Below, in pieces: positions 1 to 64,000 of a DNA stretch of 64,000 bases (within the stretch, counting starts at the first letter, position 1; every line of letters begins with the position of its first letter). Both the position numbers and the translations under genes were made by a program. Source of the DNA: Streptomyces sp. B21-105 (GTDB lineage: Bacteria > Actinomycetota > Actinomycetes > Streptomycetales > Streptomycetaceae); assembly GCF_036898465.1 (NCBI RefSeq), contig NZ_JARUMJ010000001.1, forward strand, positions 8,804,001 through 8,868,000. The letters run 5' to 3'. The notes under the pieces are model-generated. The model did not search any database, was not told the origin of the DNA, and was given only the letters and a program-made list of their open reading frames with translations.

Positions 1-183
1 GTAGAGGGGGCGGGTGCGCAACCCGTCCTCGAGGGCGGTGGACAGGGCTTCCTCGGCCTGAGCGCCCTCGACGTCCTTGCCCGACTTGCGCAGCACGCCT
101 GTGATGAGGCGCTGCCACTGCTCGTGGGTGGCGTCAGGGAACTCGCCGGCCAGCTGGAGCCCGTCGTCAGGCAGGACCGTCAT
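1..183 (-). CDS. mutA: Methylmalonyl-CoA mutase small subunit, N-terminal part (partial)
   Basis: The first 61 codons of a gene that runs off the left edge of the window. The protein opens MTVLPDDGLQLAGEFPDAT and continues HEQWQRLITGVLRKSG, the usual N-terminus of the actinobacterial small (beta) subunit of adenosylcobalamin-dependent methylmalonyl-CoA mutase. The family's small subunit lacks the B12 chemistry and pairs with MutB to interconvert succinyl-CoA and methylmalonyl-CoA, supplying polyketide extender units and degrading propionate. The ATG is the natural family start, although no strong ribosome binding site precedes it. The gene is divergent from the rest of the window, with a 521-bp gap to the next gene. 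Confidence 0.85.
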   Translation of the reverse strand, partial: MTVLPDDGLQLAGEFPDATHEQWQRLITGVLRKSGKDVEGAQAEEALSTALEDGLRTRPLY

Positions 184-704
184 GCTCGGATGCTAGGCCC
201 AAGACACGAAGGAGCAGCAGAGGGCATCGCTGTGACCTTTCCCTCGCCACGGCTGTGACCTGCCCCGCTCCACCGGGACTCGACGCGGCGAACCGGCTCG
301 GACCGGCTGTGACCAGGCAAAACGGCCGATCCCGGCCGATGGTGCGAAGCCGGTTCCCCGGACCGGACGCCGGGGCGGCTACAGCGACGCGCCAGCGAGG
401 CTGCAGCGGCGGCCCGGCGCCACTTCGGCGGAGCCGCCCGCTCCGCCGCTCACCGCCGCTCGCCCCGACCCGCGGCGAGGACTTCTGGCTTCCTGACCGC
501 CGCCGCGTGACGCCCCGGCTCCCGGTCCCGTCGCTCAACTCCCGCACGGACCAGGCGATCTGACACTGAATCGCCCGGACATCCCTGCATGTACGCCGCC
601 CGAGCCCCGAGCCCCGAGCCCCGAGCGTCGGCGGGCTGCCGCGCGCCGACTGCCGCCGTGGTCGAATCGTCGGACCCTTCTTCGCCGGCAGAGAGGCGCT
701 CCAC
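184..704. other. Intergenic region with direct repeats
   Basis: A 521-bp gap between the divergent mutA and GNAT genes. No coding region with a plausible start and ribosome binding site is evident. The nonamer GCTGTGACC occurs three times (229-237, 252-260, 306-314) in the part nearest mutA, where its promoter should be. At about 601-625 a short run of CCCCGAG-type repeats is seen. The region probably holds both promoters; regulator binding to the nonamers is a guess. Confidence 0.5.
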
Positions 705-1427
705 GTGACGACCCGCAGGGCGGCCCCGCCACTGACTCCCGAGCCCGAGCCCGGGTCGGGGTCCGCGGCGCCGCATCCGCTGCTCGCGTACCTCCTCGAC
801 GCCGCCGACGGCTGCTTCCCGCCCGCCGACGGCGCCGTCACGGTTCTGCCCGCCCTGCCCGCGCCGTCCGGCCCGCTGGAGGCGTCGGTCGCGTTCACCG
901 GTCACGCCGTCGTCGCCACCGCGCTGACCGCGCCGGCGGTCCACGCCCTGCGCCCCGACGGCTTCGGCGGCTCGATGAGCCCGGACTTCCTGCGCGCCCT
1001 CGCCGGTCCCACGGGCTGGATCGGGTCGATCGACGCCGTGCTCGTCCGCCGCGGCGCCGGCGGGGCCGCCCGGCTGCAACCGCTCTGCGGGGCCGACGAC
1101 CACCCGCGCGTGCGGTACGCCCGCCGGCTGCGCGGCGGCGTCCGGGTCTTCGGCGACGACCGGGGGCTGGTCACCCTGGCGGCGGGGCTCGCCGGCCGGA
1201 CCGAACTGAGCATCGAACTGCACGCACCCGACGACGGCGGACGCCGTGGACGCGGCAGGTCGCTGCTCGGTGACGCGCTCACACTGGTCCAGGAGGACGA
1301 ACCGGTCTTCGCCGCCGTCGCCCCGGGCAACGCCCGCTCGCTGCGGGCGTTTCTCGCCGCCGGTTTCACCCCGGTCGGCGCCGAGGTCCTCGTGCGGGCG
1401 GGGCGGGGTCGCGTGCCGCGGGCGTGA
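705..1427 (+). CDS. GNAT-like N-acetyltransferase
   Basis: A 240-aa protein whose C-terminal third has the acetyl-CoA signature of the GNAT fold: RGRSLLGDAL resembles motif A (R/Q-x-x-G-x-G/A) near residue 190, followed by APGNARSLRAFLAAGF, the usual N-A-R-S beta-bulge region. The N-terminal half is less conserved and not recognised. The start is GTG with GAGAGG eight bases upstream. The substrate is unknown. It lies upstream of a carboxylate-amine ligase and an AsnO-like amidotransferase, so it could acetylate the amino group of a dipeptide made there, but a 330-bp gap with its own promoter-like box separates them. Family assignment is moderate; pathway role is inference. Confidence 0.6.
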   Translation: MTTRRAAPPLTPEPEPGSGSAAPHPLLAYLLDAADGCFPPADGAVTVLPALPAPSGPLEASVAFTGHAVVATALTAPAVHALRPDGFGGSMSPDFLRALAGPTGWIGSIDAVLVRRGAGGAARLQPLCGADDHPRVRYARRLRGGVRVFGDDRGLVTLAAGLAGRTELSIELHAPDDGGRRGRGRSLLGDALTLVQEDEPVFAAVAPGNARSLRAFLAAGFTPVGAEVLVRAGRGRVPRA

Positions 1428-1757
1428 GACGGGGGTGGGGGCTGTGACGGTGGGCTCGGGTGAATTCGGGTACTCGGGGGCGCAGCGCGTTCTGCCGGGT
1501 CCTGTCGTCGGAGCGCGGAAGGGGTGTTCAAGGGGTCCCTAGGGCCGGAGCCGGTCCGGCCACGACCGTCGGGCAGGCGGACGGCAGACAGTATCTTCTG
1601 CGTCACTATGCCCATCTGAGTATAATATGCAACAAATGTGCGCTACTGGGCTTATGTGCCGGTCTGCGGGGAACTTGGTCTCCGCAGCCAGCCGCCGGCA
1701 TCGACCCGGAGGATCAGCCCTCCACGTGGGCGTCCGGGCATACCCCGAGGAGTGAAC
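1428..1757 (+). promoter_or_regulatory. Promoter region of the ligase/amidotransferase cluster
   Basis: No gene is seen in these 330 bases. An unusually AT-rich patch at about 1594-1645 contains a perfect TATAAT at 1621-1626, rare in such GC-rich DNA and a good sigma-70 type -10 box; no clear -35 box could be assigned. It would give a leader of about 125 nt before the GTG at 1758. Confidence 0.45.
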
Positions 1758-2939
1758 GTGAGTATGCGTATCGGAGTGGAGGAAGAGTTCCACGTCCTGG
1801 AGGTGGAGAGCGGGCTCCTGGTGCCACGCGCCGAGGCCGTCCTGCAGCACCTGCCCAAACGGACCTTCACGACCGAGCTGCATCAGTCGACGGTCGAGTC
1901 GAACAGCGGTGTGCACACGTCGCTGGACGACCTGTACGCCGATCTCACCGAGACGAGACGGCGACTCGACGGGGCGGCCGCCTCGTCCGGTCTCGCGGTG
2001 ATGGCCGCGGGCACCGCGCCCCTCGCGCCGGCCGCCTCCGCGCACCCCACCGCCGACGCCCGTTATCTGCACATGTCCGAGGAGTACCGCAGGATCGCCG
2101 ACGAGCAGCTCATCTGCGGCGCCCAGGTCCACGTGGACGTGCCCGACCGGGACACGGCCGTACGCGCCATGTGCGTGGTGTCGCCCTGGCTGCCGGTACT
2201 CCTGGCGCTCTCCGCGAGCTCCCCGTTCTGGCAGGGGGCCGACACGGGCTACGCGAGCTGGCGCACCCTGGTGTGGCAGCGCTGGCCCACCGCGGGTCCC
2301 GCCGGCTGCTTCGCGAGCGCGGCCGAGTACGACGCCGCGGTGGAGGACTTCGTCCGCGCCGGGATCATCAGCGACCCGGGGATGATCTATTACGACGTAC
2401 GCCCCTCCTCCCACCTGCGCACCCTCGAACTGCGCGTGTGCGACGCCTGCCCGCGCGCGGAGACCGTGGTGCTCATCGCCGGACTCTTCCGCGCCCTGGT
2501 GACCGAGGCCCGCGAGCGGCTGCGCACGCACGGCGAGCCGGGCTGTGCCGGACGGCACGAGTGGCTGCGCGGCGCCACCTGGCGCGCGGCCCGTTCCGGT
2601 CTCGAAGGCACGCTCGTGGACCCCGAGACGCACCGGGAGGCAGCGGCGGCGCAGGTCCTGCGCAAGATGCTCGTCCGGCTCCGTCCCGCGCTTGAGGCCC
2701 ACGGCGACTGGGACACCGTCCGCTCGCTGGCGCGGTCGGCGCTCGCCGAGGGCAGCGCGGCCCGCCGTATGCGCCGTACCGCACAGGACGAGGACCTGCT
2801 GGCCTGCGTCGACATGCTCATCGCCGAGACGCGAGGCGAACGCCCCCGCGGACGGCGCGACCCGTCCCGGCCGTCCGCAGTGGGCGGCTCCCGCTCCTCT
2901 GTCCTGCGCCGAGTACTGCCGGAGGCCATAGGCCGCTGA
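1758..2939 (+). CDS. YbdK-type carboxylate-amine ligase (glutamate-cysteine ligase 2 family)
   Basis: A 393-aa ATP-dependent ligase of the GCS2/YbdK family, which joins a carboxylate (often glutamate) to an amine through an acyl phosphate. The N-terminus MRIGVEEEFHVLEVESG is diagnostic; further family landmarks are TELHQSTVESNSG near residue 40, GAQVHVDVPD near 115 and SSHLRTLELRVCDACP near 215. Length is normal for the family. The chosen start is GTG at 1758, preceded by GAGGAG at a good distance; ATG 1764 is the alternative. The next two genes are an AsnO-like amidotransferase and an S9 peptidase, so the ligase may supply the dipeptide that is then amidated. Its amine substrate cannot be read from sequence. 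Confidence 0.85.
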   Translation: MSMRIGVEEEFHVLEVESGLLVPRAEAVLQHLPKRTFTTELHQSTVESNSGVHTSLDDLYADLTETRRRLDGAAASSGLAVMAAGTAPLAPAASAHPTADARYLHMSEEYRRIADEQLICGAQVHVDVPDRDTAVRAMCVVSPWLPVLLALSASSPFWQGADTGYASWRTLVWQRWPTAGPAGCFASAAEYDAAVEDFVRAGIISDPGMIYYDVRPSSHLRTLELRVCDACPRAETVVLIAGLFRALVTEARERLRTHGEPGCAGRHEWLRGATWRAARSGLEGTLVDPETHREAAAAQVLRKMLVRLRPALEAHGDWDTVRSLARSALAEGSAARRMRRTAQDEDLLACVDMLIAETRGERPRGRRDPSRPSAVGGSRSSVLRRVLPEAIGR

Positions 2940-3127
2940 CGTGCTCATGAACGCCATGGAGCCGCCGCGTACTCGCCGCGTACCCGCCATGGCACCGGGT
3001 ACCCCGACCGGGCAGCACCGGTCGGTCGACCCGCACCGGCGGGCTGCGAGCGGCGGTGTCCGCGCGGGCGGTTGCGCGGCAGCCACGCCTCGACCGCGCG
3101 GAGCCTGCCCGACGGCGCCTGTTCCGA

Positions 3128-3186
3128 CGATCCGTTCAAAGATCGATCCGTCAGAAACGATCCGTCAGAAACGATCCGTTCAGAAA
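3128..3186 (+). repeat. Four tandem 14-15 bp repeats ahead of a small ORF
   Basis: Four head-to-tail units of CGATCCGT(T)CAGAAA occupy 3128-3141 (degenerate), 3144-3157, 3158-3171 and 3172-3186. The last unit runs into AAAGG at 3184-3188, which is the ribosome binding site of the 38-aa ORF starting at 3196. Such spacing suits a multi-site operator or a leader in which repeat copy number alters expression. Function is inferred from position only. Confidence 0.6.
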
Positions 3187-3195
3187 GGTTTTGTC

Positions 3196-3312
3196 ATGTC
3201 CAGCAGCACGGCTGAGGTCGTGATCGGCGAGGGCGGTCCGGTTCTCCGGCAACGGCACCGGCCCGCGGACGCCGACGTGCGGAACGGAGGTGGTACGCCA
3301 TGTGCGGTCTGA
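3196..3312 (+). CDS. Small ORF translationally coupled to the amidotransferase gene
   Basis: A 38-codon frame beginning MSSSTAEVVIGEGGPVL and ending GGGTPCAV, followed by TGA. It has its own AAAGG seven bases before the ATG, and its last codons overlap the first four codons of the amidotransferase gene, whose own GGAGGTGG lies inside it. This arrangement usually means a leader peptide or a small partner protein that couples translation. It is rich in Gly, Arg and Asp, with no signal peptide or membrane segment. I do not recognise the family. A RiPP-type precursor role is possible but not supported by any leader motif. Confidence 0.45.
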   Translation: MSSSTAEVVIGEGGPVLRQRHRPADADVRNGGGTPCAV

Positions 3313-5084
3313 GCGGAGAGATCCGCTTCGACGGACGGCGCCCCGATCCGGCGGCCGTCGGGCGCATGAGCGACCGCCTCGCCGCCCGCGGACCCGACGG
3401 CCAGGGCCTCTGGACTCGAGGCGCGGTGGCGCTGGGACACCGGCGCCTGAAGATCATCGACCTGTCGGACCTCGGAGCCCAGCCGATGACGGACGCCGGC
3501 GGCGAGCTCACCGGCGTCTTCAACGGCTGCGTGTACAACTACCAGGAGCTGCGCGCCGAACTGCGCGGCCTCGGCCACCGCTTCACGTCGACGTCCGACA
3601 CCGAAGTGGTGCTCAAGGCCTACCGGCAGTGGGGGACCGCCTGCGTCGAGCACTTCCACGGCATGTTCGCCTTCGCCCTCGTCGAGCACCGCACCGGCCG
3701 CGTGGTGCTGGCCCGCGACCGGCTCGGGATCAAACCGCTCTACCTGTCCCGGACGCCCGGCCGGCTGCGCTTCGCCTCGTCGCTGCCCGCCCTCCTCGCC
3801 GCCGGGGACGTGGACACCTCGCTCGACCCGGCGGCCGTCCACCAGTACCTCAGCTGGCACGCCACGGTGGCGGCGCCCCGCACCGTCCTGAACGGCGTGC
3901 GCAAACTGCCCCCGGCCACCGTGCGGGTCGTCGAGCCGGACGGCACGCACCGCGACCACCGTTACTGGCAGCCGTCCTACACTCGCCGGCCCGAGTACGC
4001 CGGCATGGGCGCGAACGAATGGCGTGACGCGGTGCTGGAGGCGCTGCGCACCGCCGTACGACGCCGGATGGTGTCCGACGTGCAGGTCGGCGTGCTGCTC
4101 TCCGGCGGCCTCGACTCCAGCCTCATCGTGGCGCTGCTCGCCGACGAGGGGCAGCGGGACCTGATGACGTTCAGCGTCGGCTTCGAGTCGGAGGGCGGCG
4201 AGGACGGCGACGAGTTCCGGTACTCGGACCTGGTGTCCCGGGAGTTCGCCACCGACCACCGCCGCCTGATGGTGCCGTCCGACCGGGTGTCGACGGCCCT
4301 GGACGGCGCGATCGAGGCCATGAGCGAGCCCATGGTCAGCCACGACGTGGTCGCCTTCTACCTGCTGTCCGAGCTGGTGTCGAAGGAGGTGAAGGTCGTG
4401 CAGAGCGGGCAGGGCGCCGACGAGGTGTTCGCCGGCTACCACTGGTACCCGCAGCTGGCCGAGGCCGCCCGGGAGGACGAAGCCGAGCAGTACGCCGACA
4501 CGTACTTCGACCGGCCCCACGCCGACCTCGCCCGCGTCCTCCAGCCGCACATGCTGCCGCACGCCGACGTCTCGGGTGACTTCGTCCGCGCGCACATGGC
4601 GGTGCCGGGGGCGGAGAGCGCCCTGGACGCGGCGCTCCGCCTCGACACGCACGTCATGCTCGTCGACGACCCCGTGAAGCGGGTCGACAACATGACGATG
4701 GCCTGGGGCCTGGAGGCCCGGGTGCCGTTCCTCGACCACGAGCTCGTGGAGCTGGCCGCGGCCTGCCCGCCGGAGCTCAAACTCGCCGACGGCGGAAAGG
4801 GAGTGCTGAAGGAGGCGGGCCGCAAGCTCCTGCCGCGCGAGGTCGTCGACCGGCCCAAGGGCTACTTCCCCGTCCCGGCGATCCGCCATATGGCCGGACC
4901 CGTCCTGCAGCGCGTGCAGGAGGTGCTGAAGGCGCCCGAGGCGACACGACGCGGCCTGTTCCAGGAGTCGTACGTGGCCGAGCTCCTCGCGGCGCCCGAC
5001 GAGTGCCGGACCAGGCGCGGAGCGAACGCCCTTTGGCAGGTAGCTTTGCTGGAGACATGGCTGCAGACGCACGGAATCACGTGA
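3300..5084 (+). CDS. AsnO-like glutamine amidotransferase (N-acetylglutaminylglutamine amidotransferase type)
   Basis: A 594-aa class II glutamine amidotransferase. Cys2 of the N-terminal MCGLSGEIRFDG is the glutaminase nucleophile after Met removal, and RGPDGQG, the GHRRLKIIDLS stretch and FNGCVYNY complete the N-terminal domain. The asparagine-synthetase domain follows, with the ATP-pyrophosphatase loop SGGLDSS at residues 268-274 and GQGADEVFAGY further on. Overall phrasing is closest to the amidotransferase that makes N-acetylglutaminylglutamine amide, an osmoprotectant, rather than to AsnB. The usual partners of that pathway (a GNAT/ATP-grasp synthetase and an M42 peptidase) are absent; a YbdK ligase precedes it and an S9 peptidase follows by a 4-base overlap. 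A strong GGAGGTGG precedes the ATG. Confidence 0.85.
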   Translation: MCGLSGEIRFDGRRPDPAAVGRMSDRLAARGPDGQGLWTRGAVALGHRRLKIIDLSDLGAQPMTDAGGELTGVFNGCVYNYQELRAELRGLGHRFTSTSDTEVVLKAYRQWGTACVEHFHGMFAFALVEHRTGRVVLARDRLGIKPLYLSRTPGRLRFASSLPALLAAGDVDTSLDPAAVHQYLSWHATVAAPRTVLNGVRKLPPATVRVVEPDGTHRDHRYWQPSYTRRPEYAGMGANEWRDAVLEALRTAVRRRMVSDVQVGVLLSGGLDSSLIVALLADEGQRDLMTFSVGFESEGGEDGDEFRYSDLVSREFATDHRRLMVPSDRVSTALDGAIEAMSEPMVSHDVVAFYLLSELVSKEVKVVQSGQGADEVFAGYHWYPQLAEAAREDEAEQYADTYFDRPHADLARVLQPHMLPHADVSGDFVRAHMAVPGAESALDAALRLDTHVMLVDDPVKRVDNMTMAWGLEARVPFLDHELVELAAACPPELKLADGGKGVLKEAGRKLLPREVVDRPKGYFPVPAIRHMAGPVLQRVQEVLKAPEATRRGLFQESYVAELLAAPDECRTRRGANALWQVALLETWLQTHGIT

Positions 5085-7540
5085 CCGACGGCGACCGGAG
5101 CGAGCCGACAGCCGCGCACGGCCCGACGCCCGCGCCGCGGCGGGTCGACGCCGGCCTCGCGACACTCGGGGCGTCCTCGCGGCACGCGCCCACCCGGCCC
5201 GCGGAAACGTCGTCCACGGGCACGTCGTCCACGGAAACCCTCGCGGACATCCGGACCGCTGACACTTCGCTCGCGACCACGCTCGCGGACAGCCGGCCCG
5301 CGGACGGGGACACGCCCGGCGCGGTGTGCGCGGCGGCCCCGCCGCTGGTGCTGCTGCCCGAGGCGGCCGGACCGCGCGAGGCCGTCAGCCGGCTGCGCGC
5401 GCACGGCTGCTGGTACCCCTCCGCGGGCGCGGACGGCGCCGAGGTGGCCTTCATCTGCGACCGCGGCGGGGTGCCCCAGCTCTGGGCCGGCCCCGTCAAC
5501 AGCGCCGAGGTGCGGCTGCTGGACTCCTCCCCGGACCCCGTCACCGAGGTCTCCTGGTCGCCGGACGGCCGCTGGATCGCGTACACCACCGCGCCGGGCG
5601 GCGGCGAGCACTCCCGGGTGCTGTGCGTGCGCCCCGACGGCACCGGACGGCGCGTGCTGGCCGGAGCCGACCCGGGCAGCACCGCCTACCTGGGCTGCTG
5701 GTCGCACGACGGCTCCGGTCTCGCCGTCACGGTCACCGCGCCGGCCGCCCGCACCCCCGGCGACGCCCCGGGCCGCCCGCCGGCGGACCGCGGCCCGGCC
5801 GCGGGCCCCCTCGACGGCGCCCTCCCGCCTGCCGGCTGGGCCGACCGCGGCGGACCCGCCACCCTCCTCGGCGCATCCTCGTACGACGCCGCGACATGGA
5901 AAGGACCGGCCACCGCCGGGGCGCCGGCCACCGCAATGGGGCCGGCCACCGCCACGGCGCCGGCGGCCGGGGCGACGAGCGGCGGTCCGACAGACGTCAC
6001 CGCGCCGACGGCGGCGACCGTACGCCCCGACGGCGGCCTGTCGGTCTATCTGATCGACCCCGACGGGCTGGCCTCGCCCGCCCTGCTGACCACCGAGACC
6101 CACGCGGCCACCCTGCGGGCCTGTGACCTCAGCCGGGACGGCTCGCTCGTGCTGCTGCGCCGGGGACCGCGCGGCCGCCGGGAGGCCGTCGTGCGGCGGA
6201 CGGACGACGCGACGGCCACCTTCGCCCTGCCGGTCGCCGACGGAGACCCGTGGATCGGCAGGTTCTCGCCCGACGCCCGCACGCTGTGGCTGCGCAGCAA
6301 CGCGGACCGGGAGTACGCGGCCCTGCTCGCCGTGGTCCTGGACGCGGACGGCAGGCCCGACGCAGCGTCCGACGACCCCCTGGACGCGCCGGGCCACACC
6401 GTTGTCGTCGCGGAACGGGACGGCTGCGACCTCCAACTGCTGGCGCTGGCCCACGACGGCCGCACCGCCGCGCTGGCCTGGAACACCCGGGGGGCGAGCG
6501 AACTCGAACTGGTCGAGACCTTCCCCGCCTTCTGGGGCGTCCCCGTACGCCACGCTCCCGACCGCACGGGCCCGGCACGGCCCATCCCGCTGCCCCACGA
6601 GGTCGTCACCCGCGTCACGGCGGCCGGCGCGGGCCGCCTGCTGCTCGCGCTGTCGGGCTCGCAACGCCGCCCCGGCGTGTGGTGGGCCCACGAAGGCGTG
6701 TCCCTCCTGCGCACCCCCTGGTCCTCGAAGGACGAGGACGCCGTCCCGCCCGGCCGCCCGCCCGTGCGCCCCGTCCCGCTGCGGCTGACCGCGCGCGACG
6801 GACTGCCGCTGCACGGCTGGTACTACCGCGCGCCGGGCCGCCCCCCGAACGTGCCGGCCCCCTGCGTGGTCCATCTGCACGGCGGCCCCGAGGAACAGGA
6901 ACGCCCCATCCTCCACCCGCTCTACCACGAACTGACCGGGCGCGGCCTGGACGTCTTCGCCCCGGACGTGCGCGGATCCTCCGGCCACGGCCGCTCGTTC
7001 CTCGACGCCGACCTCGGCGCGGGCCGCTTCGCCGCCCTGGACGACGTAGCCGACTGCGCGGCCCACATCGTCACGACGGGGCTCGCGGACCCGACCCGGC
7101 TGGCCGTCATGGGCCGCTCCTACGGCGGCTACCTGACGTTCGCCTCCCTGGTGTGGCACCCCGGACTGTTCCGCACCGGAGTGGCCGTCTGCGGCATGTC
7201 GGACTTCCTGACCTTCTTCGCCGCGACCGAGCCCTGGCTCGCCGAGTCCGCTGCGCACAAGTACGGTCACCCCGACCGCGACCGGGAACTGCTGCGCTCC
7301 CTGTCGCCGATGACCCGCATCGACGCGCTGCGCGTCCCGGTGCTGGCCGTCCACGGCGAACACGACACCAATGTGCCGCCGGAGGAGTCGCGGCAGTTCG
7401 TGCGGGCCGCCCGCGAACGGGGTCTCGCCGCCGAGCTGCTGACGCTGCGCGACGAGGGCCACGACTTCCTGCGCGCGGACAACCGGCGGCTGTTCCGCCG
7501 GGCCGCCGCCGACTGGATGGAACGCCATCTCCTGCTGTGA
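5081..7540 (+). CDS. S9 family (prolyl oligopeptidase-type) serine peptidase
   Basis: About 819 aa. The first ~80 residues are low-complexity and Thr/Ala-rich; then comes a WD40-like beta-propeller region (SWSPDGRWIAYTT near 160) interrupted by an Ala/Thr/Pro-rich insert, and a C-terminal alpha/beta hydrolase. The catalytic triad is visible: Ser680 in GRSYGGY, Asp762 in HGEHDTN, His794 in EGHDF. No signal peptide is seen, so it should be cytosolic and act on short peptides. The start is taken as GTG 5081, overlapping the amidotransferase stop as GTGA; ATG 5057 is an alternative but has its GGAG too close. It may trim or recycle the peptide made by the upstream ligase and amidotransferase. Confidence 0.85.
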   Translation: MTDGDRSEPTAAHGPTPAPRRVDAGLATLGASSRHAPTRPAETSSTGTSSTETLADIRTADTSLATTLADSRPADGDTPGAVCAAAPPLVLLPEAAGPREAVSRLRAHGCWYPSAGADGAEVAFICDRGGVPQLWAGPVNSAEVRLLDSSPDPVTEVSWSPDGRWIAYTTAPGGGEHSRVLCVRPDGTGRRVLAGADPGSTAYLGCWSHDGSGLAVTVTAPAARTPGDAPGRPPADRGPAAGPLDGALPPAGWADRGGPATLLGASSYDAATWKGPATAGAPATAMGPATATAPAAGATSGGPTDVTAPTAATVRPDGGLSVYLIDPDGLASPALLTTETHAATLRACDLSRDGSLVLLRRGPRGRREAVVRRTDDATATFALPVADGDPWIGRFSPDARTLWLRSNADREYAALLAVVLDADGRPDAASDDPLDAPGHTVVVAERDGCDLQLLALAHDGRTAALAWNTRGASELELVETFPAFWGVPVRHAPDRTGPARPIPLPHEVVTRVTAAGAGRLLLALSGSQRRPGVWWAHEGVSLLRTPWSSKDEDAVPPGRPPVRPVPLRLTARDGLPLHGWYYRAPGRPPNVPAPCVVHLHGGPEEQERPILHPLYHELTGRGLDVFAPDVRGSSGHGRSFLDADLGAGRFAALDDVADCAAHIVTTGLADPTRLAVMGRSYGGYLTFASLVWHPGLFRTGVAVCGMSDFLTFFAATEPWLAESAAHKYGHPDRDRELLRSLSPMTRIDALRVPVLAVHGEHDTNVPPEESRQFVRAARERGLAAELLTLRDEGHDFLRADNRRLFRRAAADWMERHLLL

Positions 7541-7618
7541 ACGCCTCCCGGCGGGTGTGAACGTTCCCCGGATCCGGTGTGCGTAGAGCGGCGGACGCGG
7601 GGTAGTCGAAACCGAGTC

Positions 7619-7666
7619 GGCGGGAAGCGGCGCGATGCCTGGGGAGGTCGAGCGCCGCTTCCCGCC
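7619..7666. terminator. 15-bp perfect inverted repeat at the edge of the ars island
   Basis: Arms GGCGGGAAGCGGCGC (7619-7633) and its exact complement (7652-7666) enclose an 18-base loop. It sits between the S9 peptidase stop (7540) and the broken thioredoxin reductase, and would serve as a terminator for genes converging from both sides. Its right arm lies close to where reductase homology stops, so it may also mark a recombination boundary. Confidence 0.6.
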
Positions 7667-7675
7667 CTTTGAGGA

Positions 7676-8067
7676 AGGTGGCTTCCTCCATGGCGGTGTC
7701 GCCGCCGCCGACCACGACGATGGACAGTTCGTCCTCCTTCGGCAGGCCAAGTTTGCGGTAGCCGGATCCGGTCGCGATGATCACGGTCCTGGCGCGGTGG
7801 ACGGTGCCGGCTGAGTCGGTGAGGAGCTTGATGTCGCCGGTCAGGTCGACGGACACGATGTCGTCGTCGATCATCTCGGCGCCGAACTTCTCGGCCTGGG
7901 CCCGCATGTTTTCCGTCAGGACCGGGCCGTCGACGCCCTGGGGGAAGCCGGGGAAGTTCTCGACCTCGGTCGTGGTGGTCACCGAGCCGCCGACGAAGAT
8001 GTAGAGGGCGGCGGTGTATCCGGCGGGGCCGGAGCCGATGATGACGACCCTCGCGTATCTCGCTCAC
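7676..8067 (-). pseudogene. arsT: Thioredoxin reductase (arsT-type), decayed
   Basis: Reading from a GTG that overlaps the arsC stop (GTGA), the protein starts VSEIR, then needs a one-base shift to continue RVVIIGSGPAGYTAALY. Homology resumes after a gap of roughly 20 residues at GGSVTTTTEVENFPGFP and runs to SGYRKLGLPKEDELS. It then jumps directly to IVVVGGGDTAMEEATFL. The skipped stretch normally carries the redox-active Cys-x-x-Cys, so the enzyme could not work even if in frame. Homology ends near 7676. In actinobacterial ars operons this gene follows arsC and regenerates the thioredoxin used by the arsenate reductase. Here it has a frameshift, two internal deletions and a lost C-terminus. 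Confidence 0.8.
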
Positions 8068-8486
8068 GCTGTGGCCTCCGGCTTCGCGGGGGCGATCTCG
8101 GCGATCAGGCCCTCGACCAGGGTCTTGATCTCGTCGCGGATCGGGCGCACGGCCTCGACGTCCTGGCCGGCCGGGTCCTCGAGCTTCCAGTCGAGGTAGC
8201 GCTTGCCGGGGAAGACGGGGCAGCTGTCGCCGCAGCCCATGGTGATGCAGACGTCCGACTCGCGGACCGCGTCGATGGTGAGGATCTTCGGCGTCTCCTT
8301 GGAGATGTCGATGCCGACCTCTGCCATGGCCTCGACGGCGGCCGGGTTGACCTGATCGCCGGGGTTGGAGCCGGCGGAGCGGACCTCGACGCGGTCTCCG
8401 GCCAGGTGGGTCAGCCACGCGGCGGCCATCTGGGAGCGGCCGGCGTTGTGGACGCAGACGAACAGGACGGACGGCTTGTCGGCCAT
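8064..8486 (-). CDS. arsC: Thioredoxin-coupled arsenate reductase
   Basis: A 140-aa member of the low-molecular-weight phosphatase-like ArsC family. The P-loop VCVHNAGRSQ near residue 11 holds the nucleophilic Cys, and CGDSCPVFPG near residue 89 supplies the two resolving cysteines. The enzyme reduces As(V) to As(III) using thioredoxin. It is divergent from arsR with about 95 bp between them. The downstream thioredoxin reductase gene is broken, so reductant must come from the housekeeping thioredoxin system. Length and motifs are complete, so the gene looks functional. Confidence 0.95.
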   Translation of the reverse strand: MADKPSVLFVCVHNAGRSQMAAAWLTHLAGDRVEVRSAGSNPGDQVNPAAVEAMAEVGIDISKETPKILTIDAVRESDVCITMGCGDSCPVFPGKRYLDWKLEDPAGQDVEAVRPIRDEIKTLVEGLIAEIAPAKPEATA

Positions 8487-8542
8487 GGTGATCGTTCTCT
8501 CTCGTCGCGTGGCGGAACCCAGCCGCCAATGACTTCAGCCCC

Positions 8543-8588
8543 CGCTGATGTCAGCGGTTGATGATGTGAGAATATCAGCGCATGCTGA
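8543..8588. promoter_or_regulatory. Divergent arsR/arsC operator region
   Basis: Two palindromes lie in the gap between the divergent genes: CGCTGA-TG-TCAGCG at 8543-8556, and TCAGC-GCAT-GCTGA at 8575-8588, which covers the arsR start codon at 8582. Both share the TCAGC/GCTGA half-site. ArsR repressors commonly bind such dyads and are released by As(III). No ribosome binding site precedes the arsR ATG. Confidence 0.55.
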
Positions 8589-8890
8589 CTTCAGTCGATC
8601 CTGATGTGATCCGGGTGCTGGGCGATCCGCTCCGCCTTCAGATCGTGACCCTGCTGGCGCGCGAGACGCTCTGCACGACGCACCTGGTCGAGGAGACCGG
8701 AGCCAAGCAGACCAACCTGTCCAACCACATGAAGGTGCTGCGCGAGGCGGGGATCGTGGAGACCGAGCCCTGCGGCCGCTTCACCTACTACAAGCTGAAG
8801 CCCGAGGTCCTGGCCGGGCTCTCCGAGCAGTTCGCCGCACTGGCCGAGTCCGCCCGTACCGCTTCCGAGAACAAGAGGGCCTGCCCGTGA
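8582..8890 (+). CDS. arsR: ArsR/SmtB family repressor
   Basis: A 102-aa winged-helix regulator. The N-terminal DPDVIRVLGDPLRLQIVTLL is the family's first helices, and the recognition helix is around KQTNLSNHMKVLREAGIV. The metalloid-binding cysteines are not in the classic ELCVCDL position: the equivalent helix reads ETLCTTHLVEE with a single Cys, and other cysteines are at CGRF and near the C-terminus, so sensing may use an atypical site. It overlaps acr3 by GTGA and is the first gene of the arsR-acr3 operon. No ribosome binding site is visible, so translation may be leaderless. Confidence 0.9.
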   Translation: MLTSVDPDVIRVLGDPLRLQIVTLLARETLCTTHLVEETGAKQTNLSNHMKVLREAGIVETEPCGRFTYYKLKPEVLAGLSEQFAALAESARTASENKRACP

Positions 8891-9999
8891 CCTCCACCGA
8901 GCCCGCTACCGCCTCCGCTCCGGCCGGCGGTGGGGACGACTCGATCGTCAAGAAGCTCTCCACCCTCGACCGCTACCTCGCGGTGTGGATCCTGCTCGCC
9001 ATGGCCGTCGGCCTCGGCCTGGGCCGTCTCATCCCCGGCATGAACGACGCACTGGCGAAGATCGAGATCGGCGGGATCTCCCTGCCGATCGCGCTCGGCC
9101 TGCTCGTGATGATGTACCCGGTCCTCGCGAAGGTCCGTTACGACCGGCTCGACCGCGTGACCAGCGACCGCAAGCTGCTCATCTCCTCGCTGGTCATCAA
9201 CTGGATCGTCGGCCCGGCCGTCATGTTCGCGCTGGCGTGGATCTTCCTGCCGGACCTGCCCGAGTACCGCACCGGGCTGATCATCGTCGGCTTGGCCCGC
9301 TGCATCGCCATGGTCATCATCTGGAACGACCTCGCCTGCGGCGACCGCGAGGCCGCCGCTGTCCTGGTCGCGCTGAACTCGGTGTTCCAGGTGCTCGCGT
9401 TCGGGCTGCTGGGATGGTTCTACCTCGACCTGCTGCCGCGCTGGATGAACCTGGGCGACGGCCAGGGCCTGGACGTGTCCGTCTGGCACATCGCCCTGAA
9501 CGTCGTCATCTTCCTCGGCATTCCGCTGCTGGCCGGCTTCCTGACCCGCCGCTTCGGCGAGCGGAAGATGGGCCGCGAGAAGTACGAGGCGAAGTTCCTG
9601 CCGAAGATCGGCCCCTGGGCTCTGTACGGGCTGCTGTTCACGATCGTCATCCTCTTCGCCCTGCAGGGAAAGACGATCACCTCGCAGCCGCTGGACGTCG
9701 TACGCATCGCACTGCCGCTCGTGGTGTACTTCGCGATCATGTTCTTCGGCACGTTCCTGCTCGGCAAGGGCCTGGGCCTGGCCTACGACCGCACCACGAC
9801 GCTGGCGTTCACGGCGGCGGGCAACAACTTCGAGCTGGCCATCGCGGTCGCCATCGCGACCTTCGGTGTCACCTCCGGTCAGGCGCTGTCCGGCGTCGTC
9901 GGACCGCTGATCGAAGTCCCGGTGCTGATCGGCCTGGTCTACGTCGCGCTCGCCTGGCGAAGGAGGTTCGCCCCCGACGCGGTGACCACGGCCCCGTGA
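8887..9999 (+). CDS. acr3: Acr3-type arsenite efflux permease
   Basis: A 370-aa integral membrane protein with about ten hydrophobic segments. The family signature with the essential Cys is present in ARCIAMVIIWNDLACGD near residue 140, and the later GNNFELAIAVAIATFG and PLIEVPVLIGLVYVAL match conserved helices 9 and 10. It exports As(OH)3 using the proton gradient. Its GTG overlaps the arsR stop, and its own stop overlaps the GTG of the truncated arsO, the classical gene order arsR-acr3-arsO. Confidence 0.93.
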   Translation: MTSTEPATASAPAGGGDDSIVKKLSTLDRYLAVWILLAMAVGLGLGRLIPGMNDALAKIEIGGISLPIALGLLVMMYPVLAKVRYDRLDRVTSDRKLLISSLVINWIVGPAVMFALAWIFLPDLPEYRTGLIIVGLARCIAMVIIWNDLACGDREAAAVLVALNSVFQVLAFGLLGWFYLDLLPRWMNLGDGQGLDVSVWHIALNVVIFLGIPLLAGFLTRRFGERKMGREKYEAKFLPKIGPWALYGLLFTIVILFALQGKTITSQPLDVVRIALPLVVYFAIMFFGTFLLGKGLGLAYDRTTTLAFTAAGNNFELAIAVAIATFGVTSGQALSGVVGPLIEVPVLIGLVYVALAWRRRFAPDAVTTAP

Positions 10000-10402
10000 C
10001 ACGGCACACGGATGTAGTGGTGGTCGGCGGCGGCCAAGCCGGGCTCGCCGCCGGCTACCACCTGCGCCGGCAGGGTCTCGACTTCGTGATCCTGGACGCA
10101 GATACGGCGCCGGGCGGCTCCTGGCAGCACATGTGGGACTCCCTGCACCTGTTCTCTCCGGCGGACCACTCCTCGTTGCCGGGCCGGCTCATGCCCACCC
10201 AGGCGGGCGAGACCTACCCGGACGCCGGACACGTGGTCGACTACCTCGCCGACTACGAGAAGCGCTACGACATGCCGGTCCAGCACGGCGCCCACGTGGG
10301 CGCCGTGCGTCGCGACGCAGACCGGCTCCTGGTCGAAGCCGACGCGGGCAGTTGGCGGGGGAAGGCGGTCATCAGTGCCACCAGCACCTGGTCCGGTCGT
10401 CA
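9996..10402 (+). pseudogene. arsO: ArsO-type flavin monooxygenase, truncated
   Basis: Starts at a GTG overlapping the acr3 stop and gives a normal flavoprotein N-terminus: TDVVVVGGGQAGLAAGYHL (FAD-binding GxGxxG), then GGSWQHMWDSLHLFSP. Homology stops at VISATSTWSG, only about 135 residues in, exactly where the convergent arsR2 gene ends. The frame then reads through the arsR2 complement to 10466 as unrelated sequence. Full-length ArsO proteins are around 350 aa, so two thirds is missing, including the NADPH domain. This is a deletion joint, tail to tail with arsR2. Confidence 0.75.
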
Positions 10403-10774
10403 GGCCGCAGCCGGCATGGCCAGCAGCTTGCCCATGGCCGCGAGCACCGAGGGCTCGACCCGGTAGTACACCCAGGTGCCGCGCCGCTCCGAGGTGAGCA
10501 GTCCGGCCTCCTTCAGCTTCTTCAGGTGGTGGGACACGGTGGGCTGGGAGACGCCGACGTCGGAGATGTCGCACACGCATGCCTCCCCGCCCTCGTGCGA
10601 GGCCACGGCGGAGAACAGCCGCAGCCGCACAGGGTCGCCGAGCGCCTTGAACATCCGCGCCGCGGTCTCCGCCTCCGCGGCGCTCATGGGGCGCTCGGCC
10701 AGCGGCGGGCAGCATGGCGCCACACCCTGACCATCGGCGGGCTCGATCAGCGGCAGCACCTTCGCATTCGACAT
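10400..10774 (-). CDS. Second ArsR family repressor (CVCD type)
   Basis: A 124-aa ArsR/SmtB regulator with the classic metal-binding motif EACVCDISDVGVSQPTVSHH near residue 70, unlike the first arsR. The start ATG at 10774 gives MSNAKVLPL; an upstream start at 10792 is possible but less likely. It is divergent from the flavoprotein gene at 10937, with operator-like dyads between. Its 3' end abuts the arsO truncation. It most likely controls the flavoprotein and the former MFS gene downstream in response to arsenicals. Confidence 0.9.
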   Translation of the reverse strand: MSNAKVLPLIEPADGQGVAPCCPPLAERPMSAAEAETAARMFKALGDPVRLRLFSAVASHEGGEACVCDISDVGVSQPTVSHHLKKLKEAGLLTSERRGTWVYYRVEPSVLAAMGKLLAMPAAA

Positions 10775-10865
10775 ACGTCTATGTTGACACACGTCGAACC
10801 AGTAACGGCGACGTCGATGTGCTCCATAACCGATCCCCCTGGATTCGATGAATGTCTATGTTGAC
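10768..10865. promoter_or_regulatory. Putative arsR2/flavoprotein operators
   Basis: The 12-mer GTCTATGTTGAC occurs twice in the divergent gap, at 10777-10788 and 10854-10865. The first copy is half of the inverted repeat TCGACATA-CGTC-TATGTTGA (10768-10787), which covers the arsR2 start codon. The second stands ahead of the flavoprotein gene. The shared element suggests one repressor controls both directions. Confidence 0.55.
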
Positions 10866-10936
10866 GCTCATCAATACAGGTGCCATGCTGGGCCGCGCAA
10901 GCCATCGACAGATGTCGAACCACGCAAGGAGTCGCC

Positions 10937-12340
10937 GTGAACGCGCCCGCCACAACCGAGCTGCCCGTCGTCGTGATCGGAGCCGGACCCGCCGGCCTGG
11001 CCGCCGCCGCCCACCTGCTCGACCAGGGCATCGAGCCCTTGGTCGTGGAAGCCGGTCAGAAGGTTGGCGCAGCGGTGCGCGAGTGGGCGCACGTGCGCCT
11101 GTTCTCCACCTGGGGCGAGGTCGTCGACCCGGCCGCCGAGAAGCTCCTCGCTCCCACCGGATGGACCCGCCCCGACCCGGACACCTACCCCTCCGGCGGC
11201 GACTGGGCCGAGCAGTACCTACAGCCGCTCGCCGACGTCCTCGGCGACCGCGTCCGCCTCGGTGCGACGGTCACCGGCGTCTCGCGCACCGGCCGGGACC
11301 GCATCGTCGACGCCGACCGCGAGCAGCAGCCGTTCGTCGTGCACTTCACCCACGCCGACGGCCATGAGGAGCGCGTCTTCGCCCGCTCCGTCATCGACGC
11401 CTCCGGCACCTGGGCCACGCCCAGCCCGGCCGGCGGCAGCGGCCTTGCCGCCTTTGGCGAGCGTGCGGCGGCCGACCGGATCACCTACCGCGTCCCGGAC
11501 CTGAAGGACCCCGCCGTCCGCGCCCGGTACGCGGGCAAGCGCACTGCCGTGATCGGCTCCGGCGCCTCCGCCTTCACTGCCCTCGCCTACCTCGCCGACC
11601 TCGCCAAGTCCAAGGACGGCGCGGGCACGAAGGGCGTATGGATCCTGCGTCGGGGCATCTCCGGGTCCACCTTCGGCGGTGGCGAGGCCGACCAGCTCCC
11701 GGCGCGCGGCGCCCTGGGCCTGGCGGCGAAGGCCGCCGTCGACGAGGGCCACGCGGACGCCGTGACCGGCTTCCGCACCGAAGCGGTCGAGCGCGACACA
11801 GACGGCCGTCTGGTCCTGGTGGGCGAGGACGGGCGCCCCCTGGACGCGGTCGACGAGGTGATCGTGCTGACCGGCTTCCGCCCCGACCTGTCCTTCCTGG
11901 GCGAGCTGCGTCTGGGCCTCGACGAGCGCCTCCAAGCCCCGGTTGAGCTGGCTCCGCTGATCGACCCCAACCAGCACTCCTGCGGCACCGTCTACCCGCA
12001 CGGCCACCGCGAGCTCTCCCACCCCGAACCGGGGGTGTACCTGGTCGGGATGAAGTCCTACGGCCGCGCGCCGACGTTCCTGGCGATGACCGGCTACGAG
12101 CAGGTCCGCTCGGTGGCCGCCGCGATCGCCGGCGACCTCGACGCGGCGGACCGCGTGGAACTCACCCTGCCCGAGACCGGAGTCTGCGGCGGCGCCGGCC
12201 TGTTCGACGCCCCCGGCACCCAGGAGGCCGACGGCGGCGGCTGCTGCGCGCCCGCGCCGCAGCTCGTCCAGCTCGGCGCCCCCGTCGCGGCCGGGGCCGC
12301 TGCTGAGGAGGCGCCGGCGGGCGGCTGCTGCGGCTCGTGA
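10937..12340 (+). CDS. Arsenic-associated NAD(P)/FAD flavoprotein with Cys-rich tail
   Basis: A 467-aa two-dinucleotide-binding flavoprotein: VVVIGAGPAGLAAAAHLL at the N-terminus (FAD) and RTAVIGSGASAFTALAYL near residue 195 (NAD(P)). The C-terminus holds cysteine-rich pieces, CGGAG, GGGCCAP and a final GGCCGS, suited to binding As(III) or another soft metal. GTG 10937 is chosen because AAGGA lies 7 bases upstream. It is divergent from the CVCD-type arsR2 and overlaps the start of a former MFS gene as GTGA. Its family is related to ArsO flavin monooxygenases; the reaction is not known to me, and oxidation or reduction of organoarsenicals is possible. Confidence 0.8.
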   Translation: MNAPATTELPVVVIGAGPAGLAAAAHLLDQGIEPLVVEAGQKVGAAVREWAHVRLFSTWGEVVDPAAEKLLAPTGWTRPDPDTYPSGGDWAEQYLQPLADVLGDRVRLGATVTGVSRTGRDRIVDADREQQPFVVHFTHADGHEERVFARSVIDASGTWATPSPAGGSGLAAFGERAAADRITYRVPDLKDPAVRARYAGKRTAVIGSGASAFTALAYLADLAKSKDGAGTKGVWILRRGISGSTFGGGEADQLPARGALGLAAKAAVDEGHADAVTGFRTEAVERDTDGRLVLVGEDGRPLDAVDEVIVLTGFRPDLSFLGELRLGLDERLQAPVELAPLIDPNQHSCGTVYPHGHRELSHPEPGVYLVGMKSYGRAPTFLAMTGYEQVRSVAAAIAGDLDAADRVELTLPETGVCGGAGLFDAPGTQEADGGGCCAPAPQLVQLGAPVAAGAAAEEAPAGGCCGS

Positions 12341-12480
12341 CCGACCTCAGCACCCGAGACGGCGGGGTCGCGACCGGAGCAGGGGACCGGTCGCGGCCCC
12401 GTGCCGCCCTGCCCGCCCTCTGCGCCACGCAGATCGTGAGCTGGGGCATCGTCTACTCCGCTACTCCGCCTTCCCCGTCC
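12337..12480 (+). pseudogene. MFS transporter, N-terminal stub
   Basis: Begins at a GTG overlapping the flavoprotein stop (GTGA) and reads VTDLSTRDGG, then ALPALCATQIVSWGIVY, a typical first membrane segment of the MFS permeases that sit in actinobacterial arsenic clusters. An 8-bp tandem duplication (TACTCCGC twice, about 12457-12472) shifts the frame; removing one copy gives IVYSAFPVL, the expected continuation. All later membrane segments are gone, replaced by a phosphatase gene fragment. Confidence 0.6.
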
Positions 12481-12820
12481 TACGACCTGTTCGCCCTGAA
12501 CGGAAGCCGCTGGGCGTTCTTCCGCGGCGAAGTGTGCGGCAAGGGCCCCAAAGCCGCCGCGGTCACCTTGCTGACCCGCTACACCCTGCGGGCGGCGGCC
12601 CTGCACGATCCCGACCCGGTCACCGCGCTCACCACCTTGAACACGGTGCTGCACGAGCGCTGTACCGGCGGCGACCCGCGATACTGCACGGCGATCTTCG
12701 GCATCCTCACCCGTGACCCGTGACCCGTGACCCGTGACCCGGACACCGGTCACGTCACCGTCAGCCTCGCCTCCGGAGGGCATCCGCCCGCCCTCGTCAT
12801 CCGCGGCGACGGAGAGACGG
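12481..12820 (+). pseudogene. SpoIIE-type PP2C phosphatase fragment
   Basis: Encodes YDLFALNGSRWAFFRGEVCGKG, KAAAVTLLTRYTLRAAAL, then VTVSLASGGHPPALVIRGDG: the middle of the PP2C domain of a Streptomyces SpoIIE/RsbU phosphatase, without its sensor domains or C-terminus. Four copies of the heptamer GTGACCC (12713-12740) interrupt it. The expansion is 21 bases over the single expected copy, so frame is kept, but it creates an in-frame TGA. The start is fused to the MFS stub and the end to tnpB, so no product is expected. Confidence 0.65.
12713..12740 (+). repeat. Heptamer GTGACCC repeated four times
   Basis: Perfect copies at 12713-12719, 12720-12726, 12727-12733 and 12734-12740, within the phosphatase fragment. 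Looks like slippage expansion after the gene lost function; it adds an in-frame stop. Confidence 0.85.
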
Positions 12821-13216
12821 ACCCACTTCGCCGTCCTGTCCGACGGCACGAAAATCGACTCCCCGCGGTTTCTGCGCCGCGCGGAGAAGAAGCTGAAGAA
12901 GGCCCAGCGGGAACTGTCCCGCAAACAGAAAGGCTCGAAGAACCGCGCCAAGGCCCGGCTCAAGGTCGCTCGCGCCCACGCCAAGGTCACCGATGCCCGC
13001 CATGAGTTCCACCACCGGCTCTCCACACAGCTGATCTCCGAGAACCAAGGGATCGCCGTGGAGGACCTGTCGGTGACGGGACTGGCCCGCACCAAGCTGG
13101 CCAAGTCCGTCCACGACGCCGGCTGGGCCTCATTCATCGACATGCTCCGGTACAGGGCGCAGCGGTACGGACGGACCCTGATCAAGATCGGCCGGTTCGA
13201 GCCGACCAGCCAGACC
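12821..13216 (+). pseudogene. tnpB: TnpB (IS200/IS605) C-terminal fragment
   Basis: From THFAVLSDGTKIDSPRF through RRAEKKLKKAQRELSRKQKG, GIAVEDLSVTGLARTKLAKS and DAGWASFIDMLRYRAQRYGR to EPTSQTCS, this is the second half of an IS605-type TnpB. The catalytic Glu in AVEDL is present, but the first Asp is missing with the N-terminus, and the zinc-finger and last Asp are lost beyond TSQTCS. It is clearly diverged from the tnpB near 62352. It is the end of the scar and hints that an insertion sequence shaped the island edge. Confidence 0.75.
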
Positions 13217-13545
13217 TGCTCCGGGTATTCCGATGACCGGGAATCCCCGCATGGTGTGCCTCTCTTGTTGCGCCATGCCGTCGGTAGGGGTGATCCAGGC
13301 GGACCGGACGGGGGTTCGTGAAATGTTTCCTCGGTTACAAAAGGCTTTCGTACACTTGCACGAGCCCAGGGAAATCGCCGGGCGAAAATAGCGGGGGAGG
13401 CGGCGCGAGGGCCGGGAATCAGGTGTGAGAGACCCCGAAGAGGGGACTTGAAGTGCAGGCAGGGCCCAGCGGCGGTCCCATGGGGCTGGCCCGGCCCAGG
13501 CTTCTTCGGTTCAGACTGCGTGCCGGGGGAGCCGCCCCCGAACGG
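13217..13545. other. Gap after the ars island
   Basis: A 329-bp stretch between the tnpB fragment and the convergent GAF-ANTAR gene. No coding region, inverted-repeat terminator or known RNA was recognised. A short AT-richer part at about 13321-13390 might be a leftover promoter. Confidence 0.4.
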
Positions 13546-14235
13546 TCATGAGAGTCCGCCCTTCTCGCAGACCAGGCGCGCGACCTCGCGGAGCTTGACG
13601 TTGTTCTCCTGCGAGTAGCGGCGCAGCACGTCGAAGGCCTGCTCCTCGCTGAGGCGGTGGCTTCCCATGAGGATGCCCATGGCCTCGCCGATGGCGTGCC
13701 GGGTGGCGACGGCCTGCTCCATCTGCGCGTGGGTGCGGGCGCTGGAGAACGCGACCGCGGCGTGCGAGGCTAGCAGCCAGCCGGCCAGCTCACTGGCCTC
13801 GTCGAACGCGCCCGGCCTCCGCGAGTAGAGATTCAGCGCGCCGAGATCCTCCTCGTCGGTGAAGAGCAGGAAGCCCATCATGCTGCCCACGCCGAGCGCG
13901 TGGGCCTGCGGGGCGTAGGCGGGCCAGCGCTGCTGCTCGCCGGTGAGGTCGGCGATGCGGAAGACCCGCTCCCCGTCCGCGCTGCGGGCGGCGTCGAAGC
14001 AGGGTCCCTCGCCGAGCCGCGCCTGCAGGCGGTCGCTGTCGACGACCAGACGATCGGTGGGGGCGAGCGACTCCACCTGCGCTTCGTGCAGCACGAGGAT
14101 GCCTGCGGCGTCACAGCCCGTCACCAGTTCGGTGGCTGACGTGGTGATCCGCTCGAGTGTGGCGCCGACCGAATCCTGCGCGAGAAGATCCCGCGCCATC
14201 GACGCCAGCTGCTCCGCAAACCGGTCCCAGTCCAC
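13546..14235 (-). CDS. GAF and ANTAR domain protein
   Basis: A 229-aa regulator. An N-terminal GAF-type sensor domain (about 20-150, with GEGPCFDAARS and DLGALNLYSRRPGAF) is followed by a C-terminal ANTAR RNA-binding domain (about 165-225, ATRHAIGEAMGILMGSHRLS then AFDVLRRYSQENNVKLREVA). ANTAR proteins act as antiterminators by binding paired hairpins in nascent RNA. The start is GTG 14235, chosen over the upstream ATG 14301 because GAGGGAGGAC stands just before it. No partner kinase gene or target leader is visible nearby. Confidence 0.9.
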   Translation of the reverse strand: MDWDRFAEQLASMARDLLAQDSVGATLERITTSATELVTGCDAAGILVLHEAQVESLAPTDRLVVDSDRLQARLGEGPCFDAARSADGERVFRIADLTGEQQRWPAYAPQAHALGVGSMMGFLLFTDEEDLGALNLYSRRPGAFDEASELAGWLLASHAAVAFSSARTHAQMEQAVATRHAIGEAMGILMGSHRLSEEQAFDVLRRYSQENNVKLREVARLVCEKGGLS

Positions 14236-14709
14236 GCCGTCCTCCCTCGTCCGCCGCCCTGAAACCACCGCATACCCAGCTTTGCACGCGACGAGTACCA
14301 CGGTGAGCGTGACGGGCCCGGGGAGGACCGGGGCAGCGGCGCGCGGTCACCGCCGGCGGCGCGCGCCTGCCGCACCTCGCGGTCGACCGCCCAGGCATCG
14401 GCCGCTGCCCCGAGGTGAATGCCCCGAGGTGAATGCCTCGAGCGACGCGGGTCGTGTCGCGGAGTCGTCGAACTCCCCGTCCTCAGGTCCTGGCCCACTG
14501 GACTCTCTGCATAGCCAGTTGTGGATCCTCCGTCAACGACAGGAGGACAGCCGACGGTGCAAGGTGGTGACCGCCGCCGCCGGGAGGCACCCGACGACAG
14601 CTCAAGTAGTTGTCCTGCAAGGCGAGTTGTCGGACAACGCCTGCTTCGCCTCGAGCTTGTTCCGGCTGCTCGCGCACAGCGGCCCCGACCCGCTCTACCG
14701 AGGAGAAAC
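14236..14709. other. Intergenic region with repeats and a palindrome
   Basis: Lies between the divergent ANTAR gene and the small secreted protein gene. It contains a perfect 14-bp tandem duplication (GCCCCGAGGTGAAT, 14407-14434). It also has an operator-like element: GTTGTCC at 14609-14615 pairs with GGACAAC at 14632-14638, and the latter is itself part of the palindrome GTTGTC-G-GACAAC (14626-14638). The element lies about 70-100 bp before the start at 14710. No gene is recognised. Confidence 0.45.
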
Positions 14710-15034
14710 ATGAAGTACCGATTGGCCGGGGCACTTGCCCTGGGGTCAGCCGGCCTTCTGATCGGCGGAGGAACTCCATACGCGGCCGACGCGGGCGCCT
14801 ACACCGGCACCCGCGGCGGCTGGGCCGGCTGGACCGAGAACGGCGACACCCTGACGGTGTGCGACCTGAGCTCGGACGGGCACGGCGTCCGCGGCTACAT
14901 CTACCCCCGGTTCCAGCGGCGACCCGGGTAACGGCAGCGTCCTCATCAAGGGCAACGACCCGAGCAACGACGGCAACTGCGCCACGTTCGCGAAGGACCT
15001 CAGCGAGAGCAGCCGCATCTCCATAAAGGTCTGA
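14710..15034 (+). pseudogene. Small secreted protein, one-base frameshift
   Basis: The reading starts MKYRLAGALALGSAGLLIGG, a signal peptide, and continues GWAGWTENGDTLTVCDLSSD. At the C run in TACCCCCGG (around 14909) the frame ends early in FQRRPG. Dropping one C lets it continue PGSSGDPGNGSVLIKGND and DGNCATFAKDLSESSRISIKV to a stop at 15034, giving about 107 aa with two cysteines. Good codon use on both sides shows it was one gene. GAGGAG precedes the ATG. The shift could be a recent mutation, a sequencing error in the C run, or slippage. The family is not recognised. Confidence 0.6.
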
Positions 15035-15097
15035 GTACGCCGGGCGACGTCATCACCTACTGCCGTTGCACCGCGATCCGGTAGCCGAGCGCCGTCG

Positions 15098-15132
15098 GCC
15101 GGGTCCCGGCGCCCAGAGCTCCGGGACCCGGC
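15098..15132. terminator. Strong GC hairpin
   Basis: Arms GCCGGGTCCCGG (15098-15109) and CCGGGACCCGGC (15121-15132), a 12-bp perfect stem with an 11-base loop, between the small secreted protein gene and the next secreted protein gene. No T run follows, as is usual in Streptomyces. Confidence 0.65.
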
Positions 15133-15262
15133 CTCTCATGTCGCCCCCAGTGCGTCGCGTGCGGGGAAGTCCTGCGACGCTCTGCCCTGTGCGACGACAC
15201 CGCGGTCACCGTGGACCGCGGTCGTAGCCGCCTCAACTTCCGTCGAGACAAGGATCCACAGA

Positions 15263-16621
15263 ATGCGTAGAAACGGCCTGCGAGCCGCTGTGGCCACCGC
15301 CTGCCTGGCGGTGGCCGCCCTGTTGTTGCCTGCGCACACCGCTGAGGCGGCCCCCGGCGACAACCCGGGAGCCCTTACCGCGATCACCTCCTCCTCGGAG
15401 CTGGCGAAGCTCCGACTGGTCGAGCACCGCGTTCCGACCGCCTCGCTCGACAACCTGGCGAACGAGATGGGCACGTCCCGCGGGGTCGACCAGGTCCTCG
15501 CCAGCGCCAACCACACGATGCGCAACGCGGCGAGCTGCTCCGGCACGGAGACCTCCGCCCTGCCGGTGAAGCCGACCGCTGAGTCCGCGTACTGCTGGGA
15601 CACCGGTGACGCGGTGACACAGGACTGGCTGCCGCAGTCCGTTACCTCGTCAGGAGACGCGGACAACGACGGCGTGTGGGGCAACAACAAGGTGATTCTG
15701 TCCGGTTGGGGGCAGAACGGCACCACCACCACCGACCACATGGGCCGTATCGCCTTCATCGACGCCAACAACCCCAGTGCGTTCAAGTATCGCTGGGTAC
15801 TGCCGGTCGTCCCGCTCAACGGCGGCACCGACTACCGCGCCCTCAAGACCCACATGGGCGGCATGGTCTGGTACCAGGACAAGCTGATCGTCACGTCCTG
15901 GGAGAAGGACGCCGATGCCAACGTGATGTACATCTTCGACATGAAGCGCATCCTCCAGGCGACCGTCAACAGCCCGACGGTCGGCAAGGTGAGCGGTGGA
16001 TGGTCGGCAGGCGGGTACCAGTACGTGATGCCGGCCATCGGCTCCTACAGCCTCGCCGGCGGGGCCTGCAGTTCTGCCAACGACGACGCGCGGCCGTGCT
16101 TCGGGTCCGTCTCCCTGGACCGCAGCAGCGTGCCGGACAGTCTGGTCGCCACCGAGTGGTTCTCTTCCGGCGGCACGCAGCCGGCCCGCATCTGGCGATA
16201 CGACTTCGGCTCGGACCCCGGCTACCTCGCCACGGACGGCAACGGCCGGGTGAACGCCTCGCAGGCGTACGAAACGAAGGCCGTCGGACTGCAGGGCGTG
16301 CTGTCCCACAGCGCCACCAGCGGCGGCACACCCGATTTCTACGTCGCCGACGCTCGCGGCGGTGTGGGTCAGCACGGCATCCTGTGGCGGCAGAACACCA
16401 GCGGAGCCAAGGCGGCCGCCAACTGCGGGCAGGACATCACATATGCCTGCTGGGGCCAGCACACCGAGAGCATGTCCTACTGGTGGAGTACGGGCCGGGT
16501 GTGGACGCTCACCGAATGGGCGGCAGACAGCGCGGGACACTGGTCCGGCACCGAAACGGCGATTCCGCAGCGCGTGCTGTTCTCCGTGCCACTGTCTTCG
16601 ATAGACGCGTCCCTCAGCTGA
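15263..16621 (+). CDS. Secreted protein of unknown function
   Basis: A 452-aa protein with a Sec signal peptide (RRNGLRAAV, then TACLAVAALLLPAHTAEAA, cleavage likely near residue 30). The mature part has many Trp, Gly and Asp residues and six or more cysteines (for example NAASCSGTE, AYCWDTGD, GGACSSAND, ARPCFGS, YACWGQHTES), suggesting a disulphide-stabilised beta-propeller or similar all-beta fold. It was not assigned to a family. AAGGA precedes the ATG. It stands alone between a hairpin terminator and a DksA-like gene, and is probably an extracellular binding or enzyme protein. Confidence 0.75.
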   Translation: MRRNGLRAAVATACLAVAALLLPAHTAEAAPGDNPGALTAITSSSELAKLRLVEHRVPTASLDNLANEMGTSRGVDQVLASANHTMRNAASCSGTETSALPVKPTAESAYCWDTGDAVTQDWLPQSVTSSGDADNDGVWGNNKVILSGWGQNGTTTTDHMGRIAFIDANNPSAFKYRWVLPVVPLNGGTDYRALKTHMGGMVWYQDKLIVTSWEKDADANVMYIFDMKRILQATVNSPTVGKVSGGWSAGGYQYVMPAIGSYSLAGGACSSANDDARPCFGSVSLDRSSVPDSLVATEWFSSGGTQPARIWRYDFGSDPGYLATDGNGRVNASQAYETKAVGLQGVLSHSATSGGTPDFYVADARGGVGQHGILWRQNTSGAKAAANCGQDITYACWGQHTESMSYWWSTGRVWTLTEWAADSAGHWSGTETAIPQRVLFSVPLSSIDASLS

Positions 16622-16775
16622 CAGCGGGTGCCCCAGGACACCGGTCTCCAGGGCGCAGCGGTTTCCAGGATGCCCTCCTGCCCTCCTGCCCTGCCCTCCT
16701 GCACTCCTGCACGACGGCATGCGGTCGGCAGCCGCGGCCGGGGAATCGTGGACCGCGTATCCGCGTTGTCACAGC

Positions 16776-17189
16776 ATGGGAGAAGCATCCCGCTGCAGCG
16801 ACGACGGGCCCGATCCGTCCATCCTCTCGAGGGCCCGCACGCGCCTCGCGGCCGACCGAGCGGGCACGCTCGCCCGGGCGGCCGCGCTGAGCCGGGACTT
16901 CGACGGGATCGTCGCGGCGAACGCCCTGATCGCGGTCGACGACGAGCACGACCCCGAAGGAGGCACCACCGCCTTCGAGCGGGCCCACGTGGCCTCCCTG
17001 ATGGCGCAGGCGCACGAGCACCTGGAAGAACTGGACCGGGCGCTGGAACGTCTCGACCAGGGACAGTACGGACGGTGTGAAGGCTGCGGCAGGACGATCC
17101 CGCCCGAACGCCTGGAGATCCGTCCGGCGGCCACCACCTGCGTCACCTGCGCCCGGGGCGGCTCGCGCCGACAGCCGCCCCGGGCCTGA
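16776..17189 (+). CDS. DksA/TraR family C4 zinc-finger protein
   Basis: A 137-aa protein with an acidic/helical N-terminal part (HEHLEELDRALERLDQGQYG) and a C-terminal four-cysteine finger CEGCGRTIPPERLEIRPAAT, then CVTCA. That is the DksA/TraR signature, proteins that enter the RNA polymerase secondary channel or act as general regulators. The ATG at 16776 is a choice; an in-frame ATG at 16719 is an alternative, and neither has a good ribosome binding site. A pyrimidine-rich CTCCTGCC-type repeat lies upstream at about 16675-16712. Confidence 0.8.
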   Translation: MGEASRCSDDGPDPSILSRARTRLAADRAGTLARAAALSRDFDGIVAANALIAVDDEHDPEGGTTAFERAHVASLMAQAHEHLEELDRALERLDQGQYGRCEGCGRTIPPERLEIRPAATTCVTCARGGSRRQPPRA

Positions 17190-17210
17190 CACGCGGCCGA
17201 GCGACCCACG

Positions 17211-17622
17211 TCACGACCCCGCGCGGGGCGTGTGGTCCGGGTCCGCCCCCAGGGCGTCCGTCCACGTGGCGCGCACGTTCTTCCACTCCCGTTCGCAGCC
17301 GCGTGCACGGTGTGCGGGGAGCGACCGCGGGCCGACGAGGTCCGCGTGCCGTGCCGGGCCGGCCCCGTAGAGGTAGCAGAGGTGATTGACGGCGCGCTGC
17401 TCGTCCGTGGAGTGTTCGTCCTCCTGGCCGTCGTCGACGTTCTCGTAGGTGATCGCGGACACGGCCGGCGACGCCCGGCGCGCCGGCCGTGTCCGACCGG
17501 CAGCCCGTGGTGAGGGCGGTGAGGACGAGGCAGAGGGCGATCGCCGCGGACGGCAGGGCGGCACGGGCCGGCTTCCTGCCGCGGATGTCTCCCCGGTCCT
17601 TGGTGCGGGCACGCATCGCCAC
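17211..17622 (-). pseudogene. Lipoprotein with a frameshift inside a hairpin
   Basis: The frame starts with a Lys/Arg-rich N-terminus and a lipoprotein signal, SAAIALCLVLTALTTGCRSD, with lipobox LTTG-C. After about 15 more codons the frame must shift by one base to continue VSAITYENVDDGQEDEHSTD and RAVNHLCYLYGAGPARHADL to a stop at 17211. The shift falls within a perfect 14-bp inverted repeat (17456-17469 with 17482-17495), a place prone to slippage and to sequencing compression. The start is GTG 17622 (or ATG 17616) after GGGGAGG. The family is unknown. Confidence 0.5.
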
Positions 17623-17753
17623 CGGTCCCCCTCCCCGGATACCACCCCACCGGCATTCCTACCAGCGACGGCGCTCGGACGGTCGTCCGGCGAAGGCGCG
17701 GAGTGTGTGCGCACGCAAACGGGAGATGTGTCCTCCGGATGCCGTCCGCGCCG

Positions 17754-18635
17754 CTAGTCGGGGGCGGTGGTGGCGGCCCGGTCGGAGCGGCCGCCGGCGC
17801 CCAGCAGGCCCGTCGGGTGCAAGGGCTCCTCGGCCTCGAGCCGGGGCAGGGTCCGTCGTGTCGCACGCAGGACGAGCGGAGGGATCGCCGCCCGGCCCAC
17901 TTGGGCCAGACGCAGCCACGAGGGGATGTAGACAGCGGTGCTCCGCTGTTCCACGGCATGGACGAGGCGGGCCGCGACGGCCTCCGCCGGGTGCACGCGC
18001 CGGGCGGGGAACGGCATGTGGCTCCGCAACTCCCGCAGGGCGGCGTACCGGTCGCCGTCGCGGATCATGTCGGTGTCGATCCAGCTGAGGTAGGCGAGGC
18101 CCACGGCCACGTCACGGTGCGCGACCTCGGCCCTCAGGGCGTGGGCGAAGGCCTCCACCCCGGACTTCGACGCACAGTACGCGCTCATCAGCGGGGCGGC
18201 GCCGAGGGACGCCAGCGAGGCGATCTGCAGGTGATAGCCCGCGGTCCGCATCAGGTCGGGCAGGAAGGCCCGCGCCGTCTGAGCGCTGCCGACGAGGTTG
18301 ACCTCGACCACGCGGCGCCACGTCGCGGCGTCGGAGCGGGCGAAGGGGGCGGCTTCGGCGACGCCCGCGTTCGCCACGACGGCCGACGGCGGTCCCAGGC
18401 GCCCGCGGACGACCTCGGCGGCGTCGGCGAGGGCCCCGGCGTCGGTGACGTCGACCCGCAGGGCGAGCGTGGTCGCCGGCAGCGCGGCCGCCGTCGCCCG
18501 CAGCGCCGTCCCGTCGTGGTCGAGCAGGGCCAGCCGCGCCCCCCGCCCGGCGAGCGCGGCCGCGAGAGCCGCTCCCACGCCGCGTGCCGCTCCGGTGATC
18601 ACGACGGTGCGGTCCTTGAGAGGGCTGTCGTCCAC
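17754..18635 (-). CDS. Short-chain dehydrogenase/reductase (SDR)
   Basis: A 293-aa classical-type SDR. The cofactor motif TGAARGVGAALA is near residue 15, NAG (VVANAGVAEAA) near 90, a Ser in IASLASLG, and the catalytic YCASKSG near 155. A C-terminal extension of about 50 residues (RLAQVGRAAIPPLVLRATRR) is Arg-rich and may bind membranes, as in similar Streptomyces SDRs. GTG 18635 is chosen because AGAAGGGAA precedes it. Substrate unknown. It follows, on the same strand, a conserved hypothetical gene and an FAD oxidoreductase gene. Confidence 0.88.
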   Translation of the reverse strand: MDDSPLKDRTVVITGAARGVGAALAAALAGRGARLALLDHDGTALRATAAALPATTLALRVDVTDAGALADAAEVVRGRLGPPSAVVANAGVAEAAPFARSDAATWRRVVEVNLVGSAQTARAFLPDLMRTAGYHLQIASLASLGAAPLMSAYCASKSGVEAFAHALRAEVAHRDVAVGLAYLSWIDTDMIRDGDRYAALRELRSHMPFPARRVHPAEAVAARLVHAVEQRSTAVYIPSWLRLAQVGRAAIPPLVLRATRRTLPRLEAEEPLHPTGLLGAGGRSDRAATTAPD

Positions 18636-18678
18636 GGCGGTTCCCTTCTGGTGCTGCGGCACGCCGGCAGGGGCGGGC

Positions 18679-19194
18679 TCAGCCCGGACGGTCGCTGCCG
18701 TCGGCTGGACGGGCGGTGTGGGCCGGGTGGCCGGTGGTGCGTCGGGTCTCCTTCAGCTCGGCCTCGAACAGGTGGTCGCGGCCCTGGGCCAGCTGGTCCA
18801 CGGCCTCACGCGCGAGGTGCGTGAACGGCCGGTGGTAGGTCGCGTCGTACGCCTCGACGATCTGGAAGGTCCAGTGCCCGGGGATCACGTTGCGGCCCAG
18901 GATCTCCGTGCGCACCTTGTCGGCCCACTCGGGGTGGCCGGCCTTGCGCAGCAGGTCGACGGCCTGGTCCAGCTGGAAGTCCGCGGTGCCGGTCAGCTGG
19001 TGGAAGCTGTAGAGGTGGCCCCGTGCGCGTTCGGTGGTCTCCAGGGCCTTGGACAGCGCCCCGAGCGCTTCCACGGTCTCGTCGCTGACGCCTTCCGGGC
19101 GCCGGTGGGCGCGGTCGGGGCCGTCCTGCGCAAGGGCGCGGTCGGGGCCGTCCTGCGCAAGGGCGCGGTCGGGGCCGTCCTTCGGGATGTCCAT
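18679..19194 (-). CDS. Conserved hypothetical protein with 9-residue N-terminal repeats
   Basis: A 171-aa acidic/helical protein without signal peptide or membrane segments. The N-terminus repeats DGPDRALAQ twice and then DGPDRAHRR, encoded by a 27-bp tandem repeat. The rest (SKALETTERARGHLYSFHQL, then TADFQLDQAVDLLRKAGHPE, then GHWTFQIVEAYDATYHRPF) looks like a conserved Streptomyces protein of unknown function that I cannot name. AAGGAA lies about 11 bases before the ATG. Its neighbours are the SDR gene (44 bp downstream) and the FAD oxidoreductase gene (upstream), suggesting one operon. Confidence 0.7.
   Translation of the reverse strand: MDIPKDGPDRALAQDGPDRALAQDGPDRAHRRPEGVSDETVEALGALSKALETTERARGHLYSFHQLTGTADFQLDQAVDLLRKAGHPEWADKVRTEILGRNVIPGHWTFQIVEAYDATYHRPFTHLAREAVDQLAQGRDHLFEAELKETRRTTGHPAHTARPADGSDRPG
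19109..19180. repeat. 27-bp in-frame tandem repeat, 2.7 copies
   Basis: Identical units at 19109-19135 and 19136-19162, then 18 bases of a third unit (19163-19180). It encodes the repeated DGPDRALAQ at the N-terminus of the hypothetical protein and may vary in copy number between strains. Confidence 0.85.
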
Positions 19195-19246
19195 GGTGCT
19201 GTCCGTTCCTTGTGCAAAGGATCTCGGGGCGGTGGGGCGGGCGTCG

Positions 19247-20878
19247 TCACGGTGTGTGCGGTGGCTTCCGTCCGGTGCGGTCCCGGCGGGTGAGGACGCG
19301 CTGTGCGCGGGTGAGTCCCGAGAGCCGCTGCCGGTGCAGTGCGGCGCGGGCGGCGTTGGATCCCGGGGCGCCGTGGACGCCTCCGCCCGGGTGCGCGGAG
19401 GCCGAGGCGAGATAGAGCCCCTTGACAGGCGTCTCCGGGCGGCCGGTTCCGGGCACGGGACGGAAGACGAGCTGCTGGTGCATGGCCGCGGTGCCGCCGT
19501 TGATCGCCCCCCCGTACAGGTTGCTGTCCAGCGCCTGGAGCGTGGGCGGGGCCAGGATGCGGCGGGCCCGGATGAGGGAGCGGAACCCGGGAGCGAACCG
19601 TTCGACCTGGCGTTCGATCCGGTCGGCCATGATCTCCTGCTCCCGGGGACTCCAGGCACCCGTCAGCCCCTCGTCGCCCGCGTCCGACGTGACGACCTGC
19701 GGAAGATGGGTGTACGCCCAGGCGGCCTCGGTCCCCCGGGGCGAGCGTGAGGCGTCCGCCGTGGTCATCTGGCCGAACAGGGCGAACGGCCGGTCGGGCA
19801 CCTGGCCCATGGCGATCTGGGCCGCGAAACGGGTGAGTTCGTCCACGCCGTCCGCCAGATGGACCGTGCCGGCCTGCGCGGCCGGCGCGGCCCGCCAGGG
19901 CACGGGACCGTCGCACGCCCAGTCCACCTTGAAGGTCGCGAAATCCCAGGCGAAGCGCCTGAGGTCGTCGAGCACCTGGGACGGCAGGTGCTCGGCCTCG
20001 ACGAGCTCGCCGTACAGCGCCGACGCCGACACGTCCGCGAGGACGGCGCGCCGCGCATCCACCGTCTCTCCCTCGGCCGTGCGCACGCCGACGGCCCGCC
20101 CCTCCCGCACGATCACGCGGCGCACGCGCTGCCCGCAGCGCAGGACGCCGCCACGCGACCGCAGCCGGCGCACGAGGGCGTCGGTCAGCGCCCCCGCGCC
20201 GCCGACCGGCACCGGAAAGCCGTGGCTCTGCCCGAGCATGGACATCAGCCAGCCGAAGCCCCCGCTGCCCGCGGCCTCCGGAGCCAGGTCGGCGTGCAGC
20301 GCGTTCCCGGCCAGCAGCAGTCTGCCGCCCTCACCCCCGAACTCCTCACTCCCCAGACGGCGCACGGGCAGGATCAGCGTCCGGGCCATGCGCAGGCCGC
20401 CGGCCCCCCTGAGCCTCGCGGCGAGCCGGGCGGTGGCGCGCAGCGGCGGGAACGGGGTGAACAGGGCGTCCAGGATGTCCGGGGCGAGCCGGTTCCATGT
20501 GTCGTGCAGGCGCCGCCACGCGTCGCCGTCGCCGGGGTGGAAGGCGTCGAGGGAGTCGGCGGTGGCGTCGAGGTCCCGGGCGAGCACCGCGCAGCTGCCG
20601 TCTGTGAGGGGATGGGCCAGCACGCGGGGTGCGTGGCTCCAGCGCAGCCCGTGATCGCCGAGACGCAGCCGCCGCAGCACGGGCGACGCGGCGGCGAGCG
20701 GATAGAACGAGCTGCAGAGGTCGTTGACGAACTCCGGGTCGACCTCCCGGTCGTGGCGTACCGCGCCCCCGGGCCCCGGCTGCTCCTCCAGGACCTCCAC
20801 GCTCCAGCCCTCGTCGGCGAGCAGGTTGGCCGCCACCAGCCCGTTGGGTCCGGCGCCGATCACCACCGCATCAGGCAT
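19247..20878 (-). CDS. FAD-dependent oxidoreductase (phytoene desaturase/CrtI-like)
   Basis: A 543-aa protein beginning MPDAVVIGAGPNGLVAANLL, the Rossmann FAD motif, followed by GWSVEVLEEQPGPGGAVRH. The C-terminus has GLYLASASAHPGGGVHGAPG, the conserved second FAD contact of the carotenoid-desaturase/CrtI-like NAD(P)-FAD superfamily. No other carotenoid gene is present, so the substrate is unknown. Its ATG overlaps the stop of the SRPBCC gene by 8 bases (ATGCCTGA), so the two are translationally coupled. Confidence 0.85.
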   Translation of the reverse strand: MPDAVVIGAGPNGLVAANLLADEGWSVEVLEEQPGPGGAVRHDREVDPEFVNDLCSSFYPLAAASPVLRRLRLGDHGLRWSHAPRVLAHPLTDGSCAVLARDLDATADSLDAFHPGDGDAWRRLHDTWNRLAPDILDALFTPFPPLRATARLAARLRGAGGLRMARTLILPVRRLGSEEFGGEGGRLLLAGNALHADLAPEAAGSGGFGWLMSMLGQSHGFPVPVGGAGALTDALVRRLRSRGGVLRCGQRVRRVIVREGRAVGVRTAEGETVDARRAVLADVSASALYGELVEAEHLPSQVLDDLRRFAWDFATFKVDWACDGPVPWRAAPAAQAGTVHLADGVDELTRFAAQIAMGQVPDRPFALFGQMTTADASRSPRGTEAAWAYTHLPQVVTSDAGDEGLTGAWSPREQEIMADRIERQVERFAPGFRSLIRARRILAPPTLQALDSNLYGGAINGGTAAMHQQLVFRPVPGTGRPETPVKGLYLASASAHPGGGVHGAPGSNAARAALHRQRLSGLTRAQRVLTRRDRTGRKPPHTP

Positions 20879-21374
20879 GACCGCCGCCGACGCCGTGCGC
20901 TGCCTCCCCGCGCCCTCGCAAGCCCGACGGCCGTGCCGACCGGCTCTGGTCCTCGCAGACCCGGGCGAGCCGGGCCAGCATCGCGCGGTGCCGCAGCTGG
21001 ATCAGTCCTTCGAAACCCACGTTGTGGAGCCGCCCGCTCGCTCCCTGCAGCGGATGCTCGTCCACGATCACCAGGCAGTGCTCACCCCAGGGGCGCAGCC
21101 CGATGGCGATGCGTGCCGATCCCAGCACGCCCGCGTGCGCCTCCAGCTCCAGTTCGGAGGCCTCCTCGCAATGCCGGACGACTGTCTCGTTGGTGAGCCG
21201 CAGGGGGCCGAGGCGCACCTCGTAGCGGATCGCGGAGCCGACCTGCGGCCACTGTCCCCGCACCGGTTCGGAGGACGCCGTGCCCACCACCCACTCCGCG
21301 TAGCGACCGCCGTCCGCGAGGACGGCCCACACGGTCTGGGGACTCACCTTGATCAGACGATGCCGTACCGCCAC
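20871..21374 (-). CDS. SRPBCC (START-like) family protein
   Basis: A 167-aa small ligand-binding protein: VRHRLIKVSPQTVWAVLADG at the N-terminus, PQVGSAIRYEVRLGPLRLTN in the middle, and a long C-terminal helix (GLIQLRHRAMLARLARV) match the polyketide-cyclase/START fold. GTG 21374 follows a clear GGAGG. It is coupled to the downstream FAD oxidoreductase and may bind or deliver its hydrophobic substrate. Confidence 0.8.
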   Translation of the reverse strand: MAVRHRLIKVSPQTVWAVLADGGRYAEWVVGTASSEPVRGQWPQVGSAIRYEVRLGPLRLTNETVVRHCEEASELELEAHAGVLGSARIAIGLRPWGEHCLVIVDEHPLQGASGRLHNVGFEGLIQLRHRAMLARLARVCEDQSRSARPSGLRGRGEAAHGVGGGHA

Positions 21375-21622
21375 GCCACACCTCCGGAACACCAGGACAG
21401 GTCCCCCGCCGAGTGCCCATCCCGACGAACCCCAACCGGCGCCCGTCGACGGACGAGGTCCCCCGAAGCGGTTCCTTTGCTTCTGCGATGGCATAGGGGG
21501 CCCTTGCCGCGTGGTCCCGCGTCGGGCCGCAGGTGTGCGGTGCGGGACGGGGGAGTTCCGTGCGCTGCGGCAGGACGCACGTCCCGTTCCCCCGTGACAC
21601 GGAGAGCGAAGGGGAGCGACGG

Positions 21623-22834
21623 ATGCCGAGTGGGCTGATAGCGCCGGCACTCGGCGGCTTCGGCATCGGGCCGACCGGGTTCCTGATCGCCGGGCTGCTT
21701 CCACCGGTGGCGTCCGGTTTCGGAGTGTCCGAAGCGACGGCTGGCCGGCTGATCTCCGGGTACGCGTTGAGCGTGGCGATCGGCGCGATCGTGCTGACCG
21801 CGGCCACGGCTCGGTTGCCCCGCAAAGCGGTCCTGGTCGGCCTGGTGGCCCTGTTCGTCATCGGCAACCTGCTGTCGGCCGTCGCGCCGAACTGTCCGGT
21901 GATGATGCTCGGACGGATCGTCGCGGCGTTGTGCCATGGCTCGTTCTTCGGCATCGGCTCGCTGGTCGCCCGCAGCCTGGTCGCGCCGGAGCGGAAGTCC
22001 CGCGCGGTGGCGGTCATGTTCGCGGGGCTGACGCTCGCGAACGTGCTGGGCGTGCCGTTCGGTGCGCTGGTCGGCGAACGCTGGGGCTGGCGGGCGGCGT
22101 TCTGGGCGGTCACCGCCATCGGCGTGCTGGCGCTGGCGGGCATCGTCGCCCTCGTCCCCGGCTGGGCGGGCAACGCACCGCCGTCGCACGCGAGGAACGA
22201 CCCGGACCCGGACCCGGCGCCGCCCAGCGGCCTGCGAGCCGAACTCCGAGCGTTCCGGTCCTGGCAGGTCTGGCTGACACTGACGGCCACCGCGCTCGGC
22301 TGCGGCGGGATGTTCGGCGCGTTCACCTACCTCGCCTACACCGTCACCGAGGTCGGCGGTTTCTCCTCGACGGACGTCGCCCGGCTGCTGATGGTGTACG
22401 GCGCCGGCCTCGTCGTCGGGAACCTGGTCGGAGGCCGAGCGGCCGACCGGGACCGCGACCGCGCCCTGGTCCTCGCCCTTCTCGGACTCGCCGTCACCCT
22501 GACCGCGTTCGGCCTGCTGGCCGGCAACGCCGTCGCGACGGTGATCCTGCTGTTCCTGATGGGGGCCTTCGGTTTCGCGAGCGTGCCCGGCCTGATCACG
22601 AGGGTCACCGACCACGCCCACGGGGCCGCGCTGGCCGCAGGCGCCAACGTGTCGGCGTCCAACATCGGCAACGCCCTGGGCGCCTGGCTCGGGGGCATGG
22701 CCATCAGCGCGGGCCTCGGCTACACCGCGCCGCTCTACGTCGGCGCGGGCGTCGTCGCCCTGTCGGTGGTCGTCATGGCCGTCGCCGCGAAGCGGGACGA
22801 GGCGCCCGTGCGGCAGACCGAACACATCACGTGA
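21623..22834 (+). CDS. MFS transporter (AraJ/DHA1-type)
   Basis: A 403-aa protein with about twelve hydrophobic segments. The first segments IGPTGFLIAGLLPPVASGFG and the loop ATARLPRKAVLVG match the drug/arabinose-efflux AraJ group; GERWGWRAAFWAV matches the family's motif after helix 5. It has AAGGGGAG before the ATG. A 25-residue Asp/Pro-rich cytoplasmic loop (NDPDPDPAPPSG) joins the two halves. It is divergent from the SRPBCC gene; substrate unknown. Confidence 0.88.
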   Translation: MPSGLIAPALGGFGIGPTGFLIAGLLPPVASGFGVSEATAGRLISGYALSVAIGAIVLTAATARLPRKAVLVGLVALFVIGNLLSAVAPNCPVMMLGRIVAALCHGSFFGIGSLVARSLVAPERKSRAVAVMFAGLTLANVLGVPFGALVGERWGWRAAFWAVTAIGVLALAGIVALVPGWAGNAPPSHARNDPDPDPAPPSGLRAELRAFRSWQVWLTLTATALGCGGMFGAFTYLAYTVTEVGGFSSTDVARLLMVYGAGLVVGNLVGGRAADRDRDRALVLALLGLAVTLTAFGLLAGNAVATVILLFLMGAFGFASVPGLITRVTDHAHGAALAAGANVSASNIGNALGAWLGGMAISAGLGYTAPLYVGAGVVALSVVVMAVAAKRDEAPVRQTEHIT

Positions 22835-22876
22835 GCGCAGGGCCGGTGCCGGCGCGGGCCGGCCGTCGAGTGCCGG

Positions 22877-23620
22877 TCAGAGCAGGCCCAGGTCGCCGAG
22901 TTCCTTGTGCAGGGCGGCGCGTGGGCTCGCGGCGCTGTGGCGGGCGTCCGCCGTGTCGTCGGTTTTCGTGCGGCGGCCCCGGGTGCGGTCACGACCACGA
23001 GGGCGGTCGCGGTCGCGGAACAGCCATGCGCCCGCCAGGCCGCCGACCAGCCCGCCCAGGTGCGCGAGCCAGCTCACGCCGGGCGTGCCGGGGACCGCGA
23101 CGGTGAGCATGTAGGCGAAGGAGGCCGCCATCACGACGCCGACGAGAGTGTCGAGCAGGTGCCGGTCGAAGAGGCCGCGGACGACGACGTAGCCGAAGTA
23201 GCCGAAGATCAGGCCGCTGGCGCCGACCGTCTCGACGTGTCCGTCCTCGAAGAACCAGACCGTGAGCCCGCTGGTCACCGCCACCAGCAGACTCAGCCCG
23301 AGGAAACGCACCACACCCCGGTAGGCGGCGAGGAAGCCGAACACGAACAGCGGGCCGGAGTTGCTCTCGATGTGGGCCCAACTCCAGTGCAGGAACGGCG
23401 CGGTGAGAACGTGCGGGAGGCTGCCCGTCTCACCGGACACCAGGCCGTACTCGCGCGCCGTGGCGTAGTCGTCCGCGAAGTTGACGATCTGCGCCAGCCC
23501 GACCAACGCCAGGAACCCGAACATCACGAAGAACGCCTTCCGCGCCTCCGCGACCGTCTGCTCCGGACTGCCCGGCGACGTGCCGGACCGATGCGCCACG
23601 CCGGACATCTCGTCGCCCAT
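22877..23620 (-). CDS. Rhomboid-like intramembrane serine protease
   Basis: A 247-aa protein with six hydrophobic segments. The rhomboid features are HWSWAHIESNSGPLFVFGF (helix-2 His/Asn region), the nucleophile Ser in VGASGLIFGYFGY (GxSG), and the catalytic His in LAHLGGLVGGLAGAWL. The C-terminal tail is Arg/Asp-rich and cytoplasmic. ATG 23620 follows GGGAGGGG. The gene converges on the MFS gene. It cleaves membrane-anchored substrates, unknown here. Confidence 0.85.
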   Translation of the reverse strand: MGDEMSGVAHRSGTSPGSPEQTVAEARKAFFVMFGFLALVGLAQIVNFADDYATAREYGLVSGETGSLPHVLTAPFLHWSWAHIESNSGPLFVFGFLAAYRGVVRFLGLSLLVAVTSGLTVWFFEDGHVETVGASGLIFGYFGYVVVRGLFDRHLLDTLVGVVMAASFAYMLTVAVPGTPGVSWLAHLGGLVGGLAGAWLFRDRDRPRGRDRTRGRRTKTDDTADARHSAASPRAALHKELGDLGLL

Positions 23621-23740
23621 GGGCGCCCCCTCCCGTGCTGACCTAGATGATGCCAGTCGCCCGCCCCGCACGCCACGCCGGGTCGGTGGACGGCTCGTGC
23701 GAGCACCGTGCGAGGACAGGGCCCCGTGACGCCGGTCCGT

Positions 23741-24352
23741 TCAGCGGAGCCGGTCGTAGACCACGGCCGTCTCGCCCAGTTCGCCGGTCTCGTGGTGGGT
23801 GAGCCGCCACTGCGAGCCCGGCAGACCGTCCTCGAACAGCCGCCGGCCGCCGCCGACGATCTCGGGGCAGATCAGCAGGTACAGCCGGTCGACCAGGTCC
23901 GCGGAGAGCAGCGCCTTGATCACGCTCGCGCTGCTGTTGACGAGGATGTCGCCCTCGCCGGTGGCCTTGAGGCCGGCGATGACGTCGGCGGCCGGGGCGT
24001 TCACCACGCGGGCGTGGGCCCACGGCGCTTCGGTCAACGTCGTCGACAGGACCACCTTCTCCGTGTCGACCAGCCACTTCGCGTATCCGCGGTCCCGCGG
24101 GTCGGCGTTCTCGTCCCCGGCGACCATCGGCCAGAACCCGAGGAATCCCTCGGCGTTGACTCGACCGAGTACGGCCGTCGTGGCGTCCTGCCGCATGCGC
24201 GTGAGATGGCCCCGCGCGACCTCGGTCGTTGCGTAGCGGACGATCGCGCCGAGATCGCCCGGCCCGCCGGGGCCGCTGTACCGCCCGTCGAGGGTGAGGG
24301 CGAGGTTCGCCGTCACCTTGCGTCCGGGGGACTTGGACTTGGACTCGGTCAT
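23741..24352 (-). CDS. Dihydrofolate reductase-family (RibD C-terminal-like) protein
   Basis: A 203-aa protein: KVTANLALTLDGRYSGPGG at the start and ILVNSSASVIKALLSADLVD then LLICPEIVGGGRRLF near the end are the hallmark of the RibD-C/DHFR-like reductases widespread in Streptomyces. NADPH-dependent reduction is expected; the substrate is unknown. Its ATG overlaps the stop of the ArsR-SRPBCC gene (ATGA), so it is the regulated partner of that repressor. AAAGGA precedes the start. Confidence 0.85.
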   Translation of the reverse strand: MTESKSKSPGRKVTANLALTLDGRYSGPGGPGDLGAIVRYATTEVARGHLTRMRQDATTAVLGRVNAEGFLGFWPMVAGDENADPRDRGYAKWLVDTEKVVLSTTLTEAPWAHARVVNAPAADVIAGLKATGEGDILVNSSASVIKALLSADLVDRLYLLICPEIVGGGRRLFEDGLPGSQWRLTHHETGELGETAVVYDRLR

Positions 24353-25212
24353 GACTGTGCGTCCTTTCCTTCGGTGTGCGTCGCCTCGGCGGCGCGCTGA
24401 GCGCTGCTGACGACGTCGGCGAGCTTGTCGAGGCTCTGGCCGAAGCCGATCTCGATGCCGGCGACGAAGTCCGCGGAGTCGACGGTGCTGTCGCTGAGGC
24501 GCCAGCGGGCGTCGAGGTCCGTGCCGGCGGCGGTGGCCCGCAGGCCGAGATCGACGTGAGCGGTGAAGGCGAGGCCGCCGCCCGGAAGCAGCGGCGACAA
24601 CCGGTAGGCGAGACGCTCGCCCGGCTCCGCCACGTCGACGACTCCCTCGGCGCGTCCGGCAACCGGGTCGCAGCCGTCCGCGTCCTCGACGTCGCGGTAC
24701 TCCTGGACGATCCGGCCGCCCGGCCGCGCCTCGAAGACCAGCTCGGAGACGCGCAGGTCGTCCGGCGCCCACCACCGGGCGAGCAGGGACGGCTCGGTGA
24801 GGTGACGCCAGACCAGCTCCGGGCGGCCGGCCAGTGACCGGTGGAAGCCGAACGATCGGCCGTCGGCCCATCCCGACTCCTCCGCGCGGCCCCTCTCTGT
24901 CTGCACTGCGGCGCCGTAGCGGGTGTGCGTCGTATGCGGGCCGTCGACCCGGTCCGCGTCGTCGGCGAGCCGGGTCAGTTCGGCCGCCAGCTCCCGCAGG
25001 GGGCCCGACCGCAGCGTGTAGACACGGCGCTGGCCGGTGCGCCGGGAGGTGAGGACGCCGGCGCGCTCCAGGGTCTGCAGGTGCTTGGTCGTCTGCGGCT
25101 GGCGCGCCTCGGCGAGCTGGGCGAGGACGCCGACCGAGCGGGGGCGCCCGGCCAGCAGAACCACGAGCCGCCAGCGGGCCGGATCGGCCAGTGCGGTGAG
25201 AAGTGCGTCCAT
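24349..25212 (-). CDS. ArsR-type repressor fused to an SRPBCC/AHSA1 domain
   Basis: A 287-aa fusion. Residues 1-90 form an ArsR winged helix (ALADPARWRLVVLLAGRPRS, then RQPQTTKHLQTLERAGVL) without metal-binding cysteines. Residues 125-280 form an AHSA1-type SRPBCC domain (LVWRHLTEPSLLARWWAPDD, then ELVFEARPGGRIVQEY), which should bind a small hydrophobic ligand and thus act as sensor. The gene is first in an operon with the reductase gene, with a 4-base overlap. A near-perfect palindrome stands immediately before the start and is the likely autoregulatory operator. Confidence 0.88.
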   Translation of the reverse strand: MDALLTALADPARWRLVVLLAGRPRSVGVLAQLAEARQPQTTKHLQTLERAGVLTSRRTGQRRVYTLRSGPLRELAAELTRLADDADRVDGPHTTHTRYGAAVQTERGRAEESGWADGRSFGFHRSLAGRPELVWRHLTEPSLLARWWAPDDLRVSELVFEARPGGRIVQEYRDVEDADGCDPVAGRAEGVVDVAEPGERLAYRLSPLLPGGGLAFTAHVDLGLRATAAGTDLDARWRLSDSTVDSADFVAGIEIGFGQSLDKLADVVSSAQRAAEATHTEGKDAQS

Positions 25213-25221
25213 GGCTCCAGT

Positions 25222-25253
25222 ATTCCTCGACACGAATATTCGTGTCAAGGAAT
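25222..25253. promoter_or_regulatory. Palindromic operator of the ArsR-SRPBCC operon
   Basis: The perfect 18-bp palindrome GACACGAATATTCGTGTC (25229-25246) extends to a 32-bp dyad with one mismatched pair. It begins 10 bases upstream of the repressor's ATG. AT-rich centre and position are typical of ArsR-family sites overlapping the promoter. Confidence 0.75.
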
Positions 25254-25370
25254 GCATAGGCTGCGGGAGGGAGTGGAGGGCGGACGGCGGAACCGGGCGG
25301 GGTGAGCGTCCGGTGGACGGGCAGTTGGCCGGAGGGCGCGGCGGCTCCTCGGCGGGTGCGTGCGGACGCG

Positions 25371-26336
25371 TCACGCACCCGGACCGGGGTCCGGCCGTAC
25401 AGCCGAGGTGATGCCGGCGCGAGCCGCTTCGAGTTGCGCGGCGAACGCGATGCCGAGGAAGAGCGCGACGGCCGTGAGGTTGGCCCACAGCAGCAGGGCG
25501 ATGAACGCGGTGAGCGGCCCGTACAGGGCGCCGAAGCCGCCGCTCTCCTCGACGTACAGGGCGAGCAGCCAGGTGGCCGCGACCCAGAGCAGCAGGTGCA
25601 CGGCGGAGCCGAAGGCCAGCCAGGTGTACCCCGGCTGCACGCGGCGGGGCGACCAGCGGAAGATCACGGCGGACGCTGCCCAGGCCAGGACGAGGCCGAC
25701 GGGGATCTCGAGAACGCTCCACCATCGTGGTCCGCCGCCCTCCCGTCCGGCGGACTGTGCGACGGCGTCACCGACGGCCTCGCCGGCGACGAGCACGACG
25801 AAGCCCAGCACCAGGGGCAGACCGGCCGAGATCGCGAGGACCAGTGCCCTGGCGTACTTGCGCGGGAAGGGGCGGTCGCGCTCGATGCCGTAGATGCGGT
25901 TGGCGCCGCGTTCGATCTGCCCCATGGCCGAGGCGAGGTTCAGCAGCGCGAACGCCAGGCCGAGCCAGAGGGCGAGCGTGCTCCACACGTCGCCGTCGGC
26001 GCTGCGCCGGGTCCCCGCGAAGGCGTCCTCGACGATGTCGGCGCTGGCGCCCGGCACGATGTGGCCGAGGGTCAGTTCGATGATCCGGCCGGCGCCCTCG
26101 GTGTGCACCGAGGTGGCCAGCCCTACGAGTGCCACGGTGCACGGCACCAGTGCGAGCACCACCTGGAAGGCGAGTGCGCGTGCGTTGCTGAAGCCGTCCG
26201 CGTAGCGGAACCGGGCGAAGGAGTCGATCAGCAGCCGCAGGCCTCCGTAGTGGCGCAGGGCGGTGAACGCCTCGTCTCCGGAGAGTTCCTCCCCGATCAT
26301 GTCCCGGGTCTGGGGGACGTGGACGGCGGTTCCCAT
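25371..26336 (-). CDS. YihY/BrkB family inner membrane protein
   Basis: A 321-aa protein with about six membrane segments. Family landmarks are FRYADGFSNARALAFQVVLA, GQIERGANRIYGI, and the C-terminal YGPLTAFIALLLWANLTAVA, where the YihY domain ends. Members were once annotated as RNase BN; their real role is unknown, perhaps envelope or lipid-related transport. The gene is alone, convergent with nothing close, with a short GC-rich gap to DUF6233. Confidence 0.88.
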   Translation of the reverse strand: MGTAVHVPQTRDMIGEELSGDEAFTALRHYGGLRLLIDSFARFRYADGFSNARALAFQVVLALVPCTVALVGLATSVHTEGAGRIIELTLGHIVPGASADIVEDAFAGTRRSADGDVWSTLALWLGLAFALLNLASAMGQIERGANRIYGIERDRPFPRKYARALVLAISAGLPLVLGFVVLVAGEAVGDAVAQSAGREGGGPRWWSVLEIPVGLVLAWAASAVIFRWSPRRVQPGYTWLAFGSAVHLLLWVAATWLLALYVEESGGFGALYGPLTAFIALLLWANLTAVALFLGIAFAAQLEAARAGITSAVRPDPGPGA

Positions 26337-26412
26337 GGTGTGGACACTCCCTCGTCGAGTGGACGCTCCCCGTGCGGTTGCCCCGGAAACCGTCCCGCCC
26401 GACCTGATGCTT

Positions 26413-26850
26413 TCACGCCACGTCGATGCCCAGTGCCGTGTCCGGGCGGCAGAACCGGCACGGCTCGATGTTCGGGACAGCGAGCGCCGTGCGTGCCTCG
26501 TCGGCCCGGATCCGGTGCGAGGCGGCCTCGATCATGGTGCAGTCGGCCAGGTGGATCAGGGCGGGCTCGGGCCCGCCGGGGGTGCGCTTCTGCTGTACGA
26601 CGAAGCCCTCGTCCCGCCCGGGGACCGGGTGCGGGGTGAAGCCGGGCAGCGACCCGGCGCCCTTCGCCCGGGGAGCCGGCCGACGCTGCGGCCGATGCTC
26701 GGAGCGGGCGAGCGCGGCGAGTACGGCGTCCCGCTGGAGCCGCAGGTAGACGGCCAGGGTCTCGTGCTCCGCCATCTGCCGGTCGAGATGGGCGAGGATC
26801 ACCCGGAGCCGGGACGGGTCAGGCGGCAGCTGGGGCACGACGCGCCTCAC
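26413..26850 (-). CDS. DUF6233 domain protein
   Basis: A 145-aa protein common in Streptomyces. An N-terminal helix (SRLRVILAHLDRQMAEHETL) leads into a basic linker and a C-terminal segment, IHLADCTMIEAASHRIRADE then EPCRFCRPDTALGIDVA, where Cys/His residues could bind a metal. GTG 26850 is chosen because it overlaps the stop of the upstream 77-aa gene as GTGA; GTG 26838 is an alternative. The function is not known. Confidence 0.8.
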   Translation of the reverse strand: MRRVVPQLPPDPSRLRVILAHLDRQMAEHETLAVYLRLQRDAVLAALARSEHRPQRRPAPRAKGAGSLPGFTPHPVPGRDEGFVVQQKRTPGGPEPALIHLADCTMIEAASHRIRADEARTALAVPNIEPCRFCRPDTALGIDVA

Positions 26851-27080
26851 CCCCGTCCGGGGTGGGCCCCATGGCGGAGCCCCCCTCCGCGTCCTGCCGT
26901 GAAAAAGGCTGCCCGCGCCGCCGCGCTCCGGCCACCGCCCCAGTACGGGTGGGACAGCACTTCGCACGACAGCCGGATGAGTCTGCGCCGCAGGGCGCTG
27001 CACGGCTGGGCGGCGAGCCGGCGGTAGGTGGTGTGCCAGTCCTCCAGGGCCTCGGCGAGATCGGCGGGAATCGGTCGCAT
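26847..27080 (-). CDS. Small conserved hypothetical protein
   Basis: A 77-aa protein, MRPIPADLAEALEDWHTTYR then RRRLIRLSCEVLSHPYWGG, with helical N-terminal part and Gly/Arg-rich tail. Similar small proteins accompany DUF6233 genes in Streptomyces. The stop overlaps the DUF6233 start as GTGA, so the two are coupled. A TTG at 27092 is an alternative start. No function is known to me. Confidence 0.65.
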   Translation of the reverse strand: MRPIPADLAEALEDWHTTYRRLAAQPCSALRRRLIRLSCEVLSHPYWGGGRSAAARAAFFTAGRGGGLRHGAHPGRG

Positions 27081-27094
27081 GGCCGAATTCAATC

Positions 27095-27262
27095 ATGTGT
27101 TCGATTTTCGGCGCCGGCCCGACGACCCCGACGGGCAGGTATCTCGAGCCCTACGCCGAGGCGGCCCGCACCTGGCTGCACGGCGAGGCCGAGGTCGTCG
27201 ACACCACCCACCTCACGCCCGCCCAGGCCGCAACGCGGATCGCGGAGGCCGTCAAGGGCTGA
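27095..27262 (+). pseudogene. Possible C-terminal remnant of a P-loop kinase
   Basis: A short frame reads GRYLEPYAEAARTWLHGEAE then VVDTTHLTPAQAATRIAEAV to a stop at 27262. The pattern Arg-x3-Tyr-x-Glu-x-Ala, Val-Asp-Thr-Thr, Pro-x4-Ala-x-x-Ile resembles the end of shikimate- or gluconate-kinase-like proteins. There is no P-loop and no ribosome binding site at the ATG 27095. It may be the tail of a deleted gene. Low certainty. Confidence 0.3.
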
Positions 27263-27310
27263 GCTTGTCGTTCGACGTCCGGCTTCGGACGGGCGAGCCT
27301 GACGAAGGGG

Positions 27311-27718
27311 TCAGGCGGCGTAGAAGCCGAGCCATGGAGTGCTCGGGTCCGCAAAGTAGAAGCGGAAGAGGGTGCCGTCCTTGACGTCGGTGGCGATCGT
27401 GGTCCACTCGTTCGCCGTCGTGGTCTTGTAGTTGTCCTGGCAGTAGTTGAGGGAGGGGTGGGGCTTGTTGTAGAAGCAGACCTTCACCTTCCGGGCCGCC
27501 GAGATCTTGATGTTGATGTCGGCGCAGTTGCTGGTCGTCGACCAGTAACTGTTGCCCCAGGGAAGGTAGTGGGTGTTCCGGCTCTTCTCGAAGGAGTGGG
27601 CGCTGCCGTAGCAGGTAGCGGCGCTCGCGGTGGTGGCAGTGGCTACCACCCCCGCACCCGCGAGTGTGAGCGCCGCCGTGAACGCGGCGATCGCCTTGGG
27701 CGTCGTGCGTATGGTCAT
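27311..27718 (-). CDS. Small secreted 4-Cys protein (copy 1)
   Basis: A 135-aa protein with a Sec signal (FTAALTLAGAGVVATATTAS, cleavage near ASA-ATC). The mature part has four cysteines in the order ATCYGSA, SNCADINIKIS, VKVCFYN, LNYCQDN, ending WTTIATDVKDGTLFRFYF. The same pattern recurs in the next gene, so both belong to one small beta-rich extracellular family that I cannot name. The two genes are tandem on the same strand, 100 bp apart. Confidence 0.75.
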   Translation of the reverse strand: MTIRTTPKAIAAFTAALTLAGAGVVATATTASAATCYGSAHSFEKSRNTHYLPWGNSYWSTTSNCADINIKISAARKVKVCFYNKPHPSLNYCQDNYKTTTANEWTTIATDVKDGTLFRFYFADPSTPWLGFYAA

Positions 27719-27818
27719 CGGTGTTCTTCCCCCTGTTTGTCGGAAGTCGTGCGCTCCGGCATCACGAGCCGAAGTCCCGGGCGCGGCCTCGTGCCGCTGG
27801 TTGCCGGGGCGGCCGTGT

Positions 27819-28241
27819 TCAGTGGGCGAGGGCGCCCCTGAAGGTGTTGCTGGCGAAGTCCAGGGAGACGCTGTAGCGGGTGCCGTTCTTGACGTCGCTG
27901 GCGATCACGCGCCACTTGTTCAGGTCGCTCGACTTGTAGAACTCCTTCCAGGAGTTGCAGGTCGTGCCGCCCGAGGCCGGGTGGAAGCACACCCGCACCA
28001 GCAGGGGGCTGGCGTTGCCCCAGCTGGTGATCTTCAGGTTGATGTCGTTGCACCGTGAGGTGGTGGTGTACGGGCCGAAACGGTGCTCGGCCTCGTCCGT
28101 TCCCATGTTGAAGGTCTTGCTGACCGCGCCCTCGTAGCAGGTCGCGGCCGCCGCGTTCGACGCGGTGCCGACCGTGAGCGCGCCGGCCGCCATGACCAGC
28201 CCACCCGCGACCGCCGTCAGCCGCTTTGCCGTCGTCCTCAT
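27819..28241 (-). CDS. Small secreted 4-Cys protein (copy 2)
   Basis: A 140-aa paralogue of the downstream gene: signal peptide MRTTAKRLTAVAGGLVMAAG, mature start at AAATCYEGA, then SRCNDINLKITSWGN, VRVCFHPA, TTCNSWKEF, and RVIASDVKNGTRYSVSLDF. Cysteine spacing matches copy 1, predicting two disulphides. GGGGGA precedes ATG 28241; the upstream ATG at 28256 overlaps that site. The role is unknown. Confidence 0.75.
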   Translation of the reverse strand: MRTTAKRLTAVAGGLVMAAGALTVGTASNAAAATCYEGAVSKTFNMGTDEAEHRFGPYTTTSRCNDINLKITSWGNASPLLVRVCFHPASGGTTCNSWKEFYKSSDLNKWRVIASDVKNGTRYSVSLDFASNTFRGALAH

Positions 28242-28476
28242 AATCCGATCCCCCATAGGTCTCTGGTATCCGTACTCCGTGATCCGCAGATCCGGAATCC
28301 GTGGACAAGCTACAGAACCTGCAGCTCACAGGGTCCCTATAACTATTCAGGATGCTCCGCTGCGGGCCGCGAGAACGGCTGACCGCGGCCCAGTCTGGGC
28401 TCACCGTCGGGGCGGGCGACCCCGGGGATGGGAAGGTGGGGGAGTCGCATCCGTTCCACGGAGGAGAAGCCTCGGC

Positions 28477-29199
28477 ATGGCCGTCATCCACCACACCGTC
28501 CTGAAGCCGACCAAGCTGGAGCTGCTCACTTCCTGGCTGCCCACCCGGCCGTGGTACGCCGGCGGCGCGGGCCGACCGGAGCCGGCCAAGGCCGGCGGCT
28601 TCCGGCTGGACGACCCGCAGGGCGAGGTCGGGATCGAGTTCATGGTCGTCACCGACACCGCCGGCCCGCACCCGGCCGCGTACCTGGTCCCGCTCACCTA
28701 CCGCGGCGCCCCTCTCGAAGGGGCGGAACACGCCCTGGTCGGCACGACGGAGCACGGGGTGCTGGGCCGGCGCTGGGTCTACGACGGCTGTCAGGACCCG
28801 GTGCTGGTCGCCCAACTGCTGGCGCTCATCGAGGGCCGGGTCCAGGCGCAGGCCCAGAGCACCAGTGACACGCCCGACCGGGAGGTCATCCGCTCCTGCA
28901 CCGGCGACGCGCCCCTCGCCGCGGACTTCTCCGCCGACACGGACCTCACCGCGCCCCTCACCGCCGCCGACGACCGGGACGGCACCGAACTGTCCGCACC
29001 GCACGGCACCAGGCTCCGCCTGAGGCGAGTGCTGACCCCCGCCCCGGACGACGCGCCCCTCCTCCCGCCGGACGCGACCGGCCATGTCGCCGGCTGCTGG
29101 CACACACCCGCCGGTACCCGCGAGCGGGGCCTGTTCGCCGTCCTGCTCACCGATCCGCGCGGTCAGGGTGACTCGTCCGGCGCGGTCAGCCGGGGATGA
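28477..29199 (+). CDS. Maltokinase N-terminal cap-like domain protein
   Basis: A 240-aa protein starting MAVIHHTVLKPTKLELLTSW then LPTRPWYAGG and AGGFRLDDPQGEVGIEFMVV. That is the cap domain found at the N-terminus of mycobacterial/Streptomyces maltokinases, sometimes annotated as an alpha-glucan branching protein. Here it stands alone, without the kinase. GAGGAG lies about ten bases before the ATG. It may bind alpha-glucans or act as an independent regulator; its function is open. Confidence 0.75.
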   Translation: MAVIHHTVLKPTKLELLTSWLPTRPWYAGGAGRPEPAKAGGFRLDDPQGEVGIEFMVVTDTAGPHPAAYLVPLTYRGAPLEGAEHALVGTTEHGVLGRRWVYDGCQDPVLVAQLLALIEGRVQAQAQSTSDTPDREVIRSCTGDAPLAADFSADTDLTAPLTAADDRDGTELSAPHGTRLRLRRVLTPAPDDAPLLPPDATGHVAGCWHTPAGTRERGLFAVLLTDPRGQGDSSGAVSRG

Positions 29200-29220
29200 A
29201 GCCCGGCCACCGGGGCGGGG

Positions 29221-29250
29221 CGTCCCCCGGGCCCACCGGACCGGGGGACG
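29221..29250. terminator. Hairpin between convergent genes
   Basis: CGTCCCCCGG (29221-29230) pairs with CCGGGGGACG (29241-29250), a 10-bp stem with a 10-base loop. It sits between the convergent cap-like gene and ppk2 and can end both transcripts. Confidence 0.7.
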
Positions 29251-29317
29251 AGTCCGGCGTGCCGAGCCACGTCACGAGGAACCGGGCCGCCGAAGACGGC
29301 GCCGAGCAGGAACCCTC

Positions 29318-30136
29318 TCACTGCTCACGGGTTCCGATGCCCGCCGCGTGGTCGGCGACGTACGTGCGCAGATCCCGTGGCGGACGCTGGTAGCCGGTGG
29401 AAGCGGGCCGCTCCGGGAGCTCCAGCACGGGCGGCGGCACCTCGTGGTACGGCACGGACGACAGCAGGTGGGCGATCATGTTCAGTCGCGCCCGCCGCTT
29501 GTCGTCGCTCTCGACGACGTACCAGGGCGCCTCGGCGATGTCGGTGTGCACCATCATCTCGTCCTTGGCCCGGGAGTACGCCTCCCAGTGGGTGATCGAC
29601 TCCAGGTCCATCGGTGAGAGCTTCCACCGCCGCAGCGGGTCCTTGAGCCGGCGCCGGAAGCGCTCCTGCTGCTCGGTGTCGCTGACCGAGAACCAGTACT
29701 TGCGCAGCAGCACCCCGTCCTCGGCCAGCATGCGTTCGAAGATCGGACACTGGCGGAGGAAGAGCTGGTGCTCCTCCTTCGTGCAGAAGCCCATCACATG
29801 CTCCACGCCGGCGCGGTTGTACCAGGACCGGTCGAACAGCACGATCTCCCCGGCCGCCGGAAGGTGCTCCACATACCGCTGGAAGTACCACTGGGTGCGT
29901 TCGCGCTCGGTGGGCTTCGGGAGTGCCGCGATGCGCGCCACGCGCGGGTTGAGGTGCTCGGCGACCCGCTTGATCGTGCCGCCCTTGCCCGCCGCGTCCC
30001 GCCCCTCGAACACGATCACCAGCCGGGTGCCCGACGCCCGCACCCACTCCTGCAGTTTCACCAACTCCGTCTGGAGTCGCAGCAGTTCCTTCTCGTACGC
30101 CTTGCGCGGCAGTGCCGCCGCCTTCTTGCCGGACAT
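29318..30136 (-). CDS. ppk2: Polyphosphate kinase 2
   Basis: A 272-aa PPK2-family enzyme, which transfers phosphate between polyphosphate and nucleotides. Walker A is IVFEGRDAAGKGGTIKR near residue 45; Walker B and lid residues are EIVLFDRSWYNRAGVEHVMG near 110; RRWKLSPMDLESITHWEAYS near 180 is also typical. Length fits class I single-domain PPK2. ATG 30136 follows GGAGG. The gene is preceded by a repetitive 185-bp gap and the aldo/keto reductase gene. Confidence 0.93.
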   Translation of the reverse strand: MSGKKAAALPRKAYEKELLRLQTELVKLQEWVRASGTRLVIVFEGRDAAGKGGTIKRVAEHLNPRVARIAALPKPTERERTQWYFQRYVEHLPAAGEIVLFDRSWYNRAGVEHVMGFCTKEEHQLFLRQCPIFERMLAEDGVLLRKYWFSVSDTEQQERFRRRLKDPLRRWKLSPMDLESITHWEAYSRAKDEMMVHTDIAEAPWYVVESDDKRRARLNMIAHLLSSVPYHEVPPPVLELPERPASTGYQRPPRDLRTYVADHAAGIGTREQ

Positions 30137-30234
30137 GCCGCCTCCACCGCCCGTGACCCCTACGCCGACGACCCCGGAGTCCTCACCCGTGGCGAGATCG
30201 AACACCAGGACGCCACCGTACTGACCGACGACGC

Positions 30235-30286
30235 GCCGCGCACCCTGGACGGGCGCCGCGCACCCTGGACGGGCGCCGCGCACCCG
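30235..30286. repeat. 20-bp tandem repeat, 2.6 copies
   Basis: CGCCGCGCACCCTGGACGGG at 30235-30254 and 30255-30274, then 12 bases of a third copy to 30286. It lies between ppk2 (upstream side) and the aldo/keto reductase stop, in the ppk2 promoter region. Confidence 0.85.
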
Positions 30287-30321
30287 GACGTGCACGGCGG
30301 TCCGTCCGGCCGTCCGCCCCG

Positions 30322-31305
30322 TCACGCGCCGACCGGCGCCCGTTCGTCGAGGAGCCCCGCCTCACGCAGGTCGGACCAGAGCCGGTCGGGGATCGGGGCG
30401 TCGAACGCCGCGGCGTCGAGCCGCACTTCCTGCGGGGAGCGCATGCCGATCACGATGCCCGCGACCGCCGGGTGCCGCAGCGGAAACGCCATCGCCGCCT
30501 CGGGAAGCCGCACGCCGTGCGCCTCGCAGACGTCGGCGAGTTCGCGCGCCCGGCGCAGGACGTCCGGTGAGGCGGGCGCGTAGTCGAAGTGGGCTCCCTC
30601 CACGGGGCGCGGAGTGGCGAGCAGCCCGGAGTTGAAGACCGACGCGGCGAGGACGGACACCCCGCGCTCCGTGCACGCCGGCAGCAGGTCGTCCAGAGCA
30701 CGGTGATCGAGGAGCGTGTACCGCCCGGAGAGCATCACCACGTCGGCGTCGGTCTCCCGCACCAGCTCGGTCAGCAGCCCGGGGTCGTGCATGCCCGCTC
30801 CGACCGCCCCGACCACGCCCTGGGAACGCAGTTCCGCCAGGGCGGGGAAGCCTTCACGCAGCGCTGTGCCGAAGTGCTCCTCGGCGTCGTGCAGGAGGAG
30901 CACGTCGACGCGGTCGACGCCCATGCGGGCGAGGGAGTCCCCCACACTGCGCAGCACACCTTCACGGGAGAAGTCCCATACCCGGCGATGCGTGGCGGGT
31001 ACGCGGAAACGCTCGTCGACGCGGCCCCGCGGATCCTGTGCGACGAGCAGCCGGCCCACCTTGGTGGACAGGGTGAACGTGTCACGCGGCATCCCGCGGA
31101 GGAAGTCACCGGTGCGGCGCTCGGACTGGCCGATGCCGTAGTGCGGGGACGTGTCGAAGTAGCGGACGCCGCAGTCCCAGGCGGCGCTCAGCGTCGCGGC
31201 CGCGGTCTCGTCGTCGAGCGGGGCGAAGAGCCCGCCGAGTGGTCCGCCGCCGAAGCCCAGCTCCGTGACCTCCACCGTGCTGCGCCCGAGACGGCTGGAC
31301 CTCAT
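30322..31305 (-). CDS. Aldo/keto reductase (D-threo-aldose/L-fucose dehydrogenase-like)
   Basis: A 327-aa TIM-barrel oxidoreductase. The catalytic Asp and Tyr are in VRYFDTSPHYGIGQSE near residue 50, Lys in TLSTKVGRLL near 82, His in VDVLLLHDAEEH near 130. The start RSSRLGRSTVEVTELGFGGG and the long PATHRRVWDFSREGVLRSV resemble the D-threo-aldose 1-dehydrogenase subgroup that oxidises L-fucose-type sugars. The substrate remains a guess. It faces no close partner. Confidence 0.85.
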   Translation of the reverse strand: MRSSRLGRSTVEVTELGFGGGPLGGLFAPLDDETAAATLSAAWDCGVRYFDTSPHYGIGQSERRTGDFLRGMPRDTFTLSTKVGRLLVAQDPRGRVDERFRVPATHRRVWDFSREGVLRSVGDSLARMGVDRVDVLLLHDAEEHFGTALREGFPALAELRSQGVVGAVGAGMHDPGLLTELVRETDADVVMLSGRYTLLDHRALDDLLPACTERGVSVLAASVFNSGLLATPRPVEGAHFDYAPASPDVLRRARELADVCEAHGVRLPEAAMAFPLRHPAVAGIVIGMRSPQEVRLDAAAFDAPIPDRLWSDLREAGLLDERAPVGA

Positions 31306-31350
31306 CCGGTGCTCCTCTGCGTGCCTCGGCTCCGTAGCCGGCGGCGGCGG

Positions 31351-31524
31351 TCAGCGGACAATGCGGTGCTTTCGTCCGCCGCGGCGGAACCGGGCGGCGG
31401 CGTAGGCGAGATCGGCGAGGAGCACGACGGCGCCGATGACGAGCAGGTAGAACAACCCGTCGGCCGCGAATCCGATGATGCCGAGGACGAGGGCCACGAG
31501 GATCAGGAACAGGAACAGGGTCAT
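31351..31524 (-). CDS. Small hydrophobic membrane protein
   Basis: A 57-aa protein, MTLFLFLILVALVLGIIGFA then DGLFYLLVIGAVVLLADLAY, ending with a basic tail RRGGRKHRIVR. It should span the membrane twice. GGGGAG precedes the ATG. Such short proteins often lie beside PRC-barrel or stress genes in Streptomyces; the PRC-barrel gene is 65 bp upstream on the same strand. No function is known. Confidence 0.7.
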   Translation of the reverse strand: MTLFLFLILVALVLGIIGFAADGLFYLLVIGAVVLLADLAYAAARFRRGGRKHRIVR

Positions 31525-31589
31525 CGTTTCTCCCCACTGGCGGGCCTCGGCGGCTTCGGCGGCTTTTGCGCTTTTGCGGCCTCGGCGTC

Positions 31590-31946
31590 TCAGCGGCGGG
31601 CGATACGGCGTTCGCCGCCGACGCCCGGCACGTAGTCCAGTTCGTAGTGGGCGAAGACCTTCGGCTCGTCCGGTGCGAGCAGCTCGCCGTCGACGTCGAT
31701 CGACGGGGCCTTCCTCACCGTCTTCTTGCCGTAGGCCACCTTCAGGTTCCCGGGGCCCACCGTCGCCCCGGTGAGCGGTACGAACACCAGGCGGCGACGG
31801 GTGGGAAGACCGACGGTCACGGTGGCGAAACTGGGCACGTCGGTCCCGGTGTCCACATAGACCGACTCCAGGACGCCGATCCTGTGCCCCTCCGGATCCA
31901 CCACGTCGTGACCGCGCCAGTCACGGATGTCGCCGGCTTCGAACAT
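31590..31946 (-). CDS. PRC-barrel domain protein
   Basis: A 118-aa protein: DIRDWRGHDVVDPEGHRIGV then LESVYVDTGTDVPSFATVTV is the PRC-barrel, a small beta-barrel found in photosynthetic reaction centres and RimM. The C-terminal third (VFAHYELDYVPGVGGERRIA) matches the extended form common in actinobacteria. It probably binds RNA or proteins under stress; the family's role in Streptomyces is undefined. Confidence 0.85.
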   Translation of the reverse strand: MFEAGDIRDWRGHDVVDPEGHRIGVLESVYVDTGTDVPSFATVTVGLPTRRRLVFVPLTGATVGPGNLKVAYGKKTVRKAPSIDVDGELLAPDEPKVFAHYELDYVPGVGGERRIARR

Positions 31947-32087
31947 GAGCCACCTCCGCAGGTGCGGGTACCCGGCTTCGCGTCTTGGATGTCACCGCCG
32001 ACCGCCGACCGCCGACCGCCGGTGGGGGCGTACTGGTGGGCGACCGCCGGTGGGTGAGCGGCACCGCGCGTCGCCGGGCCCGGCCGG

Positions 32088-34139
32088 TCACTGCGGGCGC
32101 GCCATCAGTATCGCGACGTCGTCCTGGGCGGGACGCGGGAGCATCTGCTCGAGGACGCCGTCACAGAGCGCCGGCAGGGGCCGTCCGGGTCGCCGCAGGG
32201 ACCGGGCGAGCCGGTCGAGCCCCTGGTCGAGGTCGCGGTCCCGGGCTTCGATGAGGCCGTCGGTGTACAGCACGAGCAGGCTGCCGGACGGCAGCGGAAC
32301 CTCTTCGGCCTCGAACTGCCGCCCACCGGTTCCCAGCGGGGTGCCGGGCGAGCCGTCGAGGAAGGTGACGGCGCCCGCGCCCGTCACCACGGCCGGCGGC
32401 GGATGACCGGCCCTGGCGACGAGGCATCCGCCGGCGGCGGGGTCGTGGACGGCGTAGACGCAGGTCGCCATCTGGTCGTCGCCCATCTCGGCCACGACGG
32501 CGTCGAGCGAGCGGAGCATGCGGGCCGGGTCGACGTCGTGGCGGGCGAGCGTGCGCACCGCCGTGCGGAGCTGGCCCATGACGGCCGCGGCGTGGATGCC
32601 GTGCCCCATGACGTCCCCGATGACGAGCCCCGTTCTGCCGTCGGGCAGCGCGATGACGTCGTACCAGTCGCCGCCGACGTCGTGCTCGCTCGCCGGCCGG
32701 TACCGGCCCGTGAGCTCGAGGCCGGGGACGACGGGCAGCGCGCGGTTGGTCAGACTGCGCTGCAGGGTCAGGGCCGCCGCCCGCTGCCGGGTGTACATGA
32801 GCGCGTTGTCGATGTTGAGGGCGGCACGCGCCGCCAGCTCGTCGATGAGCACGCACTCCTGGTCGTCGAAGGGCTCACGGCTGCGCAGCCGTGTCACCAC
32901 GATCGCCCCGAGGACCTTGCCCCGGGCGACCAGCGGGATCAGCCGCGCGGACCCGAGGCTTATGAGGTAGGCGCGCAGCTCGTCGGCGCGCGGGTCGGTG
33001 ACCAGGGCGGGAACGTCGGCCCGGTAGAGGTTGGTGGGGCGGCCGTCGGCGATGACCCGTTCGTAGAGGGAGCCCGCCGCGATCCGGGAGGTCATGCCGG
33101 GGCGCAGCTTCGCGGTCGGTGCGGCGGGATCGGGGAAGAGGGCGGCCGTCCGCCGGACCACGCCCCGGGTGACGGCGGTGGACTCGTCGGGTGCGAGGAC
33201 CTCCTCGAGGAGCTGCACGTCGGCGGAGTCGGCGAGCTGGGGCACCAGCATCTGCACGATCTCCTCGGAGGTCTGCCGCAGATCCAGGGTGGTGCCGATG
33301 CGGGCGCCGGCCTCCGCCAGCAGCGCGAAGCGGTGACGGGCGCGTTCGGCGTCGTGTTCCGCCTGCTGGCTCTCGGTGATGTCGATGAGGGAGGCGATCA
33401 CGCCCAGGGTCCGGCCGCCGCCGTCGAGCAGCGGCGCGTAGGAGCACGACCAGGTGCGTTCGCGGTCGGGGTCCGCGGGGGTCCGCCCGGTGCGGCGGAC
33501 GTCGACGACGGCCGTCCCCCGCTCCAGGACCTCCCGCATGGTCGCCTCCAGCGCCACCGCGTTGACACCGGGCACGACCTCGGTCAGCCGCCTGCCGAGG
33601 TGCTCGGCGGCCGAGGCGCCGTTCATCCGGGCGAGGGCGTCGTTGACCCGGAGGAAGCGCAGGTCGGCGCCGAGGGTGGCTAGGCCGATGGGCGACTGGC
33701 GGAAGAGGCTCTCCAGGGCCGCGAGGGAATCGCGCATGCGCAGCACCTGGGAGGTCTCCACGGCGATCAGCAGAGCTCCGGGCCGGCCCCGCGCGTCGGC
33801 GGCCGGGACGATCCACATCTCCATGGTGACCTGGTGGCCGTCGCGGTGGCGCACCGACAGCGTGCCGACCACGGTCTCCCCGCCCTGGACGCGGTGGGTG
33901 AGGTGGTCGGCCAGCTCACGGTTGCCCTCGGGCACCAGAAGGGCCGAAGCGAGCCGGTCGAGGACGTCCTGCGGCCGGTACCCGAGCAGGTCCTGAGCGG
34001 CCAGCGACCACTCCACGATGCGGCCGTCCGAGTCCTCCCGCCACAGCGCGATCGGAAGCAGCTCCCGCAGTACGCCGGCGTACCCGACAGCTCCCCGAGG
34101 CTGCTCGGGCGCCGCGCCCGCCCGGTGAGGGGCTTCCAC
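32088..34139 (-). CDS. PAS-PAS-GAF-PP2C (SpoIIE) phosphatase
   Basis: About 683 aa: a first PAS domain (LPIALWREDSDGRIVEWS), a second (FRQSPIGLATLGADLRFLRV with ASLIDITESQQAE), a GAF domain (about 290-430) and a C-terminal PP2C phosphatase. Metal ligands are in VGGDWYDVIALPDGRTGLVI and IGDVMGHGIHAA; the end has LLVLYTDGLIEARDRD and QDDVAIL. Such RsbU/RsbP-like enzymes dephosphorylate anti-anti-sigma factors. GTG 34139 is preferred over ATG 34181 because GGGGAGG stands 7 bases before it. Confidence 0.9.
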   Translation of the reverse strand: MEAPHRAGAAPEQPRGAVGYAGVLRELLPIALWREDSDGRIVEWSLAAQDLLGYRPQDVLDRLASALLVPEGNRELADHLTHRVQGGETVVGTLSVRHRDGHQVTMEMWIVPAADARGRPGALLIAVETSQVLRMRDSLAALESLFRQSPIGLATLGADLRFLRVNDALARMNGASAAEHLGRRLTEVVPGVNAVALEATMREVLERGTAVVDVRRTGRTPADPDRERTWSCSYAPLLDGGGRTLGVIASLIDITESQQAEHDAERARHRFALLAEAGARIGTTLDLRQTSEEIVQMLVPQLADSADVQLLEEVLAPDESTAVTRGVVRRTAALFPDPAAPTAKLRPGMTSRIAAGSLYERVIADGRPTNLYRADVPALVTDPRADELRAYLISLGSARLIPLVARGKVLGAIVVTRLRSREPFDDQECVLIDELAARAALNIDNALMYTRQRAAALTLQRSLTNRALPVVPGLELTGRYRPASEHDVGGDWYDVIALPDGRTGLVIGDVMGHGIHAAAVMGQLRTAVRTLARHDVDPARMLRSLDAVVAEMGDDQMATCVYAVHDPAAGGCLVARAGHPPPAVVTGAGAVTFLDGSPGTPLGTGGRQFEAEEVPLPSGSLLVLYTDGLIEARDRDLDQGLDRLARSLRRPGRPLPALCDGVLEQMLPRPAQDDVAILMARPQ

Positions 34140-34333
34140 CGCGCTACCTCCCCATCGGCGTGGATTATATGAAAACACCATATCCAGAACATTCCGGGAA
34201 GAGGGGCGCTCGCGTACGCCCGCGCCGGACGCTTCCGTACGCCCGAGCCGCGCCCGGCCACGCGCGGGGAGCGTCCGCGTCGGACGGGGTACGCGTGTGT
34301 CCCGCGGTGCGGCTCTCTGACAGGCTCTGGCTC

Positions 34334-35464
34334 GTGACGTACGTAGTGACCGTGGACACCTGCATCCCGGAGGGCACTCCGGAGATGGACCCGCTTCAAC
34401 GCGCCGGCGCCGTGGCGCTCATCGAGGACGGATTCGCCTCTGTGCGCTCCGTCAAAGGCCCCGAGGGAGTGGAAGTCGCTCTCCTCGACACCATCGTGGC
34501 CGTCCATCCCGGAGGCGCCCTGCTGAAAGTGATCGTGGACGCTCCGTCCCTGGAGCTCGCCGAGGACACCGTGCAGGCGCTCGTGGACGAGCTGCTGGAG
34601 CGCTCGGCGCTGCTGGCGGACTGGACGATCGAGCGGTGCGAGGTCGAGCTGCACCAGGATCTCGCCAGGGAGAGCCTCGACGCGGCCGAAGGCCCCGACG
34701 CCCCGCCCGACGACCTGGCCGCCCGCAAGGCCCGGCACTCCGCCGGCCCGTCGGTCGGGGACCCGGCGGAGGGCGACGGGGAGAAGAAGACCGCGGCGGT
34801 CAGAACGCAGATGCTCCGGCTGGCCGGAGCGCTGCGGTCGTTCCCTCCCGCGATATTCGGCGCGACGGGCGCGACGGGCGCGACGGGCGCGACCGGCATC
34901 ACCGGGGTGACCGGCGCGACCGGGGAGGGAGCCGCCGCACTCGCCGCCGGCGCCCTCCTCTACGCGACCGACATCCTGGTGGACGAGCTGTTCGAAGACC
35001 TCCAGGTCCTGACGCAGGAGGACGCGGCCGTCGCCGAGTGCGAAGGCCCATTGTGGCACCTGGAACACCTTCCCGACCGTTACGCCCTCCAGTACGACGC
35101 CCGCTTCGCGCGCCGCTTCCTGGTGACCGTGATCGCCATGACCACCCGTTTCACCGACGGCTCCTTCCAGCGGCTCAGCTGCGTGGCCGAGGGACTCGCC
35201 CTGCGGCTGCTCCTCAACGAGACGACCACGACACTGGAGCTGTACGGACTCCTGGACGACGACGTGTCGGCCGCTCTCGACGCGTTCGCCGACCACGTGT
35301 ACGAGGACATGGACCACCAGTGGCTCTACGACGACGCCCTGGGCGTGATCGACGGGGCGGCCGCCGGTACCGTCCCGAGGGCCGCGCCACTGGCGTTCAG
35401 GTCGTGGTTCACCCCCTTCGACGAGAGCGGCTACGTGCACCTGTCCCCGGCGGACGAAACCTGA
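34334..35464 (+). CDS. Hypothetical protein with a collagen-like Gly-x-Thr segment
   Basis: A 376-aa protein (start GTG 34334; ATG 34385 possible). The N-terminal ~110 residues (MDPLQRAGAVALIEDGFASV) form an alpha/beta unit. An acidic linker and the short IRSFPPAIFG-like stretch (ALRSFPPAIFG) are followed by seven Gly-x-Thr triplets (residues 176-197), then helical segments (GALLYATDILVDELFEDLQV, RYALQYDARFARRFLVTVIA). No signal peptide is evident. Collagen-like Gly-x-Thr runs are known from exosporium and surface proteins; here the run is short and intracellular. The family is not recognised. Confidence 0.65.
   Translation: MTYVVTVDTCIPEGTPEMDPLQRAGAVALIEDGFASVRSVKGPEGVEVALLDTIVAVHPGGALLKVIVDAPSLELAEDTVQALVDELLERSALLADWTIERCEVELHQDLARESLDAAEGPDAPPDDLAARKARHSAGPSVGDPAEGDGEKKTAAVRTQMLRLAGALRSFPPAIFGATGATGATGATGITGVTGATGEGAAALAAGALLYATDILVDELFEDLQVLTQEDAAVAECEGPLWHLEHLPDRYALQYDARFARRFLVTVIAMTTRFTDGSFQRLSCVAEGLALRLLLNETTTTLELYGLLDDDVSAALDAFADHVYEDMDHQWLYDDALGVIDGAAAGTVPRAAPLAFRSWFTPFDESGYVHLSPADET
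34859..34921 (+). repeat. 9-bp repeats encoding Gly-x-Thr triplets
   Basis: Seven near-identical GGCGCGACG-type nonamers in frame, coding (Gly-Ala/Ile/Val-Thr)7. The unit suits copy-number change by slippage. Confidence 0.8.
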
Positions 35465-35536
35465 AGCGGGCCGCGCGGTGAACGGCGCCCGGGGGCGGGC
35501 CGCGGGCGCGTCCGCCGTCGTGTGATGCTGGGCTTC

Positions 35537-36037
35537 ATGACTGATCGACGCGAGGTCCTCGTCGTCCGCTGGCCCGGCCGGACCCGTTCCGCGGACGACG
35601 GGCCGGCCGCGCTGCTGGCCGCCTACCACCTGCGGACGGAGGCGGAGAAGGGCGCGGCCGTCGCCGACGTGGACGCGCTGCCGGAGCGCTATCGCAGGGA
35701 GATAGCGGACCCGCGGACGGTGTTCGCCGACGACGTCGTGCTCGTGGCGCTGATCGGGGACGCCACGGTGGGATGCCTGGTGGTGACCGCCCCCGCCGAA
35801 GGGCGGTCCGAGATCAAGAGGCTCTGGACGGATCCGGCGGTCCGGGGCCGGGGCGTCGCGTCCGGCCTGCTCCGCGCGGCGCTCGCGCAGGCCGCGGCGA
35901 ACGGCGTCGGCGTGCTGCGGCTGTCGGTGTGGGCCTGGCGGACCGGGGCCGTCGCCCTGTACGAGCGGTTCGGCTTCGCCGTCACCGAGTCCTGGGACGA
36001 GCGGGAACAACTGGTGTGCATGGAGCGCGCCGTGTGA
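35537..36037 (+). CDS. GNAT family acetyltransferase
   Basis: A 166-aa protein. Acetyl-CoA motif A is EIKRLWTDPAVRGRGVASGL then LRAALAQA near residue 100, and the C-terminal LSVWAWRTGAVALYERFGFA matches motif B. Substrate unknown. ATG 35537 is chosen; an upstream ATG at 35525 is possible. It lies between the collagen-like protein gene and an amidohydrolase gene with 121 bp before the latter. Confidence 0.85.
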   Translation: MTDRREVLVVRWPGRTRSADDGPAALLAAYHLRTEAEKGAAVADVDALPERYRREIADPRTVFADDVVLVALIGDATVGCLVVTAPAEGRSEIKRLWTDPAVRGRGVASGLLRAALAQAAANGVGVLRLSVWAWRTGAVALYERFGFAVTESWDEREQLVCMERAV

Positions 36038-36158
36038 GCGGTCACCGCCACCGACACGCCGCAGGTGACGGATGCCTCACGGGTCGTTCGCGTGAAGGAG
36101 TGGACCGGCCGCCCCACCGGGGTCGATCGTGGGCGGCATGAACGATCACCGAGGTGCC

Positions 36159-37052
36159 ATGAGCGACGTGCCGCCGGACGACGAGGCCGGTGAGGTCCGG
36201 CGCTTCTGGGGACGGCTCGGCCTTCCCGGGCTGGTCGACGTGCACACGCACTTCATGCCCGAGCGCGTCCTGCGCAAGGTGTGGCAGTACTTCGACGGGG
36301 TCGGGCCGCTCACGGGCGGGCTCGAGTGGCCCATCACCTACCGGCGCGACGAGGCGGAACGGACGGCCCTGCTCCGGCAGTTCGGCGTGCGGGCCTTCAC
36401 CGCGATGCTCTACCCACACAAGCCCGGCATGGCCCCGTGGCTGAACGGCTGGGCGGCCGACTTCGCCCGCCGCACCCCCGACTGTCTGCACACGGCCACG
36501 CTCCACCCGGAGCCGGGCGTCGAGGCGTACGTCCGGGAGGCCGTCGAGGCGGGCGCACGCGTCTTCAAGGCGCACGTGCAGGTCGGAGCGTACGACCCGA
36601 CGGACGAACTCCTGCGGCCGGCCTGGGCGTTGCTGGCCGAGGCCGGGGTTCCCGTGGTGATCCACTGCGGCTCCGGGCCGGCGCCCGGCAAGCACACCGG
36701 CCCGGAGCCGATCGCGCGGGTGCTGGCCGGGCACCCCCGGCTGCGGCTGATCGTCGCCCATATGGGAATGCCCGAGTACGAGGACTTCCTCGATCTCGCC
36801 GAGCGGTACGAGGAGGTGCGGTTCGACACGACGATGACGTTCACCGACTTCGCCGAAGAGCTCAGCCCGTTTCCCCGCCGGGCCCTGCCCCGGCTGGCCG
36901 CACTCGGCGACCGCATCCTGCTCGGCACCGACTTCCCCAGCATCCCCTACCCCTACCTCCACCAACTGCACGCCCTGGAACGCCTGGACCTCGGCGACGA
37001 GTGGCTGCGGGCGGTGTGCCACGACAACGCGGCCCGCCTGTTCGACGTCTGA
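36159..37052 (+). CDS. Amidohydrolase (TIM-barrel metallohydrolase, amidohydrolase-2 type)
   Basis: A 297-aa protein. [14 protein letters not shown] supplies the first metal-binding His pair near residue 28, [13 protein letters not shown] and [16 protein letters not shown] the middle ligands, [16 protein letters not shown] another His, and [20 protein letters not shown] the final Asp. This is the amidohydrolase-2/ACMSD-like family; substrate unknown. ATG 36159 has GAGG five bases upstream, so it is preferred to 36138 and 36129. Expressed independently of the RNA repair genes that follow at 37127. Confidence 0.85.
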
Positions 37053-37113
37053 GCGGAGACAGCTCGGCCCGAGGCCCCGGTTAATCCCGTGGAGGACCGC
37101 GTTCCGGCGCTCC

Positions 37114-37127
37114 TATAGTGGCCCGCA
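37114..37127 (+). promoter_or_regulatory. -10 box placing transcription start at the ATG (leaderless)
   Basis: TATAGT at 37114-37119 ends seven bases before the ATG of the RNA ligase gene at 37127. No ribosome binding site lies between them. This spacing predicts a transcript that begins at or next to the start codon, a common leaderless arrangement in Streptomyces. TGGAGG about 17 bases upstream may serve as -35. Confidence 0.55.
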
Positions 37128-38893
37128 TGCGTGCCTCCTACCCTCGGACCCCTCATTTGCCCTGGTCACCGGGCGCGTCCGCGGACGATGTGCGGGCCGC
37201 TGGGCTGAGCGGGCTCGCCGGGCGGGAGGTCGTCGTCACCGAGAAGCTCGACGGGGAGAACACGACGCTGTACGCGGACGGGCTGCACGCCCGGTCCGTG
37301 GACTCGGCGCACCATCCGTCGCGCACGTGGGTCAAGGCGCTGCAGGGGCGGGTGGGGGCGCGGATCCCGGCGGGGTGGCGGGTGTGCGGGGAGAACATGT
37401 ACGCGCGGCACTCGATCCCGTACGACGAACTGGACGGCTACTTCTACGGGTTCTCGGTGTGGGAGGAGCACGACCGGTGTCTGGACTGGGACGGGACCGT
37501 GCGGTTCCTGCGGGCGCTCGGCGTGCCGACGCCGCCCGTGCTGTGGCGGGGCGTGTTCGACGAGCGCGCGCTGCGCCGCCTGCGGGTGGCGACCGGGCGG
37601 CAGGAGGGATACGTGGTCCGGACCGTCGAGGGCTTCGCACGCGAGGACTTCGCCGGACGGATCGCCAAGTGGGTGCGGCCGGGACACGTCACCACGGACA
37701 CCCACTGGATGCACGCGGCTGTCGTGGAGAACGGGCTCGGTCCACGGGCCGCGCTGTGGGCCGTGCGATCCGGGGCGGATCCGGACACGACGGCACTGGC
37801 CCGGTACGTGGGAGCGGGAACGGCCCACGGCGAGGCGGAGGACGACGCGAACACCCACGCGCGCGCGGACGCGGCGGCGGCCGTCGAGACGGGCGCGCGG
37901 CTGGCCGCGCTGAGGCGCGGCGGGGACGCGCGGCTCGCGGGGGTGCTGGCCGCGCTGCTGCACCGCACGCCGCGCGCGTCGCTGATGCGCCGGGCCGCCG
38001 GCCCGCTGGGGGTGCCGCTGGCGAGGCGCGTCGCCGACCTGGTGGGCCTGCACACCGCACTGCACCGGCCGTACCCCGACGAGGAGCGGCGGGCCGGGCT
38101 CGTAGGGATGTCGTTCGCGGCCGACCTGGGGGTGCTGCACGCCGTCGCGGCGGCGGCCGCGGGGGACGAGCGGGCGGCGCGCGAACAGGTGGAGTGGTCC
38201 GCGCTGCACGCGGAGGAGGCGGGACTGCTCGCCGAGGCTCCGCTCGCGCCCCTGAGGTCCGGGCTGCGCGCGGCGCTGGCCCGGGACGGGATCCGCGGCG
38301 AGGCCGCGGACCGCTGCTGGGCGCAGACCCGGGACGCGTACGCGCGGGGACGGGTCCGCACGGTCGAGGACGCCGTGGCGGCGACCTGGCGGTGGCGCGC
38401 CGGGGACTTCCCCCGGCTGGTGCACCTCGTGGGCCCGTCCGGCAGCGGCAAGAGCTCCTTCGCGGCGCGCCTCGACGGCGTGTCGGCGCGCGTCGAGCTC
38501 GACGCACTGCGTGCGGCGCGCGGCGCGCGGGCCGACCAGAAGGCCAACGCGGAAGTACTGCGGGAGGGCCTGGGCCGGCTGGACGGAGCGCTCGCGGCCG
38601 GCGGCACGGTCGTGTGGGACGCCACGTCCCTCGACCCGCGGCAGCGTTCCCTGGTCCACGGCGTGGCGCGGCGGCGCGACGCACTGGTCACCCACGTCGT
38701 CGTCCTCGCCGACGAGGACGAGCTGGCACGGCGCAACGCCGGCCGCGCGCATCCGGTGCCGTCGGACGTGCTGGCGGGGCAACTGCGCCGTTTCGTGCCG
38801 CCCTATCCCGGCCAGGCGCACCGCACCTGGTACGTGGACGCGGACGGGACCGTACAGGACCGCGACGGCACACTGGAGGGGGAGGACGCCTGA
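37127..38893 (+). CDS. RNA ligase-polynucleotide kinase fusion
   Basis: A 588-aa protein. The N-terminal nucleotidyltransferase domain has the ligase motif [11 protein letters not shown] with Lys40 as the AMP-accepting residue, then [23 protein letters not shown] (motif III-like), EGYVVR (motif IV) and IAKWVRPG (motif V), matching Rnl2-type RNA ligases. A helical Arg/Ala-rich middle (about 230-420) follows, then a P-loop kinase with GPSGSGKSS at 436-444 and [14 protein letters not shown], as in polynucleotide kinases. It should phosphorylate 5' ends and seal RNA. It overlaps the next gene as TGATG; transcription seems leaderless. Confidence 0.88.
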
Positions 38894-41859
38894 TGCGTAC
38901 CAGCGAGGAGATCTACCACCGGGTGCGCTGGGACGCGCGGTTCGACCCCGCGCGGTTCGTGTTCGGCATCCACCAGCGGGGCGCCGCGCCCAAGCGCGTG
39001 CCGCTGGCGGCGTTCGTGCCGGGCGGCGAGATCCCCTGGCACCGGGTGCTGTTCGTCGAGGCGGACGGCGAGGTCGTGTGGGACCGCGCCACCGGGATGG
39101 ACCGCGTCGACGCCTCCGGCGCCGGGCGGGTCCGCGAGGCACGGCTGCTGCGGGCGCCCTTCTTCACGGCGCGCACCCCGCACGCGTGGGACGGCCCCGC
39201 CGGGCGGTGGCTCCCCGCGGCGCACGACCGGGGGGAGCCGGGCCGGGACGGGACCCGGGTGCTGACCTGGAACACGCTCTGGGACCGCTACGACAGCGAC
39301 CGCATCGACACCGCCCGGCGCCGCCCACTGCTGCTGGAGGCCCTCGAGCGCGCCGACGCCGACGTCATCGCCCTTCAGGAGGTCGAGACGGGGCTGCTGA
39401 CCCTGCTCCTGGCGGCGCCCTGGGTACGGGCCCACTACACCCTCGGCGCCGACCCCTACGGCAAGGACGTCGACGACTGCGGTCTGCTGCTGCTCAGCCG
39501 GCTCCCCGTGCGGGAAGCCGCCCTGCACGCCCTGGGCCGCCACAAGGCCGTCACCGCCGTCGTCGTCGACACCGCGGCCGGACCGCTGACGGTGGCCGCC
39601 ACCCATCTGACGAGCGACCACTCCGAGAACGGCCCGGCCCGGCGCGACGCCGAACTCACCCGGCTCGCCGAGGGAACGGCGGGGGTGCCGGGCGGCCTGG
39701 TCCTGGTCGGCGACTTCAACGACGGCGGCCCCGGCCCGGCGCGCACGCTCGGCATGCTCGACGCCTGGACCGAGACCCACGGCCCGCACGACGACTCGCC
39801 CACCTTCGACCCCGGCGACAACCCGCTCGCCGCCGTCTCCTCCCTGTCGGGCCGCGCCTCCCGGCTCGACCGCGTCCTCGTGCGCCCCGCCGACGGCCCG
39901 CGCGTGACCGGGGCGACGCTGCTCGGCACCACGCCCACCCCGGACGGGCTGTATCTCTCCGACCACTACGGGGTCGCCGCCGACCTGCACTGCGGCGCCG
40001 GCACGCCCGTCGACGTCCTCGACCTCGCGCCGACGCCCCGTACGGCACTGGCATGGGTGCCGCCGGGCGAGCTGTGGCCGGGACTCCAGGACGTGCGCCG
40101 GGACCACGACGTGCAGATCCGGCGCTGGCCGCCGCACGTCAACGTGCTGTTCGGGTTCGTCCCCGAGGCCGACTTCGAGGGGGCGGCCCCGCTGCTCGCC
40201 GCGGCGGCCGCGCAGGTCGAGCCGTTCACGGCACGCCTCGACGGGGTGCACACCTTCGCCCACGGGCGGGACGCCACCGTGTGGCTGGACCCGGCGGCGG
40301 ACGACGGGACGCCGTGGGCAGAGCTGTGGCAGGCGCTCGTCCGGCGCTTCCCCCGCTGCCGTGGCCGCCACGACGGATTCACCCCGCACCTCAGCCTCGG
40401 CCGGACCGGCGATCCGCACGCCGTCGCCGCCGAGTGCGCGACCCGGCTCGCCCCGATGACCGCCCGCGTCGGCGAACTCGTCCTGCTGTCCCGGCGGGGC
40501 GAGGAACCGATGCGGCCGCGCGCCACGGTCGCCCTCGGCACCGGTGAGGTGCGGTGGCTTCCCGAGCCGGGCCTCGGCCGGCCCGACCGAGGACGGCAGG
40601 ACTGGGCCTCGCCCCCGGCAGGCGCGCACGTCCGGCCGGTTGCCGACGAACCGGCGGCCGGGCACGTCGTACGGCGCCTGGCGGACGCGCTCGGCGAGGG
40701 AGTCGTCCACCTCGCGGGCTCGCGGCGCATGGGCTGCGCCCTCGCCGGAGCCGACCTGGACCTCGTCGCGGCGCTGCCCGGCGCCGTGGAACTCGCCGAC
40801 GTACGGGAGCGGGTGACGGCCGCTCTGCCGCAGGCCGCACGGATGCGGGAGGTCGTCGGCGCGCGCGTGCCGGGACTGCGGTTCCACGCCGAGGGCCTCG
40901 ACGTGGACCTGGCGGTCGTCGCCACCGGGACGGTGCCTGCGGCAAAGGCCCTGCCCCGGCGGGCCGAGCTGGGCGAGGCCGCGGCGGTCGCGTTGAGCTC
41001 GGTGTCGGACGCGGACGCGGTCCTCGCGGCCGTGGGCGCGCACCGCCTGCCGGCCTTCGCGGAGCTGGCCCGGGGCGTCAAGGCGTGGGCCCGCGCGCGC
41101 GGACTCGACGGAGCGCCGTTCGGCGGCCTGCCCGGCGTGGCCTGGACGGTGCTCGCCGCACGCACGGTCGTTCGGCCCCCTGACGTGCCGGACCCCGATG
41201 AGCTGCTGCGACGGTTCTTCGCGACCTGGGCGGCATGGGACTGGCGCGAGCCGGTCGGCCTCACCGCGCACGGGCGCGAGACCGGCGGGACGCACCACCA
41301 CCAAAACCACCGCCCCACACCGCAGGCACACCTGACCCACCACGCCCTGACCGTGCTGACGCCCAGCGCGCCCGTGCGGTCCTGCACCGAACAGGTCGGC
41401 CCGCCCGGACGGGACCTGGTGAGCCAGGAGCTCTACCGCGCCTGGGAGACGGTGGAGGCAGCGGCCGGGTCCGGCGCCGATCCATGGCCCGCGCTGCTGT
41501 CCCCGCCGCCCCTGCACCGGCGGCACACGGCATGGGCCGTGGTGACGGTGCGAGGGCGGCGGACGCGGGACTTCGACGAGCTGAACGGGCGGGTACGCGG
41601 ACGGCTGCGCGCGCTGCTCACGGCACTGGAGGAGGCGGGCGTGGCGGACGCGCACGCCTGGCCGCGGCAGTTGCCCCCGTTGCCGGAGTCGGCGCCGGCG
41701 TCCGCCGCGGAACCCACGGGCGCGCGCTACGCCATCGGGCTCGGACGCACGCCACCCGGCGCGCAGCGGCTGGCGGACCTGGCCGGCCGGTGGGCTGCCG
41801 GACTGCCGGGCGTGGAGGTGGCGCACGTCGACGGGGGAGCGGTCCCCACGCTGCGATGA
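38893..41859 (+). CDS. RNA end-processing protein: DUF504, EEP, 2H phosphoesterase, nucleotidyltransferase
   Basis: A 988-aa multidomain protein. Residues 1-80 are DUF504-like ([19 protein letters not shown], ending DGEVVWDR). About 120-365 is an endonuclease/exonuclease/phosphatase domain with [28 protein letters not shown] and SDHYG. About 405-560 is a 2H phosphoesterase with HVNVLFG near 415 and HLSLG at 499. About 590-840 is a poly(A)-polymerase/CCA-type nucleotidyltransferase with GSRRMG at 609 and Asp621/Asp623 in GADLDLV. The C-terminal 140 residues are less clear ([17 protein letters not shown]). Together these can open 2',3'-cyclic phosphates, remove phosphates and add nucleotides, matching the upstream ligase-kinase. 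All catalytic motifs are present. Confidence 0.87.
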
Positions 41860-41966
41860 GCCCCGCGGCGTGGGAACCGGCGCTCCCGCCCCGGCCTTCT
41901 TACGGCGGCGCTCCCTCCCACGCCTGCGTGCGGCGGCGGCGCGCACCGGCCGCCGACGTGGGGCGG

Positions 41967-43154
41967 TCAGGCGGCCTTCCGTGCGACGAGCCGCACGGGC
42001 ACCTCGGCGTACGTGTTCAGAATGGTGTTCTCCGCGATCACCGGGTCGCCGGTGAACTCGATCCGCTCGACGGAGTCGAGCAGCGCGTGGATCAGGGCGT
42101 GCAGCTCCAGGCGGGCGACGCCGTGACCGACGCAGCCGTGCGCGCCGTGACCGAACGCCAGGTGGTCGCGCGGATTGCGGCGCAGGTCGAACTCGTCGGC
42201 GCGCTCCCACTTGCGCTCGTCACGGTTGGCGGAGGCGAACAGGGCCCACACCCGCGCCCCCTGCGGGATCGTCACCCCGCCGAGCCGCGTGTCGCGCGCG
42301 GCGACACGGGTGAGGCCCCGCACGGGAGTCTCGAACCGCAGGAGTTCGTTGATCGTCGAGGCCACCAGCCCGGGCTCGGCGCGCAGGGCGGCCCACTGGT
42401 CCGGGCGCTCGGCGAAGACGACGAGCAGATGGCCGATCGCGGCGGCCGTGGTCTCCAACGACGGGCCGATGAAGTCGACGAGGAGGAGCGGGCACTTCTC
42501 CTGCGGGATGACACCCTGCTCGGCTGCCTCGAGCATGGCGGCTCCGGGACTCCCGGGCGCGAGTTCGCCGCTCGCCGCGAGCTCGTGGGCGAACGCGAAG
42601 AGACGCTGCGTCATCTCCATGTTGTGCGGGGTGCGTTCGGTGACCGGGCCCAGCAGGTCGTTGCCCACCTGGCCCCACTCGTAGAGGTGCTCACGGCCCC
42701 GGTCGGGCAGGCCGAGGTAGTCGGGTATGACCAACATGGGCATGGCCTGGGCCAGTTCGGCGACGCCGTCGATCTCGCCCCGGGCGACGACCTCGGCCAC
42801 GAGGCCCTGTGCCTTGCGGGCTATCTCCTCACCGCGACCCTGCACGGAACCCGGCCGCAGTCCGGCCCCGACGACGGAGCGCAGCACGTCGTGCTCCGGC
42901 GGATCGCTGACCAGGGTGACGCCCCGCATGATCCGGTTGACGTCGGGATCGAATCCCACGCCCTCGCCGGAGAGGAACGTGTCGTGGTCGGCCAGCGCGG
43001 CCTTCACCTCGTTGTACCGGGTGAGCGCGTAGACGTCCGGTTCGCGCAGCCGGACGACGCCGCCCAGTTCCCGCAGCTGCCGGTACTGCTCGTAGCGGAT
43101 GCGCCGGTCCGAGGACGCGAACATGTCGATCTCTGCGCAGGGCACGACGGCCAT
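41967..43154 (-). CDS. Cytochrome P450
   Basis: A 395-aa soluble P450. The I-helix reads [20 protein letters not shown], with GPSLETT in place of the common AGxET, ExxR is in [14 protein letters not shown], and the heme ligand Cys is in [27 protein letters not shown] precedes ATG 43154. No ferredoxin or ferredoxin reductase gene lies beside it, so electrons must come from elsewhere. Alone on its strand here; substrate unknown. Confidence 0.93.
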
Positions 43155-43381
43155 GGGGTCTCTCCTGGAGGTGCGTGGGGGGGATGGTCGACGAAAGGGT
43201 GTGGGGGACGGTCGACGAACCGGGCGCGGGGGAGGGGTGGTCGACGACGTTCCTTCCTGACCGGGCGGGCCGGACACACCTTCCTGATCTTGCTCGGTCG
43301 CAGGCGTCGCAAAACCCCGGTTCGGCTGCGTCGCGGAAGGGGCGGCCGGAGCCCGGCGGTCAGCTGCGTAGAGTGCCGCCC

Positions 43382-43717
43382 ATGACCGTCGTGCGCTCCC
43401 TGGTCCTGTTCCTCGTCGCCGCCCTGTTCGAGATCGGCGGGGCGTGGCTGGTCTGGCAGGGGGTGCGCGAGAACAGGGGCTGGGTCTGGGCCGGCGCGGG
43501 CGTCGTCGCCCTCGGCCTGTACGGGTTCGTCGCCACCTTGCAGCACGACGCTCACTTCGGCCGTGTACTGGCCGCCTACGGTGGCGTGTTCGTCGCCGGG
43601 TCGATCGTCTGGGGCGTGATCGCCGACGGCTATCGACCCGACCGGTACGACGTCGTCGGCGCCCTCGTCTGCCTGGCCGGCATGGCCGTCCTGATGTACG
43701 CGCCGCGCGGGACCTGA
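43382..43717 (+). CDS. YnfA/UPF0060 family membrane protein
   Basis: A 111-aa protein of four hydrophobic helices: [20 protein letters not shown] at the start, [20 protein letters not shown] in the middle, and [20 protein letters not shown] are signatures of the UPF0060/YnfA family, small membrane proteins structurally like small multidrug transporters. It is divergent from the P450 gene. Transport substrate is not established. Confidence 0.92.
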
Positions 43718-43798
43718 CCCGGACCGCCCCGCGCCGCACGGGGGTGCGGCCGCCGCACGGCTCCTTCGCCGCCGCCTGAGCGCGGGCCGGGACGAGTC

Positions 43799-44821
43799 CT
43801 ATGCCCGGGGCGCGCGCTGCTCCCCCGAGCCACGGACGATCAGCCGGGTGGGGACGGTGATGGTGTGGGCGCGGGTGCGGTCGCTGTCGAGCCGGCTCAG
43901 CGCGGTGGCGGCCGCCGCCCTGCCGAGTTCCTCCGCGTCCTGGGCGACCACCGTCAGAGCCGGTTCGAGCGCGTCCGCGAGCGCCACGTCGTCGAACGCG
44001 ACGACGGCGACGTCCTTGCGTCCGCTGCGCGCGAGTTCGGCGACTATGCCCAGCGCCATGATGTTGTTGCCGGCGAACAGCGCGGTGGGCGGATCGGCCA
44101 GCCCGAGGAGCCGGGCTGTCGCGGCCTCGGCGCCCTGCTGGTCATGGGCGTTGGCGACGAGCGAGCGGTCGTGGACGATGCCCGCCTCCGCCAGTGCGGA
44201 GCGGTAACCGGCCAGACGTTCGCGGCGCGTGTAGAGCTTGACGGGCAGGTCGCCGACGAAGCCGATGCGCCGGTGTCCGTGGGCGACGAGGTGGGCGACG
44301 CCGTCGTGGGCTCCGGCCCGGTTGGAGCTGACGATGCTGTCCGTGGCCAGCCCGACGCCGGGACGGTCGAGGAAGACGACGGGAAGGCCCGCCGTGCGGT
44401 GGGACTTCAGGTGGGAGTGGTCGGCGCCGACGGACGGGACGACCATCAGGATGCTGACCCGGCGGGCCAGGAACTTGTCGGTGAGAGCGCGTTCGCGGTC
44501 GGGGTCGTCCGCGGAGGAGCCCATGAGCAGGGTCAGTCCGCGGTCGCGGACGGTGTCCTCGATGGCGCGCGCCACGGCTCCGAAGAACGGGTTGGCGAGG
44601 TCGGGGATGACCAGTCCGATGGTGGTGTCCGGGCCTCCGACGCGGATGTTGCGAGCCATCAGGTTCGGCTGGAAGCCGAGCCTGGCCACTGCTGCCAGTA
44701 CCTGTTCCCTGGTCTGTGCGGAGGCGGGCCCGTCCTCGTTGAGGACCCGGGAGACCGTCTTGGCGCTGACGCCGACCTCTCGCGCGACGTCGGCCAGGGT
44801 GGGGCGGCGGTTGGCTGCCAT
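43799..44821 (-). CDS. LacI family transcriptional repressor
   Basis: A 340-aa regulator. The N-terminal helix-turn-helix is PTLADVAREVGVSAKTVSRV then LNEDGPASAQTREQVL, and the rest is a periplasmic-binding-protein-like sugar sensor (TTIGLVIPDLANPFFGAVAR, PVVFLDRPG, RRIGFVGDLPV, DVAVVAFDDVALADALEPAL). It is followed (upstream on the same strand) by the sugar ABC transporter genes, and three copies of a LacI-like operator in this locus are the likely targets. The ligand is probably the transported sugar or its phosphate. Confidence 0.93.
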   Translation of the reverse strand: MAANRRPTLADVAREVGVSAKTVSRVLNEDGPASAQTREQVLAAVARLGFQPNLMARNIRVGGPDTTIGLVIPDLANPFFGAVARAIEDTVRDRGLTLLMGSSADDPDRERALTDKFLARRVSILMVVPSVGADHSHLKSHRTAGLPVVFLDRPGVGLATDSIVSSNRAGAHDGVAHLVAHGHRRIGFVGDLPVKLYTRRERLAGYRSALAEAGIVHDRSLVANAHDQQGAEAATARLLGLADPPTALFAGNNIMALGIVAELARSGRKDVAVVAFDDVALADALEPALTVVAQDAEELGRAAAATALSRLDSDRTRAHTITVPTRLIVRGSGEQRAPRA

Positions 44822-44897
44822 GGAGGGAACCGTCTCCTGAGGGCTCTCGGTTCCGGCCGCGGCCTCGGCCGGAACTGCGAGAGCGGGGTTTGTGCTG

Positions 44898-45734
44898 TCA
44901 GGTGGCCTGGACTCCGGCGGCCTTGGCGGCCTCCGAATCCGCTACGACAGTATCTCCGGCCTCGTCGACGCTGAGGGCGCCGGTCATGATGGCGACGACC
45001 TCGGCCATGGAGTAGTCGGACGGCTTGATCAGCGCGGCGCGCCGGCCGAGGCGGTGGACGTGGATCCGGTCGGCGATCTCGAAGACGTGCGGCATGTTGT
45101 GGCTGATGAGGACCACCGGCATGCCCTTGTCGCGGACGCGCCGGATCAGGTCGAGGACCTGGCCGGACTCCTTCACGCCGAGGGCGGCGGTGGGTTCGTC
45201 CATGACGACGACGGAGCGGGCCCAGGCGACCGCGCGGGCGACCGCGACGGCCTGGCGCTGTCCGCCGGAGAGGGTCTCCACGGCTTGGGTGAGCGAGCGC
45301 AGCCCGATCTTCAGGTCGGCCATGTGCTCGGCCGCCTCCTGCCGCATGCGCTTCTTGTCCAGCATGCGCAGGGCGCTGCCGAGAACGCCGGGGCGACGCA
45401 GCTCCCGTCCGAGGAACATGTTCGAGGCGATGTCCATGGACGCTGCCACGGCCAGGTCCTGATAGACCGTCTCGATGCCGTGGGCCTGAGCGCTCTGCGG
45501 GCCGGAGAACGTGATGGGGCTGCCGTTCAGCCGGATCTCGCCCGCGTCCGGGACCACCGCGCCGGTGAGGGCCTTGATCAGGCTGGTCTTGCCGGCGCCG
45601 TTGTCGCCGATGACGGCGAGGACCTCGCCGGGCAGGAGGTCGAAGTCGGCGCCGTCGATGGCGGTGACCTGGCCGTACCGCTTGACCAGACCGCGGGCCT
45701 GCAGCACGGGCGTGGGGGAGGACGTGGCGCTCAT
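44898..45734 (-). CDS. Sugar ABC transporter ATP-binding protein (single NBD)
   Basis: A 278-aa ATPase: Walker A GDNGAGKTSL near residue 42, Q-loop in IETVYQDLAVAAS, signature LSGGQRQAVAVARA near 150, Walker B VVVMDEPTAALGV, and switch VVLISHNMPHV. With one nucleotide-binding domain instead of the tandem pair of RbsA-type proteins, it resembles the FrcA-type fructose importers, which assemble as a homodimer. ATG 45734 overlaps the permease stop as ATGA. Confidence 0.92.
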   Translation of the reverse strand: MSATSSPTPVLQARGLVKRYGQVTAIDGADFDLLPGEVLAVIGDNGAGKTSLIKALTGAVVPDAGEIRLNGSPITFSGPQSAQAHGIETVYQDLAVAASMDIASNMFLGRELRRPGVLGSALRMLDKKRMRQEAAEHMADLKIGLRSLTQAVETLSGGQRQAVAVARAVAWARSVVVMDEPTAALGVKESGQVLDLIRRVRDKGMPVVLISHNMPHVFEIADRIHVHRLGRRAALIKPSDYSMAEVVAIMTGALSVDEAGDTVVADSEAAKAAGVQAT

Positions 45735-46726
45735 CGGGCCTTCTTCCGGGAGATCTGGTCGACGGTCACCGCGAGGATCACCAGGACACCGGTGATCAGG
45801 GTCTGGTAGATGGAGGCGACGCCCATCAGCTGCAGGCCGTTGCGGAACACGCCGACGATGAGGACGCCGATGAAGGTGCCCAGCACCGAGCCGCGCCCGC
45901 CGAAGAGGCTGGTGCCGCCGAGCACCACGGCGGTGATGCTGTCGAGGTTGTCGGTCTGCCCGGCCTGCGGGTCGCCCACCCCGGTGCGGGAGATGAGCAG
46001 CAGGGCGGCGATGCCGTACAGCAGGCCGGCCACGGCGTAGATGCCGATGGTCAGGCGCGAGGTGCGGATGCCGTTGAGGCGGGCGGCCTCGGCGCTGTTG
46101 CCCAGCGCGTACACGTGCCGGCCCCAGCCGGTGCTGCTCAGCGCGTAGGCGAGGAGGAGGAACAGGGCGATGGTGACCAGCGAGCCGTAGGTGATGTCCG
46201 TGTGACCGAGCGGGAAGGTCTCCCCGAGCGCGGTCAGCGGGCCCGGCAGGCTGGTGACCGTCTGCTCCTCGGAGTAGATGTGGGTCAGCGCGAACGCCAC
46301 GTTGAGCATGCCGAGCGTCACGATGAACGGCGGCAGCGGGATCTTCTGCACGAGCAGCCCGTTGAGCAGCCCGAAGCCGCCGCAGACGGCCAGACCCAGC
46401 GCGATCGCGACGAGCGGCGGGACCGAACCCTCTGCGGCCATCTTGGCGATCACGATGCTGCCGAACGCCATCACCGCCCCGCACGACAGGTCGATCCCCG
46501 CCGTGAGGATGATCAGGGTCTGCCCGATGGCGAGGGTGCCCACGACCATGACCTGCTGCACGATCAGCGAGAAGTTCCCGCCGGTCAGGAACTGGTCGGT
46601 CGAGAAGGAGAAGAAGGCGCAGGCCAGGAGGAGGGCTGCCAGGGGTCCGGTGGTCGGCGCCGTGAGCAGTCTGCGGACCGTGGTCGGTGCTTTGAGCTCC
46701 GAGTACGGCGTGGTCGTGGCTGTCAT
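45731..46726 (-). CDS. Sugar ABC transporter permease (FrcC/RbsC-type)
   Basis: A 331-aa protein with eight to ten membrane helices. VVGTLAIGQTLIILTAGIDL then SCGAVMAFGSIVI is the hallmark of the ribose/fructose-type permeases, and ITAVVLGGTSLFGGRGSVLG then TFIGVLIVGVFRNGLQL is the conserved C-terminal coupling region. It sits between the binding protein and ATPase genes and forms the translocation pore as a dimer. Confidence 0.92.
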   Translation of the reverse strand: MTATTTPYSELKAPTTVRRLLTAPTTGPLAALLLACAFFSFSTDQFLTGGNFSLIVQQVMVVGTLAIGQTLIILTAGIDLSCGAVMAFGSIVIAKMAAEGSVPPLVAIALGLAVCGGFGLLNGLLVQKIPLPPFIVTLGMLNVAFALTHIYSEEQTVTSLPGPLTALGETFPLGHTDITYGSLVTIALFLLLAYALSSTGWGRHVYALGNSAEAARLNGIRTSRLTIGIYAVAGLLYGIAALLLISRTGVGDPQAGQTDNLDSITAVVLGGTSLFGGRGSVLGTFIGVLIVGVFRNGLQLMGVASIYQTLITGVLVILAVTVDQISRKKAR

Positions 46727-46881
46727 GCGAAGTCCTTGTCGGAAGACAGATGTCCTTGTCGGAGGACGGGGGCGCGGACCCCCGCCGCCGGGACAAGGGG
46801 GGCGGTCGTCCCCGGTCGGGGAGGTGGGCCGACCGCCCCGCTGAAGGGAGTGACGTGTCGTACGGTCCTGCGGAGGGCGGC

Positions 46882-47898
46882 TCAGCCCCAGCAGTTCTCC
46901 AGGCCGTAGGCGGTGTCCTTCGAGGCGACCCCGTCCTGTGCCTTGTCGCTGATCAGCGTGACGCCGGTGTCGGTGTAACCGGACGCCTTCGTGCCGTCCT
47001 TGGCGTACGCCACGACGGCCTTGACGCCCTCGGCCGCCATCTTCAGCGGGTACTGCTGCGACGTCGCGGCGATCTTGCCGTCCTTGACCGCCTGGGTGCC
47101 GGTGCAGCCGCCGTCGACGGAGACGATCAGCACGTCCTTCTCACGGCCCTTGGCCTTCAGCGCGGTGTACGCGCCCAGCGCCGCAGGCTCGTTGATCGTG
47201 TAGACGACGTTGATGTCGGGCGACTTCTGCAGGCAGTTCTCCATCGCGGTCTGGCCCTTGGCCTGGTCGCCGCCGGTGTCCTGGGCGCACACGACGTCCT
47301 TGTCCGTGGCGCCGAAGCCCTTCAGGAAACCGTCGTGCCGCTGGACGCCCACGGAGACGCCCGGCGCCAGGTCGAGGGCGGCTATCTTCGCGGTCTTGCC
47401 CTTCATGGCGGCCTTGGCGTACTCGCCGATCAGCTCGCCGGCCTTGAGGTTGTCGGTGGCGAAGAGGGCGTCGACCGCGCTCTGCGGGTCGGTCGGCGTG
47501 TCCAGGGCGATGACCAGGACACCCTTGGCGCGGGCCTTCGCGATCGCGGGCACGATCGCCTTGGAGTCGCTCGGCGTGATCAGGATGCCCTTGACCCCGG
47601 CGGCGACCATGTTCTCGATGGCGGTGACCTGCCCGGCGTTGTCCCCGTCGAACTTGCCCGCAGCGGTGGACAGCTGGGCGCCGTTCTCCTTGGCCGCCTT
47701 CTGCGCGCCCTCCTTCATCTTCACGAAGAAGGGGTTGGTGTCGGTCTTGGTGATCAGTCCGACCTTCACCTCGCCCGAGCCGGAGCTCGAGGAGCCCGAA
47801 CCGGAGCCGGACCCGCAGGCCGTCAGGGTGAGGGCCGCGACGCCCGTGACCGCGGCGACTCTGAGGAGGGAGGAGGACAGGCTAGTGGTGCGAGACAT
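46882..47898 (-). CDS. Sugar ABC transporter substrate-binding lipoprotein
   Basis: A 338-aa periplasmic-binding-protein homologue. The signal ends at the lipobox [10 protein letters not shown], then a Ser/Gly linker, then [20 protein letters not shown], the ribose/fructose-binding (RbsB/FrcB) fold. [16 protein letters not shown] stretches ([20 protein letters not shown]) and [20 protein letters not shown] are sugar-site regions. ATG 47898 follows AGGAG. First gene of the minus-strand ABC operon, with tandem LacI-type operators upstream. Confidence 0.92.
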
Positions 47899-47958
47899 GA
47901 TCGACTCCTGTGGGATAGCGGGCGGCACCGGGTAGGGATCAGAGCGTGCAGCCCGGGG

Positions 47959-47988
47959 TGTCATCGTTGACTTATGTCATCGTTGACA
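47959..47988. promoter_or_regulatory. Two tandem LacI-type operators
   Basis: TGTCATCGTTGAC(A/T) occurs at 47959-47972 and 47975-47988, a 16-bp period. The element is an imperfect palindrome TGTCA-N4-TGACA with a central CG, as in LacI/GalR sites. It lies in the divergent gap between the binding protein gene (start 47898, minus) and the PfkB kinase gene (start 48225, plus). Confidence 0.75.
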
Positions 47989-48224
47989 CTTCCTGGCGAG
48001 GATGATGGACTCCGGATCCCGGCAACGTCAATGCCTTCCACCCGTCACAAATCGGCAACGCCGCCGACCGCCGCCTTCGTGCAGTCGCTCGGTCGCGGTG
48101 GCGCCGCGTCGACCCTCCGCCCGTCCGCAGTCGTCCGCAGTCGTTTTCCGTACGGTTCTCCGAGCCCTTCCCGCCTTCCCCGCCTTCCCCGGCCTTCCCC
48201 GCCCTTTCCGAGAGAGAGCAGCCC

Positions 48225-49187
48225 ATGAGCCCGCGTCAGATCACCGTTCTGGGAGAGTGCGTCGCGGACGCCTTCGCGGAACCGGTCAACGCCTCGAACG
48301 AACTCGCTCTGCGGGTGCTGCCCGGCGGCGGACCCGCGAACACGGCGGTGGCGCTGGCCCGGCTCGGGACACCGGCCCGCTTCCTCGCACGGCTGTCCGG
48401 CGACGTGTTCGGCCGCCTCTTCCGGGCCCACCTGGAGGCGTCCGGCGTCGACCTGTCGTACGCCGTCGCCGCCGCGGAGCCCAGCACGCTGGCGGTGGCG
48501 GAGCTGGACGCCACCGGTCAGGCCGCCTACTCGTTCCACGCCCAGAACACGGCCGACTGGCAGTGGACGCCCGGCGAACTGGCGGCGGTGGACCTGTCCG
48601 AGGCGGCCTGTGTGCACACCGGGTCGCTGGCGCTGGTCCGCGAACCCGGCGGGGCGGTGGTGGAGGAGTTCCTGGCTTCGGCGGCGCCACGGGCCACCAT
48701 CAGCATCGATCCCAACGTCCGGCCGCTGCTGGTGCGCCCCGAGGTCTACCGCGCCCGGCTGGCGCACTGGTGCTCCCTCGCCGACGTCCTGCGGCTGAGC
48801 GAGGACGATCTCGAGCTGCTGCTGCCGGGTGTCGGGCCGGAGCAGGCCTGCGACACCTGGCACGAGGCGGGGGCGCGGCTCGTGGTGATCACGCTCGGCG
48901 CCGACGGCGCACTGGCCTCGCTCGACGGGGAACGGGTGCGGGTGCCCGCGGTGACCACCGGCGTCGTCGACACCGTCGGCGCCGGGGACTCCTTCACCGC
49001 CGGACTGCTGCACCATCTCGGCTCCCGAGGCCTCCTCGGCGGCCGGCTGACCGGTCTCGGTCTCGACGACGTCGCGAACGCCTGCCGGTTCGGCGCTCGC
49101 GTCGCCGCCCTGACCTGCTCGGTCGCCGGCCCCAACCCGCCGTGGCGGGACCAGCTGGCGCAGCTCGCGCCCACCGGCGGAGCCTGA
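48225..49187 (+). CDS. PfkB family sugar kinase (fructokinase-like)
   Basis: A 320-aa ribokinase-fold enzyme. Sugar-binding signature 1 is LPGGGPANTAVALARLG near residue 32, and signature 2 with the catalytic base is VDTVGAGDSFTAGLLHHLGS near 245. The usual D-V-G of the N-terminal segment is ITVLGECVADAF. It most likely phosphorylates the sugar imported by the divergent ABC transporter. ATG 48225 has a GAGAGAG-type site. Controlled, by inference, from the same operators as the transporter. Confidence 0.9.
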   Translation: MSPRQITVLGECVADAFAEPVNASNELALRVLPGGGPANTAVALARLGTPARFLARLSGDVFGRLFRAHLEASGVDLSYAVAAAEPSTLAVAELDATGQAAYSFHAQNTADWQWTPGELAAVDLSEAACVHTGSLALVREPGGAVVEEFLASAAPRATISIDPNVRPLLVRPEVYRARLAHWCSLADVLRLSEDDLELLLPGVGPEQACDTWHEAGARLVVITLGADGALASLDGERVRVPAVTTGVVDTVGAGDSFTAGLLHHLGSRGLLGGRLTGLGLDDVANACRFGARVAALTCSVAGPNPPWRDQLAQLAPTGGA

Positions 49188-49280
49188 GCGCTCCCGCCTG
49201 CCCGGCCCGGCCCACCGGGCGCGATCCACCCCGAGCCGTTGACGCGCGGGGCGGACCGCGCCCATCATCGGGCCACCTGA

Positions 49281-49294
49281 TGTCATCGTTGACA
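49281..49294. promoter_or_regulatory. Third LacI-type operator
   Basis: TGTCATCGTTGACA, identical to the second copy in the 47975 pair, 134 bp before the monooxygenase-like gene. It ties that gene to the same regulon. Confidence 0.7.
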
Positions 49295-49427
49295 CAAGTC
49301 GACGCGGGCGGCCGGCAGCCGGTCACGCCCACGGCGGATCCCGCCGACACCGCGCTCTACGACGCCCACAGCTCACCGCCCACAGCCCGCAACACCACAC
49401 GCCCATGACGGACAAGGACCCGAGACC

Positions 49428-49721
49428 GTGAAGAAGACCCTGCTCGCCGAGTTCACCGCCCGCGAAGGGGCGCAGGACGAGGTCGCCCGCCTGATCGGCG
49501 ACTACGCCCTCAAGGTGCGTGAGGAAGAGGGCAACATCGCCTTCGACGTCTACACCAAGGCTGCCGAGCCGCGCGCCTTCTGGATCTTCGAGGTGTACCG
49601 GGACGAGGACGCCTTCCGGGCCCATCTGAACGCCCCCTACGGCGGCCCGTTCAACACCGCGCTCACCCCGCTGATCGAAGAGCCTGCCTCCGTGCTGACC
49701 TTCCTCGACCCGCTGGCCTGA
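49428..49721 (+). CDS. Antibiotic biosynthesis monooxygenase/quinol monooxygenase-like protein
   Basis: A 97-aa ABM-domain protein: TLLAEFTAREGAQDEVARLI then EEEGNIAFDVYTKAAEPRAF and IFEVYRDEDAFRAHLNAPYG match the small dimeric ferredoxin-like family (YgiN, HmoA). GTG 49428 follows AAGGAC. It carries an operator of the sugar regulon, an unusual link for this family; it may protect against or process a reactive carbonyl from sugar metabolism. Confidence 0.85.
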   Translation: MKKTLLAEFTAREGAQDEVARLIGDYALKVREEEGNIAFDVYTKAAEPRAFWIFEVYRDEDAFRAHLNAPYGGPFNTALTPLIEEPASVLTFLDPLA

Positions 49722-49745
49722 CGCGCTGACGCGCTGACGCGCTGA
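49719..49745. repeat. 8-bp tandem repeat
   Basis: CTGACGCG repeated three times plus a partial fourth immediately after the monooxygenase gene. Likely slippage sequence with no assigned function. Confidence 0.7.
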
Positions 49746-49863
49746 CAGGCCGGCGGGCAGGCGGCCCGTCGGAAACGGCGCGCACGGCCGATCGCCGGCG
49801 GGCGGAATCTCCGTTGCCGACGAGCGGCGCCGGCCGCGATCCTGAGGCCATGAGGTTCTTCAT

Positions 49864-50535
49864 ATGCGGTTGAGGCTGCGGCAGTTCAGGTTCCGTACGG
49901 GTCCGCACGAACACCGTGTCGTCCAGCCGTGGGAGCCTCTGCGCCGTGCCTCGCTGAGCGCACCCGAGCCCATCGGCGCCCTGTTCGGCGACCAGGAAGG
50001 GCTGAACCGGCTCTCGGGCCTGTTCTCCTTCGCCGCGTACTCCAGGCACACGATCGTCCATGTGCCGCTGCGAGACTCCCCCCAGCCGGAGGAGGGCTTC
50101 GGCACGCCGGTCGACCTCGTCCTCGTCCATCACACGCTCGGTCTGCGCGCCGCCAAGTGGCCCGCGCTGCGGCGCAGGTTGACGCACGGCACGCCGCTGA
50201 CCGCCGGCACCGACGAGGGCCACACCGCCCGGGACGCCGCACGGTGGGCGGAACGCGAGAAGCGGGCCGACTTCCGTGACCAGGTGCGGCACGCCACCCA
50301 CGCCGGCACCTTCTTCCTGTTCGGGAGCCGGGACGTCTTCGCCGCGGCCGCCGGGGACCTTGCCGAGGCGGCCGCCCTGGGGCCGCGCCAGAAGGGCGTC
50401 GCGAAAGGTCACCCGGCGCTGATGACGACGCTGCTCACGCTGGCCCAGCCGCCCGGCGGCGGCCACGACGTCGAGGTGCTGGTCCTGTTCAAGCCTCCTC
50501 CGCCCTGCGCTCGCCCGGCACGGCCCGCGAGCTGA
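49864..50535 (+). CDS. Hypothetical protein, DUF-type, His/Arg-rich
   Basis: A 223-aa protein, MRLRLRQFRFRTGPHEHRVV then SLSAPEPIGALFGDQEGLNR and YSRHTIVHVPLRDSPQP. A central ADFRDQVRHATHAGTFFLFG-like stretch follows (GTFFLFGSRDVFAAAAGD). It has no signal peptide or membrane segment. I do not recognise the family. It lies between the ABM gene and the convergent HSP18 regulator; codon use is typical Streptomyces, so a real gene is likely. Confidence 0.65.
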   Translation: MRLRLRQFRFRTGPHEHRVVQPWEPLRRASLSAPEPIGALFGDQEGLNRLSGLFSFAAYSRHTIVHVPLRDSPQPEEGFGTPVDLVLVHHTLGLRAAKWPALRRRLTHGTPLTAGTDEGHTARDAARWAEREKRADFRDQVRHATHAGTFFLFGSRDVFAAAAGDLAEAAALGPRQKGVAKGHPALMTTLLTLAQPPGGGHDVEVLVLFKPPPPCARPARPAS

Positions 50536-50562
50536 GCCGCCCTGAAGCTGGGGGCACTTCCG

Positions 50563-51252
50563 TCACGACCCCGGCGGTGTGTGATGCCCCCGGCGCTGGT
50601 CGCCGCTGTGCCGGCGGAGCCGGTCGGTGTGGCGGGCCATGTCGTCGACGCGCGCGGCGAGTTCGGGGTGGTCCGACGTCAGATACGGGCGCGTGCCGGT
50701 CAAGGGGGCGACGAGGGCGGCGGCGTCGTCCGCGGCGAGGGCGGAGGTGAGCTCGGCGAGGGGGGTGCGGGCCGCGGCGGGGAGGTCGCCGAGGGCGGTG
50801 ATCTGTCCGGCGAGCCGGCGCAGATCGGCGGCGTTGGCGCGCGCCCATGCGGTGACGGTGCGGTCGGCGGCGCGGCGGTCGCGGGTGGCCTGGACGCGTT
50901 GCTCGCCGGTGGATCCGGGGCTCCCGGGGCGTACGCGCAGGTAGCGGCGTTCGGCAGCCTGGCGGCTGGAGACGCCGAGGGGGTGGGCGAGGTCGGCCCA
51001 GCTGGCGCCCGCCTCCCGGGCCTCCTCGATCAGGCCCGGTTCCCACCCGGCGAGCCGTTCGCGCACCTCGCGCAGCAGCAGGAGTGCGGCGAGCGCCTGT
51101 TCCGAGCTGGGCGGCACGGGCGCGGGATGCTCGTCCTCTGCCGACGGCGCCCCGGCGGTGCGCAGAGCCTCGTTGATCGTGTCGAGGGCCGCGGCCGCGA
51201 GGAAGGACGCGGGAGTGACGGTGGGGGAGTCGTGGTGATCGTCGGTGGTCAT
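50563..51252 (-). CDS. HSP18-type transcriptional regulator
   Basis: A 229-aa helical protein: DTINEALRTAGAPSAEDEHP, LLREVRERLAGWEPGLIEEA, then DLAHPLGVSSRQAAERRYLR, a helix-turn-helix near residue 100, and a Pro/Ala-rich second half. This matches the regulators that sit divergently from hsp18/hsp20 genes in Streptomyces. ATG 51252 follows GGAGG. It probably represses the divergent Hsp20 gene at normal temperature. Confidence 0.8.
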   Translation of the reverse strand: MTTDDHHDSPTVTPASFLAAAALDTINEALRTAGAPSAEDEHPAPVPPSSEQALAALLLLREVRERLAGWEPGLIEEAREAGASWADLAHPLGVSSRQAAERRYLRVRPGSPGSTGEQRVQATRDRRAADRTVTAWARANAADLRRLAGQITALGDLPAAARTPLAELTSALAADDAAALVAPLTGTRPYLTSDHPELAARVDDMARHTDRLRRHSGDQRRGHHTPPGS

Positions 51253-51296
51253 GCCGCCTCCGGTGGCTGCCGTCATCGTATGGACGACATCTTGCT

Positions 51297-51315
51297 TGTC
51301 ATTGTTTCGATGACA
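51297..51315. promoter_or_regulatory. Operator between HSP18 regulator and Hsp20 genes
   Basis: TGTCAT (51297-51302) and ATGACA (51310-51315) flank TGTTTCG, giving a dyad in an AT-rich patch of the 133-bp divergent gap. A nearby GTCATCGTATGGACGACAT at 51272-51290 is a looser copy. Binding by the HSP18 regulator is likely. Confidence 0.6.
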
Positions 51316-51385
51316 TGTTACAACGGAGGCAGGTCACCCCGCATTGGCAGCAAGTGCCTGAACCGAACACTGGAGGTGTTTCCCG

Positions 51386-51820
51386 ATGTTGATGCGCACC
51401 GACCCGTTCCGCGAGCTCGACCGACTCACCCAGCAGCTCCTGAACACCACGGGCACGTGGTCGCGGCCGTCGGCGATGCCGATGGACGCCTACCGTGAGG
51501 GCGAGGAGTACGTGATCGCCCTCGACCTGCCCGGTGTCTCCCCGGACGCGATCGACATCGACGTCGAGCGGAACATGCTGACCGTCAAGGCCGAGCGGCG
51601 GCCCGTCGCCAAGGCGGACGACGTGCAGATGGAACTCGGCGAGCGGCCTCTGGGCGTGTTCTCCCGTCAGCTCGTACTGGCGGACACCCTCGACACCGAG
51701 CGCATCGAGGCGGACTACGACGCGGGTGTGCTGACCCTGCGCATCCCCATCGCCGAGCGCGCCAAGCCCCGCAAGGTCGCCATCGGCAGCGGCTCCTCGC
51801 GCCGGCAGATCAGCGGCTGA
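51386..51820 (+). CDS. hsp20: Hsp20/alpha-crystallin small heat-shock protein
   Basis: A 144-aa protein. The alpha-crystallin domain spans about 35-130: [56 protein letters not shown] and [20 protein letters not shown], with the conserved GVLTLxxP. It holds unfolding proteins as an oligomer. It is controlled by the divergent HSP18 regulator. Confidence 0.93.
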
Positions 51821-52063
51821 GTCCGCTTCGACAGCGCCGGAGGCAGGCAAGCCCTCCGCGGCCGTCGCGCCCCGCACGGCGGCCGCGGGCCGCGTCCCCC
51901 CTCGCGTTCCCGGTGGGTGTCGCGCGAACCCTCGCAGTGTCGCCGCACCTTCCTCCGGCCGGACGGCGCCGGTGGCCGGCGGGTGAGACCCCCGGCCACC
52001 GTCCCACCATTCACCACAGACGAGACACGATCACCACAGACGAGAAGGGCAACCGCTTCACCG

Positions 52064-52498
52064 ATGATCTCCGTGCAGGAGCCGCGCCGGCCCGCCGTGG
52101 GCACGACGTTCGAGCAGATGCTGGAAAGAGTGCGGTACGAAGGCGCGTATCCGACCCGCGCCCAGGCCGAGGAGTCCGTGCGTGCCGTGCTGGCCGCTCT
52201 CGGCCGTCAACTCGACGGCGACGAGCGCGTGGAGCTCGCGGCCAGGCTGCCGTACGAGGCCGCCGTCACCATCGCCTCCGAGATCCCCGCCACCGAACGC
52301 CTCACCGGCTGGGGCTTCGTGAAGGACCTGGCGTCCCGCACCGGCGGGACGGCGGCCACCACCCGCTGGGACACCGGCACCGTCCTGCGGGTCGTGGCCC
52401 AGCTCGCCGGCGAGGATCTGCTCAGCCGTGTTCTCGCCCGACTCCCCTCCGGATACGCCCTGTTGTTCGGCCGCGCCGAACTCACCCAGGCAGCCTGA
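52064..52498 (+). CDS. DUF2267 domain protein
   Basis: A 144-aa protein: FEQMLERVRYEGAYPTRAQA then EESVRAVLAALGRQLDGDER and ERVELAARLPYEAAVTIASE are the DUF2267 repeats, found near Hsp20 and stress genes. The function is not defined. The ATG at 52064 is chosen, with GTG 52072 possible; neither has a perfect ribosome binding site. It follows hsp20 on the same strand after 243 bp. Confidence 0.85.
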   Translation: MISVQEPRRPAVGTTFEQMLERVRYEGAYPTRAQAEESVRAVLAALGRQLDGDERVELAARLPYEAAVTIASEIPATERLTGWGFVKDLASRTGGTAATTRWDTGTVLRVVAQLAGEDLLSRVLARLPSGYALLFGRAELTQAA

Positions 52499-52748
52499 AC
52501 CGGCGACCGTCACGTCGTGGGCGCGCCTCAGCACGCGCAGCGGGCGTTCAGTTCGGCGCGCCGTGCTCGGAACGGGCCCGCGGCGGCGGCGATCCGCCGG
52601 CCGACCGGTGAGGTGCGCAGGTGAGGGACGGCTCTCCCCGAGCGACGGGTGTCGCTCGGACTCGGGGGTACGCGCTGCACGCCGCGTCCCGAGCCGGTCC
52701 GGGCAGTGCGGCTTTCGTCTCCCATGAGCGCCGGCCAGGTGACCAGCG

Positions 52749-53063
52749 ATGACCAGTACGCAGGAACGGCCCGAGTCCACCGTCCCCCGCGCCGGCCTTC
52801 CGGCACGGGGGACCGCGCAGGAGCGCGCCGCACGCATACGCCGCCGACTGGAGCGGCTGATCGGCATCGCGGCGACCGAGGGCAACGCTCTCACCGCTCT
52901 GCGCAACGGGGACGAGATCTTCCCGTTCACGGGCACCCTCGACAGTCACTTCGACGACGACGTGCGGGCCGCCGCGCTGATCCGCGAGGGGCGGTGGAAG
53001 CGGCGCTCCGTGCTGCAGAGGGCCCGGGAGACCGCCGTGGTCCCCGTCCGCCGCTTCCTGTGA
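52749..53063 (+). pseudogene. Cardiolipin synthase/phospholipase D, internally deleted
   Basis: A 104-aa frame. Its front, RIRRRLERLIGIAATEGNAL then TALRNGDEIFP, matches the start of a phospholipase D-type cardiolipin synthase, and its end, LDSHFDDDVRAAALI then GRWKRRSVLQRARE and VPVRRFL, matches that family's C-terminus. The roughly 350 residues between, with both HxK(x)4D catalytic sites, are missing. The joint falls after NGDEIFP. The frame is still open, so a stub could be made but cannot be an enzyme. Confidence 0.6.
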
Positions 53064-53202
53064 CTCCGGCGCGGCGCCTCCTCGACCGAGCGGGCGTCCA
53101 CCCCCCACATTTTTCCGGTGGACGCAGGCATGGACGCAGAATAATGGGGTAAGCGCGGGACGGCGCCGGCTGCGTCCGTCCGGCGCGGCGGGCACTGCGG
53201 GT

Positions 53203-53226
53203 GGTTTCGACGATGGTTTCGACGAT
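53203..53226 (+). repeat. 12-bp tandem duplication before the sigma factor gene
   Basis: GGTTTCGACGAT at 53203-53214 and again at 53215-53226, just before the GGGAGGG and ATG 53243. It lies in the leader of the sigma-factor gene and could duplicate a promoter or leader element. Confidence 0.7.
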
Positions 53227-53242
53227 GCGGGAGGGACAGGTC

Positions 53243-54088
53243 ATGACGCTCAGGAGCGCGACGGCAACGGACAGGCGGGCGCACGAGCTGCCGGAGATCG
53301 CAGACCCTTCCAAGGTCGCGCCGAGGGACGCGCGGAAGTTGTCGAAGCTGTTCTTCGACCAGCTGGCGGTGCTGGAGGAGGGTTCGCCGGAGTACCAGTA
53401 CGCGCGGAACACGCTGATCGAGATGAACATGTCGTTGGTGCGGTTCGCGGCCGGCCGGTTCCGCAGTCGGGGGCCGGAGGAGATGGAGGACATCGTCCAG
53501 GTCGGCATGATCGGTCTGATCAAGGCGATCGACCGGTTCGAGCTGACGCGTGAGGTGGAGTTCACGTCGTTCGCGGTGCCGTACATCGTGGGGGAGATCA
53601 AGCGGTTCTTCCGGGACACCACGTGGGCCGTCCATGTGCCCCGCCGGCTGCAGGAAGCCCGTGTCCAGCTCGCCCGCGCCACGGAGGAACTGCGCAGCCG
53701 CCTCGGCCGTACGCCCACCACCAAGGAGCTCGCCGAGCTGATGAGCCTGCCGGAGGACGAGGTGCGCGAGGCACGCCTCGCCTCCAACGGCTACCACTCC
53801 TCCTCCCTGGACGCCGCCGTCAGCGGCAGCGAGGACGGCGAAACGGCGCTGCAGGACTTCATCGGCGCCGAGGACCAGGCGCTGGAGCTGGTCGAGGACT
53901 TCCACACCCTGACCCCGCTGATCGCCGGACTCGACGAGCGGGACCGGCAGATCATCCACATGCGGTTCGTGGAGGAGCTGACCCAGGCCGAGATCGGTGA
54001 CCGTCTCGGCGTCTCGCAGATGCACGTCTCCCGGCTGCTGTCGCGCACCCTCGCCCGACTGCGGGAAGGCATGCTCACCGAACGCTGA
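53243..54088 (+). CDS. SigB/SigF/SigG-family RNA polymerase sigma factor
   Basis: A 281-aa sigma factor of the stress/sporulation group 3. Region 2 is EEMEDIVQVGMIGLIKAIDR then FTSFAVPYIVGEIKRFFRDT; region 3 has LRSRLGRTPTTKELAELMSL; region 4 is HTLTPLIAGLDERDRQIIHM then EIGDRLGVSQMHVSRLLSRT. ATG 53243 after GGGAGGG is chosen; upstream in-frame GTG/ATG codons exist. These factors are normally held by RsbW-like anti-sigmas and freed by anti-anti-sigmas; one such kinase-like gene follows at 54679. Confidence 0.92.
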   Translation: MTLRSATATDRRAHELPEIADPSKVAPRDARKLSKLFFDQLAVLEEGSPEYQYARNTLIEMNMSLVRFAAGRFRSRGPEEMEDIVQVGMIGLIKAIDRFELTREVEFTSFAVPYIVGEIKRFFRDTTWAVHVPRRLQEARVQLARATEELRSRLGRTPTTKELAELMSLPEDEVREARLASNGYHSSSLDAAVSGSEDGETALQDFIGAEDQALELVEDFHTLTPLIAGLDERDRQIIHMRFVEELTQAEIGDRLGVSQMHVSRLLSRTLARLREGMLTER

Positions 54089-54256
54089 ACCCGCCGGGGA
54101 CCATCGGGAACACCCGGCCGACCACGGAGAACAGCGCGTCAGTGGGTAGACCGATGACGGGCGCCCGCAGCCGCACGTGCGGGACGACCCGCTTGCCGGT
54201 TTCCACGGCGACCGTCGGTCGGGGCCCGGCGGGCGCCGGGCCTCACGCCGAACCGT

Positions 54257-54679
54257 TCACCGCGGAACCGGCTGAGACGGTGGTTGGAAACAGGCGGTGA
54301 CCTTCTTGCCGCGGGGGCAGCGATAGGCCAGCCAGTCGTCGGCGAGGGCATCGACCAGCAGCAGACCGCGCCCTCCCGGGGCCGCGGTGCCGGGGTCGCG
54401 CGGCTCGGGAAGCCGGGGCGAGGAGTCGTGCACGGTCACATGCAGGCACTCCTCGTCCCACGTGAGGATCAGCTGCGCCGCGCTGCGGGCGTGCACATGA
54501 GCGTTGGTGACCAGTTCGGACACGGCCAGCACCACGGAATGCACCAGGTCGGGCGCGGTCCTCGACCAGGCCAGCGTCTCCAGGTGCGCTCGCGTCCAGT
54601 CCCGGGCGGCCTTCGCCCCGCTGTTCAGCGGCAGCGAACGCGCCCACCCCACAGCCCTCAGCGATGAGTCCTTCGCCAC
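54257..54679 (-). CDS. RsbW-like ATP-binding protein (anti-sigma/HATPase_c)
   Basis: A 140-aa GHKL ATPase. The N box VSELVTNAHVHARSAAQLIL near residue 60 and the G box APGGRGLLLVDALADDWLAY near 108 mark the histidine-kinase-like fold of RsbW/SpoIIAB-type proteins, which phosphorylate anti-anti-sigma factors and bind sigma factors. GTG 54679 follows GAGGAGAG. It converges on the sigma factor gene, 168 bp apart; partnership is likely but not proven. Confidence 0.88.
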   Translation of the reverse strand: MAKDSSLRAVGWARSLPLNSGAKAARDWTRAHLETLAWSRTAPDLVHSVVLAVSELVTNAHVHARSAAQLILTWDEECLHVTVHDSSPRLPEPRDPGTAAPGGRGLLLVDALADDWLAYRCPRGKKVTACFQPPSQPVPR

Positions 54680-54796
54680 TGTCTCTCCTCGCGCCAACCG
54701 AACCAGCCGTCGTCGATGTCCCGTCTGCCCGCAAACACCGGGCTCAAGGCCGCCCCAGGGGGATACGCCGCACCGCGAGAGAGCGCGTCACGCGGC

Positions 54797-55723
54797 TCAG
54801 GAGGCAGGGCGGGGGACGTCGATCGAGCGGTTCTCCTCCACGACGCGGTAACCGGCGCTCGTGTACAGATTCATGGCCACCTCGTTGCCGCCCCACACGG
54901 TGAACATCAGCGCGTCGTCCCCGGCCGCGAGAGCCGTCTGCTCGCCGGCCGCCATCGCGGCCCGCCCGTACCCCTTGCCGCGGTGCCGCTCGTGGACGTG
55001 CAGCGAGTAGCCGTAGGTGACGCCCGGGAGATGCCCGTGCTTCAACCAGCCGGTGCCGATCGGCTCGCCGGCCGCCTCGAGCACCAGGAACGCGCTGTCG
55101 GGAGTCGCCAGACCTTCCGGAACCAGCTCGGCGAAGTCCCGGTCCGACTTGAGGACGGCCTCCTCGGGGCTCAGGGCTCCCGCCCGGACGATGTCAAAGA
55201 CATAGGCGGCCTTCTCCGAGGCGAGCCACCCGGGATACTCGGCCCCGGTCATCGGCCGGGCGGTGACGCCGTCCAGCGGTGCCGCCGGGGAGTCGACGCG
55301 CCGCGCCCTGAGCTGGCCCCGGACACGGTAATCGTCGAACAGCTCGCCGGCGGGCTCGGCGAGCCGCACCGCCACCCTGCTCGCACCGCGCCTCGCGCAC
55401 CACTCCTCGGCCCAGTCGCGGGCGGCCCGCTCGTGATCCCGGCCGGCGTGGGGGACGTCCACGTGGAGGTCGCCGATACGGCCCGTCAGCGTGCCGTCGG
55501 CGTCGGTGTCGGCATCGGTCACGCCCACCGCGACATACCCCACACGTGCCCCGGCGTCCGAGATCTCGGCGACGGTCCAGTCACCGGCATCGGTGCGTGC
55601 GGCCTCCAGCATGCTCTCCGCCGCGGCCGCTCCGAGTCCGGCCGCGGTGTAGGAGGCGCGTCGCCGCCGCTCGAAGTCGTTCCACCATCGGGTGCTGTCG
55701 TCCAGGACGGAGAATTCGATCAC
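54797..55723 (-). CDS. GNAT family acetyltransferase (double-length)
   Basis: A 308-aa protein. The C-terminal half is a full GNAT domain: YSLHVHERHRGKGYGRAAMA (R-G-K-G-Y-G acetyl-CoA loop) near residue 240 and VAMNLYTSAGYRVVEENRSI near 290. The N-terminal half appears to be a second, degenerate GNAT fold (GRIGDLHVDVPHAGRDHE), a common arrangement in this family. The substrate is unknown. Confidence 0.85.
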   Translation of the reverse strand: MIEFSVLDDSTRWWNDFERRRRASYTAAGLGAAAAESMLEAARTDAGDWTVAEISDAGARVGYVAVGVTDADTDADGTLTGRIGDLHVDVPHAGRDHERAARDWAEEWCARRGASRVAVRLAEPAGELFDDYRVRGQLRARRVDSPAAPLDGVTARPMTGAEYPGWLASEKAAYVFDIVRAGALSPEEAVLKSDRDFAELVPEGLATPDSAFLVLEAAGEPIGTGWLKHGHLPGVTYGYSLHVHERHRGKGYGRAAMAAGEQTALAAGDDALMFTVWGGNEVAMNLYTSAGYRVVEENRSIDVPRPAS

Positions 55724-55817
55724 ACGGTCACCCTAACTGAGGGGACCCGGTGGGGAGTTGCCCGGTTCCGGGCCCACGTCTCCCGGACCCCGCCGCGACC
55801 CGCGCGGCGAGGGGGCC

Positions 55818-57539
55818 TCAACTCCGGGGCGGGGTCCGCAGGGCGAGGAGGGCGACGTCGTCGTCGTTGGCGGCGGGGCGGACCCGGCGCAGCAGCAGGT
55901 CGGTGAAGGAAGCCAGCGGGCGGTGGGCGAGGGCGGCGGCGTGCCGGCGCAGCCGGTGCAGACCCTCGTCGAGGGTGTGGCCGGGTTCCTCGATCAGGCC
56001 GTCGGTGTAAAGGAGCAGGGTGGAGCCGGGCGGCAACAGGACGGTGGCGTCGGCACGGGGTCTGCGGGCGCCGGTGCCCAGGAGGATGCCGTGTCCTCCC
56101 GTGAGGTACTCGGCCAGGCCGTCGTGACTGATCAACAGGGGCGGTGGGTGGCCGGCGTTGGTCCAGGACAGCCGCCAGTGACCGTCGTCGGCCGCTTCGA
56201 CCCGGGCGAGGATCAAGGTGGCCATGGCGACGTCGGTGATGTGCATGACCGCCTCGTCGAGCCGGGCCACGATCTGGCTGGGAGGCTCGTGCAGAGCCCA
56301 TGCGTAGGCCCGGAGCATGTTGCGCACCTGCGCCATGCCGGCCGCCGCCTCCAGGTCGTGACCGACGACGTCGCCGACGGCCAGCGCGGTGGCGCCGTCG
56401 GACAGGGAGAAGGCGTCGTACCAGTCGCCGCCCACCTGCGAGGCGTCGGGCGCGGGCAGGTAGCGGACCGTCATCTGCAGGCCGGGCACGCGCGGCATCT
56501 GGGGCAGCAGATGGTTCTGCATGGTCTCGGCGACCTTGCGCTGACGCTGGTAGAGGCGCGCGTTGTCCAGGGCGAGGCCGGCGCGGCGGGCGATGTCCTC
56601 GAGCAGCGGAAGGTCGGTGGTGTGGAACTCCCCCGGCTGCTTGGCGCGGCCCAGGGTCAGCGCCCCGAGGACCGCGCGTGTGCTGCGGATGGGCGCGATG
56701 GCCGCGGAGTGGACGCCGGTGGCCTCGAACAGACGGCGCTGCTCGACCGCGATGCCGGAATCCGGGGGCCCCTGGTAGGTCTGCGGGCCGGCCAGGGTCG
56801 AGGCGACCCCGCGCAGCGCCCGGGACAGGGGCATCGGCGACTCCTCGGGGATCGGCGGCATCGGTCCCTGAAGTTCGTCGTGGCGCACCAGGTCGCCGCC
56901 GTCCGCCTCGACGACGACGGTGCGCCACACCTCGTCGCGCTCGGTGATGAGGTCGACGATGGCCCAGTCCGCCAGACGCGGCACCACCAGGGTCACCAGC
57001 CGGCGCAGTGCCTCTTCGACATCGAGGGTGGACGTCAGCTGCGTCGTCGTCGCGGCCAGCAGCGCGAGGCGTTCGAGCTCCGGCAGCAGCGTGGGAGCCG
57101 GCTCGGGCCGGGCGTCGGCCTCCGCCGGACGAGGGGCGTGGAAGAGGACGAGCGTGGTGTTCTCGTGGCCTGCGAGATCGAACGGGGTGATCAGCCACGA
57201 GATGGCCAGCAGGGAGCCGTCCCCGCGTGCGAAGTAGTCCTCCGGGGCCTGCTCGGTGCGACCGGCGTGGAACGCCTGCCGCATGTTGCACTGGCTTCTC
57301 GGCAGAGGCTGGCCATGGGCGTCCCGGTGCAGCAGGTCGTGCGCGTCCTGGCCGAGCAGATCCGCGGCGGGCCGGTCCAGCAGCTGCTCGGCGAGAGCGT
57401 TGACGGCGAGGATGCGTCCCTGCTCGTCCACGAGGTAAGCCCCGGTCCCGATGGCCTCGAGTCCCTCGGCCGGCGCGGTGACGGGTGCCGCCGGGAACCC
57501 CATCCGGTGGCTCTCCTCGTGCTCCGGTCCTGCTGCCAT
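55818..57539 (-). CDS. PAS-GAF-PP2C (SpoIIE) phosphatase
   Basis: A 573-aa protein with a PAS domain (GTGAYLVDEQGRILAVNALA) at about 30-125, a GAF domain at about 165-325 (HSAAIAPIRSTRAVLGALTL), and a PP2C domain with VGGDWYDAFSLSDGATALAV, VGDVVGHDLEAAAGMA, TNAGHPPPLLI, TLLLYTDGLIEEPG and NDDDVALLAL. Metal ligands are complete. It probably dephosphorylates an anti-anti-sigma factor that competes with the nearby RsbW-like protein. It resembles the phosphatase at 32088 but lacks its first PAS. Confidence 0.9.
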   Translation of the reverse strand: MAAGPEHEESHRMGFPAAPVTAPAEGLEAIGTGAYLVDEQGRILAVNALAEQLLDRPAADLLGQDAHDLLHRDAHGQPLPRSQCNMRQAFHAGRTEQAPEDYFARGDGSLLAISWLITPFDLAGHENTTLVLFHAPRPAEADARPEPAPTLLPELERLALLAATTTQLTSTLDVEEALRRLVTLVVPRLADWAIVDLITERDEVWRTVVVEADGGDLVRHDELQGPMPPIPEESPMPLSRALRGVASTLAGPQTYQGPPDSGIAVEQRRLFEATGVHSAAIAPIRSTRAVLGALTLGRAKQPGEFHTTDLPLLEDIARRAGLALDNARLYQRQRKVAETMQNHLLPQMPRVPGLQMTVRYLPAPDASQVGGDWYDAFSLSDGATALAVGDVVGHDLEAAAGMAQVRNMLRAYAWALHEPPSQIVARLDEAVMHITDVAMATLILARVEAADDGHWRLSWTNAGHPPPLLISHDGLAEYLTGGHGILLGTGARRPRADATVLLPPGSTLLLYTDGLIEEPGHTLDEGLHRLRRHAAALAHRPLASFTDLLLRRVRPAANDDDVALLALRTPPRS

Positions 57540-57766
57540 GCCCAGATCTCCTCAGCTCACTTCCGGCACACCCGTTCGACGATATCGGGTTCCCGACTGC
57601 CCCGGCAGCTCGAAACGAAGCCGCCGCGAGGAGCAGCCTGTCCCCGTCGCGCCACGACATGCCACGGGCCCCGGGGACGCGGCGACGGCCCTGAGGCCGC
57701 CGCCGCGCGATCGGTGCATCAAAGGGTCGACGAGGCTCGGCGAGGCTCGGCGGGGGGTGAGGAGGG

Positions 57767-59113
57767 TCAGCGCTTCGTGTAGATGAAGCCCAGCTTGTCG
57801 ATCTCGTTCCCCGCGCGGCCGTGGAACCCGGCGAGCTGCAGGCCGGACGGTGCGGTGCGCGTCACGCAGTCGGACGTGGTCGTCCCGCCGGACAGGCTGC
57901 GGCCGAGGTTGGTGGTGAACTTGGCGGAGAAGACGCGCGTGAGACCGTCCTTGCGGCCCTGGCACAGCTGGGCGGAGGTGACGTACTCGCCGCTGCCCAG
58001 AGTCAGGGTCGAGACCGTGCCGCCGGTGCCGCCGTGGGTGAGGGCCTTGCCGCCCGCGAGGGTCAGGGCGACGCCGTCGACGCGGGTGCCGCTGCGCAGC
58101 GAGAGGCTGACGGGGCTCGCGCCGGCCGGTACGGCGTCGATGTCGTTGTAGTAGTCGCCGTGCGGTCCGCCGAACTGGTCGCTGAGCTGGAAGTCCGGGT
58201 TGCGCGACCAGGAGAAGCCGACGGCGACGGGGTCGTGGTCGGAGAGCATGAGTCCGTCACCGGTGAGGAACTTGGCGTGCTCGTTGTTGTACGACGTGGC
58301 GTCGAGCGAGACCAGTTTGCTGCCGCGGTAGAGGACCTTGTCGACGACCTCGCAGGTGTTGGGCACGGTGGGGCCGGTCTGGTCGCAGACGAGGGCGTCG
58401 CTGCCCTTGGCGGGCGGGGTGCCGCCGCGCACGAGTTTCACCCAGGCGTCGGTGAGTCCGTTGGCGGCGGCGAACTCGGCGATGGTGTCGCCGGCCCGGG
58501 TGTAGCGGGTGTTGGTGTCACCCATGACGACGACGGCGTTCCCGGCGGAGTGGGTCTTGATGAAGGCCGTCAGCTGGGCGAGGTTGTCGGCGCGCGAGGC
58601 GAGGTCGCCGGCGTTGGTGCCGGCGTTGGTGTGCAGGTTGTAGAAGTCGACGTAGACGCCCTCGGCGAGCCGTTCCCGGATGAAGGTGAAGCCCTTGGGG
58701 GTGAGGCAGTCACCGGAGTCGATCTGGCAGGAGTTCCAGCGCACCCGCTCGAAGTCGTCGGCGTCGTAGGGGAGTTTGGAGAGGGTGTTGAGTCCGCTGC
58801 CGATGCCGGCGCCGCCGCTGGTCGGGGTGCGGTAGGCGTGTGCGGTGTCGGCGGCGTAGAGGTAGGAGTGGTAGTTGAAGTCCTCCTCGACGTGCACGAT
58901 GTCGTACGGCGCGATGCGTTGGCCGATGGCTGTGGTGCTGGTGTCGCGGGGTGTGGAGGCGCTGGAGATGATCGCCGGCAGGCCCGCGACGTTGTAGGTG
59001 AGGGCGCTGAAGGAGCCGGAGGCCGGGTCCGCCGCGGCGGCGGGTGTCGCGGTCGCGAGGAATCCGCCGCAGGTGACGGCCGCGGCCGTGAGGCAGGTGA
59101 GGAGACGGCGCAT
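57767..59113 (-). CDS. Secreted EEP-family phosphodiesterase/nuclease with jacalin-like lectin domain
   Basis: A 448-aa exported protein (signal RRLLTCLTAAAVTCGGFLAT, cleavage near AAA-DPA). The catalytic EEP domain (about 30-300) has ALTYNVAGLP, IVHVEEDFNYHSYLY, NLHTNAGTNAG, VVMGDTNTRY and MLSDHDPVAVGFSW, so the Asn, Glu, Asp and His ligands are in place; it resembles secreted sphingomyelinase-type phosphodiesterases. The C-terminal ~140 residues are a jacalin-like beta-prism (GGPHGDYYND, then VDGVALTLAGGKALTHGGTG), suggesting carbohydrate binding. Two Cys pairs are likely disulphides. A palindrome lies upstream at 59152. Confidence 0.87.
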   Translation of the reverse strand: MRRLLTCLTAAAVTCGGFLATATPAAAADPASGSFSALTYNVAGLPAIISSASTPRDTSTTAIGQRIAPYDIVHVEEDFNYHSYLYAADTAHAYRTPTSGGAGIGSGLNTLSKLPYDADDFERVRWNSCQIDSGDCLTPKGFTFIRERLAEGVYVDFYNLHTNAGTNAGDLASRADNLAQLTAFIKTHSAGNAVVVMGDTNTRYTRAGDTIAEFAAANGLTDAWVKLVRGGTPPAKGSDALVCDQTGPTVPNTCEVVDKVLYRGSKLVSLDATSYNNEHAKFLTGDGLMLSDHDPVAVGFSWSRNPDFQLSDQFGGPHGDYYNDIDAVPAGASPVSLSLRSGTRVDGVALTLAGGKALTHGGTGGTVSTLTLGSGEYVTSAQLCQGRKDGLTRVFSAKFTTNLGRSLSGGTTTSDCVTRTAPSGLQLAGFHGRAGNEIDKLGFIYTKR

Positions 59114-59151
59114 GAAGGGGAACTCCTGTGTGTGGGGAGTGGCAGCCGGAA

Positions 59152-59164
59152 CTTACCGCCGGTA
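59152..59164. promoter_or_regulatory. Palindrome upstream of the EEP-lectin gene
   Basis: TTACCG-C-CGGTAA, a perfect 6-bp dyad, lies 39 bp upstream of the start at 59113, in a promoter-like position on the minus strand. It may be an operator; its factor is unknown. Confidence 0.5.
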
Positions 59165-59315
59165 ACCCAATTCTGTCGTCGCCTCTGTCGAGGGAGATCA
59201 AAACTTGACCGCGTGGTCTGGTCCAGGGGACGGCTGCGGCTTCCTGATCTTCCAACAGGGACGGCGGGCTTCCCGCTCGTCGGCGCCTACCGCACGAGAC
59301 CCGGGGCGGGCCCGG

Positions 59316-61121
59316 TCACTCGGTGGAGCGCAGCGCGTTCCAGGTGTCGGGTCTCACGACGCCGTTGGCCTTGAGTCCCCGTTCGCTCTGGAAGGTCTGG
59401 ACCGCGGCCTTCGTGCCGGCCCCGAACTCGCCGTCCGCGTCGGCGCTTCCCGCGCTGTACCCGCGCTTGGACAGCATGCACTGAACCTGCTGCACGCGTT
59501 TGCCCGTGTCGCCGAAGAGGGTGCGTGCCTTGCCGGCGTAGTACGTGCACTCGGACAGCCAGGGCGCCGTGTCGGTCACGGCGGACGGGGCGGCGGTGGA
59601 CGGCGTGGGGGACGGGGAGCTGTCCGGTGCGGTTCCGGTTCCGGTGCCGCCCGAAGCGTTGACGTGCCCGCCGGCCGCGGAGGCCGACGCCTTGGCGTCC
59701 GGGGCGGGGGCGCCGGTCGTGCCGTCGCGGTTCTCGACGGCGGCGCCGTCCACGTCGGGGCGGGCGTGAGCGCTCGTGCTCGGGGAGGCCGGCGCGGTGG
59801 AGGCCCCGCCGGGTTCGGCGCCGACGGCCCTGGTGACACCGGTTTCCGGGGACGCGGTGGCGGGATGATCCTGACCGATGAGCAGAAACCCCGCCGCGCC
59901 CACGGCGCAGGTCGAGAGGGCCGCGGCGGCGATCAGCAGCGGCCTCCGCCTGCTCCGGGCGGGGGCCTGCACGGGGCCCGACCGCTGCGACGGCGTCGCG
60001 GCCGGGTCGCTCTCCGCCGCCGACGACGGTGACGACGCCGACGCCGGCGACGGTGACGACGGGGCGGGCGGAACCGGCGGAACGGCCTCGGGCGTCCGAA
60101 CGGCCGAAGCTGCGAACGGGTCGCCCGCCGACCGGAGACGGGGCGTGCCGGCGGCAGGCAGGCGGAGCAGCGCCTCGTACGCCCGCTGCCGGGCCTGCAC
60201 CTTCGCGCCCAGTGGCTCCGGCCAGACGGACGGCACGGCATGGGCCCCGGCCGTGGCGATCAGCTGCTGCGGGCTGGGCCGCTGCGTGGGCTCCTTGGCC
60301 AGACAGGCGGTCAGCAGCGCGCCGAGCTCCGGGTCCGCCGCGGAGATCTCACCGATCACCTCGGGATGGGGTTCCTCGAACGCCACCCGGTGCATCACGT
60401 CGACACCGGTGCCGTCGCCGAACGGAGCCCGCCCGGTCACCGCGTAGGCCAGCGTCCCGGCGAGCGAGAACACGTCCGACGCCGTGTCGGAGCGGCCCTC
60501 CCGCAGGTGTTCGGGCGACATGTAGGCCGGTGTGCCCACACGATTGCCCGTACCGGTGATCGCACTCGCGTCCGCGGCCTTGGAGATGCCGAAGTCGATC
60601 ACGTGTGCGCCCCGGACGGACAGCAGCACGTTGGACGGCTTCAGGTCCCGGTGCACGATCCCCTCGACGGCGAGCCCGGCGAGCGCCCGGCCCAGTTCCC
60701 CCACCAGCCGCCAGACCGCGCCCGTCTCCAGGGTGCCGTCCTCGCGTACGGCCTCCGCCAGGTCGAAGCCGGGGAGGTACTCCGTGGCCATCCACAGCAG
60801 TTCGTCCTGGAAGCCCGTACCGCACAGCCGTGGCGCGTGCGGCGTCCGAAGACGGGCGTGCACCGACGCCTCGCGTTCGAAACGACGCCGGAAGCTCGGA
60901 TCCTCCGCGTACTCCGGCCTGATCACCTTCAGCGCGACCAGTCCAGGACTCTCGTCCGTGGGGCGGGCCAGGTAGACCCGTCCCATGCCGCCGCTGCCTA
61001 ACAGGGCTACCGGCATATACGGACCGACGCGCCTGGGGTCGCCGAGCCGCAGTGGTGAGGCACCGGTCTGCCGCAGCGTCGCCGCCGCATCGTCAGCAGG
61101 TCCCGGTCGCTGTCCCGACAA
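59316..61121 (-). CDS. Membrane Ser/Thr protein kinase with peptidoglycan-binding domain
   Basis: About 601 aa starting at TTG 61121 (GGGGGAA upstream). The kinase domain spans about 35-295: GSGGMGRVYLARP (P-loop), VALKVI (Lys), VHRDLKPSNVLL (catalytic loop), IDFGIS (DFG) and GTPAYMSPEH. A Pro/Ser/Thr-rich juxtamembrane region leads to a single membrane helix (PLLIAAAALSTCAVGAAGFL, about 400-420). After a Ser/Thr-rich spacer comes an extracellular peptidoglycan-binding type 1 domain (VQQVQCMLSKRGYSA, GTKAAVQTFQSERGLKANGV). It may sense the cell wall, in the way PknB uses PASTA domains. Confidence 0.9.
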   Translation of the reverse strand: MSGQRPGPADDAAATLRQTGASPLRLGDPRRVGPYMPVALLGSGGMGRVYLARPTDESPGLVALKVIRPEYAEDPSFRRRFEREASVHARLRTPHAPRLCGTGFQDELLWMATEYLPGFDLAEAVREDGTLETGAVWRLVGELGRALAGLAVEGIVHRDLKPSNVLLSVRGAHVIDFGISKAADASAITGTGNRVGTPAYMSPEHLREGRSDTASDVFSLAGTLAYAVTGRAPFGDGTGVDVMHRVAFEEPHPEVIGEISAADPELGALLTACLAKEPTQRPSPQQLIATAGAHAVPSVWPEPLGAKVQARQRAYEALLRLPAAGTPRLRSAGDPFAASAVRTPEAVPPVPPAPSSPSPASASSPSSAAESDPAATPSQRSGPVQAPARSRRRPLLIAAAALSTCAVGAAGFLLIGQDHPATASPETGVTRAVGAEPGGASTAPASPSTSAHARPDVDGAAVENRDGTTGAPAPDAKASASAAGGHVNASGGTGTGTAPDSSPSPTPSTAAPSAVTDTAPWLSECTYYAGKARTLFGDTGKRVQQVQCMLSKRGYSAGSADADGEFGAGTKAAVQTFQSERGLKANGVVRPDTWNALRSTE

Positions 61122-61231
61122 GAATTCCCCCGAAGTGACTTTCGATGAACGTTAGTTCGCCCCCATGGAACACGAGGCTAGCTCAGCCTGCGCGTGCGTT
61201 CAGCAAATCGGTCACTTCTTTTCACACGTCA

Positions 61232-61250
61232 CCGGAGGTGATCCCTCCGG
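61232..61250. terminator. Short hairpin between lipoprotein and kinase genes
   Basis: CCGGAGG (61232-61238) pairs with CCTCCGG (61244-61250) around a 5-base loop, downstream of the lipoprotein stop at 61318 on the minus strand. A modest terminator candidate. Confidence 0.4.
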
Positions 61251-61317
61251 CCCGCGAGGGAGTCCGTGCCGGATCGCCCCGGTCCGCGACGGATGCACCG
61301 GACGTGCGCCGGCGTGC

Positions 61318-61629
61318 TCAGTACCGCTGTGCCTTGGCGACCTCGGCGGTCAGCGGCGGCTGGGGCGGCTTACGGCTGATGGCGAGGGGATGGGCCCGGG
61401 CGCCCGCCGCGAGGTCGTCGGCGCCGACGAAGCGTGTCTCGACGACGGCCCGCGGCTTTCCGGTGAGCGAGACGTCCGCTGTCGCGTTGCCCCGGCCCTC
61501 GACGTTCTTCAGCCTGCCGCACGAGGCCAACGACGCCGTACCCGCCACCGCCAGCATCAGGCCGGCGACGGCGGGAGCGACGCGGCGCCGCAGTGGTCGC
61601 GCCTTCGCGCCGGACGCACCGTCGTTCAT
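61318..61629 (-). CDS. Small lipoprotein
   Basis: A 103-aa protein with a basic N-terminus and lipobox: VAPAVAGLMLAVAGTASLAS then CGRLKNVEGRGNATADVSLT, cleavage before Cys near residue 37. The mature part is short (VVETRFVGADDLAAGARAHP). ATG 61629 is used; GTG 61632 is equally spaced from GAGGGG. The family is not recognised. It lies upstream of the kinase on the same strand. Confidence 0.7.
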   Translation of the reverse strand: MNDGASGAKARPLRRRVAPAVAGLMLAVAGTASLASCGRLKNVEGRGNATADVSLTGKPRAVVETRFVGADDLAAGARAHPLAISRKPPQPPLTAEVAKAQRY

Positions 61630-61810
61630 CACGTCGGACCCCTCGTCAAGGTTTCCTGCCGCTCACGGCTTCTGCCCTCTCGGCGTCATCGTGCCCGGCG
61701 CAGTCCGGTGCAGCCACCCGGCGGGGTGCGGAAGAGTGGCGCCGAGGCGGCCGCAGGAGCTTTGGGGTCCCCGCACGCACAGGCGATCCATCAGGTCCTC
61801 CGCTGGGTAT

Positions 61811-61828
61811 CCCCGGCTTCAGCCGGGG
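61811..61828. repeat. Left-end hairpin of the IS200/IS605 element
   Basis: CCCCGGC (61811-61817) and GCCGGGG (61822-61828) around TTCA. TnpA recognises such subterminal hairpins on single-stranded DNA. Confidence 0.65.
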
Positions 61829-61869
61829 CGGGAAAGCGGAACGGTGCGGAGCACCGTTGTTCGTTGAGG

Positions 61870-62301
61870 TCAGGGCAGGGGGCGGCGCTGGCCCTCGATG
61901 TACTGACGGATGATCGACAGCGGCGCTCCGCCGCAGGAGGCCGCGAAGTACGAGCGGGACCAGAACACCGATCCCATCCCGGTTCGGTTGACGCGGCCGG
62001 TGTATTCGGCGCGCAGGTACCGGGAGCTGACGCCCTTGAGGCTGTTGACCAGCTTGGAGAGGGCGAGCTTGGACGGGTAGTGCACGAGCAGGTGCACGTG
62101 ATCACGCTCGCCGTTGAACTCGCGTAGCTCCACCTCGAACTTGTCGCAGACCTCCCGCATGATCTCTTCGCATCGCCGAAGCATCTCGTCATCGAAGATT
62201 CCCTTCCGGTATCTGGTGACGAACACCAAGTGGGCGTGGAGATCGAAGGTGACGTGACGCCCCCTGCGGATATCGGTGTCTGGTTCCCAGCGTGGTGACA
62301 T
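61870..62301 (-). CDS. tnpA: IS200/IS605 family TnpA (Y1 HUH transposase)
   Basis: A 143-aa single-strand transposase. Metal-binding HUH is in RDHVHLLVHYPSKLALSKLV, and the nucleophilic Tyr is in IIRQYIEGQRRP near the C-terminus. The start ATG at 62301 gives MSPRWEPDTDIRRGRHVTFD, the normal family N-terminus. Excises and inserts the element as single-stranded circles. It is divergent from tnpB. Confidence 0.93.
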   Translation of the reverse strand: MSPRWEPDTDIRRGRHVTFDLHAHLVFVTRYRKGIFDDEMLRRCEEIMREVCDKFEVELREFNGERDHVHLLVHYPSKLALSKLVNSLKGVSSRYLRAEYTGRVNRTGMGSVFWSRSYFAASCGGAPLSIIRQYIEGQRRPLP

Positions 62302-62351
62302 ACCCCAAGGGCAGTAGGGTGATCGCAACGACCAGGAAGGGGGTGGGCCGG

Positions 62352-63565
62352 ATGATCCGTGCGTACAAGTTCCTCATGCGGCCCACCGTGGGCCAGTCCG
62401 CCGCTCTCGGCGAGATGCTGCGCGATCACTGCTCGCTCTACAACGGGGCCTTGCAGGAACGGCGTGACGCCTACCGGCACGTGTCGAAGACGAGCATCAA
62501 GTACGGGATGCAGTCCGCGCAGCTCAAGGAGATCCGGGCGTTCGACCCGGAGCGTCAGGGCCGCTGGTCGTTCTCCAGCCAGCAAGCCACCTTGCGGCGC
62601 CTCGACAAGGCGTTCGCCGCGTTCTTCCGCCGCATCAAGTACGGCCAGACGCCCGGCTACCCGCGCTTGCGGGGAGTCAACTGGTTCGACACGGTGGACT
62701 TCCCCAAGGACGGCGACGGCTGCCGCTGGGACTCCACCCCGCATGATCCGCAGACCCGCGTACGCCTCCAAGGCGTCGGGCACGTCAAGGTCAAGCAGCA
62801 CCGGCCCGTGGCCGGCAAGGTCAAGACCGTGTCCGTCAAGCGCGAGGGCAAGCGCTGGTACGTGGTGCTGACCGCCGAGCAGGCCCAGCCCGAGCCGCTG
62901 CCCAGGACAGGGTCCGTGGTCGGCATCGACATGGGCATCGCCTCCTTCCTCACCACCTCCAACGGCGAGCACATCGACAACCCGCGCCACGGCCGCAAGG
63001 CCACAGCGAAGCTCGAAGCCGCACAACGGAAGCTGTCCACCTTCGGACGAGTGCGCCGCGACAAGCGGACGAAGAACCACCAGCGGCCGTCGAGCGCGTC
63101 GCCGACCTGCACCGCAAGGTGCGGCGTCAGCGCCTGGACCACGCACACAAGACCGCGCTCGACCTCGTCCGCGACCACGACCTCATCGCGCACGAGAACC
63201 TGACGATCCGCAACATGGTGCGCACCGCCGCACCCAAGCCCGACCCCGACACGCCAGGGGCATTCCTGCCCAACGGCGCGGCGGCGAAGACGGGCCTCAA
63301 CCGCTCGATCTCGGATGCCGGATGGGGGGTGTTCCTGACGATCCTGCACGCCAAGGCTGAAAGCGCCGGACGTGACGTGATCGCCGTGGACCCCCGCAAC
63401 ACCTCTCGGACATGCCCCGAATGCGGGCACGTCAGCGCGGAGAACCGGCCCACACAGGAGAAGTTCCACTGCGTTGGATGCGGCCACCGGGCGCACGCTG
63501 ACGTCGTGGGAGCTTCCAATGTTCTGCGGGCCGGGCTGGCCCGTCGTCAAGCTCAACCAGCTTGA
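62352..63565 (+). pseudogene. tnpB: TnpB (RNA-guided nuclease), single frameshift
   Basis: The frame opens MIRAYKFLMRPTVGQSAALG and reaches VVGIDMGIASFLTTSNGEHI (first catalytic Asp), then the frame is lost at RRDKRTKNHQRP near 63090. A one-base shift (a missing G) restores AVERVADLHRKVRRQRLDHA and continues AHENLTIRNM (Glu), CPECGHVSAENRPTQEKFHC (zinc finger) and RAHADVVGASNVLRAG (last Asp) to 63565. A complete protein of about 404 aa would otherwise be made, so the gene decayed recently or the base was lost in sequencing. Confidence 0.88.
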
Positions 63566-63616
63566 CGAGAAGCCCCCGCATTTATGCGGGGGAGTAGTCA
63601 CGTCCTCTGCTGCTGC
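63470..63616 (+). ncRNA. Predicted omega RNA (reRNA) with 3' guide
   Basis: TnpB proteins use an RNA from the 3' end of tnpB through the element's right end, with the guide read from flanking DNA. Here the hairpin CCCCCGCA-TTTA-TGCGGGGG (63573-63592) and GAGTAGTCAC to about 63602 form the expected end, so the guide would begin near 63603. The exact 5' end is unknown; coordinates are approximate. Confidence 0.45.
63573..63592. repeat. Right-end hairpin of the IS200/IS605 element
   Basis: CCCCCGCA (63573-63580) pairs with TGCGGGGG (63585-63592) around TTTA. This is the right-end structure of the element and part of the predicted guide RNA. Confidence 0.75.
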
Positions 63617-63619
63617 TCG

Positions 63620-63712
63620 AGGAAGAGGAGGGCGAAGAGGAGAACGAAGAGGAAGAGGAAGACGAAGAGGAGGGCGAGGGGGAAGGCGGGGGGAAGAGGC
63701 CGGAAAGAGGCG
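63620..63712 (+). repeat. Purine-rich GGAAGAG-type low-complexity tract
   Basis: About 90 bases almost free of T, built from GGAAGAG/GAAGAGGA-like units with scattered C. It sits directly after the IS605 right end and before the protease gene. On the other strand it is a pyrimidine tract. Such tracts can form triplex or slipped structures; no gene is supported. Confidence 0.7.
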
Positions 63713-63777
63713 TTGAGGACGCCACCGGAAGCCACTAGCCTGCATTGCCATTTGTCACTGCAACGGAGGCGTCCACT

Positions 63778-64000
63778 GTGGCCCGAGCACTGAACCTGTT
63801 GTCGACCGTGGTCCTGGCGGGTGGCCTCCTGGTGGGGGTCGGCACGCCGACCCAGGCGGCCGGCCGGACACCGGAGGTCATACCGATCGACCTCATGCTG
63901 GCCGGCTCGTACACCGACGCGGCCCGCGAGGCGATCGAGATCTGGAACACGGCCGTCCCGACGATCAAGTTCGTCGAGCAGGACACTCCGGCGGCACTGC
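63778..64000 (+). CDS. Secreted snapalysin-like metalloprotease (partial)
   Basis: The first 74 codons of a gene that leaves the right edge. GTG 63778 follows GGAGG. A signal peptide (RALNLLSTVVLAGGLLVGVG, ending in TPTQAAG) leads to EVIPIDLMLAGSYTDAAREA and IEIWNTAVPTIKFVEQDTPA. The pattern of a beta strand, then Ala-rich helix with Ile-Trp-Asn, resembles the start of small secreted snapalysin proteases; the zinc-binding HExxH lies beyond the window, so the assignment is tentative. Confidence 0.5.
   Translation, partial: MARALNLLSTVVLAGGLLVGVGTPTQAAGRTPEVIPIDLMLAGSYTDAAREAIEIWNTAVPTIKFVEQDTPAAL

Follow-up and report, generated by a model that had tools for sequence, protein, structure and literature searches.

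The window analyzed is a stretch of 64,000 nt on the forward strand of Streptomyces sp. B21-105 (NZ_JARUMJ010000001.1, positions 8,804,001 to 8,868,000), and all coordinates refer to it. Two genes on its plus strand are joined by their stop and start codons. ORF1 (37127..38893, ATG at 37127, TGA at 38891-38893) encodes a protein of 588 aa with the order RNA ligase, middle domain, and polynucleotide kinase. ORF2 (38893..41859, ATG at 38893, stop codon ending at 41859) encodes 988 aa with an MJ1316, an EEP, a 2H, and a poly(A)-polymerase-like domain. The stop and start codons share one base within “TGATG” (38891..38895, plus strand), so that the overlapping gene pair of a preceding sequence-only reading was borne out. 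Its assignments of a ligase plus P-loop kinase to ORF1 and of DUF504, EEP, 2H, and nucleotidyltransferase domains to ORF2 were likewise retained, and all Pfam matches quoted for both proteins were above the curated cut-offs.

The 1-base overlap was also found in 43 of 75 related loci. Among the best named loci, ORF1 was located directly upstream of ORF2 on the same strand in 75 of 80 cases, and the remaining 5 possessed an ORF2 without an adjoining ORF1. Both genes were present in 48 of 246 Streptomyces genomes, ORF1 alone in 1, ORF2 alone in 2, and neither in 195 (Fisher p 1.7e-47, without a correction for kinship). The overlap and this co-occurrence support the conclusion that the two genes form one unit. 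The pairwise distances of ORF1 and ORF2 were correlated (r 0.84, 42 gene pairs), a value also expected from shared descent alone. A promoter and terminator scan yielded nothing useful.

Ligase, middle domain, and kinase of ORF1

The ATP-dependent RNA ligase domain (aa 33-183, 37223..37675, plus strand) matched RNA_ligase (PF09414) with an E-value of 1.5e-34 and a score of 120 bits, the cut-off being 27. The ligase motifs KLDGEN (aa 40-45), EGYVVR (aa 160-165), and KWVR (aa 181-184) were located, and K40, D42, G43, E160, R165, K181, and W182 were invariant in all 46 aligned homologs, as was E89. Membership in this Rnl2-like family is supported, with sealing of RNA ends as the predicted activity. 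The ligase part matched 32 of 50,697 phage records and was 39-51% identical to large-phage proteins among the 20 listed of these 32 matches. ORF2 had no match in the same records, which speaks against the operon as a whole having come from phages.

The middle domain (aa 206-428, 37742..38410, plus strand), which was absent from the sequence-only reading, belongs to no known family: no Pfam family matched above the cut-off and no PDB sequence up to an E-value of 10. It is conserved between aa 261 and 425 with a mean pairwise identity of 66%. An HD domain in this region was considered and rejected, since the alignment contained no HD motif and no Pfam or PDB match was obtained.

The P-loop polynucleotide 5′-kinase domain (aa 431-559, 38417..38803, plus strand; Pfam AAA_33, 8.4e-23) contains GPSGSGKS, D459/R462, and R536/R540, presumably acting as P-loop, DxxR motif, and lid arginines, respectively. 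K442, S443, D459, R462, and R536 were present in 46 of 46 homologs and R540 in 45. The ORF1 profile matched 4jst (2.1e-10), which we take to be a Pnkp kinase domain, while its PDB label reads metallophosphoesterase. T4 polynucleotide kinase was matched at 5e-6 to 2e-5 and 1ltq at 2.2e-5, and L-seryl-tRNA kinases scored like polynucleotide kinases (2.1e-6). The kinase part of the NCBIfam bacterial Pnkp model matched with 7.9e-9, which is under the whole-protein cut-off of this model. Motifs and profile matches together support a kinase of the polynucleotide kinase kind. Unlike complete Pnkp or T4 Pnk, ORF1 contained no 3′-phosphatase domain in the Pfam scan, as would be expected if 3′ healing were supplied by ORF2.

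End-processing and polymerase domains of ORF2

The conservation of ORF2 residues was evaluated in 80 rows, composed of the window and 79 loci; an 81st row, L079, had been extracted wrongly and was left out. The N-terminal MJ1316 (DUF504) domain (38893..39087, plus strand; Pfam 2.4e-18) scored 67 bits against a cut-off of 26.3. MJ1316 domains have been predicted to bind RNA 2′,3′-cyclic ends and occur fused to RNA-repair domains (PMC6514570).

The following metal-dependent phosphoesterase domain of the EEP type (39262..39966, plus strand; Pfam Exo_endo_phos 4.2e-17) contains N127, E163, H238, D274, N276, D326, and H358 in 80 of 80 rows. These residues, presumably the N, E, H, D-x-N, D, and H of the EEP catalytic set, were also kept in 118 to 120 of 120 sequences of the cyanobacterial set. 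Among PDB sequences, the domain profile matched TDP2 with 3.8e-19 versus 1.6e-6 for CNOT6L and 0.009 for nocturnin. A nearest kinship of the ANGEL/CCR4 type was not found in this comparison, which was with CCR4 kin, ANGEL2 itself not being in the list. The closest relative of the EEP domain by profile is thus TDP2, not a known 3′-phosphatase. TDP2 acts at 5′ ends, so that a 3′-phosphatase step by this domain may be wrong and its designation as the phosphatase is uncertain.

A TDP2-like EEP domain might alternatively indicate that the enzymes act on DNA ends, together with a DNA-capable kinase and ligase. By their families, however, the RNA_ligase-type ligase of ORF1 and the MJ1316, the 2H, and the poly(A) polymerase domain of ORF2 are all linked to RNA, which makes action on DNA very improbable even though a lancelet kinase of a similar kind preferred DNA (PMC5434554).

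The 2H phosphoesterase domain (40060..40503, plus strand; Pfam 2_5_RNA_ligase2 1.7e-30) is characterized by HVN at aa 415-417 and HLS...R at aa 499-504. The 2H family is defined by two H-x-T/S motifs (PMC5434554). Both histidines, H415 and H499, were kept in 80 of 80 rows and the second motif was HxS/T in all of them, but the first was HxN in 75 rows and HxT in only 5. R504, whose spacing matches that of a water-holding Arg of LigT, is replaced by Q in 115 of the 120 sequences of the cyanobacterial set. Activity as a standard cyclic phosphodiesterase is therefore uncertain. The proposal that all domains carry their catalytic residues held for nearly all positions, with the first 2H motif as the deviation.

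The C-terminal region (aa 603-929, 40699..41679, plus strand) contains GS at 609-610 and the aspartates D621, D623, and D672, and includes PAP_central (PF04928, 41056..41499, plus strand; Pfam 5.2e-15). A PDB search with the two-phylum profile A3 matched poly(A) polymerase (PAP) gamma with an E-value of 3.5e-67, and an alignment spanned residues 100-428 of this protein, about 330 residues comprising the palm, central, and RNA-binding parts. By homology, the nucleotidyltransferase of ORF2 is a nuclear, eukaryotic-type poly(A) polymerase and a relative of the animal and yeast mRNA-tailing enzyme. A CCA-adding enzyme had been suggested to restore lost 3′ residues of cleaved tRNA, but no such enzyme was among the 9, 24, or 54 PDB sequences matched, and this suggestion was abandoned. 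The three aspartates were kept in 80, 78, and 79 of 80 rows, respectively. Of the five loci without ORF1, the two sister-like ones, L021 and L055, were devoid of one polymerase aspartate, but the three from Catellatospora retained the aspartates.

Human PAP gamma possesses a Y and an N at two positions that we take to belong to the nucleotide pocket. All 120 actinomycete-set sequences contain D739 and A741 instead, and P747 replaces a pocket G in 120 of 120, whereas among the 120 sequences of the cyanobacterial set, 115 have Y or H at the first of the two positions and 117 have N at the second. The change of Y and N to D and A in actinomycetes suggests that processive use of ATP may be altered.

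This pocket bears on an alternative in which ORF2 clears phosphates from cut RNA and then attaches a poly(A)-like tail, by which the fragment is either labeled for decay or protected. ORF1 would then act on a subset or in a separate step, and the polymerase would compete with sealing and not prepare for it. Bacterial RNA tails promote decay, and the match to palm, central, and RNA-binding regions of a nuclear poly(A) polymerase would agree with such a role, as would ORF2 genes without an adjoining ORF1 in the 5 loci mentioned and on a Calothrix plasmid. In mitochondria, the EEP-fold enzyme ANGEL2 clears 3′ phosphates and enables the poly(A) polymerase, so that ANGEL2 and MTPAP form a natural heal-then-tail pair (PMC9525292). 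The altered pocket and the near-perfect pairing with a ligase-kinase in Streptomyces argue against tailing, which is regarded as rather unlikely.

Distribution and genomic neighborhood

ORF1 was found in 49 of 246 Streptomyces species, about one fifth, and several copies were broken or split. The nuclear-type poly(A) polymerase family occurred in 27 of 150 Streptomyces genomes, each time inside this operon. A short MJ1316-2H form was present in 20 of 246 genomes, 8 of which were read as loci. Cyanobacteria also possess four-domain proteins of the ORF2 type, in one case encoded by a conjugative plasmid. The catalytic residues are nearly always kept in these cyanobacterial relatives, which are 27-32% identical. 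On the Calothrix plasmid, the sole cyanobacterial locus read, neither ligase nor kinase was found among the 4 scanned of 22 neighbors.

Broken, split, or partial copies, including G407 and G589 and the truncated G451, could mean that this accessory operon is in decay and does little at present. The catalytic residues nevertheless do not vary among loci that carry 18 genus labels, and the domains of ORF2 (MJ1316 83%, EEP 70%) are better conserved than the linkers (56%, 52%, and 26% for the pre-polymerase linker). Decay is accordingly most doubtful.

Besides ORF1 and ORF2, no conserved third gene was seen among the neighbors in 80 loci. A neighbor family of 54 loci that ended at or near the ORF2 start was discounted because it reads like an overlapping frame. 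The commonest neighbors beyond ORF1 are presumably S10-region ribosomal protein genes (14 of 80 loci) and tuf (8 of 80), indicating that the genomic place recurs but no partner gene does. The vicinity to the S10 operon could point to maturation or splicing of a specific host RNA, tRNA or other, instead of damage repair. The enzyme set also resembles that of the fungal tRNA ligase Trl1, in which a ligase and a kinase are combined with a cyclic phosphodiesterase (PMC5434554). The patchy distribution and the broken copies make an essential maturation role unlikely, and this explanation as a whole improbable.

Among 85 loci searched, two from Catellatospora contained, 1.4 and 3.5 kb from ORF2, a gene with a motif that we assume to be RtcB-like; a third Catellatospora contig stops 2.3 kb past ORF2 and is uninformative in this respect. 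RtcB as a replacement ligase in Catellatospora is a lead. The PADLOC 2023 models revealed no match to a known anti-phage defense system, with no ORF2 match up to 0.01 and weak P-loop matches of ORF1, the best at 0.00085.

Proposed function and comparison with known systems

The observations concern the structure of the genes, the homology of their domains, the conservation of catalytic residues, and the linkage and co-occurrence of the two genes; from these we infer all reactions, their order, and the RNA substrate. The operon probably encodes an accessory two-gene RNA end-repair system for nuclease-cut RNA with 2′,3′-cyclic phosphate and 5′-OH ends, and tRNA is a likely substrate. The MJ1316 domain, following its predicted binding, would dock the cyclic 3′ end, which the 2H domain would then open to give a phosphomonoester. 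In the step that is least certain, the EEP domain may strip the remaining phosphate or blocked terminus to leave a clean 3′-OH, a role for which mitochondrial ANGEL2 offers a precedent. The poly(A)-polymerase-type domain may extend this 3′-OH by a single nucleotide or by a few, the ORF1 kinase would phosphorylate the 5′-OH, and the ligase would adenylate the 5′ phosphate via K40 and seal. The domains agree with cyclic-end opening, 5′ phosphorylation, and sealing as proposed before, but that one operon holds every activity needed is an inference, given the unsupported CCA role and the uncertain roles of EEP and 2H.

The added nucleotides might fill a gap before sealing or tag an unsealed RNA. 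In a rather unlikely version of the repair model, a eukaryote-type poly(A) polymerase with a retuned pocket would restore nucleotides removed by the nuclease before the ends are sealed, and nucleotide-removing tRNA damage could then be undone. Two linked proteins unite the predicted healing of 5′ and 3′ ends with the addition of nucleotides and with sealing, and the nuclear-type polymerase bears on the question of which enzymes are responsible for RNA tails in Streptomyces and cyanobacteria. PNPase is the accepted tailing enzyme in both, and a search for the bacterial PAP I signature reported one PAP I-like gene in Streptomyces, in S. cavourensis (PMC8208693). If gap filling applies, these Streptomyces, whose tails are credited to PNPase, would have no nuclear-type poly(A) polymerase other than the ORF2 domain.

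ORF2 has the palm, central, and RNA-binding parts and the three aspartates in common with PAPOLA/PAPOLG and yeast Pap1, but its polymerase is fused behind three end-processing domains and its pocket is replaced by D739, A741, and P747. Short MJ1316-2H proteins and LENG9 likewise carry MJ1316 beside 2H; unlike ORF2, these and LENG9-like proteins contain neither a polymerase nor a full EEP domain. Fusions of MJ1316 with RNA-repair domains have been described (PMC6514570), and the operon resembles these predicted repair systems. This kind of system is already predicted, and the present operon is, by its domains, a variant with a nuclear-type poly(A) polymerase. The two-gene layout or its polymerase may well already appear in Burroughs and Aravind 2016 (NAR gkw722). 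Some ORF2 homologs are named “RNA repair domain-containing protein” by NCBI.

A Hen1 methyltransferase and a metallophosphoesterase, presumably parts of the Pnkp/Hen1 system, were found in neither ORF1 nor ORF2 by the Pfam scan, and a full system of this type was rejected on these grounds. The Pnkp/Hen1 and Pnkp1/Rnl/Hen1 systems likewise use a 5′-kinase and an ATP-dependent RNA ligase to repair nuclease-cut RNA (PMC4411300). The present operon would instead heal 3′ ends by 2H and EEP, with the poly(A) polymerase as an extra. The ligase of fungal Trl1 belongs to a different family than that of ORF1. As predicted for the operon, Trl1 acts as a ligase, a kinase, and a cyclic phosphodiesterase of the 2H type (PMC5434554), whereas the operon is split over two proteins and has MJ1316, EEP, and poly(A) polymerase domains in addition. 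Phage T4 Pnk-Rnl also heals 3′ and 5′ ends of tRNA before sealing (PMC2610378), but the ORF1 kinase has no phosphatase domain and the operon possesses the additional nucleotide-adding domain. Excision of the wobble base by RloC has been proposed to defeat this phage repair (PMC2610378). In principle, such an excision could be overcome by a system that adds nucleotides, and healing, filling, and sealing, if true, would reverse damage that was proposed to lie beyond the reach of T4-type repair.

Gene pair and its linkage in actinomycetes

The genes for the RNA ligase-kinase protein ORF1 (37127–38893) and for the four-domain protein ORF2 (38893–41859), both on the plus strand with an ATG start, overlap by one base within TGATG. 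The 9.21-Mb host genome is in 3 contigs, with the window at bases 8,804,001–8,868,000 of contig 1, and the closest named relatives of the window in the homolog searches were Streptomyces. Long antisense open frames overlie the operon DNA, for instance at 38803–42210 on the minus strand, which is expected because the DNA here has a G+C content of 73–78%. Thirteen other window proteins were scanned for families: 3 had none over the cut-off and 10 were assigned (GNAT acetyltransferase, amidohydrolase, SpoIIE-type phosphatase, P450, LacI regulator, two transport proteins, YnfA, aldo/keto reductase, and PPK2). None of these 10 was an RNA-repair protein, and the 64-kb window contained no tRNA gene. 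The protein encoded at 34160–35464 has a short collagen-like Gly-Ala-Thr repeat (GATGATGATG...); it stayed below the cut-off of the Pfam Collagen model, with 13.6 bits against 27.2. No NCBIfam model reached its cut-off for ORF1 or ORF2. NCBI names the homologs “RNA ligase family protein” and “poly(A) polymerase” or “RNA repair domain-containing protein,” so that the family is familiar to annotators.

In the loci around the best 80 of 241 relatives from named genomes, ORF1 was located directly upstream of ORF2 on the same strand in 75, some ORF1 copies being cut by the contig end, and 43 of these 75 showed the one-base overlap of ORF1 stop and ORF2 start. Among 246 Streptomyces genomes, a sample overlapping with the 80 loci (genome G477 and locus L055 have a contig of equal length), ORF1 was found in 49 and the MJ1316-EEP query matched in 70, which were split into 50 ORF2-type matches (E below 1e-60) and 20 matches to a short MJ1316-2H protein, covering only the first ~120 residues. 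Both ORF1 and the ORF2 type were present in 48 genomes, ORF1 only in 1, the ORF2 type only in 2, and neither in 195 (Fisher p 1.7e-47, uncorrected for kinship). The ORF1-only genome, G444, is 82% complete, with a contig edge at this site; the ORF2-type-only genomes are G451, with a truncated ORF2, and G477. The system was rare in the phylum-wide sample: ORF2 was found in 3/396, ORF1 in 4/396 (one over the ligase part only), and MJ1316 in 2/198. The picture from these matches is that of an accessory operon, which appears mostly intact where present. Several ORF1 copies in the 246 genomes were broken or split. On contig 1 of genome G407, the ORF1 homolog is in two pieces, aa 1–337 and aa 339–583, near 6.01 Mb and 8.84 Mb and thus 2.8 Mb apart; ORF2 adjoins the second piece, and the break is a natural rearrangement. 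What we take to be the S10 ribosomal protein operon was near in 14/80 loci and tuf in 8/80, a recurring insertion place in Streptomyces.

The short MJ1316-2H protein, which is free of the polymerase, occurred in 20/246 Streptomyces genomes without a full ORF2 and in two with ORF2 (G518, G612). Loci were read for 8 of these 20 genomes, and each showed 2H. The protein is located at about 5 to 7 kb in the loci L091–L098, L101, and L102, except in L096 (near 16 kb), with open frames of 273–422 aa in seven loci, and no constant neighbor was seen in the loci read. Streptomyces plasmids also carry pieces resembling it.

Ligase, kinase, and middle domain of ORF1

RNA_ligase (PF09414) matched ORF1 at aa 33–183 (E 1.5e-34) and AAA_33 at aa 431–559 (E 8.4e-23). 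The kinase part of the NCBI bacterial Pnkp model gave 7.9e-9, far under the whole-protein cut-off. When a profile of 46 ORF1 homologs was compared with the PDB, 4jst, which we take to be a Pnkp kinase domain, was matched with 2.1e-10, followed by L-seryl-tRNA kinases (2.1e-6) and T4 polynucleotide kinase (5e-6 to 2e-5). The residues of the ligase and kinase motifs, with the roles that we assume for them, were invariant in 46/46 homologs except R540 (45/46). A search of 50,697 phage records found proteins of phages with genomes of >200 kb that were 39–51% identical to the ligase region (20 listed of 32 matching records); no record matched 80% of ORF1. Phages with such ligase-like proteins infect Caulobacter, Xanthomonas, Agrobacterium, and others, and many of these proteins are annotated as hypothetical.

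Between ligase and kinase is a middle domain (aa 206–428; 37742–38410), for which no Pfam family was over the cut-off and no PDB sequence matched up to E 10. The mean pairwise identity of its part aa 261–425 was 66%, compared to 78% for the ligase region and 71% for the kinase region. As a guess, this domain may hold RNA or form a bridge.

Polymerase part of ORF2 and copies without ORF1

Each of the four ORF2 domains, MJ1316, EEP, 2H, and PAP_central, exceeded its cut-off. A single-sequence search of the PDB yielded 9 matches, all nuclear-type poly(A) polymerases, with human poly(A) polymerase gamma on top (2.3e-24), followed by other mammalian and by fission and budding yeast enzymes; the alignment spanned residues 100–428 of the human enzyme, with the GS motif and three aspartates in line. 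When 43 sequences from actinomycetes and cyanobacteria were combined into a profile, poly(A) polymerase gamma rose to 3.5e-67, and transferases of the Cid1/TUT/URT type were far behind, at best with 2.3e-11. A sequence-only reading had considered a CCA-type nucleotidyltransferase; this assignment was given up, since no CCA-adding enzyme was among the 54 listed PDB matches and nuclear poly(A) polymerases were best. By homology, the ORF2 nucleotidyltransferase is of the nuclear poly(A) polymerase type. PF04928 (PAP_central) was present in 27/150 Streptomyces genomes (E up to 1e-5) and 0/14 control genomes, as a single copy in each of the 27, all of which carry ORF2, and just 3' of the MJ1316-EEP match of the respective genome.

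The human stretch RGIYSNMLGFLGGVSW pairs with a 16-residue ORF2 stretch in the alignment. In 120/120 listed actinomycete homologs, D739 and A741 take the place of the human Y and N, and P747 that of one G; at the equivalent positions of the listed cyanobacterial homologs, Y or H occurred in 115/120, N in 117/120, and G in 118/120. If these pocket residues contact the nucleotide, as we presume for Y, N, and G of poly(A) polymerases, the actinomycete enzyme may differ in its nucleotide choice. The RNA tails of Streptomyces coelicolor and cyanobacteria are credited to PNPase in PMC8208693, a survey with a proteobacterial PAP I signature that reports a PAP I-like gene in S. cavourensis.

Within the DNA read, ORF1 was missing from 5/80 loci, those of Streptomyces L021 and L055 and of Catellatospora L062, L071, and L084. 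The DxD aspartate was changed (D623N) only in L021 and L055 among the loci, with D672 also missing in L055; these two look like sisters, so that D623N counts as one event. All three aspartates were intact in the three Catellatospora copies. Loss of an aspartate without ORF1 would weakly suggest a coupling of sealing and nucleotide addition. A gene that we take from its motif to be RtcB-like was near ORF2 at L071:12385–13569 (3.5 kb) and L084:10171–11355 (1.4 kb); among 85 loci searched, only these two, both from Catellatospora, had one.

Calothrix brevissima has all four domains in a single 991-aa protein (PAP_central, 1.7e-29) encoded on a conjugative plasmid (L086:1–18730). As a query, this protein found 162 relatives; among the 120 listed, every organism-named one was cyanobacterial. 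Four of the 22 genes around it were scanned: one encodes a dynamin-like protein, another an exonuclease-NTPase, and the remaining two had no family over the cut-off; none of these four, at this one locus, was a ligase or kinase. ORF2 is therefore a widespread module separable from ORF1. The exonuclease-NTPase fusion had weak matches to defense models, and the plasmid locus is possibly a defense island.

Two functions of the operon were weighed. It probably heals, extends, and seals nuclease-cut RNA, which is the preferred reading of the sequences; the main rival, that RNA ends would be healed and tailed, is unlikely.

End processing and comparison with known systems

For the EEP domain, the two-phylum profile matched TDP2 enzymes best (3.8e-19), with sphingomyelinase-type enzymes next (best, 1.1e-10), then CNOT6L (1.6e-6) and nocturnin (0.009). 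TDP2 clears adducts off 5' ends. The 3' phosphatase label for this domain is therefore plausible rather than established by homology. ANGEL2, also an EEP protein, clears 3' phosphates ahead of mitochondrial polyadenylation according to PMC9525292, a precedent under which an EEP domain is a sensible partner for a poly(A) polymerase.

Predicted MJ1316 RNA repair systems are already published (PMC6514570, citing Burroughs and Aravind 2016), and the latter may contain this layout. Among the open-licence papers listed, judged by title and abstract start, none described experiments on this operon or assigned its nucleotidyltransferase to the nuclear poly(A) polymerase type. RloC excises the wobble nucleotide and has been proposed in this way to defeat phage tRNA repair (PMC2610378). 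Any system adding nucleotides prior to sealing could answer such damage, which is hypothetical for this operon, and a polymerase adding A alone would leave most wobble bases unrestored.

The 2H family is defined by two copies of an H-x-T/S motif (PMC5434554, PMC5283653). ORF2 retains both histidines, with HxS/T as motif two in 80/80 loci and, as motif one, HxN (75/80), which departs from the strict motif, or HxT (5/80); its 2H domain is likely active. His125 and Arg130 of Escherichia coli LigT hold water (PMC5283653). Compared to LigT, H499 and R504 of ORF2 are equally spaced, with R in 77/80 loci, whereas Q is at the R504 position in 115/120 listed cyanobacterial homologs.
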